NCBI GenBank assembly: GCA_015066845.1
Contig: SVNO01000012.1
Coordinates: 1 to 39,720 of the forward strand
Direction: 5' to 3'
Length of the DNA stretch: 39,720 bases
DNA from: Ruminococcus sp.
GTDB taxonomy: Bacteria > Bacillota > Clostridia > Oscillospirales > Ruminococcaceae
Positions 1-39,720 of this stretch are shown piece after piece; the stretch's first letter is position 1; every line of letters begins with the position of its first letter. The notes under the pieces were generated by a model. The model searched no databases, was not told the DNA's origin, and worked only from the letters and a program-made list of their open reading frames with translations. Position numbers and translations under genes: made by a program.

Positions 1-854
1 ATGGCAAAAATTTCCGAAGCATAGGCTGCATTCTTCTGATAATTGATACACTGCATGGTACACATGGCAGCCGAGGGCGCAGCAGCAGCGGCAAGGACGG
101 TCATTTCAATGATGCTGTCAAAGGGGGTACAGAGGAACAGCAGGAGCGCGGCAGCGGGAATGATGAGCAGCCGGAGGGCGCAGAGGTAGAATACGCGGGG
201 CTTTTTCAGGACTGCGGGGAGATTGGTCTGGGCGATGGTTGCGCCGGCAACGAACATGGCAAGGGGTGTATTGAGTTCCCCGACCATGGCAAGGGGCTGT
301 GTGAGCAGTTCCGGCAGGCGAAGCTGTGTGAAAAAGAGGAACATACCGAGGGCAATGGCAATAATGGCAGGGGAACGCAGGACTTTTTTGAGGGAATGCA
401 GGCTATGCTGACCGGAAATCTGCATAACGCCATGCGTCCATGCGAGGATGTTGAAGATGGTGATAAAGGCGGTGAGGTAGAATACACCTTCCAGCTCAAA
501 CATTGCCTGCACGAGGGGAATTCCCATAAAACCGCAGTTGGAATAGATGCAGGAAAAGCGTTCGATTGCCGTTTCCCTGCCCTCTTTGTCGGGGATGGCG
601 AGGTAGGAAATGAGCATGGCAGCGGCATAGGAAAGGACGGAAAGGAGGAATGTCCAGCCGAGATTGACGGCAAGCTCTGCTTTCAGTTCACGCTGATAGG
701 CAAGGAGGATGACGATGGGGTTGACGACGGTAAGGACGAGCCGTGAAATCTCGCTGACGGTGGATTGGGAGAGCAGGCGGAAGCGGAAACAGCCTGCACC
801 GATGAGGATGAGGACGAGCATGATGAACGCCTGCTGAAGAATGATCTGTGACAT
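1..854 (-). CDS. AEC family (auxin efflux carrier-like) transporter, 3' end outside window
   Basis: Reading the minus strand from ATG at 854 gives an uninterrupted hydrophobic frame of 284 codons that runs off the window at base 1. It begins MSQIILQQAFIMLVLILIGA and has many membrane segments. A central stretch, IYSNCGFMGIPLVQAMFELE, resembles the N-G-x-G-x-P-L motif of AEC permeases, and the end (AAAAPSAAMCTMQCINY) resembles their C-terminal half. The family usually has about 300-320 residues, so only a few dozen are missing. Members export organic acids, malate or auxin-like compounds; the substrate cannot be told here. The SD ACGGAGG lies 7 bases before the ATG, immediately downstream of an intrinsic-terminator-like hairpin. 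The family call is good, the substrate unknown. Confidence 0.85.
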   Translation of the reverse strand, partial: MSQIILQQAFIMLVLILIGAGCFRFRLLSQSTVSEISRLVLTVVNPIVILLAYQRELKAELAVNLGWTFLLSVLSYAAAMLISYLAIPDKEGRETAIERFSCIYSNCGFMGIPLVQAMFELEGVFYLTAFITIFNILAWTHGVMQISGQHSLHSLKKVLRSPAIIAIALGMFLFFTQLRLPELLTQPLAMVGELNTPLAMFVAGATIAQTNLPAVLKKPRVFYLCALRLLIIPAAALLLFLCTPFDSIIEMTVLAAAAAPSAAMCTMQCINYQKNAAYASEIFA

Positions 855-867
855 GGGAAACCTCCGT

Positions 868-892
868 AAAAAAGCCCGATGGCAGGCATCGG
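868..892 (-). terminator. Intrinsic terminator / possible attenuator just before the AEC gene
   Basis: On the minus strand CCGATG-CCTGC-CATCGG is followed by GCTTTTTT, and the T-run leads straight into the AEC ribosome binding site. It ends the tautomerase transcript or works as an attenuator of the transporter gene. I see no clear promoter between the hairpin and the AEC start. Confidence 0.7.
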
Positions 893-1008
893 ACGGGTGA
901 ATGGGATGCGGTAATGGCGGCAGCAATACCTGTCATAACACAACCGCCGGAAAAATGCAGGATTCTGCATTCATTTCCGACGGTATTACTCATTTTTTCG
1001 GTATGGTC

Positions 1009-1350
1009 TTAGAAATTCGAGCCGTTCCATCCCCACTGGTCCGTAGCGGCATACTTGACATAAATACGATTTCCGGCAATGCCCAGCTCATCGCTGAGAA
1101 TGCTGCATACGCGGCTTGTCATCTCGTCACACGCGGACGGGCTTGCACTGCCGAATACGCTGACTTCCACCATTGCTGCCGGTGCGGCACTGCCCTGAAA
1201 CCAGAGCAGCTGCTCCGGCTCAATGCCGACCATCAGCCAATGCTCGGACTTGCCCGGAATGGCAGTAATTGCCTGTCCCAATGCTGCTTTGATGGCTTCT
1301 GCCTTATTGGCAGGTACGGGGGTGTTGGTTTTCACGTTGATAAATGGCAT
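1009..1350 (-). CDS. MIF/tautomerase superfamily protein (phenylpyruvate tautomerase-like)
   Basis: A 113-residue protein with the length and layout of macrophage migration inhibitory factor. It starts MPFINVKTN, so removal of Met exposes the catalytic N-terminal Pro of the tautomerase superfamily. Lys near position 33 region (GQAITAIPGKSEHWLMVGIE) and the C-terminal Trp-rich stretch (DQWGWNGSNF) match the MIF pattern. Expected activity is keto-enol tautomerisation of phenylpyruvate-like compounds in the cytoplasm; the natural substrate is unknown. SD GGAGG is 7 bases before the ATG, and the start is 12 bases after the stop of the Wzy-like gene, so the two are probably cotranscribed. MIF homologues are well known in animals and patchily found in gut bacteria; here the gene has ordinary codon use. 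Confidence 0.88.
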   Translation of the reverse strand: MPFINVKTNTPVPANKAEAIKAALGQAITAIPGKSEHWLMVGIEPEQLLWFQGSAAPAAMVEVSVFGSASPSACDEMTSRVCSILSDELGIAGNRIYVKYAATDQWGWNGSNF

Positions 1351-1362
1351 GATAGTTCCTCC

Positions 1363-2808
1363 TTATGCTTGCTTTTGTTTCTCACCGATACAGATGCCTG
1401 CAAGCATCCAGAATACCGGTGCTGTGGTAACGGATGATGTACCAATGAGCATCAGCAGCAGATACAGCAGTACTGCGCCGTAAATGCCGGCTGTCACCCA
1501 ATTGCCGCCCTTGCACTGCTTTGCGCCGCGCACAACGATAATTCCTGCCAGAGCAAGGTAGAGCAGCAGTGCCGGAATGCCCAGTGTTGCAGCAATATGC
1601 AGATATTGGTTGTAGGGACGGTCAAAGGTGTTCGGATTGCTCGCGATCACTCTGTGCTGGAACAGCTGCGGATAGACAAGGCTGTCCGGACCGCTGCCGA
1701 CCAGCGGAAAACGTCCGATGATGGAAAGGGTAGTGCCCCAGAGGAATCCGTAGGTTTCCGGCAGGCTGAGAATTTCAAAGCTGCCATTGGGATTTTTCGC
1801 ACCATTGCGTACATAGTAACCGCTGACTGCAAGGCGGTACGCGCTGTCCTCCCAGATGATTGCGCCGTCATACAGCGTAAATCCGGATTCTACCTGCACT
1901 TGCTCGCCCGTTTCACGGCTGTAGGTGGAATTGATGGACGGTGCCATGCTTGCCCAGAAGCCCATGCCGAACAGGAATGCAGCCGCAACTGCGGATGCGC
2001 GTGCAAATGCCGGAACGCCGGCTTTTTTGATGAACAGATACACAGCTGTGCCGAGGATGGCAAGGCTGCTGCCGGCAATGCCGGCAAGGCACTGCGTTTT
2101 CGCTGCCATGATGGCATACACGCAGGCGCAGATGAGATAGAACGCGCGCTTGGTCTTTTCCGGTGCATATGCTGCGCCCAGCGTCGCCGGAACGATGAGG
2201 ATCGACAGCAGGATAGCGAGGAAAATCGGGCTGCCCGTCAGACCGGAGGGCAGGAACACGCGGAAGAGCAGCAGCGGTTCAAGGTTGTTGTAGGTGGAGG
2301 GGAAGCCGAGGGGGAGGGCTTGCAGAATGCCCCATGCACACTGCACAAGTCCGAACACCATCAGTCCGTCCAGAATTTTCCGGTGGTTTTCCTCAGTCTG
2401 AATCTGCGCACCCAGCAGGCAAAGACAGCCATAGAAGATAATGGAGAGCAAGCCCTCATTTCTGCCGTCCATGCCCATCAGGGCAATGCCGTAGTCGTAG
2501 GAGTTGATCAGGCTGACCGTACCCCAGACCACCAGACCGCCAAGCAAGCCGGCAGGAAGATAGAGGGAGCGCGGTGTGACCTGCTTCATGAAACCGATGA
2601 ACACAAAGACCATGGCAGCCACGCCGATGATGGACAATGCCATGCCCGGAACGCTGTAGACCTTTGCAAATTCCAGCGGAATGCAGAACAAAGGGGAAAG
2701 AATCATCCAGCCGAGCAGAATTTTCATCAGAAAACCCTGATATTCTTCCGGCTTCATGTTCAGAATGAAATTGGATTTTTCTGTCGTATTGAATATCGTC
2801 TTTGGCAT
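1363..2808 (-). CDS. O-antigen ligase / Wzy-like polytopic membrane protein
   Basis: A 481-residue protein with about ten to twelve hydrophobic segments. Near residues 370-410 it carries a large loop reading GSGPDSLVYPQLFQHR and DRPYNQYLHIAATLG, which is the H/R-containing signature of the Wzy_C (O-antigen ligase/polymerase) family: a conserved Asn-x-x-Leu-His followed by a membrane helix. A second non-membrane loop around residues 295-345 is unusually long. Members join or polymerise lipid-linked glycans outside the membrane; in this Gram-positive-type cell the product is more likely a surface polysaccharide or glycosylated protein. SD GGGAGG sits 7 bases before the ATG, directly after the RNase Y terminator. 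A dedicated promoter is not visible, so read-through from RNase Y is possible. Confidence 0.82.
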   Translation of the reverse strand: MPKTIFNTTEKSNFILNMKPEEYQGFLMKILLGWMILSPLFCIPLEFAKVYSVPGMALSIIGVAAMVFVFIGFMKQVTPRSLYLPAGLLGGLVVWGTVSLINSYDYGIALMGMDGRNEGLLSIIFYGCLCLLGAQIQTEENHRKILDGLMVFGLVQCAWGILQALPLGFPSTYNNLEPLLLFRVFLPSGLTGSPIFLAILLSILIVPATLGAAYAPEKTKRAFYLICACVYAIMAAKTQCLAGIAGSSLAILGTAVYLFIKKAGVPAFARASAVAAAFLFGMGFWASMAPSINSTYSRETGEQVQVESGFTLYDGAIIWEDSAYRLAVSGYYVRNGAKNPNGSFEILSLPETYGFLWGTTLSIIGRFPLVGSGPDSLVYPQLFQHRVIASNPNTFDRPYNQYLHIAATLGIPALLLYLALAGIIVVRGAKQCKGGNWVTAGIYGAVLLYLLLMLIGTSSVTTAPVFWMLAGICIGEKQKQA

Positions 2809-2827
2809 ATGTAACCTCCCAAAAGAA

Positions 2828-2849
2828 AGGACGGTACTGTGTACCGTCC
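2828..2849 (-). terminator. Intrinsic terminator after RNase Y
   Basis: Minus strand GGACGGTAC-ACA-GTACCGTCC (9 bp stem, 3 nt loop) followed by TTTCTTTT, eight bases after the RNase Y stop region and just before the SD of the next gene. Confidence 0.85.
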
Positions 2850-2856
2850 CCTATGT

Positions 2857-4485
2857 TTACTTCGCGTAATCCACCTGCCGGCTTTCGCGGATGAGATTGA
2901 CCTTGATTTGTCCGGGATAATCCATCTCGTCCTCAATCTGCTGTGCAATCTGTCTTGCAACAAGCACCATCTTTTCATCGTTGATGACTTCAGGCTGTAC
3001 CATCACGCGGATTTCTCTGCCTGCCTGTACAGCATAGCATTTTTCCACGCCCTTGTAGGACTTGCAGATTTCCTCAAGCTTCTCAAGACGCTTGATGTAG
3101 CTTTCGTAGTTCTCGCTTCTTGCAGCCGGTCTTGCCGCGGAAATTGCGTCCGCTGCCTGTACGATGCAGGCAATGGCTGTGCGCGGTTCTACGTCATTGT
3201 GGTGCGCTTCGATCGCATGGATCACCTCTGCATTCTCGCGGCACTTGCGGCAGACATCCACACCGATCTGAACGTGAGAACCTTCCACTTCAGAGGTCAG
3301 TGCCTTACCGATGTCATGCAGCAGACCTGCGCGCTTGGCAAGATTCACATCCACGCCCAGCTCCGCAGCCAGTACGCCGGAAAGCTGTGCTACCTCGATA
3401 GAATGCGTCAGTACGTTCTGACGGTAGCTGGTTCTGAAACGCAGTCTGCCCAGCAGCTTGATCAGCTCCGGATTGACACCATGTACATTGGTTTCCAGAA
3501 TGGCGCGTTCGCCCTCCTGCTTGATTTTGTGCTCTACCTCGCGCTTTGCCTTTTCCACCATTTCCTCAATGCGGGTGGGATGGATTCTGCCGTCTGCAAT
3601 CAGACGTTCCAGCGCGATTCTTGCAATTTCACGGCGCACCTGGTCAAAACAGGACAGCGTGATTGCTTCAGGTGTGTCGTCAATAATCAGGTCAACGCCC
3701 GTCAGCGTTTCGAGTGTACGGATATTACGTCCCTCTCTGCCGATGATGCGTCCCTTCATTTCATCGTTGGGCAGTGCCACAACGGAAACGGCTGCTTCGG
3801 ATACCTGATCCGCTGCACATTTTGCAATGGCAAGGGAAATATAGCTGCGCGCCTTCTCCTCGCTGTCCTCCTTGATCTGCTGCTCAAATGCAACGATCTT
3901 CATTGCCTTTTCATGCACCAGTTCTTCTTCGAGAGTCTGGAGAATGTATTCCTTCGCCTGTTCTCTTGTCAGCTCGGAAATGCGTTCGAGTGTTTCAAAC
4001 TGCACTTTCTTGAGGGATTCTGCTTCCTCCTTCAGTTCGTCCGCTGCCTTGAGCTTTTCCTGTAACGCTTCTTCCTTCTGTTCGAGGGCATCGAGCTTCT
4101 TGTCGAGTGTTTCCTCCTTCTGATGGATTCTGCGCTCCTGCTTTGTGACCTCGCTGCGGCGGTCACGAATCTCCTTTTCTGCATCGGAACGGAGCTTGTG
4201 AATCTCGTCCTTTGCTTCTACAAGAGCTTCTTTTTTCTTGGTTTCTGCCTTTTTACTGGCATCTTCAAGCATACGCTGTGCGTCCTTGATGCGGCGTTCT
4301 GCCTCTGCGATTTTCTCGCGGGCTTCCTGCTCGGCTGAACCAAGAACCGCTTCTGCTTCCTGCTTGCGGTGTTCAATGCCCTTCTGGAATGCCTGCTCCG
4401 CTGTCATTCTGCGCACGATGAAAATTGCCGCGACAGCAGCCACCAGAAGAACCGCCAACAGAATAATGATGATGATTTCTTCCAT
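2857..4485 (-). CDS. rny: Ribonuclease Y
   Basis: Endoribonuclease that starts bulk mRNA decay at the membrane. The 542-residue protein has one N-terminal membrane helix ([20 protein letters not shown]), a long charged coiled coil to about residue 195, a KH domain with [11 protein letters not shown], and an HD domain with LLHDIGKA and a second His motif IEAHHND. Length matches the family (about 520). Two starts compete: ATG 4494 is only 2 bases from AGGAGG, whereas ATG 4485 is 11 bases away; the latter gives [10 protein letters not shown], the usual N-terminus, and is preferred. A 466-base leader with many hairpins separates the gene from its TTGACA/TACAAT promoter, which may autoregulate expression or belong to a separate RNA. 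Confidence 0.97.
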
Positions 4486-4494
4486 GTTGTGCAT

Positions 4495-4740
4495 TACCTC
4501 CTCGTTTAGTAAAGTTATATTGATTCACAGTAAACTTTACGCAGGCGGTAAATGCCGCTTTCTTTATTCATTTTTGCAAACTTATGATGATTTGCACTGC
4601 CCCGTTCCAGAGCTGCACAAGACATGGGAAAACCCCTTCCCATAAGAATTCCGGCTATTGCCTGAACCTGCCATGCACGGCTTTGCCGCTGCAAGAATTC
4701 AGAGTAGCCACTATAGTCCACCGCAGATCCCTGCGGAATC
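4495..4740 (-). other. Structured 5' leader of RNase Y (no gene)
   Basis: No coding frame with an SD is visible. On the minus strand the stretch holds several short perfect hairpins: CCGCAG-GGAT-CTGCGG (about 4724-4739), ATGGGAA-GGGGTT-TTCCCAT (about 4623-4642), TGCAAA-N10-TTTGCA (about 4573-4594) and GCGG-CATTTA-CCGC (about 4544-4557). It may be one long untranslated leader or the 3' part of a larger RNA that begins near 4951. Confidence 0.45.
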
Positions 4741-4951
4741 AAAAAAGTAAATGATATAAAGTAACGAACTGTCCTCTGACAGTCCAAAGCTGCAATTACT
4801 GCTGCGTGATTCAGTACCTCTCTGTGGTTCTGAATGCAAACTCCGGTTCGATTGTTTCACTTGCCGGGCGTTTACCAGGAACGCTGCCACGGCTCTGCGG
4901 CATCCCATCTGCCCATCCGTGTACACGCGCTCTGTTATATCATACAACATT
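4741..4951 (-). ncRNA. Candidate ~210-nt structured ncRNA upstream of RNase Y
   Basis: A consensus promoter (TTGACA, 17 bases, TACAAT) predicts a start near 4951. Nine bases near the 5' end (ATGATATAA, 4935-4943) are the exact complement of TTATATCAT at 4751-4759, closing a domain of about 190 nt; the 3' strand is followed by a T-rich tract ending in TTTTTT (4741-4746). Inside are hairpins TGCCGC-AGAGCC-GTGGCA, GCGTT-N7-AACGC, TTCAG-A-ACC-N7-GGT-A-CTGAA and GGACTGTC-AGAG-GACAGTTC. Size and paired ends recall 6S-type RNAs, but the interior looks multi-branched rather than rod-like. I do not find RNase P, tmRNA, SRP or T-box signature bases. Identity is unknown. Confidence 0.5.
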
Positions 4952-4957
4952 ATTATA

Positions 4958-4986
4958 ATTGTAAACTTTTTTCATCGTTTTGTCAA
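4958..4986 (-). promoter_or_regulatory. Sigma-A promoter for the RNase Y leader/ncRNA
   Basis: Minus strand TTGACA (4981-4986), 17-base spacer, TACAAT (4958-4963). Start expected near 4951. Confidence 0.75.
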
Positions 4987-5206
4987 GGGGGATTCCGTAA
5001 TTTTTTTACCGTTTTGTAAAAATATTTTTCCACACCTGTTTTTACCCCCGTTTTTTCCTGCCGAAAATCACAGTTTGTACACGCACGATGTACACATGAA
5101 TTCAGGCAACGGACATTTTTCACGTCAAAATTCACATGAGAGCTGAAAAAAGCCCGTGGATTTCCGTATATTGCTACAAATTGCAACAGAAATTATCCGG
5201 AAATGC
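4987..5206. other. Intergenic, no gene seen
   Basis: A/T-rich spacer between the divergent RNase Y and aminotransferase promoters. It contains a weak hairpin TTTTTAC-CGTTTT-GTAAAAA near 5004-5023 and no credible ORF. Confidence 0.5.
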
Positions 5207-5235
5207 TTGCAAAAACGGCGCATTTAGGATATAAT
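5207..5235 (+). promoter_or_regulatory. Sigma-A promoter of the aminotransferase gene
   Basis: TTGCAA (5207-5212), 17-base spacer, TATAAT (5230-5235); transcription would start about 37 bases before the ATG. Confidence 0.75.
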
Positions 5236-5279
5236 AAAAGCATCGGAAACTACGAACAGTTGAAAAGGAGAAGATAACG

Positions 5280-6554
5280 ATGGAACTGACCGCACTTGAC
5301 AAGGCACAGCGCACTGCCTTTTATGAGGAATGCAAAGCTGCCTATGCAGAATACCAGGCACAGAATCTCAAGCTCGACATGTCCCGCGGCAAGCCTGCGC
5401 CGGCACAGCTTGACCTGAGCGCAGGTCTGCTTGACGCAATCAGCAGCGAGGAGCTGAACGGCGAGGCAGGGGATTACCGCAACTACGGTCTGCTCGATGG
5501 CATTCCGGAGGCAAAGCGTCTGTTTGCGCCCATGCTGGGTGTGGAGGAAGATGAAATGTTCATCTTCGGCAATGCAAGCCTGCAGGCAATGTACCTGAGC
5601 ATCAGCTATGCATATTCCCACGGTCTGATGGGCAATACCCCGTGGAGCAAGCTGGAAAAGGTGAAGTTCCTGTGCCCTGTTCCGGGTTATGACAGACATT
5701 TCAAAATCACAGAATTTTTCGGCGCGGAGATGATCAACATTCCCATGAACGAGGACGGTCCGGATATGGACATGGTGGAACGTCTGGTTGCAGAGGATGC
5801 AGCGGTCAAGGGTATCTGGTGCGTACCGCAGTATGCAAACCCGACCGGTATTTCCTACAGTGACGAAGTAGTCCGCCGCATGGCAGCACTCAAGCCGGCT
5901 GCACCGGATTTCCGCGTATTCTGGGACAATGCGTACTGCATCCACCATCTGTGCGACAATCCGAAAACCATCCTGCCGATTCTTGCAGAGGCAAAGAAAG
6001 CAGGCAATGCGGATATGGTTTATCTCTTTGCGTCCACAGCAAAGGTGACATTTGCAGGTGCAGGCGTTGCTGTGATGGCAGCGAGCAAGGCAAACCTTGC
6101 CGACCTTTCCAAGGCACTGAACGTGTTCACCATCAGCTTTGACAAAATCAACCAGATGCGCCATGTACGTTATTTTGACGGCAAGTTCGAAAATGTACTG
6201 GCACATATGGAAAAGCATCGTGCACTGATTCAGCCGAAATTCGAGGTAGTACTCAACACGCTGGAGCGTGAGCTGAAACCCCTCGGCATTGGCAGCTGGG
6301 TAACACCGCAGGGCGGCTATTTCGTATCCTTTGACGCACCGAAGGGCTGTGCAAAGCGCATTGTACAGCTGTGCAAGGAGGCAGGTGTTGTGCTGACGGG
6401 CGCAGGTGCAACCTTCCCCTACGGCATCGACCCTGAGGACAGAAACATCCGTATTGCACCGACCTATCCGGAAGTGGAGGAGCTGCAAAAGGCGATGGAT
6501 CTGTTCGTGCTCTGTGCAAAGATGGCTGCGGCAGAAAAGCTGCTTGCAGAATAA
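5280..6554 (+). CDS. PLP-dependent aminotransferase, type Ic aspartate aminotransferase family
   Basis: A 424-residue fold-type I aminotransferase. The sequence opens with KLDMSRGKPAPAQLDLS, typical of the family once annotated as MocR-like or alanine-glyoxylate aminotransferase and now known as the aspartate aminotransferase type Ic group (Pfam Asp_aminotransf). PLP-site elements are visible: NPTG in the turn at about residue 190, FWDNAYCIHHL (Asp that pairs with the pyridine nitrogen), and STAKVTFAGAG with the Schiff-base Lys near residue 250. Expected reaction is aspartate plus 2-oxoglutarate to oxaloacetate plus glutamate. The SD AAGGAGAAG lies 5-8 bases before the ATG; the gene is monocistronic, with its own promoter and a shared terminator downstream. 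Confidence 0.9.
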   Translation: MELTALDKAQRTAFYEECKAAYAEYQAQNLKLDMSRGKPAPAQLDLSAGLLDAISSEELNGEAGDYRNYGLLDGIPEAKRLFAPMLGVEEDEMFIFGNASLQAMYLSISYAYSHGLMGNTPWSKLEKVKFLCPVPGYDRHFKITEFFGAEMINIPMNEDGPDMDMVERLVAEDAAVKGIWCVPQYANPTGISYSDEVVRRMAALKPAAPDFRVFWDNAYCIHHLCDNPKTILPILAEAKKAGNADMVYLFASTAKVTFAGAGVAVMAASKANLADLSKALNVFTISFDKINQMRHVRYFDGKFENVLAHMEKHRALIQPKFEVVLNTLERELKPLGIGSWVTPQGGYFVSFDAPKGCAKRIVQLCKEAGVVLTGAGATFPYGIDPEDRNIRIAPTYPEVEELQKAMDLFVLCAKMAAAEKLLAE

Positions 6555-6564
6555 TACAGCAAAA

Positions 6565-6600
6565 AGAAAGGGCTGCCGGCATGAACCGACAGCTCTTTCT
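6565..6600. terminator. Bidirectional terminator between convergent genes
   Basis: AGAAAGGGCTG pairs with CAGCTCTTTCT across a 14-base loop, 11 pairs with one G-U; A-rich and T-rich flanks serve both the aminotransferase (+) and the sugar transferase (-). Confidence 0.75.
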
Positions 6601-6606
6601 GTTAGG

Positions 6607-7248
6607 TTATTCTTCTTCATCCTCGCCGATAAAATCAGCAATCTGGTCAATGCGCTCTTTTCCCTCTGTGAAGCCGTCCTTATCAATGACAAGGGGAGCC
6701 GTGCGGAGCATACAGGCAATATCAAAGAGAAAGGAAATTTTCTCGATATATTGCGCGTCATACGCTGCCTTTTGCGCATCCGTCAGGGTATTTCTGCCAT
6801 TGATCTGCGCCCAGCCCGTCAATCCCGGACGGAAAGATTCCAGACCAGCCTTCTTACGCGCTTCCAACAGAACGGTTTCATTTTCAATGACAGGACGCGG
6901 GCCTACCCAGCTCATATCGCCTTTGAGGATATTGAAAATCTGCGGCAGCTCGTCCATACTCGTCTTGCGCAGCCATTTTCCAAAGGGCATGACGTATTTG
7001 TCATAGTCCTCAGGTGTCATGCAGCGGTTCGGCATATGGCGCGGTGTATCCGACCACATGGTACGGAATTTGAGAATTTTGAATTTTTTCCCGTTTCTGC
7101 CGATACGCGTCTGTCTGAATATCACTTTCCCTTTGGGGTCTTTCAGCTTAATGAATAGTCCGAACACTGCCATGGGCAGCAGCAGCAGCACGATGGCACC
7201 AATACTGAACAGTATGTCCACCATCCGCTTAATGTATCGCTCGTACAT
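6607..7248 (-). CDS. Bacterial sugar transferase (undecaprenyl-phosphate glycosyl-1-phosphate transferase)
   Basis: Initiates synthesis of a lipid-linked glycan by moving a sugar-1-phosphate from a nucleotide sugar to undecaprenyl phosphate. The 213-residue protein has one hydrophobic segment near the N-terminus (ILFSIGAIVLLLLPMAVFGL) followed by the catalytic domain of the family: FRQTRIGRNGKKFKILKFRT, the DELPQ motif, KGDMSWVGPRP and PGLTGWAQINGRN. Length fits the short, single-membrane-segment members. An ATG at 7290 is in frame but has no SD; ATG 7248 has AGGAGG 6 bases upstream and is chosen. The acidic tail ends GEDEEE. Works with a flippase and polymerase; candidates of both types lie elsewhere in this window but not next to it. 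Confidence 0.92.
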   Translation of the reverse strand: MYERYIKRMVDILFSIGAIVLLLLPMAVFGLFIKLKDPKGKVIFRQTRIGRNGKKFKILKFRTMWSDTPRHMPNRCMTPEDYDKYVMPFGKWLRKTSMDELPQIFNILKGDMSWVGPRPVIENETVLLEARKKAGLESFRPGLTGWAQINGRNTLTDAQKAAYDAQYIEKISFLFDIACMLRTAPLVIDKDGFTEGKERIDQIADFIGEDEEE

Positions 7249-7310
7249 GTTGTTCCTCCTGCTCCTATGGTTTTGTGCAGCTTTATGCATATTTTCGCAT
7301 TCTATGTTCT

Positions 7311-7339
7311 ATTATACAACATTTTCGGGAAAATCACAA
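7311..7339 (-). promoter_or_regulatory. Promoter of the sugar transferase gene
   Basis: Minus strand TTGTGA (7334-7339), 17 bases, TATAAT (7311-7316). Confidence 0.7.
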
Positions 7340-7411
7340 TATGCCGATATCACAAAACTTAAAAAAACTTCACCCAAAAAATATACATTGTTAACAAAGA
7401 GGGGAGAACAG

Positions 7412-7570
7412 CCTGTCAAAAAAGTCTTTTCTGGGATAAGTCTCTCTCTAATTGCATCCTCGCCGCAAGCAGTCGTTTGTAAAAGCCAGAACTTGATGGT
7501 GCTCTTTCACTTGAATAGAAACCAAGAGCTGCCCCCTCCCCCACGCGAATCATCAGCGCGGATTCCGTCC
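7412..7570. repeat. Remnant dispersed-repeat sequence
   Basis: Starts with CCTGTCAAAAAAGTCTTTTC, close to the left end of the MITE-like elements described below (18765, 21473, 24567), continues with a short stretch TTGCATCCTCGCCGC shared with the repeat at 12461, and ends with a 30-base unit (7541-7570, CCACGCGAATCATCAGCGCG...) also found four times at 12401-12696. Looks like a mosaic of decayed repeats; no gene. Confidence 0.5.
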
Positions 7571-7579
7571 CCGCTGCAC

Positions 7580-7685
7580 AAAGAACCCCTGCTGTAGGGA
7601 GCAGGGGTTCTTTGCCATGATATAGGGATTATAGGGATTATTTATAATTAACGCTGGGGAACGTTAATTACCATTGATTTAGGAT
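7580..7685 (-). ncRNA. Candidate small RNA, tandem unit 1
   Basis: Minus strand: promoter TTGAAT-N16-TATACT predicts a start near 7685. The ~105-nt product has hairpin TAATTAACG-TTCCCCAG-CGTTAATTA (7645-7670), then the box AATCCCTATATCATGGC shared with unit 2, then a 14-bp terminator stem with a 6-base loop (7580-7613). No start codon with an SD is seen. The C-rich loop could pair with G-rich Shine-Dalgarno regions (inference). Confidence 0.55.
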
Positions 7686-7691
7686 AGTTAT

Positions 7692-7719
7692 AGTATACCC
7701 CATTCATGTGATAATTCAA
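7692..7719 (-). promoter_or_regulatory. Promoter of sRNA unit 1
   Basis: Minus strand TTGAAT (7714-7719), 16 bases, TATACT (7692-7697). TTATCA lies 11 bases upstream of the -10, exactly as CTATCA does in unit 2. Confidence 0.6.
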
Positions 7720-7784
7720 TGTACAATACTTGAAAGTTCCTGCAAGCCTTTGTGAAAACCCTGCGTTTTCTGCGTCCGGACAGC

Positions 7785-7909
7785 AAAATCCCCTCACAAT
7801 GTGAGGGGATTCGCCATGATATAGGGATTATTGGGGATTTATTATATCGTTGGGGTAGGAACGATATAAACTAAGTTGTTGGTGGTAGGATTCTTTCTTT
7901 CCTGACCAC
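7785..7909 (-). ncRNA. Candidate small RNA, tandem unit 2
   Basis: Same architecture as unit 1: start predicted near 7909 from TATAAT at 7916-7921, a 10-bp hairpin TTATATCGTT-N8-AACGATATAA (7842-7869) with a C-rich loop on the minus strand, the shared box AATCCCTATATCATGGC, and terminator AATCCCCTCAC-ATT-GTGAGGGGATT followed by TTG (7785-7811). No coding potential seen. Confidence 0.55.
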
Positions 7910-7915
7910 AGCTAT

Positions 7916-7969
7916 ATTATATACCTTTATTGTGATAGTTTCGTGATAACTTTTAGAACTTTTTGTTAA
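7916..7969 (-). promoter_or_regulatory. Activator-type promoter with four direct hexamer repeats (Pho-box-like)
   Basis: Minus strand, 5' to 3': TTAACA-N5-TTCTAA-N3-TTATCA-N5-CTATCA-N11-TATAAT, without a good -35. Hexamers repeated at about 11-base steps upstream of a -10 are typical of sites for OmpR/PhoB-family response regulators; the wording is close to the Bacillus PhoP box. Which regulator binds is not known. Confidence 0.45.
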
Positions 7970-7980
7970 CTTTTGAAAGG

Positions 7981-9399
7981 TTATCCCCGCATCAAGAACC
8001 AGAACACAGAACCCTCGCCAAGCTTGCTGTTGACTCCGTAATGGAACTCATGCATTTTGAGAATTGCTTTGACAATGGAAAGTCCCAGTCCCGTGCCGAC
8101 CACTTCGCGCTTGTGGTTCTCGCTGCGGTAATATTTGTCGAAAATACGCTGAATTTTGTCCTCCTCAATGCCCTTTCCAGTGTCGCGCACCTCAATGCGC
8201 ACACCCTCTGGGAGGTTGATTTGCCGGACGTAAACCATCTTGTCCTCACCTGTGTAGTTGATGGCATTGTTAATCAGATTGCAGATGACACGTTCGATCT
8301 GCGCTGGATCGCAGGTTACCTGCATCGGCTCATCGGGCGTGAAATGGATGTGATAGCCCATCTTTTCCGAAACACCCTTGTAGCGTTCAATGATGTCCGC
8401 TAACCTCGTGCGGATGTCGATTGTCTGCATTTCCGGCTTCATACTGCCGTTTTCAAATTTGGAGAGGTCTAAAATATCATTGACAAGTGCTGTCAGGCGG
8501 TCGGTTTCTTCAATAATGACCTGCAAATGTGCATTGCGCTTGACAGGATTGTCGCCGGACAGGTCGCGTATCATCTCCGCATATGCCTTGAGCATGGTCA
8601 GCGGTGTGCGCAGGTCGTGCGATACATTGGCGATCAGATCGCGCTGCATACTGTCCACGCGTGAGAGCTGCTGCTCGGCATAGGTCAGCGTCCTTGCCAG
8701 TTCATCTGCCTCCTGATAACTGCCGCCGATGAATTTCGTGTTGAAATCCCCGTGTGCCAGCCGATGGGCAGAATGGGTAATGCGCACGATCGGCACGGAC
8801 AGCCAGCTGGACAGCCAGAATGCAATCACCACGCCGATAATCAGCAGGAGAACGGTAATAAACATCAGCAGCCGCTTGATGATGCTGACGGCTGAACCGA
8901 CCGGCTGCAGCGGCGTATTCAAAAACAGATAGCCGTGCACTTGTGTGTTGTCATGCAGCACACAGCCAAGGACAAGGGTGTCCTGCCCGATGCGCTCATT
9001 GTACACGTTCATGCCAATTACACCGTCCGCATCATTTTGCAGCTTCATCATCAATGCGCCAAGATAACTGTGCGGCCCGTGCAGCAGGCATTTGTCGTCG
9101 AGGACATCGCATTCATACAGCGGTCTTTGCCGTTTGTCAAGCACTTCCACGCAAATCTGGTTTTCAAGGGATACTTGCGACAGATAGCGTTCAAAATCCT
9201 CATCATCGTAGGCTTCTATCAGAGAAATGGCGATTTTCTGGGTGTCGCGGATTTTGGAGGTATAGTAAAAGCTCTCCAGAAGCACGACCTCAAAGAACCA
9301 GAGGAGGGCAAAGACAATGACGGTAAAGAGAATGAATGCCAGACAGAGCCGTGCGCGCAGGCTGATCAGCCGTTTTTCCTTGTGCGGCTCATTCTTCAT
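7981..9399 (-). CDS. Sensor histidine kinase
   Basis: Membrane sensor kinase of about 472 residues. Segments in order: membrane helix (about 15-37), extracytoplasmic sensor domain of about 130 residues with no family I recognise, second membrane helix (about 175-200), HAMP, HisKA with the phospho-acceptor in ANVSHDLRTPL (His about 261), and HATPase with NLINNAINY, DTGKGI and VGTGLGLSI. It is translated after its response regulator; ATG 9399 overlaps the end of that gene by 11 bases, and an in-frame TTG at 9408 is an alternative start. The signal is unknown. The two small RNA units and a Pho-box-like site lie immediately downstream. Confidence 0.95.
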   Translation of the reverse strand: MKNEPHKEKRLISLRARLCLAFILFTVIVFALLWFFEVVLLESFYYTSKIRDTQKIAISLIEAYDDEDFERYLSQVSLENQICVEVLDKRQRPLYECDVLDDKCLLHGPHSYLGALMMKLQNDADGVIGMNVYNERIGQDTLVLGCVLHDNTQVHGYLFLNTPLQPVGSAVSIIKRLLMFITVLLLIIGVVIAFWLSSWLSVPIVRITHSAHRLAHGDFNTKFIGGSYQEADELARTLTYAEQQLSRVDSMQRDLIANVSHDLRTPLTMLKAYAEMIRDLSGDNPVKRNAHLQVIIEETDRLTALVNDILDLSKFENGSMKPEMQTIDIRTRLADIIERYKGVSEKMGYHIHFTPDEPMQVTCDPAQIERVICNLINNAINYTGEDKMVYVRQINLPEGVRIEVRDTGKGIEEDKIQRIFDKYYRSENHKREVVGTGLGLSIVKAILKMHEFHYGVNSKLGEGSVFWFLMRG

Positions 9400-10069
9400 C
9401 TGCTTCAAACTTGTAGCCCATACCGCGGAGCGTTACGATGAATTTACGGTATTCTCCAAGGCTGTTGCGCAGCATTTTGATATGTGTATCTACAGTACGG
9501 TCATCGCCGAAGAAATCATAACCCCATACTGCCTCCAGAAGCTTGTCACGCGTCAGTGCAAGGTTTGCATTGCGTACAAGGAAGAACAGCAGGTCATATT
9601 CCTTGGGTGTCATGGCAGCTTTCTGCCCGTTGACATATACTTCTCTGCCGGCAAGGTCGATTTCCAGTCCCTCGAACCGCATTTTATCACGAACAATGGG
9701 ATTTTCCATTGTACCGCGCTTGAGGACTGCCTTCACACGCGCCATCAGCTCCTTGGGAGAAAAGGGCTTGACCACATAGTCATCCACGCCGATTTCAAAA
9801 CCGAACAGCTTGTCGTATTCCTCGCCGCGCGCAGACAGCATAATAATGGGGGTATTGGAATGCTTGCGGATCTCCTTACTTGCCGAATAGCCGTCCAGTC
9901 GGGGCATCATGACATCCATGATGATCAGGTCGTACCGGTTCTCGCGGCATTTTTCAATTGCCTCCATACCGTTTTCGGCTTCTTCCACCACATATTCCTC
10001 AAATTCCGCATATTCTCTGACAACATTGCGGATGTTCGCTTCATCGTCCACAATCAAAAGCTTGCTCAT
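9389..10069 (-). CDS. OmpR/PhoB-family response regulator
   Basis: A 226-residue DNA-binding response regulator. Receiver domain: acidic pocket VDDEAN, phospho-acceptor Asp about 52 in IIMDVMMPRLDG, conserved Thr/Ser in IIMLSARG and Lys in VVKPFSPKEL. Winged-helix domain: MTPKEYDLLFFLVRN, LTRDKLLEAVWGYDF, DDRTVDTHIKMLR. The last residues (GYKFEADEE) are identical to those of the other regulator in this window (15074), suggesting a common ancestor. ATG 10069 follows an SD (GGAAG) at 6-8 bases. First gene of a two-gene operon with the sensor kinase. Confidence 0.96.
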   Translation of the reverse strand: MSKLLIVDDEANIRNVVREYAEFEEYVVEEAENGMEAIEKCRENRYDLIIMDVMMPRLDGYSASKEIRKHSNTPIIMLSARGEEYDKLFGFEIGVDDYVVKPFSPKELMARVKAVLKRGTMENPIVRDKMRFEGLEIDLAGREVYVNGQKAAMTPKEYDLLFFLVRNANLALTRDKLLEAVWGYDFFGDDRTVDTHIKMLRNSLGEYRKFIVTLRGMGYKFEADEE

Positions 10070-10163
10070 AGCAGCACTTCCTTTCTGTTCCGGTTCATGG
10101 TCATTCTATCGCAGGCTGCACCGCATGGGGAGTGCCTGACGGCTGCGCGGTATTGCCCACTTA

Positions 10164-10192
10164 TATTATACCAGACTTTCCTCTATAATACA
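10164..10192 (-). promoter_or_regulatory. Promoter of the response regulator/kinase operon
   Basis: Minus strand TTGTAT (10187-10192), 17 bases, TATAAT (10164-10169). Confidence 0.7.
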
Positions 10193-10253
10193 ATACTTTC
10201 GTGATGGATTTGTGAAGATTCTGCCAAAATTCGTTGTATTTTTAGCCATTGCC

Positions 10254-10583
10254 CTAACGCTGCCGCGTCAGCTGCTCCAGAAAAAGCTCCACCTTTCCCT
10301 TGTTGCGTTCGGACAGCTTGCGGTAATTGCGTACAAGCGTCATTTCTTCCGGTGAAAGTCCGCCGTACTGTCCCATCTGCTTGGTATTGGTGCGCCCTGC
10401 GATGTAGTCAATGCTGACATGGTAGAATTCCGCCAGCATCAGCGCAAAATCCAATGGAACAGTATGCTTCCCCTGCTCGTAATTGGTATAGGTCGTTTTG
10501 TGCATTTGCAGTTTTCCTGCAAGCTCTTTCTGCGTCAGATCCATATCCTCCCGCAAATCCCTGATCCTCTGATAAAATTTCAT
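10254..10583 (-). CDS. XRE-family helix-turn-helix regulator
   Basis: A small cytoplasmic DNA-binding protein, about 109 residues. The Cro/CI-type HTH is plain: IRDLREDMDLTQKELAGKLQ and TYTNYEQGKHTVPLDFALML, followed by FYHVSIDYIAGRT, the usual third helix end. The C-terminal part (about 40 residues) is helical with no recognised ligand domain. Start is uncertain: ATG 10595 abuts AAGG, and ATG 10583 is 12 bases from it; 10583 gives MKFYQRIRDLRE, the common family N-terminus. A perfect 16-base palindrome in the 5' region and a divergent sRNA promoter suggest autoregulation and possible control of the sRNA. Confidence 0.88.
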   Translation of the reverse strand: MKFYQRIRDLREDMDLTQKELAGKLQMHKTTYTNYEQGKHTVPLDFALMLAEFYHVSIDYIAGRTNTKQMGQYGGLSPEEMTLVRNYRKLSERNKGKVELFLEQLTRQR

Positions 10584-10605
10584 AAAGATCAGCATCCTTC
10601 CCTAT

Positions 10606-10621
10606 GCAGACAGTTGTCTGC
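10606..10621. promoter_or_regulatory. Palindromic operator candidate for the XRE regulator
   Basis: GCAGACAGTTGTCTGC, a perfect 7-2-7 palindrome between a TATAAT (minus, 10635-10640) and the XRE start. Position is that of an autorepressor site; it also lies 40 bases from the divergent sRNA -35. Confidence 0.6.
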
Positions 10622-10660
10622 TGTTCTCATAGGAATTATAACATAGTTGTTGTTTTAGTC

Positions 10661-10689
10661 TTGACAAAATACACGGAATCATGTATAAT
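10661..10689 (+). promoter_or_regulatory. Perfect consensus sigma-A promoter of sRNA-1
   Basis: TTGACA (10661-10666), 17 bases, TATAAT (10684-10689). Confidence 0.88.
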
Positions 10690-10695
10690 TGTAAC

Positions 10696-10793
10696 TGGTG
10701 ATACTTCGTTCATTGTATTACCCGAATGAGGATTGATTATTGAGGGCAACTGCACCGCATGGTAATGGGACATGCGGTGCAGCTTGTTTTTTT
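10696..10793 (+). ncRNA. Candidate small RNA (family 'GGTGATAC', copy 1)
   Basis: About 98 nt from a perfect promoter to a strong intrinsic terminator. The 5' end folds GGTGATAC-N10-GTATTACC (8 bp, one G-U). The 3' end is CTGCACCGCATG-N9-CATGCGGTGCAG (12 bp, 10750-10782) followed by CTTGTTTTTTT. No ORF longer than five codons. A second RNA candidate at 22140 has the same promoter-to-hairpin layout and 5' hairpin. It lies between the divergent XRE gene and enolase; its target is unknown. Confidence 0.65.
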
Positions 10794-10848
10794 GCCGGTA
10801 ATCGTATAAATCCGCACAGGCTGCGCACACTTCATATGTAAGCAGGTC

Positions 10849-10928
10849 GTGTTGACACTAAGCTTAACAGCACATCTTTTCGGCAAAATTTCTGCTCGAA
10901 AATCTGCGTATTATTTTAGTGTCAGCAC
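10849..10928. repeat. 80-bp inverted repeat element upstream of enolase
   Basis: GTGTTGACACTAA (10849-10861) and TTAGTGTCAGCAC (10916-10928) are inverted copies differing at one base, 54 bases apart. Nothing coding inside. Could be a tiny mobile element or a regulator site pair. The only promoter-like hexamer for enolase here is a weak TATTAT at 10909-10914. Confidence 0.5.
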
Positions 10929-10944
10929 TCCCTGATTTTTCAAG

Positions 10945-11015
10945 GGGCAATACCGCACAAAGAACAGTGCATCTGCTTAAGATTCGCTGTAGATTTTTCG
11001 TCAGCGGTATTGCCC
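10945..11015. repeat. Dispersed hairpin element directly before enolase
   Basis: GGGCAATACCGC (10945-10956) pairs perfectly with GCGGTATTGCCC (11004-11015). The left arm and following bases recur at 21444-21472, where the element is split by a MITE-like insertion; short pieces (GCGGTATTG) recur near 10147, 31606 and 35650. The element ends 19 bases before the enolase ATG, so it is in the mRNA leader. Confidence 0.65.
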
Positions 11016-11033
11016 AAGCAAAGGAGCAAGCCT

Positions 11034-12296
11034 ATGAAAATTATCAGAGTAACCGGCAGACAGATTCTCGATTCCAGAGGCAACCCCACCGTAGAAGCGG
11101 AGGTGCTGCTTGCGGATGGCACACTTGGCCGCGGTGCTTCCCCCAGCGGTGCATCCACGGGCGCGTATGAAGCGCACGAGCTGCGTGACGGGGACAAGAA
11201 GCAGTTCGGGGGCAAGGGCGTTTCTAAGGCGGTGGCAGCAATCAACACCCACATTGCCAAAGCCATCTGCGGCATGGACGCGGATGACCTGTACGCGGTG
11301 GACGCTGCCATGTGTCATGCGGACGGTACGGAAAACAAGTCGAAATTCGGTGCAAATGCAATTCTCGCCGTGTCCATTGCCTGTGTACAGGCAGCAGCGG
11401 CATCCCATGGAATGCCCCTGTTCCGGTATCTTGGCGGTGTCAGCGGCAGAGTCATGCCCATTCCGATGATGAACATCCTCAACGGCGGCGCACACGCGGC
11501 AAACAATCTGGACGTGCAGGAATTCATGATTATGCCCGTGGGTGCTTGTTGTTTTTCGGAGGGGCTGCGCTGGTGCACGGAGGTCTACCACTGTCTTGCA
11601 GCATTGCTCAGGGAGCGCGGCTGTACAACGGCAGTCGGGGATGAGGGTGGTTTTGCGCCCGACCTTGCAGATGATGAAGCAGCAATCGGGCTGATTCTCG
11701 AAGCAATTGCCCGTGCAGGCTACCGTGCCGGAGAGGATTTCCGCATTGCACTGGACGCGGCGGCAAGTGAATGGAAAAAGGACAAGAAATCAGCATATTA
11801 TGTGATGCCAAAATCCGGAAAGCAGTTCAGCACGGACGCGCTGATTGCGCATTGGACAATGCTCGTGGAGAAGTACCCCATCATTTCCATTGAGGATGCA
11901 CTGGACGAGGAGGACTGGGACGGCTGGCGCAAGCTGACGGCAACGCTCGGCGGCAGGATCCAGCTTGTCGGGGATGATTTATTCGTCACGAACACCGACC
12001 GTCTGGAGCGCGGTATTGCGGAGCATTCGGGCAATGCCATTCTCATCAAGCCCAACCAGATCGGTACGATTTCCGAAACGCTTGATGCCATCCGCACGGC
12101 AAGACGTTCGGGCTTTGCCACGGTCATTTCCCATCGTTCAGGCGAAACGGAGGATACCACCATTGCCGACCTTGCAGTTGCACTCAATGCCGGACAAATC
12201 AAGACCGGCGCACCGTGCAGAACGGAGAGAACGGCGAAATATAACCGGCTGCTGCGAATCGAGGAGCTTGTGGGCGGATGCTGCTGTAACAGTTGA
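11034..12296 (+). CDS. eno: Enolase (phosphopyruvate hydratase)
   Basis: Converts 2-phosphoglycerate to phosphoenolpyruvate. 420 residues, family length about 430. Visible elements: [30 protein letters not shown] (mobile loop), [10 protein letters not shown] with the catalytic Glu, metal ligands in [26 protein letters not shown] and [10 protein letters not shown], the catalytic Lys in [10 protein letters not shown], and [17 protein letters not shown] plus QIKTGAP. ATG 11034 has AAAGGAG 7 bases upstream; an in-frame ATG at 11010 lies inside the hairpin repeat and lacks an SD. Codon use is ordinary (many GCG, CGC, ACG) rather than that of a highly expressed glycolytic gene, and the C-terminus ends in a Cys run (CCCNS), so it may be a second enolase. 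Confidence 0.95.
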
Positions 12297-12315
12297 CTGC
12301 GGAGCAGCAAGAGAA

Positions 12316-12342
12316 AAAAGGACGGCAATTCGCCGTCCTTTT
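12316..12342 (+). terminator. Enolase terminator
   Basis: AAAGGACGGC-AATTC-GCCGTCCTTTT, a 7-bp G/C stem extended by A/T pairs, 20 bases after the stop. Confidence 0.88.
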
Positions 12343-12400
12343 ATCATTATCAATAGCTTTGCGCCGCTTAGCAGCATACTTTCGCTGCCGCTAAACTCCC

Positions 12401-12696
12401 CCACGCGAATCATCAGCGCAGCTTTGCGCCGCTTGCCGCAGGCAAAAGGCGCATTGCGGTATAGTGCATCCTCGCCGCGAGTTGGAAATGTTCCTCACCA
12501 GAAAAACCATCCACGCGAAACACCAGCGCGGGTTCCGCGCCCCACGCGAATCATCAGCGCGGATTCCGCGCTTACTTTCAATAGCGATGACGCTCTGCTT
12601 GCAAGCGTCATGCGGTGCAGTGCACCCTCGCCGCGAGTTGGAAATGTTCCTCACCAGAAAAACCATCCACGCGAAACACCAGCGCGGGTTCCGCGC
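12401..12696. repeat. Short interspersed 30-base unit, four copies
   Basis: Unit CCACGCGAAwCAyCAGCGCr, extended by rrTTCCGCGC, occurs at 12401-12430 (most diverged tail), 12511-12540, 12542-12571 and 12667-12696, and once more at 7541-7570. Internal CGCG...CGCG pairs allow hairpins. No ORF of merit lies here. Confidence 0.75.
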
Positions 12697-12713
12697 CCGC
12701 GCGGATTCCGCGC

Positions 12714-12716
<3 letters not shown>
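12456..12716. repeat. Imperfect tandem duplication next to the groEL stop
   Basis: Bases 12456-12573 and 12612-12716 are near-identical copies (shared core from CTCGCCGCGAGTTGGAAATG through the 30-base unit); the second lacks about 14 bases. The second copy runs into the groEL stop codon (12714-12716). Because groEL is on the minus strand the repeat forms its 3' untranslated region. Confidence 0.8.
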
Positions 12717-14351
<1,635 letters not shown>

Positions 14352-14396
14352 TCACCTTTCTTGCGTATAGTCAACTATACAATGTATGTTTCTCTG

Positions 14397-14690
<294 letters not shown>

Positions 14691-14737
14691 CTATTCCTCC
14701 TTGTACAATTTGTTCCTTTCTGTCCCTTTCTCAGGGT

Positions 14738-14764
14738 TTAGCACTCTTACAAGCAGAGTGCTAA
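14738..14764. promoter_or_regulatory. CIRCE operator (HrcA site)
   Basis: TTAGCACTC-N9-GAGTGCTAA, a perfect match to the CIRCE consensus, immediately downstream of the groESL promoter. Implies repression by HrcA and heat induction. Confidence 0.98.
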
Positions 14765-14772
14765 CACTTACT

Positions 14773-14800
14773 ATTTTATCAGCTTTACAGGAAAAATCAA
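14773..14800 (-). promoter_or_regulatory. groESL promoter
   Basis: Minus strand TTGATT (14795-14800), 16 bases, TAAAAT (14773-14778), leading into CIRCE. Confidence 0.8.
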
Positions 14801-14929
14801 GTGTATTTTGGAAGTTTTTTTAATTTTTGTAGCATTGCACAATTTTGTGGAAAATCCTATGGCAATCATCACACTTTATCATAGAACTCTTTTCTGCCCT
14901 TCCTGTTGGAATTTACAAAACACACATCA

Positions 14930-14976
14930 TTTATTCATCATTTGTTCACGGTTAAAACGTTCAAATCATGTATAAT
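14930..14976 (+). promoter_or_regulatory. Promoter region of the second two-component operon
   Basis: TATAAT at 14971-14976 without a good -35. Upstream are TTCATC, TTCACG (11 bases apart) and TTCAAA, a loose series of repeats that could be regulator sites. Weak evidence. Confidence 0.4.
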
Positions 14977-15073
14977 TATTATGAGTCATTTTAATTATTT
15001 GTAAACAAGCACTGCCGTGAAACTACTGGAAACGGCAGTACGAAACAAATTCAATGAGAGGAGTAAAAATATT

Positions 15074-15769
15074 ATGGCACTTGAAAAAGTACTGGTTGTA
15101 GATGACGATCAGAATATCTGTGACCTTTTAAGAATGTATCTGGAAAAGGAAGGCTACAGTGTCATCATTTCCAATGACGGCAAAGAAGCAGTGGCGAAAT
15201 TCAACGCACTCAATCCCGACATTGTACTGCTGGACATTATGCTGCCATCTCTGGACGGCAGACAGGTATGCCGTGAGATCCGCAAGAATTCCAATGTTCC
15301 GATTATCATGATTTCCGCAAAGAACGAAACCTTTGACAAGGTACTCGGTCTGGAGCTGGGTGCGGATGACTATATCTCCAAGCCCTTTGACACCAAGGAG
15401 GTCATTGCGCGTATCAAGGCAATTGCAAGACGCATGGGTTCTAATTCCTCCGAGCCGGAAACCAAGGAAGTACGCTATGACAAGCTTGTGGTAAATATGA
15501 CGCGTTATGAACTGCGCGTCAATGACAAGGTACTGGACACACCGCCCAAGGAGCTGGAGCTTCTGTTCTATCTTGCGTCCAATCCGAACCATGTTTACAC
15601 CCGTGACCAGCTTCTGGACGAAGTATGGGGCTTTGAATACTACGGTGATTCCCGCACCATTGACGTGCATATCAAGCGGCTGCGTGAGAAATTGCAGGAT
15701 GTATCACCGCACTGGGCACTGAAAACGGTCTGGGGTGTCGGCTATAAATTTGAGGCGGACGAGGAATAA
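15074..15769 (+). CDS. OmpR/PhoB-family response regulator
   Basis: A 231-residue regulator with receiver domain (VVDDDQN, phospho-acceptor Asp about 54 in VLLDIMLPSLDG, MISAKNE, ISKPFDTKEV) and winged helix (TPPKELELLFYLASNP, TRDQLLDEVWGFEYYGDSRT, HIKRLREKL). ATG 15074 has GAGAGGAG 10 bases upstream; an earlier in-frame ATG at 15017 has no SD. It begins a cluster with a histidine kinase and HtrA, the same neighbours seen for secretion-stress systems of the CssRS kind, so control of htrA is a reasonable inference. Confidence 0.95.
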   Translation: MALEKVLVVDDDQNICDLLRMYLEKEGYSVIISNDGKEAVAKFNALNPDIVLLDIMLPSLDGRQVCREIRKNSNVPIIMISAKNETFDKVLGLELGADDYISKPFDTKEVIARIKAIARRMGSNSSEPETKEVRYDKLVVNMTRYELRVNDKVLDTPPKELELLFYLASNPNHVYTRDQLLDEVWGFEYYGDSRTIDVHIKRLREKLQDVSPHWALKTVWGVGYKFEADEE

Positions 15770-15802
15770 TTCCGCAAATCCGCTACAGGGCAGGAGTTAG
15801 CA

Positions 15803-17239
15803 TTGAAAAATAAAACGACAAAGAAGGACATCAGCAAGCTTTCCAAGGGCTATCTGCGTCTTTCGCAGATTCTGCTGTTCTGCGGCATTCTGCTGACCGG
15901 TCTTGTCATGGTATGCAGTACCATCAACACCTACGCCAATTCTGCAAAAAAAACATTCCAGACAAACTGTACCGCGCTGATTGCCAATATTCAGGAAGGC
16001 TATGGAAACAAGTACTGGATTCCCAATGAGCAAATCACCAGTCTGCTGCAAACGGCAGAGCAGGAATACGACTATCTGGTGTACCTGTACGATGAAAACG
16101 GGGATGAGATCTATCCTCACCAGAAGGGAATGGGAAAACCCCTTGCACCTTCCGTCAAGCCCATGCTGCGCAACGATGTTTTCATGGAGATTGGCTATTA
16201 TTCGGATAAACCAGACCAGCCGGAGCTTTGCTGTGCCATGCAGTTTGACCTGCGTTCCACAGAGGGCACGGATGACAGATTCTATCTGGCAGCCGTCAGC
16301 AAGGCGGGCAATCTGGTCAGCTATGCAACGCGGCTTGCCGTGCAGCTGGTTATCAGCATGGTGCTGTCCATGATGCTGTTCATGCTGCTGTTCCGGATTG
16401 GTGCAAGCAGACTTGACCGGCAGTTTGAAAAGCTCAACGCGGTGGTGGAGCAGTATGCAGAGGGTGAATTTTCGGCGCGTGTGGAAATTCCGGAGCAGAA
16501 CGAGCTGTATCCATTCGGCTGTACGCTCAACCGTATGGCAGAATTCATTGAACAGAACGAAACCACGCGTAAAAATTTCGTGGCGAACGTATCCCATGAG
16601 CTGCGCACCCCGATGACGACCATCGGCGGCTTTGCGGACGGCATTCTGGACGGTACGATTCCGCCGGAGCAGCATGAGAAATACACGCGCATTATTGCCG
16701 ATGAAATTCACCGGCTGCGGACGCTTGTCAATTCCATGCTGAATCTGTCGAAATTTGAAGCCGGCGAAATGCAGCTGCGCCTCAAGCAGTTCGATGTCGG
16801 ACAGCTTCTGATCAAGACGGTACTGATGTTTGAGAAGCGCATCACGGAAAAGAATGTTGAAGTAGAGGGACTTGAGAGCAGTTCCCTGCAATTGCTTGCC
16901 GATGAAGATCTGCTTTTTCAGGTGTTTTATAACCTGATTGAGAACGCGGTAAAATTCGTCAACAAGGATGGAATTATCAGTTTCGACGTGCATAAGGAAA
17001 ATGATACGGCATACATTCTTGTAAAGAACACCGGCGAGGGATTGTCGGATGATGAGCTGACCAAGGTCTTTGACCGTTTCTATAAAACGGATGCTTCACG
17101 CAGTAAGGACAAAACCGGACTGGGACTGGGACTTTCCATCGCAAGGAAGATTGTACATCTCCATGAGGGACATATTGTTGTCAAGAGTGTGCAGGGAGAG
17201 TACACGGCATTTGAAATTCAGCTTCCCATCAAGGGATAG
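15803..17239 (+). CDS. Sensor histidine kinase
   Basis: 478 residues, started by TTG at 15803: AGGAG lies 6 bases upstream and no ATG is available before residue 36. Membrane helices at about 22-40 and 178-198 enclose a ~135-residue extracytoplasmic domain; then HAMP (RLDRQFEKLNAVVEQYAEGE), HisKA with His about 265 in ANVSHELRTPMTT, and HATPase motifs NLIENAVKF, NTGEGLSDDE and KTGLGLGLSI. Separated from its response regulator by 33 bases. Partner of that regulator; signal unknown, with envelope or secretion stress suggested by the following htrA gene. Confidence 0.95.
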   Translation: MKNKTTKKDISKLSKGYLRLSQILLFCGILLTGLVMVCSTINTYANSAKKTFQTNCTALIANIQEGYGNKYWIPNEQITSLLQTAEQEYDYLVYLYDENGDEIYPHQKGMGKPLAPSVKPMLRNDVFMEIGYYSDKPDQPELCCAMQFDLRSTEGTDDRFYLAAVSKAGNLVSYATRLAVQLVISMVLSMMLFMLLFRIGASRLDRQFEKLNAVVEQYAEGEFSARVEIPEQNELYPFGCTLNRMAEFIEQNETTRKNFVANVSHELRTPMTTIGGFADGILDGTIPPEQHEKYTRIIADEIHRLRTLVNSMLNLSKFEAGEMQLRLKQFDVGQLLIKTVLMFEKRITEKNVEVEGLESSSLQLLADEDLLFQVFYNLIENAVKFVNKDGIISFDVHKENDTAYILVKNTGEGLSDDELTKVFDRFYKTDASRSKDKTGLGLGLSIARKIVHLHEGHIVVKSVQGEYTAFEIQLPIKG

Positions 17240-17244
17240 CATGG

Positions 17245-17268
17245 ATGGGACCGCAATTCCGGCGGTCC
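17245..17268 (+). terminator. Terminator/attenuator between kinase and htrA
   Basis: TGGGACCGC-AATTCCG-GCGGTCCCA followed by TGATTTTT. Sits between the kinase stop and the htrA SD, so it may lower htrA expression from the upstream promoter. Confidence 0.7.
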
Positions 17269-17295
17269 CATGATTTTTCGGAAAGGATACGATAT

Positions 17296-18714
17296 ATGGA
17301 CGATTTTTTCAATTTCAACACCAATCAGCCGCAGGACGCTGCGCCAGAAATCTCCATGCCGGAGATGCCGGATGTCATGGACGCGCCCGTGCAGCGCGAC
17401 ATGCCGGAAGAAACGGAAATCCCCGAAATTCCGGAGGAATCCGCAGAAATCGGCGGCGCATTCTACGGCGACCCCCACGCACCCGTACAGCCGCAGCCGA
17501 TACAGTACCAGTATGTTCCGATCGAACCACAGCCCATACCGGTGATGAACCGCCGCATTTACACGATGGCAGCCGTCATTGCCGCGCTGATTTTCCTGCT
17601 CTGTCTGTTCTGCATCGGTTCCGACCTGCTGCACGGTGTTCTGACGGATACACCGGTGGTGAAGGAGGTCATCATTTCCCAGCAGCCCAAACCGGAGCTG
17701 GATCCGGAGGATGAAAACGTTGCGCCGGACGGCACCTATACCGTGCGCGGCATTGCGGAGCTTGTCAAGCCCTCAATTGTGGAAATCTACACATTTTCGG
17801 ATGATTCTTTTTCCGACAAGGCATTGAGTGGTACAGGTTCGGGCGTGATCATCTCGGAGGACGGGTACATCATCACCAACGCGCATGTGGTAGATGGTGT
17901 GACGTTCATGGTCGTTCTGGAGGATGAGAGTGAGCATGAGGCGCAGCTCATCGGCAGTGACGCAAAAACCGACCTTGCCGTGCTCAAAATCGAGGCTGAA
18001 GAGCTTTCGGCGGCAGTACTGGGGGATTCGGATGAAGTCTATGTCGGTGAGAACGTCGTTGCCATCGGCAATCCTGCCGGACTGACGGGCACTGTAACGC
18101 AGGGCATCGTATCGGCAGTGGACAGACAGGTACGCGCGGAGAGCAATGCATTTGTCATGAGCTGCATTCAGACGGACGCAGCAATCAGTCCGGGCAATTC
18201 CGGCGGTGCATTGGTGAACATGTACGGGCAGGTCATTGGCATTACCTCCTCGAAATACGCAGCCAACTACATGACGGGCAATGCTTATGAGGGCTTGGGA
18301 TTTGCCATTACCATCAATCAGGCACTTCCGATCGTGGAAGATCTGATCGCACAGGGCTATGTATCCGGACGCTTCCGCATTGGCATCACGTTCCTTGAAA
18401 TTGGCACGGAAATGGGCGGATACGTCTACGAACAGGAAACCGGAAAGCCGCTGCCGGATGGTGTACAGGGACTTTGGGTGCAGGAAATCAGCGAGGACTG
18501 CGACATTTCCAATACCGAGCTTGCGCCGTATGATTTCATTATTTCAATGAACGGTGTGGATGTAGACAGTTATGACACTGTACTGGAAGTACTGGACGGT
18601 TTCGAGGGCGGTGACACGGTAACGGCAGAATGTGCAAGAATCGAGGAGGACGAGAGTATCACTTATTTTGAGATTTCGTTCCTGCTGGAGGAAGATACTT
18701 CTGGTAATTACTAA
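17296..18714 (+). CDS. htrA: Membrane-anchored HtrA/DegP-type serine protease with PDZ domain
   Basis: Surface protease that degrades misfolded exported proteins. 472 residues: acidic, Pro/Glu-rich cytoplasmic region (1-85), one membrane helix (about 88-108), trypsin-like domain with His 197 (TNAHVVDG), Asp 226 (KTDLAVLKI) and Ser 302 (SPGNSGGALVN), then one PDZ domain (about 375-465). The long N-terminal tail is typical of Gram-positive HtrA. ATG 17296 has GAAAGGA 8 bases upstream; the earlier ATG at 17245 is part of the preceding terminator hairpin. Position after a two-component system suggests induction by envelope stress. Confidence 0.95.
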   Translation: MDDFFNFNTNQPQDAAPEISMPEMPDVMDAPVQRDMPEETEIPEIPEESAEIGGAFYGDPHAPVQPQPIQYQYVPIEPQPIPVMNRRIYTMAAVIAALIFLLCLFCIGSDLLHGVLTDTPVVKEVIISQQPKPELDPEDENVAPDGTYTVRGIAELVKPSIVEIYTFSDDSFSDKALSGTGSGVIISEDGYIITNAHVVDGVTFMVVLEDESEHEAQLIGSDAKTDLAVLKIEAEELSAAVLGDSDEVYVGENVVAIGNPAGLTGTVTQGIVSAVDRQVRAESNAFVMSCIQTDAAISPGNSGGALVNMYGQVIGITSSKYAANYMTGNAYEGLGFAITINQALPIVEDLIAQGYVSGRFRIGITFLEIGTEMGGYVYEQETGKPLPDGVQGLWVQEISEDCDISNTELAPYDFIISMNGVDVDSYDTVLEVLDGFEGGDTVTAECARIEEDESITYFEISFLLEEDTSGNY

Positions 18715-18739
18715 GAAAACCACCGCACAAGACATAGAG

Positions 18740-18764
18740 CAGCTCCGCTTTGCAGCGGAGCTGT
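18740..18764. repeat. Left copy of a 25-base direct repeat flanking element A (hairpin)
   Basis: CAGCTCCGCTTTGCAGCGGAGC followed by TGT, identical to 18989-19013. It is itself a hairpin (GCTCCGCT-TTGC-AGCGGAGC) of the intrinsic-terminator type after htrA. Confidence 0.8.
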
Positions 18765-18988
18765 CAGCTTGTAGAAAAAGTCTTTTTCTGGGGTTGGCAC
18801 CCCTGTAACTGCCCCCACCCCAACCCCTCCCCCAAAGGGGGAGGGGCTATTTTTCGGGGACTTCGCTGTACAGCCCGTCCCCTCTGCTTCACTTTGTTCA
18901 GCATCTCCCCGCCCCGCGGGGAGTCACCCGAACCCCTTGTGCGGAGCTATCGCTCCGCGTTTGATTTTAGGTTTTTCGACAGACAGAC
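18765..18988 (+). mobile_element. MITE-like element, copy A (224 bp)
   Basis: Left end CAGCTTGTAGAAAAAGTC and right end GGTTTTTCGACAGACAGA form terminal inverted repeats around TGTCGAAAAA. Inside is a G/C-rich body with CCCCTCCCCCAAAGGGGGAG hairpin, a CGGGGAC segment and GCGGAGC-TATC-GCTCCGC. Copies B (21473) and C (24567) share both ends and most of the body. No coding capacity, so it would need a transposase in trans. Flanked by a perfect 25-base direct repeat. Confidence 0.7.
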
Positions 18989-19013
18989 AGCTCCGCTTTG
19001 CAGCGGAGCTGTT
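18989..19013. repeat. Right copy of the 25-base direct repeat; probable terminator
   Basis: Same hairpin as 18740-18764, followed on the plus strand by TGTGTTTTAT. It nearly touches the stop codon of the convergent cellulase gene. Confidence 0.75.
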
Positions 19014-19018
19014 GTGTT

Positions 19019-21343
19019 TTATACCGGGAAGTTCTTGACAAGTCCGATTGTGAATTTCAGGATGTTCAGTGCATCCGTTGTTGTCGGTTTCTTGTCAAGG
19101 TCAACGTCTGCATTGACCATGCCCTGTTCCGTAATAGGTGTACCTGCAAGCAGGTTCTGTGTCAGTACAAGCACATCCACGATGGTGACTTCACCGTCAC
19201 AGTTGACATCGCCATAGCCTACTTCCGGTTCATCCGGCTCTGCGGTAGTCGTGGGCGGTTCTGTGGTGGTCGGCTCGGTCGTGGACGGCTCTGTGGTAGT
19301 CGGCTCAGTCGGGGTAGGTGTTACAGGGGGCTTTGCACTTGCATTGCCATCCGCTGTAGTACCGTCCGGCTCTGTGCCGTAGTACAGCTCACCATCAATA
19401 TAAACCGGAATGTTCTTGGTCACGATGGTATCCGTGCTGTCAATGCCCAAAAGCTCCTCGTTGGAGAAGTCATTGGATGCATCCCAGCCCTTGCCGTAAT
19501 TCGGTACGATCAATGCCAGAAGCAGTTCGCACTGCTGTCTGCCCTCGGAAACCGGAAGTGCTGCACGACCGTCGGGATAAGTTACTTCTACATAGTATAC
19601 ATCGCCGTCATACTTCTGCGGCTTGGAAACAGTGGGAGTCGCTACGCCCTCGGATGCATACATTGCCGCCTGATCACGATCAACACGGATTTCTACCGCT
19701 GTCGGATCATAACCTGCTGCAGCCAGCTCGGAGAGGTCCATGTAATAACGGTAGGATACATTGTCCACAACTCTTGCCGGCCATGCGGTATGGTTGGTCA
19801 GCTTCAGGCTCAGCGTAACGCCGCCGTCCGTAAGATCCTTGAGCTGTGTTTCCACATAAATCTCAGGGCCGTCGTGCTGCTCAGGTTCGGGGAAATTCGG
19901 GTCGGTTTCGCCGCCGTATACGTCTACCATCTTGCACAGCAGTGCGGTCAGACCTGCATTGTAGTCGTCCGCTACCTCGTTGTTGATGTAGTTCTGACGG
20001 TCGTCCTCATAGCTGCCGTCCTCGTTCGGGCCGCCGGCAAGTGCACCGTACAGAATGTGGCGGTTGGTTTCCGGTACGGCAAGGTCGTTTTTCCAGCTGC
20101 CGTGTGCGGTTCTGTGGTGGGGATTCTTCGGGTAATTGTCGCCGAAGCCTACCATGTAGCTCATATTCAGCGGATTGTCGCCGAGTACATAGTCGATCTG
20201 TTCCTTGTAGTACTCCTCATAATCGGAAGTATCCTTGTCCTTGAGGATGGTATCGCTTGCAACTGCTGCAAGGAATCCGGCATTCAGCGGATAACGCAGA
20301 CAGCCCCATGTGGTATTCCAGCGCATACCGCCTTCCAGCTCCTTGACCTCGTATGTCCAGTAATCAAGGTGCTTTTTCACATGGTTGATATAGGTAGCGT
20401 CATTGGTATTGATGGCATAGAGCAGCATTGCGCCCTGCATGGTATCATCCCAGCAGTGTGACCATGTGTACTTGAGAATATCCTGTCCCAGCTCCTTGTC
20501 CAGATTCGGAATGTAGCTCGTTGCCTTGTCCAGATATGCCTTATCGCCGGTAGCGATGTACAGCCAGTTGGAAGAATAGAACAGCTCGTCATAGAAATGG
20601 CTGGAGCGATAGAAACCGGACGCGTTGCTGTCATTGTACACCGCATCACTTTTTGATGCGTCTGCAAGCTTGAAAATATTTTCCGCTGCGGCAAGGTAGC
20701 CCTCGCGCTTTGCATCATCCACTCTGCCGTCCAATGCACAATAGCCGGCTGCCAGTGCAGCTGCCATACCACCGAATACTGCGGAGCAGCCATCGGATGC
20801 CTTCAGGGATGCACGGGATGCAGCATAGGAATTACCCTGTTCTGCCATACCGTATTCATACATCTCAACGGGGCCCCACCATGTATGGTCAAGTGTACCG
20901 TTGCCGACCTGGAATACTACCTCGTCACCCTGGTCACAGGCTGCCAGATAATCCATGACAAATTCCAGATTATTGACATAGTTCTCCATCTCGCCGATTT
21001 TTTCCAGACCATCGGGATACTGATAGAGTCCCCAAGCCATCATGGACGCGGTGAATGCCATGGGCAGATTGAATTTCACATGGTCGCCGGCATCGTACCA
21101 ACCACCCTGGATCTCGTCAATCATGGTAGCATCGGCTTTCCATTCCACTCGGTTCCACTCCGGCAGCGGGCCTGCCTGCTGGCATTCATAGAAGAACAGA
21201 TCCATCTGGAGTGCTTCGGCGTAATTGGGATTCTCTGCTGCCTCGACCGTGTTGTTCTGTACTGCATCGGCAAAACCGGCTGCACCCAGAGAAGCGGCGA
21301 GCATCACAGCAGAAACGATCCCTCCTGTAATTTTCTTCAGCAT
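19019..21343 (-). CDS. Secreted GH9 endoglucanase with CBM3 and type I dockerin (cellulosomal)
   Basis: Cellulose-degrading enzyme of 774 residues. Signal peptide (1-28); GH9 catalytic domain (about 38-475) with GGWYDAGDHVKFNLP (nucleophilic-water Asp residues), NYPKNPHHRTAHGSW and NNEVADDYNAG (acid Glu near 456); CBM3, probably subtype c, about 488-640, which in this architecture makes the enzyme processive; a Pro/Thr/Glu linker about 670-705; and a dockerin (GDVNCDGEVTIVDVLVLTQN and ADVDLDKKPTTTDALNILKF) with two Ca-binding loops that bind a cohesin on a scaffoldin. ATG 21343 has AGAGGAG 7 bases upstream; ATG 21349 is too close to it. Monocistronic, with a cre/LacI-like operator. Confidence 0.96.
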   Translation of the reverse strand: MLKKITGGIVSAVMLAASLGAAGFADAVQNNTVEAAENPNYAEALQMDLFFYECQQAGPLPEWNRVEWKADATMIDEIQGGWYDAGDHVKFNLPMAFTASMMAWGLYQYPDGLEKIGEMENYVNNLEFVMDYLAACDQGDEVVFQVGNGTLDHTWWGPVEMYEYGMAEQGNSYAASRASLKASDGCSAVFGGMAAALAAGYCALDGRVDDAKREGYLAAAENIFKLADASKSDAVYNDSNASGFYRSSHFYDELFYSSNWLYIATGDKAYLDKATSYIPNLDKELGQDILKYTWSHCWDDTMQGAMLLYAINTNDATYINHVKKHLDYWTYEVKELEGGMRWNTTWGCLRYPLNAGFLAAVASDTILKDKDTSDYEEYYKEQIDYVLGDNPLNMSYMVGFGDNYPKNPHHRTAHGSWKNDLAVPETNRHILYGALAGGPNEDGSYEDDRQNYINNEVADDYNAGLTALLCKMVDVYGGETDPNFPEPEQHDGPEIYVETQLKDLTDGGVTLSLKLTNHTAWPARVVDNVSYRYYMDLSELAAAGYDPTAVEIRVDRDQAAMYASEGVATPTVSKPQKYDGDVYYVEVTYPDGRAALPVSEGRQQCELLLALIVPNYGKGWDASNDFSNEELLGIDSTDTIVTKNIPVYIDGELYYGTEPDGTTADGNASAKPPVTPTPTEPTTTEPSTTEPTTTEPPTTTAEPDEPEVGYGDVNCDGEVTIVDVLVLTQNLLAGTPITEQGMVNADVDLDKKPTTTDALNILKFTIGLVKNFPV

Positions 21344-21391
21344 AAACATACTCCTCTCATAATTGTACGGACAGATAATCGCAGACTCTGA

Positions 21392-21405
21392 CCGAAACGT
21401 TTACA
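21392..21405. promoter_or_regulatory. cre/LacI-family-like operator of the cellulase gene
   Basis: Minus strand TGTAAACGTTTCGG, matching the first eleven positions of the Firmicute cre pattern TGWAARCGYTWWCW and centred on the palindrome AAACGTTT, about 10 bases after the -10. Suggests carbon-source repression by CcpA or a LacI-type regulator. Confidence 0.5.
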
Positions 21406-21414
21406 GATACTTTC

Positions 21415-21443
21415 ATTATGCCATAATTTGTTCAAAAAGTCAA
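21415..21443 (-). promoter_or_regulatory. Promoter of the GH9 gene
   Basis: Minus strand TTGACT (21438-21443), 17 bases, CATAAT (21415-21420). Confidence 0.75.
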
Positions 21444-21472
21444 GGGCAATACCGCACAAAGAACAGTGCATC
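21444..21472. repeat. Left part of a dispersed hairpin element interrupted by copy B
   Basis: GGGCAATACCGCACAAAGAA then CAGTGCATC equals 10945-10973 next to enolase. The expected continuation (ATTTGCTG...TTTTTTCGTCAG) resumes at 21736 after the MITE-like insertion, as compared with ATTCGCTG...TTTTTCGTCAG at 10982-11003. Confidence 0.65.
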
Positions 21473-21725
21473 AGTTTGTCGAAAAAGTCTTTTTTCAGGG
21501 GTTAGCCCCCTGTAACTGCCCCCACTCTGTCAATGTCATCAACTTTAGGAAAGTTGTGCAAAGCTTGTCCCACCCCCTGCCCCCTCCCAAAGGGAGGGGG
21601 ATTATGGGAGGCGGCTGCGCCCCTTGGAATCCCGCTTAAGTTGATGACATTGCCCACTCCGTGAGGAGTCACCCGAACCCCTTTTGCGGAACTCCGCGTT
21701 TGATTTCAGGTTTTTCGACAGACTG
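21473..21725 (+). mobile_element. MITE-like element, copy B (253 bp), inserted in a hairpin repeat
   Basis: Ends AGTTTGTCGAAAAAGTC and GGTTTTTCGACAGACTG. Exactly flanked by the 9-base direct repeat CAGTGCATC (21464-21472 and 21726-21734), as expected for a target-site duplication. Inside, CAATGTCATCAACTT (21531-21545) and AAGTTGATGACATTG (21638-21652) form a perfect 15-base inverted repeat absent from copies A and C, suggesting a nested rearrangement. Confidence 0.75.
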
Positions 21726-21766
21726 CAGTGCATCCGATTTGCTGCGTTTTTTCGTCAGGTTGAACA

Positions 21767-21813
21767 AAAATTCCGCAGGCATCCTATCGTATAGCAAGGA
21801 ATTTTTGGGCAGG
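21767..21813 (-). terminator. Possible terminator after the DUF896 gene
   Basis: AAAAATTCC and GGAATTTTT are inverted copies about 27 bases apart; on the minus strand the second arm ends in TTTTTG. Weak because the stem is A/T-rich. Confidence 0.4.
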
Positions 21814-21843
21814 ATGACGAGGGCAATCCGGCAAAGATGATGT

Positions 21844-22038
21844 TCATTTCAGCTTCCGCTTGTTTCCCTGCTCGTCCATGATATAGGTATTGTCAAGCTG
21901 CGCACGGAGATTACGCAGAAAACCGGCGCGGTATTCTTCGCGCAGCTGTGCCTGTTCCGCACGTTCTGTCTCCGTCAGTCCCTCCGCTTTCGCTTTTTTC
22001 GCCAGTGCATTGATGCGGTCCAGCTTTTGCTGTTCCAT
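21844..22038 (-). CDS. DUF896 (YnzC-like) small protein
   Basis: A 64-residue cytoplasmic protein with the DUF896 signature: MEQQKLDRINALAKKAKAEG, LTETERAEQAQLREEYRAGF and the basic C-terminus DEQGNKRKLK. The Bacillus homologue YnzC is encoded next to the SOS gene yneA (sosA operon), but no such neighbour is here, and the molecular function is not established. ATG 22038 has GAGG 8 bases upstream; a GTG three codons earlier is within the SD. A complete, normal-looking gene with ordinary codon use, transcribed divergently from an sRNA candidate. Confidence 0.92.
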   Translation of the reverse strand: MEQQKLDRINALAKKAKAEGLTETERAEQAQLREEYRAGFLRNLRAQLDNTYIMDEQGNKRKLK

Positions 22039-22063
22039 GGGATTCACCTCATTTCTTTTACCA

Positions 22064-22100
22064 ACCCCAGAAAAAAGACTTTTTTCTGCAAGCTGTGAAA
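22064..22100 (-). repeat. Fragment of the MITE-like family left end
   Basis: Minus strand CAGCTTGCAGAAAAAAGTCT then TTTTTCTGGGGTTGG, close to the first ~35 bases of copies A-C. Only one end is present, so it is a decayed copy. Confidence 0.5.
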
Positions 22101-22127
22101 TTCAAGAATTCTTAAAGGTTAGTGTGC

Positions 22128-22133
22128 TATAAT
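22128..22133 (+). promoter_or_regulatory. Extended -10 promoter of sRNA-2
   Basis: TGC-TATAAT, an extended -10, with no good -35 at 17 bases. Confidence 0.6.
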
Positions 22134-22139
22134 AAAGTT

Positions 22140-22244
22140 GGTTAAGGTGATACATTTACATGGTATTTCCTTAGTAATCCCCCCTAAAATTCCCCCTTAT
22201 TTTATCTCTCTTTGCGGTGCCTGCATTTGGGCACCATTTTTTTT
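22140..22244 (+). ncRNA. Candidate small RNA (family 'GGTGATAC', copy 2)
   Basis: About 105 nt. The 5' hairpin GGTGATAC-N9-GTATTTCC repeats that of sRNA-1 (10697) with one mispair. It is followed by an unstructured pyrimidine-rich stretch with CCCCCC and CCCCC runs (22169-22197), then terminator GGTGCC-TGCATTTG-GGCACC-ATTTTTTTT (22216-22244). C-runs of this sort pair with Shine-Dalgarno sequences in known Gram-positive sRNAs. No ORF with an SD. Confidence 0.6.
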
Positions 22245-22267
22245 GGAATATCGGGGGGGATTACTTG

Positions 22268-22984
22268 TTATCTGCCGCCAAGACGCACTACAGTCTGCAA
22301 TGCAAGCTCCATCATTGCGGTGAAGCCTGTCTGCCGTTCCTGTGCGGTGGTGAATTTTCCGTCAAGCGGGCAGTCGGACACGGTACAGATGCACAGTGCT
22401 TCTTTACCGGCACGGGCTGCGTTCAAATAGAGTCCGGCAGATTCCATCTCGATGCCGAGAACATTCATTTTTCTCCATTCTGCGAGAGAATTTGCGTCAT
22501 CATAGAACGTGTCCGAGGACAGGAGATTGCCCACGCGCACGGACATTTGCAAGGTCTGTGCAGTTTCTGCCGCCGCAGAAAGCAGGCGGTAGGAGGCAAT
22601 GGGGGCATAGGTGCCGGGGAGCTTGTACTGTGCAGCAAAATTGGAATTGGTGCAGGCTGCCTGACCGAGAATCACATCACGCAGTTCTACTTCCGGCGCG
22701 ACAGCACCTGCCGTACCGATGCGGATAATTGCCTGCACGTCAAATTCATGGTACAGCTCGTAGGAATAGATCCCGATGGACGGGATGCCCATACCGCTGC
22801 CCTGTACGGAAACGGGGATGCCGTGGTAAGTGCCGGTATAGCCGAGCATTCCGCGGATCTCGTTGACGCAGGTGGGATTTTCGAGATAGGTTTCGGCGAT
22901 GAATTTCGCGCGCAGCGGATCGCCGGGCATGAGGACAATGGGGGCATAATCGCCCTTGCTGCCTTGAAGATGGGGAGTGGACAT
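22268..22984 (-). CDS. deoD: Purine nucleoside phosphorylase, DeoD type
   Basis: Phosphorolysis of purine (deoxy)nucleosides to base and ribose-1-phosphate in salvage. 238 residues, the standard length of hexameric DeoD. Visible: VLMPGDPLRAKFIAETYLEN (phosphate loop), SVQGSGMGIPSIGIYSYELY, RIGTAGAVAP, and NVLGIEMESAGLYLNA, whose Glu-Met-Glu binds ribose, plus a TVSDCPLDGKFTTAQERQTG segment with the purine-site Asp. SD GGAGG is 7 bases before ATG 22984. It starts 24 bases after the flippase stop, so the two may be cotranscribed without an obvious functional link. Confidence 0.95.
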   Translation of the reverse strand: MSTPHLQGSKGDYAPIVLMPGDPLRAKFIAETYLENPTCVNEIRGMLGYTGTYHGIPVSVQGSGMGIPSIGIYSYELYHEFDVQAIIRIGTAGAVAPEVELRDVILGQAACTNSNFAAQYKLPGTYAPIASYRLLSAAAETAQTLQMSVRVGNLLSSDTFYDDANSLAEWRKMNVLGIEMESAGLYLNAARAGKEALCICTVSDCPLDGKFTTAQERQTGFTAMMELALQTVVRLGGR

Positions 22985-23008
22985 GGGATGACCTCCTTTT
23001 TGGTTGTA

Positions 23009-24436
23009 TTATCCTCTCTTGAGCACTTTCTTCACCGTCTGCAAAATCGCCTGAAAATTGAACACGCACATGAACAGGAGCAGGACGATCTGGAACGGAA
23101 TGATAAAGGACGGCTCAAGGATCGCGGCAAAGCTCATGGCAAACAGAATCACGAGATTCAATGCAAAACGCATATGATGCACCTTGAACGGGATCAGCTT
23201 TCTGGTATCCACAATACGGATGAGGTAGCAGATAAAATAGCTGGCAAAGGTAGCAATCACTGCGCCATGCACACCGAAATGGTAAATCAGAATCGTATTG
23301 AGCACCAGATTTGCCGCCGCTGCCGCCAGACTTGACCAGAAGCTATGTGTGGTTTTCTGGGTGGCTGTGTAGATGCTGCTGAGGAACTGGTTGAAGCTCA
23401 TCAGGAGCACGGCAATAATCAGTACGGGGGTGTACTGGTAGGCACGGGCATATTCCGGATAGACGCTGTAATCAATGAGAATTGCGGACAGGGGCTTGAC
23501 CAGTGCGATCATAAACGCTGCCGCAAGGAACATCAGGGACTGGTACGCGGAGAAAATGCGGTAGTAGAAATTGCTCCTGTCCTTGCTGTTATTTTCAGTA
23601 ATGGCGGACATATTCCACGCCTGAAAGAAAATTGTGGACACCATGGAAATGAGGTTGGGCACTTTGGAGGATGCCTCATAAACGCCGGCTGCGGTTTCAC
23701 CCACATCGGCACTGACGGCAAAGCCGTCCATGTAGCGGACAAAGAGTCTGTCCGAAAAGCCGGTGACGATCCACAGCACGGTGGTAGGAATCATGGGGAT
23801 GGAAAAGCGCAGCATGAGCTTGGTAATTTCATTGTTGTACATGCGCACGTTGAAGAATTTCCAGAGCTTTGCAGTAATCCAGAGGAACACACCGGAGAGG
23901 AAGTCCGAGAGGATGACCGAGAGCATGAAGCCCATGACACCGAGCTGCATGACGGACACAAACAGGACATTGAAGCAAAAGAGTGTTAATGTGGCAATGA
24001 TGCCGTCAAGGGCAAAGAGCCTTACCATACCGCGCGCGCGGACGAACTGGGAGCTGAGCTGGCGGAATGACGAGGCGATAATGTAAATCATCAGATAGAG
24101 CACATAGCCGTTTGCATAGGGCAATAGGGTGAGCATTGGGGAGATGAGGAGCAAGCCGAGCATTCCGGCGGCTTCCGTCAGGCAGGCGGAGGTAAAAATT
24201 TCCGTTTTGTCAAATTCCCTGTCCAGACCATAGCGGATAACGGCTTCAGCGATGGAGAGGGTAACGATGGGAATGATGAAATTCGCCGTATTTTCGAGCA
24301 AAGCCTTGGTGCCATATTCCGCAGAGGGGATATTATGGGTATAGAGCTTATTGAGCAGGAGCAGGAGAATTTTCGAGCCGAATGAACCGATTGCAAAGAC
24401 CAGCGTGTTCATGGCGAGCTGTTTATATTTGTTCAA
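23009..24436 (-). CDS. Polysaccharide biosynthesis flippase (Wzx/MVF-like)
   Basis: 475 residues with about fourteen membrane helices. The N-terminus NTLVFAIGSFGSKILLLLLN and the segment SAEYGTKALLENTANFIIPI are typical of Wzx/RfbX-type exporters, which flip undecaprenyl-linked oligosaccharides. No ATG has an SD; TTG 24436 lies 7 bases after GGAAGG and gives MNKYKQLAMNTLV, so it is chosen over the upstream frame. It may work with the sugar transferase at 6607 and the Wzy-like protein at 1363, though they are far apart. A promoter (TTCCAT-N17-TATAAT) lies upstream. Confidence 0.9.
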   Translation of the reverse strand: MNKYKQLAMNTLVFAIGSFGSKILLLLLNKLYTHNIPSAEYGTKALLENTANFIIPIVTLSIAEAVIRYGLDREFDKTEIFTSACLTEAAGMLGLLLISPMLTLLPYANGYVLYLMIYIIASSFRQLSSQFVRARGMVRLFALDGIIATLTLFCFNVLFVSVMQLGVMGFMLSVILSDFLSGVFLWITAKLWKFFNVRMYNNEITKLMLRFSIPMIPTTVLWIVTGFSDRLFVRYMDGFAVSADVGETAAGVYEASSKVPNLISMVSTIFFQAWNMSAITENNSKDRSNFYYRIFSAYQSLMFLAAAFMIALVKPLSAILIDYSVYPEYARAYQYTPVLIIAVLLMSFNQFLSSIYTATQKTTHSFWSSLAAAAANLVLNTILIYHFGVHGAVIATFASYFICYLIRIVDTRKLIPFKVHHMRFALNLVILFAMSFAAILEPSFIIPFQIVLLLFMCVFNFQAILQTVKKVLKRG

Positions 24437-24499
24437 AGTGAATCCTTCCTTACTGGTGTAATACGTCAGGGCATCCTGTAAAAGATGCTGTACTTTCTT

Positions 24500-24528
24500 A
24501 TTATACCACATTCTGTGAAAAAATGGAA
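24500..24528 (-). promoter_or_regulatory. Promoter of the flippase gene
   Basis: Minus strand TTCCAT (24523-24528), 17 bases, TATAAT (24500-24505). Confidence 0.6.
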
Positions 24529-24566
24529 TACTTTTTGAAAAAATTACAGGCAACACATTATTGTCT

Positions 24567-24733
24567 CGGTCTGTCGAAAAACCTAAAATCAAACGCGGAG
24601 CGATAGCTCCGCAAAAAAGGGGGGGAGGGGACGAAGTCCCCGAAAAATAGCCCCTCCCCCTTTGGGGGAGGGGTTGGGGTGGGGGCAGCCTTGGGGTGCT
24701 AACCCCAGAAATAAGACTTTTTCGACAAGCTGA
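24567..24733 (-). mobile_element. MITE-like element, copy C (167 bp, reverse orientation)
   Basis: On the minus strand it runs from TCAGCTTGTCGAAAAAGTCT to GGTTTTTCGACAGACCG, matching copies A and B at both ends, with the CCCCTCCCCCAAAGGGGGAG hairpin and GCGGAGC-TATC-GCTCCGC. Shorter than A because part of the middle is missing. Flanked by GGCAACACATTATTGTCT (24549-24566) and GGCAATACATTATTGCCT (24734-24751), an 18-base direct repeat with two differences; the right copy is a hairpin at the stop codon of the next gene. Confidence 0.7.
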
Positions 24734-24749
24734 GGCAATACATTATTGC

Positions 24750-25331
24750 CTACACGATCACACGAAACAGTCCGTGACGGTTACAGAATGCATAAAGCAC
24801 ACCGCGTTTGCGTTTCTGAATACGGCAGGCGGCATTCTGTTCGGGGTAGAGCTTGACAAATTCCGTGCGGTCGGCATGGACATAGCAGAAAAAGGAAATG
24901 TAGTGTGATTTCTCCATGGAATGCTCCATGGTAATATAGTAATCACCGTCACTTTCCTCGATATGGATGCAATGCGCCTCGTCCGCATCTTCCGGTTCAA
25001 GGGGCGGCAAAGCAACACCGCAGCAGGAAAATGCACCTGCACCGACGGATTGAATGACATTGCCGCAGACGGGGCAGACATAGAACTGCATTTTCCGGAT
25101 ATTGGAAGAACGGTTGGCATTGACGGCGCATTCTCCTGTGAGAAGCTCCGGCACGGACACGCCCAGTGCGGCGGCAAGGTCCATGAGAATGGAAATATCA
25201 GGCAGTCCTCTGCCGGTTTCCCATTTGGAGATGGTTTTGTCACTGACATTGAGCCGCTGTGCAAGCTGTTTCTGTGTGAGGGCTTTCTGTTCACGGAGGG
25301 TACGGATGGTTTCAGCGGTGATATACTGCAT
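24750..25331 (-). CDS. HTH regulator fused to a desulfoferrodoxin (superoxide-reductase-like) module
   Basis: 193 residues. Residues 5-65 are an XRE HTH (TLREQKALTQKQLAQRLNVS, KTISKWETGRGLPD). Residues 83-110 are a desulforedoxin-like Fe-Cys4 site: FYVCPVCGN with C86 and C89, and FSCCG with C103 and C104. Residues 117-190 resemble the Fe-His4-Cys centre of superoxide reductase: H120, H137 and H143 (EHSMEKSHYISF), C183 and H186 (CNRHGLF). Spacing of the last four ligands is as in the family. The Lys that precedes the first His in the enzyme is Ala here (EAH). A redox or superoxide sensor is inferred. ATG 25331 has AAAGGAG 7 bases upstream. Confidence 0.88.
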   Translation of the reverse strand: MQYITAETIRTLREQKALTQKQLAQRLNVSDKTISKWETGRGLPDISILMDLAAALGVSVPELLTGECAVNANRSSNIRKMQFYVCPVCGNVIQSVGAGAFSCCGVALPPLEPEDADEAHCIHIEESDGDYYITMEHSMEKSHYISFFCYVHADRTEFVKLYPEQNAACRIQKRKRGVLYAFCNRHGLFRVIV

Positions 25332-25358
25332 GGGAATGCTCCTTTCTGTTGGGGATAG

Positions 25359-25374
25359 TTCCATTATAATGGAA
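25359..25374. promoter_or_regulatory. Palindromic operator over the -10 of the HTH-SOR gene
   Basis: TTCCATTATAATGGAA, a perfect 16-base palindrome that contains the -10 hexamer. A bound protein would block the promoter; autorepression is inferred. Confidence 0.65.
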
Positions 25375-25391
25375 GAATGGGCAATTGTCAA
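25363..25391 (-). promoter_or_regulatory. Perfect consensus promoter of the HTH-SOR gene
   Basis: Minus strand TTGACA (25386-25391), 17 bases, TATAAT (25363-25368). Confidence 0.88.
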
Positions 25392-25428
25392 CCTACGCTG
25401 CGCAGAGCTTCATCGCTGTTGAAAGAAG

Positions 25429-25466
25429 CGATCCCCCTTAGTCATCCTAAGAGGGATCGTGCTTTT
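25429..25466. terminator. Terminator after the CYTH gene
   Basis: CGATCCC-C-CTTAG, loop TCATC, CTAAG-A-GGGATCG, then TGCTTTT on the plus strand; on the minus strand the stem is reached just after the CYTH stop codon. Confidence 0.7.
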
Positions 25467-25992
25467 ACCGTTCCGGAAACGCCAGTTTCTCCGAAAGTGC
25501 GTGGTTGCTGTACCGTTCATCCTCCGTCACATCTGCCAGAACTGTCAGAAAGGACGGGAGCTGTACCGGTGTGTCGATCTGCTCCACCTCAATTTCCAGT
25601 GTTGCCAGAACCTCACTGAATGCATACACATCCAGTTCAAATACCTGCTTGCGGAATGGGAACACATAGCGCGTCTTGCATATCGTCTGCCGGTCGGGAG
25701 CTGCTTCTTCCAGCAGTGCATGGTACTGCTCCGCTGTCAGCTCCTCCTCCAGTTCAATACGCTCCCCTTTCCCCACATGCCGCTTTTTCGTCAGCGTGTA
25801 CTGCCATCCCTCCTGCGGATTGCCGCGCTTGCGTACCCTCCGGCACATCCCATCGCCATCGTCTGCAAGGTAGGTCTGCATAATCTGCGTGACCTTGCAG
25901 TCGGGAATGAGCGCGAGCTTTACGCGGTCGGGCATTACAATCAGATACTTGCGTTCAATTTCTCTCGGCATATCGCCATTTTTCTCATTCAT
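25465..25992 (-). CDS. CYTH-domain protein (triphosphate tunnel metalloenzyme-like)
   Basis: 175 residues forming a single CYTH domain. The N-terminal EIERKYLI is the ExExK metal/triphosphate motif; further charged strand motifs are CRRVRKRG, YTLTKKRHVGKGERIELEEE, KTRYVFPF, ELDVY and LEIEVEQ. Family members hydrolyse inorganic or organic triphosphates or bind nucleotide derivatives. ATG 25992 shares one base with the stop of the thioesterase gene (TGATG), which implies translational coupling. Third gene of an HD - thioesterase - CYTH operon. Confidence 0.9.
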   Translation of the reverse strand: MNEKNGDMPREIERKYLIVMPDRVKLALIPDCKVTQIMQTYLADDGDGMCRRVRKRGNPQEGWQYTLTKKRHVGKGERIELEEELTAEQYHALLEEAAPDRQTICKTRYVFPFRKQVFELDVYAFSEVLATLEIEVEQIDTPVQLPSFLTVLADVTEDERYSNHALSEKLAFPER

Positions 25993-26387
25993 CACTGCTT
26001 GCCTTTCTGGTTCGTCTTTGCTTGGAATTTCTCCGCGAATACCACAAACCGCTTGTGCGTACCGCTGCCGATTTCGCCGACCTCATCGAATGCACGGACA
26101 TTGAAACAGATTTCTCTGCCGTTGACAGCGGTTACTTCTGCTTCTGCGGTCACTTTCATTCCTTCCGGTGTTGCGGCAGAATGGTCGATGTGCAGCTGTG
26201 TGCCGACCGTGGTTTCGCCATCCTCCAGAACATTGCGGATCGCCTCACAAGCTGCCGCTTCCATCAGTGCAGCCATCATGGGTGTCGCAAAAACGCGCAA
26301 ATCTCCGCTGCCCACATTCACTGCAAGCTTTTCCGATGCTGCAATGGTTGTAACTGTGCCCTTACAGCCAATTGTCATTTCTTTCAT
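25992..26387 (-). CDS. FlK-like hotdog-fold thioesterase
   Basis: 131 residues, a single hotdog domain. The residues T35 (FATPMM), E43 (LMEAAACEAI) and H69 (LHIDHSAATP) have exactly the spacing of the Thr-Glu-His triad of fluoroacetyl-CoA thioesterase FlK (42, 50, 76 in that enzyme). An acyl-CoA hydrolase is therefore expected; fluoroacetate resistance is not implied, since this family is broad. ATG 26387 has AGGAGG 7 bases upstream, 11 bases after the stop of the HD gene. The reading frame extends upstream without an SD, so the short form is chosen. Confidence 0.88.
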   Translation of the reverse strand: MKEMTIGCKGTVTTIAASEKLAVNVGSGDLRVFATPMMAALMEAAACEAIRNVLEDGETTVGTQLHIDHSAATPEGMKVTAEAEVTAVNGREICFNVRAFDEVGEIGSGTHKRFVVFAEKFQAKTNQKGKQ

Positions 26388-26398
26388 CCTGATTCCTC

Positions 26399-26989
26399 CT
26401 ATTGCAGATAACCGGCATCCTTTGCCGCCTTGATGATTTCTGCCGCAAATTCTCCGATGGTGTCCGAACCTGCGGAAACGGTCGGAATATTGCGGTTTGT
26501 GACCTGCTGTTCCGAAATGCCGTGCTTCATCCACGAAATACCGCCCTTTTTGTAATTGAGCAGCATCGGCTGGATGCGGTCAAGTGCATTGGCAAATTTC
26601 GCTTCGGGGGTTGCTTTTTCTTCAAATTCCTCCCAAAGTCCGCGGAATTCGCGTTCCTGCTCCTCCGGCAGCAGGGCAAAGAGCCGGTCAGCAGCTTTCT
26701 GCTCACGCTCCGCCTTGTCCTCATAGCCCTTGGTATCGTAGCAGTAGGTATCCCCTGCGTCAATTTCCACCACATCATGCACCAGTACCATCTTCATCAC
26801 ATGCAGCACATCCACAGGCTCATTGGCGTGTTCTGCCAGAATGCAAGCCATAATGGCAAGATGAAAGCTGTGCTCCGCATCATTTTCCGCCCTGTCCTCA
26901 TGCAGGACAAGCGTCTGGCGGTAGATATTCTTCAGTTTATCGAGTTCCAAAAGGAATGCAATTTGCTGCTGAAAGCGTTCGTTATGCAT
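26399..26989 (-). CDS. HD-domain phosphohydrolase (YfbR/HDDC2-like)
   Basis: 196 residues of the HD_3 type. Metal and catalytic residues are visible in RAENDAEHSFHLAIMACILA (His of the first motif), MVLVHDVVEIDAGDT (the HD pair) and KFANALDRIQPMLLN (distal Asp). Closest known activity is 5'-deoxynucleotidase (YfbR) on dNMPs, though eukaryotic-type HDDC2 homologues share the pattern. ATG 26989 has AAAGGAG 7 bases upstream; the ATG at 27031 has none. It leads the operon with the thioesterase and CYTH genes; no clear promoter was seen between it and proS. Confidence 0.9.
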   Translation of the reverse strand: MHNERFQQQIAFLLELDKLKNIYRQTLVLHEDRAENDAEHSFHLAIMACILAEHANEPVDVLHVMKMVLVHDVVEIDAGDTYCYDTKGYEDKAEREQKAADRLFALLPEEQEREFRGLWEEFEEKATPEAKFANALDRIQPMLLNYKKGGISWMKHGISEQQVTNRNIPTVSAGSDTIGEFAAEIIKAAKDAGYLQ

Positions 26990-27045
26990 CCGGATACTCC
27001 TTTCTGCGCACAATTCGCGCTGAAATTTCAAATACTTGTTGAAAT

Positions 27046-27066
27046 CCCCCTCCCATTGGGAGGGGG
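27046..27066 (-). terminator. Terminator after proS
   Basis: CCCCCTCCC-ATT-GGGAGGGGG, 9 bp; on the minus strand it is followed by ATTTC only, so termination may be partial and allow read-through into the HD gene. Confidence 0.65.
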
Positions 27067-27076
27067 AACTATAGTG

Positions 27077-28522
27077 TTAATACGCCTTACCCCAAAGCAC
27101 CATATGCTGTGCAGGCTTGCCGCAGCATACGCACTTGTCGGAAAGATTCTTCTGTGCAAAGGGGATGCATCTCGAACCTGCGCCGGTCTGTGCCTTTACT
27201 TCATCCTCGCAGGCTTCCTCGCCGCACCACATTGCCTCGATGAAACCATCGCCCTTTTCTTCGAGAGCCTTGTTGATTTCCTCGATGCTTGTGCACTGGT
27301 AGGTCTTGTTCTCGCGGTTTTCCAGAGCCTTCTGGAACATGCCGTCATGTACCTCCTGCAGCTTCTGTGCAATCACTGTTTCCAGTTCATCCAGAGATAC
27401 AAAGGTCTTTTCGCGGTTGTGACGGGTTACTACTACGCACTGGTTTGCTTCGATGTCCTTCGGCCCGATTTCTACACGAACCGGAACGCCCTTCATCTCA
27501 TATTCTGCAAACTTCCAGCCGGGGGAATTGTCCGTATCATCAAGCTTTACGCGTACACCTGCATTCTTCAGACGTTCTTTCAGCTCGTTTGCCTTGTCCA
27601 GAACGCCGTCCTTGTGCATTGCAACCGGAACGATCACTGCCTGAATCGGTGCAACTGCCGGCGGCAGTACCAGACCATTGTCATCACCGTGCGTCATGAT
27701 GATAGCACCGATGAGTCTTGTGGTCACGCCCCAGCTTGTCTGATGCGGATGCACTCTCTTGTTGTCGCGGTCGGTATATTCGATTTCAAATGCCTTTGCA
27801 AAGCCATCGCCGAAATAGTGGGATGTGCCTGCCTGCAGTGCCTTGCCGTCATGCATGAGTGCTTCGATGGCATAGGTGGAAACTGCACCGGCAAACTTGT
27901 CGGATTCTGTCTTTTTACCCTGTACCACGGGCATTGCAAGGGATTCCTCGCAGAACCTTGTGTATACGTTCAGCATACGCTCTGTTTCCTCGATTGCCTC
28001 CTGTGCAGTTGCATGGATGGTATGACCCTCCTGCCAGAGGAATTCTCTGGAGCGCAGGAACGGGCGAGTGGTTTTTTCCCATCTTACGACAGAAACCCAC
28101 TGATTGTAGAGCTTGGGCAGGTCGCGGTAGGAATGCACGATATTTGCATAATGCTCGCAGAACAGCGTTTCAGAGGTCGGACGAACGCAGAGTTTTTCCT
28201 CCAGTCTGTCATGACCGCCGTGTGTTACCCATGCAACCTCCGGCGCAAAGCCCTCTACATGGTCCTTTTCTTTCTGGAGCAGGCTTTCCGGAATGAACAT
28301 GGGCATATTGACATTTTCATGTCCTGTTTCCTTGAACATTCCGTCAAGAATGCGCTGGATGTTCTCCCAGATGGCATAGCCATAGGGACGGATAACCATA
28401 CAGCCCTTGATGCTGGTGTAAGCGATCAGCTCTGCTTTCTTACAGATGTCAGTATACCATTGTGCAAAATCCTCATCCATGGAGGTAATGGCATCGACCA
28501 TTTTCTTATCATTTTTCGCCAT
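27077..28522 (-). CDS. proS: Prolyl-tRNA synthetase, type 3 (archaeal/eukaryote-like)
   Basis: Charges tRNA-Pro. 481 residues and no inserted editing domain, as in the archaeal/eukaryote-like class. Class II motifs: [20 protein letters not shown] (motif 1), [20 protein letters not shown] (motif 2), and [17 protein letters not shown] (motif 3). RPTSETLF and [16 protein letters not shown] belong to the proline site. The C-terminal zinc-binding-like end has CKC-type pairs ([18 protein letters not shown]). Start ATG 28522 follows an SD AAAGGATC, 24 bases after the small membrane protein, with which it shares the promoter. Confidence 0.98.
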
Positions 28523-28545
28523 AATTTCTTCAGATCCTTTCGGTA

Positions 28546-28803
28546 TTATTCTTTTTCGGAGTCCTGTGCCATTTCCGCTTTCTGTGCAGCTTCCTTTTCT
28601 TCGGGCGGAATGTCATAGATGGAACGGACGGTGTAAACGCTGTCCTTATCGGGGGAGTGATTCCCTCTGTATCGGGCGATCCATTTGTCCACCTGCTTTG
28701 CCATCCACGGTGTCAGGATGGAAATCAGTGCAATCACCGCAAGAACGGACACCGTTGTCAACAGAAATTCTACAATCAACCCCGTGTTCATCGTTTCATC
28801 CAT
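28546..28803 (-). CDS. Small membrane protein of unknown function
   Basis: 85 residues. A single hydrophobic segment (residues 8-32, [20 protein letters not shown]) is followed by a basic patch ([13 protein letters not shown]) and a soluble acidic C-terminus ([20 protein letters not shown]). I do not recognise the family. ATG 28803 has GGAGG 8 bases upstream and a strong promoter 34 bases further. It leads into proS, but nothing in its sequence suggests a role in translation. A real gene judging by SD, promoter and spacing. Confidence 0.8.
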
Positions 28804-28836
28804 GCAGAAAGCCTCCTTTGAAATGCTCTATCCTTT

Positions 28837-28865
28837 ATTATACCAAATTATGTGGAATTTTGCAA
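28837..28865 (-). promoter_or_regulatory. Promoter of the small membrane protein/proS operon
   Basis: Minus strand TTGCAA (28860-28865), 17 bases, TATAAT (28837-28842). Confidence 0.78.
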
Positions 28866-28917
28866 GAGTTTCGGGGGATTTTTTCAAAATTTCCGCATAC
28901 GGGGGGGGAAATGCAGA

Positions 28918-28941
28918 AATGCCCCCAGAACAGGGGGCATT
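28918..28941 (-). terminator. Terminator after cellobiose phosphorylase
   Basis: AATGCCCCC-AGAACA-GGGGGCATT, 9-bp G/C-rich stem; T-rich tail on both strands. Confidence 0.8.
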
Positions 28942-28969
28942 CCGGAATTTTTCTAATGAGCGTCATGCC

Positions 28970-31384
28970 TTAACCGAGCACGATCACCACTTCATTCACA
29001 TCCTGCAGATCCGCTGCCTTGATATAGCCGCCGTCCACTGCATTGCCATTGAGCGTCACGCTTGCAACACCACTCTGCACATGGTTCGGGTTCTGTACGT
29101 CGATGTTCAGCTGCTTGCCGCGGAAATTCTTCTTCATCTTGAAACCATCCCATGCCGCCGGAATGGACGGTGCAATGGTGATGCCGTCAGCGTCCGGACG
29201 GATGCCGCAGATACCCTCTGTGCATCCTACCATAACAGTGGACGCTGTACCTGTTAACCAGTGAACATGGGATCTGCCCTCGAACGGGGACTGTCTGGAT
29301 TCGGTGAACTGACCGTGTACATACGGCTCCATCACGCGGATCTCTGCCTTGTCGTTCATGGCTGCCGGTGCGGATTCCATGAAATATTCAAATGCTCTGT
29401 CACCATGACCGAGCAGACCTTCTGCAAGGATCAGCCAGCCCTGTGACTGGGAGAAGATACCGCCGTTTTCCTTGGTGTCCGGATTGAAAATGTGCATCAG
29501 TGCGCCGTCAAAATAATGCTCCTTGTACGGCGGATCGAGCAGCTTTGCGCCGTAGGGCGTGTTGAGCAGCTCATGCACGGAATCCATTGCCTTTTCAGCC
29601 TGCTCCTCGCTTGCAAATCTGGATACGACCGACCAGCTCTGCGGATTGAGCCACATATTTGCTTCAGGGTCAGCCTTTGCGCCGACGATCACACCGTCCT
29701 CACGGATGCCGCGGATGAATCTGTCCTCATCCCAGCACTTTTCCAGTGTTTCAGCAAGCTTTGCCTGTACGCCGTCAATATAGGCAATATATTCTGTATC
29801 GTTCTTGTCCGCTGCCATGTCACGGATGACGCTCATTGCATAGTAGAGCTGGAATGCCACGAATGTGGATTCGCCCTTTGCGCCCAGCCGCAGGCAGTCG
29901 TTCCAGTCCGCATGAAGTCCGGCAGGCATGTCGTGGTCGCCCAGACGCTCCATGGAGAAACGGATGGCATTCTTCAGATGCTCATAAACGGTCGCTTCGC
30001 CGCCGCCCTCTTCTGCGTAGGTGATCACCTCATCGAGGAAGCCCTTGTTGCCGCTTTCGCCGATATACTTGACAATGGTCGGGAACAGCCACAGTGCGTC
30101 ATCTGCACGATAGGACGGGTGACCTGTTTCCTTGGCATAGGCACTTGCTTCGTTCTGCTCATCAGGGCAATTCTCATGACCTGCATTGTGGTTGAACTTT
30201 ACCAGAGGCAGACCGCCGCCGTTGCTCACCTGTGCGGAGAGCATGAAACGGATTTTTTCCGCTGCCATTTCAGGGTCAAGATGGATGATACCCTGAATAT
30301 CCTGTACGGTATCGCGGTAGCCGTAGCCATTGCGCAGACCGCAGTAAACAAAGGATGCAGCTCTCGACCAGATGAAAGTGATGAAGCACTGGTAAGCATT
30401 CCATACGTTCATCATATTGTTGAATTCCTCGGAGGGAGTTTCTACCTCAAAGTTGGACAGCTTGTTGTGCCAGTAGGACTTGAGGGCATTCAGCTCCTCG
30501 TCCACCTTGCCTGCCTGCTCGTAGGAAGCGAGGATCTCTGCAGATTCTGCGTCATTCTTCTGACCGAGGACATAGATGATCTCCTTGGTTTCGCCGGGTG
30601 CGAGGGTAAGCTCTGTGCGCAGTGCACCGCAGGAATTGGAGTTGAAGTTCATGGAATCATCGCACTTGCCCTCTTCTACCATGATGGGGTTGGAGTAGGT
30701 TCTGTACGCGCCGACAAACTTGTCCAGATTGCCGCAGCCATCAAGTACCTGTGCGCCTGCCACGCCGAAGAAACGCTCCATATGGTTGGAACCGGTTTCA
30801 TCCTTGCCGGAGTTTTCGTTGATGTGCTGGAGAATCTTGTTGCCCTTGCGCTCTGTACGGGTGATGAACAGGGTGTACTGGAGGTTTACCTGGTCCTGCT
30901 CGTAGTTGTTCTCGTTGGTGAATTCAATGAAGCCGAAAGCGGAAAGTGTTCTTTCCTTGCTGTCATTGTTTGTCACCTTCATGCGCCATACTTCATAGGT
31001 CTGACCAGCGGGCACATAGTATGTGGTTTCCGTCTTGATATCTGCATATTCAGAGGTCATGACGGAATATGCCGTACCGTGGCGGCATTCGGACTTGTAG
31101 GAATCGAGGGGCTTGCCCACGGGCTGCCATGTTGCAGACCAGTAGTCGCCGTTTTCTGCGTCACGCAGGTAGATATATCTGCCGGGCAGAGCCATCATGG
31201 AATTGAAACGGAATCTTGCGATTCTGCCGTTTGCACCGGACTGTACAAAGCTGTAGCCGGCAGCATTATTGGAAACGATTGCACCGTATTCAGGGGAACC
31301 GAGATAATTCACCCACGGCGCAGGGGTGTCAGGTCTTGTGATGACATATTCCTTGTTTGCAAGGTCAAAATAACCATATTTCAT
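28970..31384 (-). CDS. Cellobiose phosphorylase (GH94)
   Basis: Cytoplasmic enzyme that splits cellobiose with phosphate into glucose-1-phosphate and glucose, saving ATP. 804 residues, the family's typical length (about 810). N-terminal β-sandwich begins MKYGYFDLANKEYVITRPDT; the (α/α)6 barrel contains RNGYGYRDTVQDIQGIIHLD and HADWNDCLRLG, with the catalytic Asp in ADWND (residues 493-496). The cellobiose-specific start and the lack of an extra N-terminal domain distinguish it from cellodextrin phosphorylase and chitobiose phosphorylase; some uncertainty over exact chain length preference remains. SD AAAGGAG precedes the ATG. It complements the secreted GH9 enzyme. Confidence 0.95.
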   Translation of the reverse strand: MKYGYFDLANKEYVITRPDTPAPWVNYLGSPEYGAIVSNNAAGYSFVQSGANGRIARFRFNSMMALPGRYIYLRDAENGDYWSATWQPVGKPLDSYKSECRHGTAYSVMTSEYADIKTETTYYVPAGQTYEVWRMKVTNNDSKERTLSAFGFIEFTNENNYEQDQVNLQYTLFITRTERKGNKILQHINENSGKDETGSNHMERFFGVAGAQVLDGCGNLDKFVGAYRTYSNPIMVEEGKCDDSMNFNSNSCGALRTELTLAPGETKEIIYVLGQKNDAESAEILASYEQAGKVDEELNALKSYWHNKLSNFEVETPSEEFNNMMNVWNAYQCFITFIWSRAASFVYCGLRNGYGYRDTVQDIQGIIHLDPEMAAEKIRFMLSAQVSNGGGLPLVKFNHNAGHENCPDEQNEASAYAKETGHPSYRADDALWLFPTIVKYIGESGNKGFLDEVITYAEEGGGEATVYEHLKNAIRFSMERLGDHDMPAGLHADWNDCLRLGAKGESTFVAFQLYYAMSVIRDMAADKNDTEYIAYIDGVQAKLAETLEKCWDEDRFIRGIREDGVIVGAKADPEANMWLNPQSWSVVSRFASEEQAEKAMDSVHELLNTPYGAKLLDPPYKEHYFDGALMHIFNPDTKENGGIFSQSQGWLILAEGLLGHGDRAFEYFMESAPAAMNDKAEIRVMEPYVHGQFTESRQSPFEGRSHVHWLTGTASTVMVGCTEGICGIRPDADGITIAPSIPAAWDGFKMKKNFRGKQLNIDVQNPNHVQSGVASVTLNGNAVDGGYIKAADLQDVNEVVIVLG

Positions 31385-31450
31385 GATAGAAATTCTCCTT
31401 TTCGGGGGATTTGTTGATGTGGCATCCGGAAACAGCTGTCACTTGCTTCT

Positions 31451-31479
31451 ATTGTACCATATCGCGTAGGATTTTGCAA
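31451..31479 (-). promoter_or_regulatory. Promoter of cellobiose phosphorylase
   Basis: Minus strand TTGCAA (31474-31479), 17 bases, TACAAT (31451-31456), about 60 bases before the ATG. Confidence 0.75.
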
Positions 31480-31615
31480 GGGGTATTTTCAATTTTTCAA
31501 GGGGTTTTTGCAGAGTTGTCAATGATATGTTACACTCACCCTCAAAAAACATTGATATCAATAACAGAAGAGTGCAAAAAGCCGCCGCGCAGAATTGCAG
31601 CAGCGGTATTGTCTC
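31480..31615. other. Intergenic, no gene seen
   Basis: Between the cellobiose phosphorylase promoter and sRNA-3. Contains CAGCAGCGGTATTG (31599-31612), a fragment of the dispersed GCGGTATTG repeat, and a loose G/C-rich palindrome around 31581-31607. The short open frames have no SD. Confidence 0.4.
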
Positions 31616-31737
31616 AAAAAAGATGGCGAAACCCAACGGTTTCGCCGACAGATAAAATGAAAGCATTTTTTTGTGTAGAACAAAAGAAAGGAGACAACAA
31701 AACGAGTGTTAATCATACGGAATCCGTATTTAACACT
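31616..31737 (-). ncRNA. Candidate small RNA with anti-Shine-Dalgarno motif (sRNA-3)
   Basis: About 120 nt on the minus strand, from a near-consensus promoter to terminator GGCGAAACC-GTTG-GGTTTCGCC-ATCTTTTTT (31616-31646). The 5' end folds as an outer stem AGTGTTAA/TTAACACT and an inner stem ATACGGA/TCCGTAT (31705-31737). Between the two hairpins is a single-stranded pyrimidine stretch with TCTCCTTTC (31686-31694), the complement of GAAAGGAGA. No coding frame with an SD. It lies divergent to the pyruvate:ferredoxin oxidoreductase gene. Confidence 0.65.
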
Positions 31738-31743
31738 ACCATT

Positions 31744-31772
31744 ATTATAAATGAAATTTTGCGTTTCGTCAA
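31744..31772 (-). promoter_or_regulatory. Promoter of sRNA-3
   Basis: Minus strand TTGACG (31767-31772), 17 bases, TATAAT (31744-31749). Confidence 0.82.
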
Positions 31773-31943
31773 TAGCGATTTGCGAAAAAAATAAAAAAAC
31801 TTTTCATTTTTATTGACCTTGCACAATTCAAACCGCGCGAATATGTCCACTATGTACAATTCTTTTTCAGTAAAAAAATCCCGATATATCGAAATTTGAA
31901 CATATTAGGGATAAAATACACGATAAAATTTACAAAAAGGGTA

Positions 31944-31972
31944 TTTACAAATGACGGAATTTGTGCTATTAT
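31944..31972 (+). promoter_or_regulatory. Promoter of pyruvate:ferredoxin oxidoreductase
   Basis: TTTACA (31944-31949), 17 bases, TGC-extended TATTAT (31967-31972). The leader carries a short hairpin GGTGCT-N7-AGCACC-like (31984-32002) and the SD TTAGGAGG. Confidence 0.8.
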
Positions 31973-32038
31973 ATATTATGTAAGGTGCTGCATTAAAGCA
32001 CCAAGCATAATTTTACATTTTTTAGGAGGAATATTCCC

Positions 32039-35000
32039 ATGGCAAGAAAAATGAAAACCATGGACGGTAACAACGCCGCTGCTTGGGCGTCCTATCCGTT
32101 TACAGATGTGTCTGCGATCTACCCGATCACTCCCTCTTCTGTAATGGCTGAAGTTACCGACCAGTGGTCCGCAAAGGGTCAGAAGAACCTGTTCGGTGAT
32201 CCTGTAACTGTTGTTGAAATGCAGTCCGAAGCTGGCGCAGCTGGTACTGTACACGGCTCCCTGTCCTCTGGTGCACTGACAACTACATACACCGCTTCTC
32301 AGGGTCTGCTCCTGATGATCCCGAATATGTACAAGATCGCAGGTGAGCTGCTGCCGAACGTTATCCACGTTTCTGCACGCTGCGTATCCTCTCACGCTCT
32401 GAACATCTTCGGCGACCATTCCGACGTGTATGCATGTCGTCAGACTGGTTATGCAATGCTCTGCTCCTCCAATCCGCAGGAAGTTATGGATCTGGGTGCA
32501 GTTGCACATCTGGCTACTATCGAAGGCAGAGTTCCATTCCTGCACTTCTTCGACGGTTTCCGTACATCCCACGAGATCCAGAAGATCGAGGTATGGGATC
32601 AGGCTGACCTTGACGAGATGCTGAACAAGGAAGCTGCGCAGGCTTTCCGCGATCAGGCTCTGAACCCGAACCATCCGGTTCTCCGCGGTACTGCGCAGAA
32701 CCCCGACATCTTCTTCCAGGCTCGTGAGGCTTGCAACAAGTACTACGATGCTCTGCCGGCAGTTGTTGAGAAGTACATGGACAAGGTAAATGCAAAGATC
32801 GGTACAAACTACAAGCTGTTCAACTACTACGGCGCAGCTGATGCTGAGCATGTAATCGTTGCTATGGGCTCTGTTAACGATACCATTGAGGAAACTGTTG
32901 ATTACCTGAACGCAAACGGCGGCAAGTACGGTATGGTTCGTGTACGTCTGTACAGACCGTTCGTAGCTGAAAAGCTCGTTGAAGCTCTGCCGGATACTGT
33001 AAAGCAGATTTCTGTACTCGACAGAACAAAGGAACCCGGCTCTCTGGGTGAACCGCTGTTCCTCGACGTTGTTGCAGCTCTCAAGGGCACTAAGTTCGAC
33101 AGCGTAAAGGTATTTGCTGGTCGTTATGGTCTGGGCTCCAAGGATACCACTCCCAACCAGATCATCGCAGTTTACAAGAACACTGAGAAGGCTAAGTTCA
33201 CCATCGGTATCGAGGATGACGTAACAAACCTCTCTCTGGATGCTTCCTTCAGCCCCGATACAGCTCCGGCTGGCACGATCTCCTGCAAGTTCTGGGGTCT
33301 GGGTTCTGACGGTACTGTAGGTGCTAACAAGAACTCCATCAAGATCATTGGTGACCATACTGATATGTATGCACAGGCATACTTCTCTTATGACTCCAAG
33401 AAGTCCGGCGGTGTTACTGTTTCCCACCTGCGTTTTGGTAAGACTCCGATCAAATCTACTTACCTCATCAACAAGGCTGACTTCGTAGCATGTCACAACC
33501 AGAGCTATATCGACAAGTACGATATGGTTTCCGACATCAAGCCCGGCGGTACTTTCCTGCTCAACACCATTTGGGATATGGAAGGTCTGGAGGCTAACCT
33601 GCCCGGTCAGGTAAAGCGTTATCTGGCACAGAACAACATAAACTTCTACACTGTAAACGGTGTAAAGCTCGGTCAGGAAACTGGCATGGGCACAAGAATC
33701 AACACCATTCTCCAGTCCGCATTCTTCAAGCTGGCTAACGTTATCCCGTTCGAGGATGCACTCGGCTACATGAAGGCTGCTGCTGAAGCTTCTTATGCTA
33801 AGAAGGGTCAGGACGTTGTTGAGAAGAACTGGAACGCAATTGACGCAGGCTATCAGGGTCTGGTGAAGATTGAAATTCCGGCTGCATGGGCTGACGCTGC
33901 TGATACCCAGATGGGCATGGGCAAGGTTACATGCGACAACAAGGTTCTGGAAGACTATGTAAACAACATCCAGATCCCCTGCAACGCACAGAAGGGTGAT
34001 ACTCTGCCGGTATCCACATTCGTTGGTATGGCTGACGGTACATTCCCGCAGGGTTCTGCTGCATTTGAAAAGCGCGGTATCGCTGTAAATGTTCCGACAT
34101 GGAATCCGGAAACCTGTATCCAGTGCAACCAGTGCGCATATGTATGTCCTCATGCTGTTCTGCGTCCGGTAACACTGACTGCTGAAGAAGCTGCTGCAGC
34201 TCCGTCCGCTATGAAGCTGGCTGATATGAAGCCCGCTATCGGCGACCTCAAGTTCGGTATGACAGTTTCTGTTCTGGACTGCACAGGCTGCGGCGTATGC
34301 TCCAATGTATGTCCGGGTAACAAGAAGGCTGAAACTCTGGTAATGAAGCCCATCGCTTCTCAGATGGATCAGCAGGCTTGCTTCGACTTCGGCACAACAA
34401 AGGACATCAAGCCTGAGGTTACTGCTAAGTTCACAGAAGCAACTGTAAAGGGCTCTCAGTTCAAGCAGCCCCTGCTCGAATTCTCCGGCGCATGTGCAGG
34501 CTGCGGCGAAACTCCGTATGCAAAGCTTGTTACACAGCTGTTCGGTGACAGAATGTACATTGCAAATGCAACTGGCTGCTCCTCTATCTGGGGTGGTTCT
34601 GCACCGTCCACACCTTACACCTTCAACAAGAAGGGTTACGGTCCGGCATGGTCCAACTCTCTGTTCGAGGACAATGCTGAGTTCGGTTATGGTATGTTCC
34701 TCGGTCAGGAAACACTGAGAAACCGCGTTATCGCTAAGGTTGAGGCTCTGGCTGAAACTACAGAATGCGCTGACGTAAAGGCAGCAATTGATGAATTCCT
34801 CGCAACCAAGAATGACGGTGCAGCAAACACACCGGCATCTGAAAAGCTCATTGCAGCTCTGGAAGCTTGCGGCTGTGAAGCTGGCAAGGCAATTCTGGCT
34901 GAAAAGGATTACCTGCGCAAGAAGAGCCAGTGGATCTTCGGCGGCGACGGCTGGGCATATGACATCGGCTTCGGCGGTCTGGACCATGTACTGGCATCCG

Positions 35001-35584
35001 GCAAGAACGTAAACGTAATGGTATTCGATACTGAGGTTTACTCCAACACCGGTGGTCAGGCATCCAAGTCCACTCCGACTGGTGCTATCGCACAGTTCGC
35101 AGCAGCTGGTAAGGTTGTAAAGAAGAAGGATCTGGCTGGTATCGCAATGAGCTACGGCTATGTATATGTTGCACACATCGCTATGGGTGCTGACATGAAC
35201 CAGTGCCTGAAGGCAATCCGTGAGGCTGAGGCTTATGATGGCCCGTCCCTGATCATCGCATATGCTCCGTGTATCAACCACGGTATCAAGACTGGTATGG
35301 CAACTGCACAGGCTGAGGAGAAGAAGGCAGTACAGGCTGGCTACTGGCACCTGTTCCGTTACAATCCTGAGCTGAAGGCAGACGGCAAGAATCCTTTCGT
35401 AATGGATTCCAAGGCTCCGAACACTGACGAATTCAAGGACTTCCTGATGGGTGAAGTACGTTACAACGCACTGGCTCGCCAGAATCCGGAAAGAGCAGAG
35501 GCTCTGTTCAATGCAGCTGTTGAGAATGCAAAGGATCGTTACGATTATCTGACAAGACTGGCAGCACTGTACAACAATGACTAA
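32039..35584 (+). CDS. nifJ: Pyruvate:ferredoxin (flavodoxin) oxidoreductase, single chain
   Basis: Oxidises pyruvate to acetyl-CoA and CO2 with reduction of ferredoxin, the central step of anaerobic fermentation. 1181 residues, full family length. Order: domain I (YPFTDVSAIYPITPSS, TPP-site partner), domain II with GDHSDVYACRQTG, the γ-type domain, two 4Fe-4S motifs (CIQCNQCAYVCPHA about 692-705; CTGCGVCSNVCPG about 746-758), and the C-terminal TPP domain with CAGCGETPYAKL, ATGCSSIWGG and GGDGWAYDIGFGG. SD TTAGGAGG is 9 bases before the ATG. Codon use is strongly biased to GCT, GTT, ACT and TCT, unlike all neighbours, which marks very high expression. Confidence 0.98.
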   Translation: MARKMKTMDGNNAAAWASYPFTDVSAIYPITPSSVMAEVTDQWSAKGQKNLFGDPVTVVEMQSEAGAAGTVHGSLSSGALTTTYTASQGLLLMIPNMYKIAGELLPNVIHVSARCVSSHALNIFGDHSDVYACRQTGYAMLCSSNPQEVMDLGAVAHLATIEGRVPFLHFFDGFRTSHEIQKIEVWDQADLDEMLNKEAAQAFRDQALNPNHPVLRGTAQNPDIFFQAREACNKYYDALPAVVEKYMDKVNAKIGTNYKLFNYYGAADAEHVIVAMGSVNDTIEETVDYLNANGGKYGMVRVRLYRPFVAEKLVEALPDTVKQISVLDRTKEPGSLGEPLFLDVVAALKGTKFDSVKVFAGRYGLGSKDTTPNQIIAVYKNTEKAKFTIGIEDDVTNLSLDASFSPDTAPAGTISCKFWGLGSDGTVGANKNSIKIIGDHTDMYAQAYFSYDSKKSGGVTVSHLRFGKTPIKSTYLINKADFVACHNQSYIDKYDMVSDIKPGGTFLLNTIWDMEGLEANLPGQVKRYLAQNNINFYTVNGVKLGQETGMGTRINTILQSAFFKLANVIPFEDALGYMKAAAEASYAKKGQDVVEKNWNAIDAGYQGLVKIEIPAAWADAADTQMGMGKVTCDNKVLEDYVNNIQIPCNAQKGDTLPVSTFVGMADGTFPQGSAAFEKRGIAVNVPTWNPETCIQCNQCAYVCPHAVLRPVTLTAEEAAAAPSAMKLADMKPAIGDLKFGMTVSVLDCTGCGVCSNVCPGNKKAETLVMKPIASQMDQQACFDFGTTKDIKPEVTAKFTEATVKGSQFKQPLLEFSGACAGCGETPYAKLVTQLFGDRMYIANATGCSSIWGGSAPSTPYTFNKKGYGPAWSNSLFEDNAEFGYGMFLGQETLRNRVIAKVEALAETTECADVKAAIDEFLATKNDGAANTPASEKLIAALEACGCEAGKAILAEKDYLRKKSQWIFGGDGWAYDIGFGGLDHVLASGKNVNVMVFDTEVYSNTGGQASKSTPTGAIAQFAAAGKVVKKKDLAGIAMSYGYVYVAHIAMGADMNQCLKAIREAEAYDGPSLIIAYAPCINHGIKTGMATAQAEEKKAVQAGYWHLFRYNPELKADGKNPFVMDSKAPNTDEFKDFLMGEVRYNALARQNPERAEALFNAAVENAKDRYDYLTRLAALYNND

Positions 35585-36060
35585 TTCTTACCACAAGTAA
35601 CTGCCATTCATCGCGTATCCGGCGATGCCGCGCTGCATAGGAAGCGGCGCGGTATTGCTGCTGTATACTGTAATTGTATTGAAGTAGAGTTTTTTACAAT
35701 TACGATAGAGTATTAGTATTCGATAATAGGATAAACCCGAAATATGTACGTTTTTCATGGGGAGCTGTTCACAGCACTCCGCCCTGCATGGAGCGTTTGC
35801 GCCGTGCAGCAATCACATCACACAATCAAAGAAACACCGGTTTGCATTGCTGTGCAGACCAGCAGGCAAACGGATATGCCGGAATTCCGGCAGCCGGCAA
35901 TGGATACGGCTGTATGGAACGTTCCGTCCGGAGCTTGCTGCTGAAACGAGGGCAGATACGCGCGCCAATGGGCAGTGTGGTATGCTGCCGGTGATTCTAT
36001 GATGGGCAGGCAGCCCCGTACAGGGAACGCATGACGTACCCTGTACAAAGCCACTTTTAT
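35585..36060. other. Long intergenic region of unknown content
   Basis: No reading frame here has an SD or recognisable protein. Notable parts: GATGCCGCGC...GCGCGGTATTG (35625-35656, dispersed-repeat fragment); a 9-bp inverted repeat GTAATTGTA/TACAATTAC (35670-35703); several short perfect palindromes, GCCGGAATTCCGGC (about 35878-35891) and GGAACGTTCC (about 35917-35926); and GTACAGGG-N13-CCCTGTAC (36016-36044). It may be a structured RNA or a decayed gene. Confidence 0.35.
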
Positions 36061-36070
36061 TTCACGCTGA

Positions 36071-36117
36071 AAGCACCCCCTCTTTTGTCCGTGGACAAGG
36101 ACATTGAGGGGGTGCTT
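36071..36117. terminator. Terminator after the anti-sigma gene
   Basis: AAGCACCCCCTC (36071-36082) pairs with GAGGGGGTGCTT (36106-36117), 12 bp, with an inner hairpin TTGTCC-GT-GGACAA. Confidence 0.8.
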
Positions 36118-36160
36118 CGTTTGTTCATCGGGGGCACGGGAATTTCATGTCCGGTGAAAG

Positions 36161-37771
36161 CTACGGTGTTGTTTCATCCATCGTTTCTGTTTCCATCTCT
36201 ATCAATTCCCCATTTGTGACTCGTTCGATAATGCTGAGCAAATCCGCCGCGCTTGCGGTGTCGTACACATAGCCCACGCCATCGAGGAGGAGGTAATCCG
36301 CGATATCCAGCTCTGTTGTACCGTCCTCGCGCGTGATGCTGATTTCCGTTGCCTGTGACAGGTCTGTGGTTTCGGGAGTAACGGAATACAGGGGGTTGTC
36401 GTAAATGACAAGTTTTTGCAGCGCGTCAACAAATGCTGTCATGATCGCTGTATCGGGGGTGATTTGCAGTGCGATTTCTTCTGCCAGATATTGCGCAATT
36501 ACGATCGTATCCTCGGTAAGCTCTGCAAAAGGCTGCACGGGATGCAGGCGGCAGGTGAGCTGACTGCCGACAAATTCGCCAAACTGCGTGGTTTTCTGCA
36601 ATTCGATGGTGTAATCATCCACAACCGCGAATTCATGTGCTTCCTCGCCGTACACACAGTAGAGAATGCCGTCCTTGATGTAATAGATGCCGCTTTCCGT
36701 TCTGCCGTCACTGCATTCGATGGTATAATTGCCCTGACCGATGGTGAGGGAAAGCTCCTCCGCCGGCGTACCATAGGTCACATTGGACTGGTAGGGGAGA
36801 GCCTTTGCATCCTCCTCCCAATCCAGACGCGCCTGCTCCACAAACGGTGCAAGGAATGCATACAGCGCGTCACAGCTTGACTGCTCCAGCAGATACGATC
36901 TCGTGGTGTTTTGATCTGCGTGATAGTAGCGGTCAAGGCGGTAATGATAAGGACGGCCGGGTACTTCATTCAGTGTGAATTCCAGACTGCGTTCACTGCC
37001 GCCGGTTTTCACTGCCTCCGGCGGTACAAACTGATAGCTCGTCACATTGTACAGATGCTCCACGAACTCTGCCATCTGCGCATCATCAAGCGTGATCTCC
37101 CAGCCGTTGCAGATGATATCGCTGATCATCTCCGGCTGAACACGTCCGAAAGTCTGTGATTTGTCACAACGCGCCGTAAAGACACGCCCGACCAGATGCT
37201 CCCAGTTCGTGCTTTCGGTCAGCTCCATTGCGAATTCGTCCAGAACATGCAGGGTATGGGACTGCGTGCCGTCATAGGAAACTGCCGTGATCACATCCTC
37301 CTCGCGCGTGAATGTCCCTGTTTCGGGCATTGCAGACGAAAGGGGATCGGTGATCTGGTAGAGTCCCAATGCTTCATCAAAGATGAAAAAGGCAAAACGT
37401 CCCGGCTCCAGATCGTCCTGATTTGCCATAGCTCTCGCTGCATCCGCCGGACTGCCCTCCGGCAGCGGACAGTGGATAATATTATGATGAAGTAAAAATC
37501 CCTCAAATTCCGTTGTTCCCTCCGTCATGCTTTCCGTTGTGCTTTCTGTCGTGCTCTCCGTTGTTTCCTCGGTCGGCACGGGGTTGCCGGAATACATCTG
37601 CGGCGGTGCGGTCAGGCGCGGCAGGATGAATGCGCCAACGCCGATGACGGCACAGGCAGCAATGGCAGCGAAAATACGCAGGCTGTGTTTTTTCCCGACT
37701 TGCAGTACATTTTCATCCAACAGGGATTCATCCAGTTCCCCGATGGCTGCAAATAATTCTTCCTTTGTCAT
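36161..37771 (-). CDS. Membrane-anchored anti-sigma-like protein with duplicated extracytoplasmic domain
   Basis: 536 residues. Short cytoplasmic region (1-30, MTKEELFAAIGELDESLLDE), one membrane helix (about 31-51), a Thr/Glu/Ser linker with TTES repeats (68-88), then an extracytoplasmic part. That part seems to hold two related modules, about 150-315 and 360-518: each has a strand pair (HTLHVLDEFAMELTES; HEFAVVDDYTIELQKT), a WEHLVG/FGEFVG turn, a Cys/Arg strand and an ...AEFVEHLYNV / MTAFVDALQKL helix. I do not know the family. Its ATG overlaps the ECF sigma stop by 4 bases (ATGA), and layout matches ECF anti-sigma factors, so that role is inferred from context. Confidence 0.8.
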   Translation of the reverse strand: MTKEELFAAIGELDESLLDENVLQVGKKHSLRIFAAIAACAVIGVGAFILPRLTAPPQMYSGNPVPTEETTESTTESTTESMTEGTTEFEGFLLHHNIIHCPLPEGSPADAARAMANQDDLEPGRFAFFIFDEALGLYQITDPLSSAMPETGTFTREEDVITAVSYDGTQSHTLHVLDEFAMELTESTNWEHLVGRVFTARCDKSQTFGRVQPEMISDIICNGWEITLDDAQMAEFVEHLYNVTSYQFVPPEAVKTGGSERSLEFTLNEVPGRPYHYRLDRYYHADQNTTRSYLLEQSSCDALYAFLAPFVEQARLDWEEDAKALPYQSNVTYGTPAEELSLTIGQGNYTIECSDGRTESGIYYIKDGILYCVYGEEAHEFAVVDDYTIELQKTTQFGEFVGSQLTCRLHPVQPFAELTEDTIVIAQYLAEEIALQITPDTAIMTAFVDALQKLVIYDNPLYSVTPETTDLSQATEISITREDGTTELDIADYLLLDGVGYVYDTASAADLLSIIERVTNGELIEMETETMDETTP

Positions 37772-38328
37772 ATGCAGAAGCCCTCCTTCTCCAGATGATT
37801 CCGCAGTTTCTTGCGGATGCGCCCAAGCAGAACGGACACATGGTTTTCACGGATGCCGTGCTTTCGGGCAATTTGTGCAATGCTGTCGGCGCAGAAATAC
37901 CGCGCGACAAAAATCTGCCGTTCACGCTGGGGCAGTGCCGCGGTGAAATCGGACAAAGCCTTGCGCAGCTCGCGGCTTTGCAGTGCATTTTCCACATTTG
38001 CGGTATCTGCCACACATTCGGCAAGCTCATCGAGTACCGCGCAGATCGTACCGCCGCCGCGTTTTGCCGTATGATTCTGCGCGTAGCGGTCGAATGCGAG
38101 ATTGCGCGTGATTTTCGCAAGAAACAAGCGCAGTCTTGTGGGCTTTTGCGGCGGAATGGCATTCCATGTGCGCATGAGTGCGTCATTGAAGCATTCCTCC
38201 GCGTCCTCCGGATTTTGCAGGATATTGTCTGCAATCGTCCGGCAATAGCTGCCATATTTCCGGCTTGTTTCGTCTATGGCAGCTTCATCCCTTGCAAAAT
38301 ACAGGGCGATGATGTCAGCGTCCTCCAT
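37768..38328 (-). CDS. ECF-type RNA polymerase sigma factor
   Basis: 186 residues, sigma-70 family group IV. Region 2: YGSYCRTIADNILQNPEDAE, ECFNDALMRTWNAIPPQ, LAKITRNLAFDRYAQ (promoter -10 recognition and core binding). Region 4: LPQRERQIFVARYFCADSIA, QIARKHGIRENHVSVLLGRI (HTH that reads the -35). SD AAAGGAGG lies 7 bases before ATG 38328. A candidate ECF promoter, TGTCAC-N16-CGTC, stands 40-65 bases upstream and suggests autoregulation. Translation is coupled to the anti-sigma gene downstream. Divergent from a dockerin protein gene. Confidence 0.95.
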   Translation of the reverse strand: MEDADIIALYFARDEAAIDETSRKYGSYCRTIADNILQNPEDAEECFNDALMRTWNAIPPQKPTRLRLFLAKITRNLAFDRYAQNHTAKRGGGTICAVLDELAECVADTANVENALQSRELRKALSDFTAALPQRERQIFVARYFCADSIAQIARKHGIRENHVSVLLGRIRKKLRNHLEKEGFCI

Positions 38329-38366
38329 ATGTATACCTCCTTTCAGATATTGCCTTTACTAAAAAA

Positions 38367-38392
38367 GACGGGATTTTTACAGGAATGTGACA
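38367..38392 (-). promoter_or_regulatory. Candidate ECF-type autoregulatory promoter
   Basis: Minus strand TGTCAC (38387-38392), 16 bases, CGTC (38367-38370). Resembles Bacillus ECF promoters (TGAAAC/TGTAAC and CGTC), and stands where an autoregulated sigma promoter should. Confidence 0.55.
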
Positions 38393-38464
38393 GGGATTTT
38401 CCAATATTTTTGCGTGTGGACTGTTATAGTAGTGTAAAAGGAAGCAATCGAAAGGAGCATTCCC

Positions 38465-39475
38465 ATGAAACATCCCCTATTCATCATCATTGCCGCCGTT
38501 CTGCTGTGCCGTCCCCTGCACGTCCATGCTGTCCGTGCTGCATCCTATACCGAAGTACCGCCCCATGGGATAGTGCGCGTGGAGCTTGCCGAGGGGGATT
38601 ACAACGGGTTTCTGCTCCTGACGCGTGAGGAAGTCACGGCGGCGGACATTGCCGCAGTCAAGGGCGTGGCAGGGGCAGAACAGCTTTCACAGGAATCCCT
38701 GCAGTCCCACGAATGGTCGGCGCAGCTGCAAACCCTGTTCGCACTTCATGGCAAGGATGCCTGCGTTTGGCTGGTCACGCTCAAACCTGCATACACGGAA
38801 ATTCTCACGCAGTACGCGCAGGAATTCACGCTCGCGCTGGATGGTGCACTGGACGCGGCTCTGGTGACGGTGACGAATTACGGCTATGGGCAATGGAACG
38901 GCAAGCTGCGTGTGAGCTGGAACGACACTGCCCCGAACGGCATGGAATTGAGTGAGCAGCTGATGGTCGAGCACCGCGCGGAGGATTTCTGGCTGAAGTG
39001 GCTGGAAAAGGTGACGGCATGGAATTATCAATTCCCCCCAAGCAGCATGACGGAGGAAGATTACTGGATGTCGCGGAGCTTTTCGGGCATTCCGTCCGAT
39101 TATGAGATGGTACAGGCAGGCGAGACATTTGCAGAGGAAGTGCGGAAAATTTACGGCACGGACAGAGGCGTAACCTGCTATATTGATTTTCAGCTGACGA
39201 AGCAGCACCGCGCCTATGAGGGTGTATCCGTCTGGGAGGGATTCGGCGACTGCAGCGGGGATGGTGCAGTGAATGCGCAGGACGCGGCACGGATTTTGCA
39301 GATTGCCGCGCACCTTGGGGCAAACAGGCAACCGCAGCTGAGTGAACAGGAACGGGAATATGCGGATTTCAACCGTGACGGCAGTATCAATGCCACGGAC
39401 GCAGGCACACTTCTGCGGTATGCCGCAGGGTATGGAAGCGGTGAATTTACAGGGATTCCGGAACTGCTTGGATAA
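38465..39475 (+). CDS. Secreted dockerin-containing protein of unknown function
   Basis: 336 residues. Signal peptide about 1-26 (MKHPLFIIIAAVLLCRPLHV); an unrecognised region 27-255; and a C-terminal type I dockerin (about 258-322) with two calcium loops, FGDCSGDGAVNAQDAARILQ and ADFNRDGSINATDAGTLLRY. The dockerin implies attachment to a scaffoldin cohesin. The N-terminal region has no carbohydrate-enzyme motif I can see; it begins with TEVPPHGIVRVELAEGDYNG and includes two stretches (residues 44-70, 104-120) of protease-inhibitor- or lectin-like length but no clear family. ATG 38465 has GAAAGGAG 7 bases upstream. Divergent from the ECF/anti-sigma pair. Confidence 0.85.
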   Translation: MKHPLFIIIAAVLLCRPLHVHAVRAASYTEVPPHGIVRVELAEGDYNGFLLLTREEVTAADIAAVKGVAGAEQLSQESLQSHEWSAQLQTLFALHGKDACVWLVTLKPAYTEILTQYAQEFTLALDGALDAALVTVTNYGYGQWNGKLRVSWNDTAPNGMELSEQLMVEHRAEDFWLKWLEKVTAWNYQFPPSSMTEEDYWMSRSFSGIPSDYEMVQAGETFAEEVRKIYGTDRGVTCYIDFQLTKQHRAYEGVSVWEGFGDCSGDGAVNAQDAARILQIAAHLGANRQPQLSEQEREYADFNRDGSINATDAGTLLRYAAGYGSGEFTGIPELLG

Positions 39476-39481
39476 TGGAAA

Positions 39482-39502
39482 TGCTCCCTCGCTGAGGGAG
39501 CA
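39482..39502 (+). terminator. Terminator after the dockerin gene
   Basis: TGCTCCCTC-GCT-GAGGGAGCA, 9 bp, 3-base loop; no strong T-run follows. Confidence 0.7.
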
Positions 39503-39505
39503 CCA

Positions 39506-39720
39506 GCTTGTCAAAAAACTATCCTCTTATGCCGGAGGCAATGGAAAAGTTTTTGGTCGAGCTTTTTTCAAAAAGCTCGTGGGTGTCCAGAGGGCAACGC
39601 CCTCTGGTCGCGCACCGCAGTGCGCGAAATCTCTTTAAGCCGTCGCTTTTTTCAGGGGTGAATCAAAAAAATAGTCCTGTGGACTGTTTTTTTGAGAGGG
39701 GGACTTTTTTGCAAAAAAGT
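39506..39720. repeat. Hairpin-rich dispersed repeat, cut by the window edge
   Basis: Begins CTTGTCAAAAAACTATCC, like the ends of the MITE-like family, then a chain of hairpins: CGAGCTTTTTTCAAAAAGCTCG-type (39578 region, arms CGAGCTTTTT/AAAAAGCTCG), CCAGAGGGC-AAC-GCCCTCTGG, GCGCACC-GCA-GTGCGC-like, and AGTCC-TGT-GGACT. No gene. It may be a different repeat that shares the end sequence. Confidence 0.5.

What the first reader, a model, noticed from the sequence alone, without database searches (positions are those of the whole stretch)
18740..24751. MITE-like family (A, B, C) with TGTCGAAAAA terminal inverted repeats, inserted in palindromes with direct-repeat flanks
Seen: three elements (18765-18988, 21473-21725, 24567-24733 reversed) share both ends and most of a G/C-rich body, and have inverted ends around TGTCGAAAAA. 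Each is flanked by direct repeats: 25 bases exact (A), CAGTGCATC exact (B), 18 bases with two differences (C). The flanks of A and C are themselves hairpins, and B splits a hairpin repeat whose uninterrupted form stands before enolase. Inference: a non-autonomous mobile element that targets hairpins or terminators, or excises and inserts with duplication of the hairpin. Duplications of such different lengths are odd for one transposase.
Basis: partly seen in the sequence, partly recalled or inferred. Interest (0 to 1): 0.78.

Follow-up and report, generated by a model that had tools for sequence, protein, structure and literature searches.

The report
Jumping DNA that duplicates terminator hairpins
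Short mobile DNA elements in this bacterium, relatives of the IS1182 family, insert at hairpins near the ends of genes and leave a copy of the whole hairpin on each side, so the length of the duplicated target appears to be set by the shape of the target rather than by the enzyme.

Summary
Confirmed and largely explained. A, B and C belong to a MITE superfamily with roughly 116 copies in this 2.2-Mb draft genome. Borders are CAG…CTG. In 35 of 46 two-border copies examined the flanking direct repeat is a complete stem-loop of locus-specific sequence (repeats 19-34 bp). Full-length elements with the same ends, encoding IS1182-family transposases (4 of 4 tested), occur in relatives and leave the same footprint: 39 hairpin repeats in 73 loci examined. 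In one complete genome near-identical copies give repeats of 20-35 bp. Two relatives hold the empty site of one such IS: same flanks, one 39-bp hairpin. Of 101 repeats, 79 are centred exactly on the palindrome axis. So one transposase can give different duplication lengths because the folded target sets them; the cruciform step is inferred. IS1182 elements were known to target palindromes; published IS1272 removes the hairpin, and whole-hairpin duplication was drawn as a hypothetical branch (PMC5678879). Against: B has only an 8-bp repeat and no whole hairpin; no IS1182 transposase was found in the window's own genome; no exact empty site was found for A, B or C.

The parts
18740..18764 (.). 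A, left copy of the duplicated target hairpin (25 bp)
   Evidence: identical to 18988-19012; hairpin, 0 of 200 shuffles as good
18765..18986 (+). MITE copy A (222 bp, CAG...CAG; right end mutated from CTG)
   Evidence: ends and body shared with other copies
18988..19012 (.). A, right copy of the duplicated target hairpin; lies in a terminator-like match at 18986-19013
21464..21471 (.). B, left direct repeat CAGTGCAT (8 bp, not a hairpin by itself)
21472..21725 (+). MITE copy B (254 bp)
21726..21733 (.). B, right direct repeat CAGTGCAT
24548..24566 (.). C, left copy of the duplicated hairpin (19 bp, 2 differences, folds weakly)
24567..24732 (-). MITE copy C (166 bp), the common type of about 163 bp
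24733..24751 (.). C, right copy of the duplicated hairpin (19 bp)
39504..39720 (+). Fourth copy D, same ends but another interior; cut by the contig end
   Evidence: end match at 39503 with 2 mismatches, sequence, interior as in L063 and L079
22061..22095 (+). Probable remnant of a single MITE end
   Evidence: 3-mismatch end match at 22081 and the sequence itself; not followed up

Best explanation
These are MITEs: short non-coding elements that keep the ends of an IS1182-family insertion sequence and are moved in trans by its DDE transposase. SHOWN: borders CAG...CTG; high copy number; locus-specific whole-hairpin duplications; IS1182 elements with the same ends in relatives that leave the same footprint; two empty sites of one such IS with a single hairpin. 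INFERRED: that the IS1182 enzyme moves the MITEs, and that it acts on a folded target. A terminator palindrome extrudes as a cruciform (or is exposed as a single-strand hairpin), which brings the two feet of the stem together although they lie 19-39 bp apart in linear DNA. Each transposon 3' end joins the 5' foot of the hairpin on one strand; repair of the two single-stranded hairpins gives one whole hairpin on each side. Duplication length then equals hairpin length. Landing just beyond gene ends and keeping a whole copy of the terminator may make insertion nearly harmless, which could explain the high copy number.
For: 35 hairpin repeats in 46 two-border copies of this genome, 23 in 31 of congeners, 39 in 73 IS loci. 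Strict hairpin test 93 of 101 repeats against 133 of 9927 flank windows of the same lengths. Repeat centred on the palindrome axis exactly in 79 of 101, within one base in 88; shuffled mean 30%, largest of 10,000 47%. IS1182 transposases with the same ends, 357-397 bits against a cut-off of 270, 4 of 4 tested. Empty sites in G339 and G242 with exactly one 39-bp hairpin. Eight Chakrabartyella piscis copies with repeats of 20-35 bp and near-identical transposases. 47 of 51 copies have a facing reading-frame 3' end within 150 nt (no background control).
Against: 10 of 46 copies in this genome have no such repeat: B (8 bp), three with a different hairpin on each side and five with a hairpin on one side only (by eye), one probably not an element. 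No IS1182 transposase in G000 or in several MITE-rich congeners. No exact empty site for a MITE: A only by position, and the site of C in G013 lacks the hairpin. Repeat length follows the full extended stem only moderately (r = 0.44). Cruciform and 5'-foot attack are not tested by sequence.
Confidence: 0.87

Rival explanations
1. Stem-loop replacement as published for IS1272: the element replaces the target hairpin without duplication, and the flanking hairpins are other terminators or arrived with the element.
For: Same transposase family; IS1272 and TnSha1 remove the hairpin (PMC5678879, PMC4923244). Copies with a different hairpin on each side exist.
Against: Empty sites hold one hairpin, the filled site two identical ones. 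The repeats differ from locus to locus, 36 distinct sequences in 36, so they did not arrive with the element.
Confidence: 0.03
2. An ordinary transposase cuts with its own stagger near terminators, and the match between repeat and hairpin is a by-product of terminators being common targets.
For: Copies lie near gene ends. A few insertions have short repeats without a hairpin: B 8 bp, L260 8 bp, L150 5 bp.
Against: Repeat lengths spread over 19-39 bp, also within one genome with near-identical transposases, and repeats are centred on the palindrome axis.
Confidence: 0.05
3. The MITEs of this genome are moved by an enzyme other than IS1182 that happens to share ends and target choice.
For: No IS1182 gene in G000, and PF01609 is absent from several MITE-rich congeners (G007, G008, G010, G016, G018).
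Against: Ends, CAG border and hairpin footprint agree with IS1182 elements of the same genus (L186/L273) and family. Other transposase families were not searched, so this is not excluded; the draft is 93% complete and breaks at repeats.
Confidence: 0.07

Closest known systems
IS1272 / TnSha1 (IS1182 family, staphylococci; PMC5678879, PMC4923244)
   Same: Family of the transposase; hairpins, often terminators, as targets without sequence consensus; inverted ends of about 16 bp
   Different: There the hairpin is removed or partly deleted and no duplication is reported; here a whole copy is left on each side. PMC5678879 draws whole-stem-loop duplication as pathway b of its model
IS1182 members with short repeats: ISCfr1 and a Sinorhizobium copy; ISMac2 and its MITEs, ISPse1, ISCaa15 (passages of PMC3852290, PMC3281130, PMC3196728)
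   Same: Family; ISMac2 also has MITEs
   Different: Repeats of 0-6 bp, no whole-hairpin duplication seen
Other hairpin- or terminator-seeking elements: group IIC introns, IS110-type elements at REP sequences (recalled, from no call)
   Same: Prefer hairpins or palindromes
   Different: As recalled, no inverted ends with whole-hairpin duplication; different enzymes

Membership tests
IS1182 family (autonomous partners) | Transposase above the curated NF033551 cut-off | tested here: met
   4 of 4: 389, 397, 394 and 357 bits against 270
IS1182 family (autonomous partners) | Terminal inverted repeats bordering the gene | tested here: met
   L170, L180, L173, L186; survey
IS1182 family (autonomous partners) | Direct repeats within the published 2-60 bp range (PMC7335449, passage) | tested here: met
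   19-39 bp in 40 of 73 loci
MITE of IS1182 | Short, multi-copy, without a transposase gene, inverted ends at fixed borders | tested here: met
   46 two-border copies listed, 119-360 bp; about 116 estimated
MITE of IS1182 | Ends like those of an autonomous partner | tested here: met
   shared end pattern in congeneric and family elements
MITE of IS1182 | Partner present in the same genome | tested here: not met
   0 matches in G000; 11 of 38 genomes of the genus search have one
MITE of IS1182 | Mobilised by the partner | not testable with these tools
   needs an experiment
IS1272-type stem-loop replacement | Target hairpin lost, no duplication | tested here: not met
   one hairpin in the empty site, two in the filled site
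Known RNA family | Rfam match over the gathering score | tested here: not met
   0 matches in window 18600-24900

The most novel reading that the evidence does not exclude
A broad clade of IS1182 transposases (found from Ruminococcus-like bacteria to Streptococcus, Enterococcus and Providencia) acts on a folded target, a four-way junction made by an extruded terminator palindrome, and duplicates whatever hairpin is extruded. Duplication length is then a readout of target structure, its MITEs have colonised on the order of a hundred gene ends in one genome, and insertions would mark where palindromes are extruded in living cells.
Probability: 0.6. Interest if true: 0.8.

Novelty: new variant of a known kind. 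Interest (0 to 1): 0.62.

Why it matters
DDE transposases are usually known by a nearly fixed duplication length, because the enzyme sets the distance between its two cuts (general knowledge). Here the distance follows the target's own fold over 19-39 bp. This gives a large natural data set for a pathway that PMC5678879 drew as a possibility, may explain the wide direct-repeat range listed for IS1182, shows how a transposon can use gene ends as landing sites while leaving a whole terminator copy, and offers a testable in-vivo reporter of cruciform or hairpin formation.

Tried and rejected
The MITE had no match in the phage collection and one short, probably chance match in plasmids. An apparent 1.5-kb element on contig C47 was one complete MITE copy plus a separate single end. 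Candidate long elements in G007, G008 and G013 had ordinary reading frames or tandem MITE-like units between ends. PF01609 across the genus at first spoke against a DDE enzyme, since several MITE-rich congeners lack it; the family-wide end search then led to the autonomous ISs. No exact empty site of A, B or C was obtained: A is comparable only by position at the protease terminator, and the site of C in G013 lacks the hairpin. B as 'loop duplication' (pathway c of PMC5678879) was considered; the predicted fold of the joined B site gave no convincing hairpin with the repeat as its loop. The gene-end statistic has no background control. The first hairpin test was lenient (flank windows passed in 63 of 360, 43 of 250 and 53 of 400); the strict test replaced it for the comparison with background. 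My notebook says ten Chakrabartyella copies; recounting one search gives nine.
Full report
WHERE. The window is contig C69 of a 2.21-Mb draft genome of 106 contigs. The congener G024 has a contig of 14,659 bases, the length of the contig of the record 'uncultured Ruminococcus sp. RUG12829' (L273) that carries the same IS, so the window is probably from a Ruminococcus-like genus. This naming is an inference.

THE OBSERVATION. The end pattern TTTTTCGACARNCTGA has 40 + 33 exact sites in the genome and 0 in the reversed control, and 123 + 124 against 7 + 8 at up to two mismatches; half the excess is about 116 copies, truncated ones included. A number of contigs begin within about 150 bases of an end, that is, inside a copy. 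A fourth copy in the window starts at 39504 and is cut by the contig end.

BORDERS. In copies whose end reads CTGC, CTGT or CTGG in place of CTGA (L080, L060, L059, L061), the base after CTG equals the base at the matching place of the other flank. It therefore belongs to the duplication, and the element runs from CAG to CTG.

DUPLICATIONS. In the stretches fetched from the genome (not the whole genome) I listed pairs of ends 90-420 bp apart without regard to flank similarity, leaving out copies with less than 25 nt of flank and duplicates: 46 copies. Repeats touching the borders (within 4 nt) were found in 36; 35 of these fold as single stem-loops with at most 3 unpaired bases at either end; all 36 differ in sequence, and they are 19-34 bp long. 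In stretches from congeners: 31 copies, 25 repeats, 23 hairpins. The ten misses in the genome, judged by eye: three with a different hairpin on each side (L003, L005, L093), five with a hairpin on one side (L040, L062, L070, L099, L115), B with 8 bp, and L064, probably not an element. Different hairpins on the two sides may come from recombination between copies or from draft assembly; this was not tested.

THE PARTNER. PF01609 has no match in G000 and none in G007, G008, G010, G016 and G018, which carry the elements. A search of 396 genomes of the family for the ends found exact matches in 101 genomes and 52 of 126 genera; the reversed control hit 13 genomes by my count, once each, so some of the single hits are chance. 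Some hits bracket a gene: L170, L180, L173 and L186 hold elements of about 1.5 kb with such ends, whose proteins match NCBI's IS1182 transposase model at 357-397 bits against a cut-off of 270. L170, L180 and L186 are flanked by duplicated hairpins, L173 by two different ones. No such gene was found in G000; 11 of the 38 genomes of the genus search have a match.

SURVEY. A scan of the species-genome collection with the four-protein alignment found 279 relatives and kept the best 80. For 73 of 80 some inverted end pair could be proposed (7 none), in a number of cases clearly wrongly, as loci are truncated or ends diverged. 40 of 73 have a border-touching repeat, and 39 of these are hairpins; 19-39 bp. 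The border search included the repeat in its score, so the share with repeats is favoured by the method; their being hairpins is not. Nine more loci (L219, L221, L222, L224, L227, L277, L279, L281, L291) show, by eye, a different hairpin on each side. Chakrabartyella piscis has nine loci in one complete chromosome: eight have hairpin repeats of 20-35 bp, and the ninth, L250, has one with a small deletion (by eye, not counted in the 39). Five of its transposases are identical in the tree alignment and the other four nearly so. An Enterococcus faecium and a Providencia IS1182 also have hairpin repeats (22 and 19 bp), whereas ISCfr1 and a Sinorhizobium member have 6 and 5 bp, and a copy annotated ISEfa7 gave no clear result. 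In a tree of 51 transposases (frames under 380 aa left out) the two short-repeat members stand apart from the other 49, but on very long branches whose place is unsure.

EMPTY SITES. The Gemmiger sp. An194 IS (L218) is 1562 bp between two copies of a 39-bp hairpin. In G339 and in G242 the two flanks align next to each other with an overlap of exactly 39 bases, so there is one hairpin and no element. The aligned joints are intact, apart from small differences such as one more A before the hairpin in G339. At the terminator of the protease gene next to A, G008 and G016 have, by eye, a single hairpin, while G000 and G013 have hairpin-MITE-hairpin with different hairpin sequences, apparently separate insertions at the orthologous terminator. 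The site of C in G013 has neither element nor hairpin.

SHAPE OF THE TARGET. Of the 101 pooled repeats, 93 pass a strict hairpin test, against 133 of 9927 windows of the same lengths in the outer flanks. The repeat is centred on the palindrome axis exactly in 79 of 101 and within one base in 88; shuffling gives 30% on average and 47% at most for the latter. The stem often continues outside the repeat, mostly in A/T-rich sequence, so the cuts lie symmetrically in the foot of the stem; in 64 of 86 exact-border repeats the left end, and in 72 of 86 the right end, lies one to three bases outside the first G or C. The correlation of repeat length with the full extended stem-loop length is only moderate (0.44), which I ascribe to these extensions. 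47 of 51 copies with enough flank have a reading-frame 3' end facing them within 150 nt (no background computed).

MECHANISM. Shown: whole-hairpin duplication at symmetric positions. Inferred: attack at the 5' feet of both hairpins of a cruciform, pathway b of the model in PMC5678879 (I saw the abstract, passages, section 23 and part 1 of 2 of the Discussion). The published IS1272 instead loses the hairpin (PMC5678879; PMC4923244, passages). A four-way junction would bring both cut sites together whatever the hairpin length, giving one enzyme geometry and many duplication lengths. Single-strand exposure during replication or transcription would also do.

THE MITES THEMSELVES. The commonest type is about 163 bp: 19 of the 46 copies measure 162-166 bp, with mean pairwise identity 89% (73-98%), and its majority sequence folds into several stem-loops. 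A and C both carry a stem-loop followed by a T-rich tail that a simple scan calls terminator-like. At least one other interior has similar ends (L063, L079, D). Why these interiors are made of hairpins is open.

NOVELTY. Searches of the open library brought up palindrome targeting by IS1182 members, the wide repeat range (PMC7335449, passage), short repeats of other members (PMC3852290, PMC3281130, PMC3196728, passages) and the pathway drawn in PMC5678879. In the listings, abstract starts and passages I saw there was no report that the repeat is the whole hairpin, nor of such MITEs; a MITE review (PMC10969869) does not contain the term IS1182. Most subscription papers and ISfinder itself could not be searched, so prior notice there is possible.

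Noticed in passing
window 39504-39720: A fourth MITE copy with another interior, preceded by a hairpin and cut by the contig end.
   Followed up: partly
window 22061-22095: A probable remnant of a single MITE end without a partner.
   Followed up: no
window 10945-10962 and 21444-21461: A separate repeat, GGGCAATACCGCACAAAG, occurs twice (0.04 expected); B interrupts one copy. Similar strings stand near other MITE copies.
   Followed up: partly
L003, L005, L093; L219, L221, L222, L224, L227, L277, L279, L281, L291: Elements with a different hairpin on each side, perhaps products of recombination between copies, or assembly joins.
   Followed up: no
L148 (G007:C32): Tandem MITE-like units separated by nearly the same hairpin.
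   Followed up: no
L327 and L328 (empty sites in G339 and G242): The loop of the 39-bp hairpin is in opposite orientation in the two relatives, as if the loop had inverted.
   Followed up: no
L150 5124-5285 (G013:C6) and L260: Insertions without a whole-hairpin repeat, with short repeats of 5 and 8 bp.
   Followed up: no
contig starts of G000, e.g. C19, C36, C56, C70, C74: Contigs begin inside MITE copies, so these repeats probably limit the assembly.
   Followed up: no
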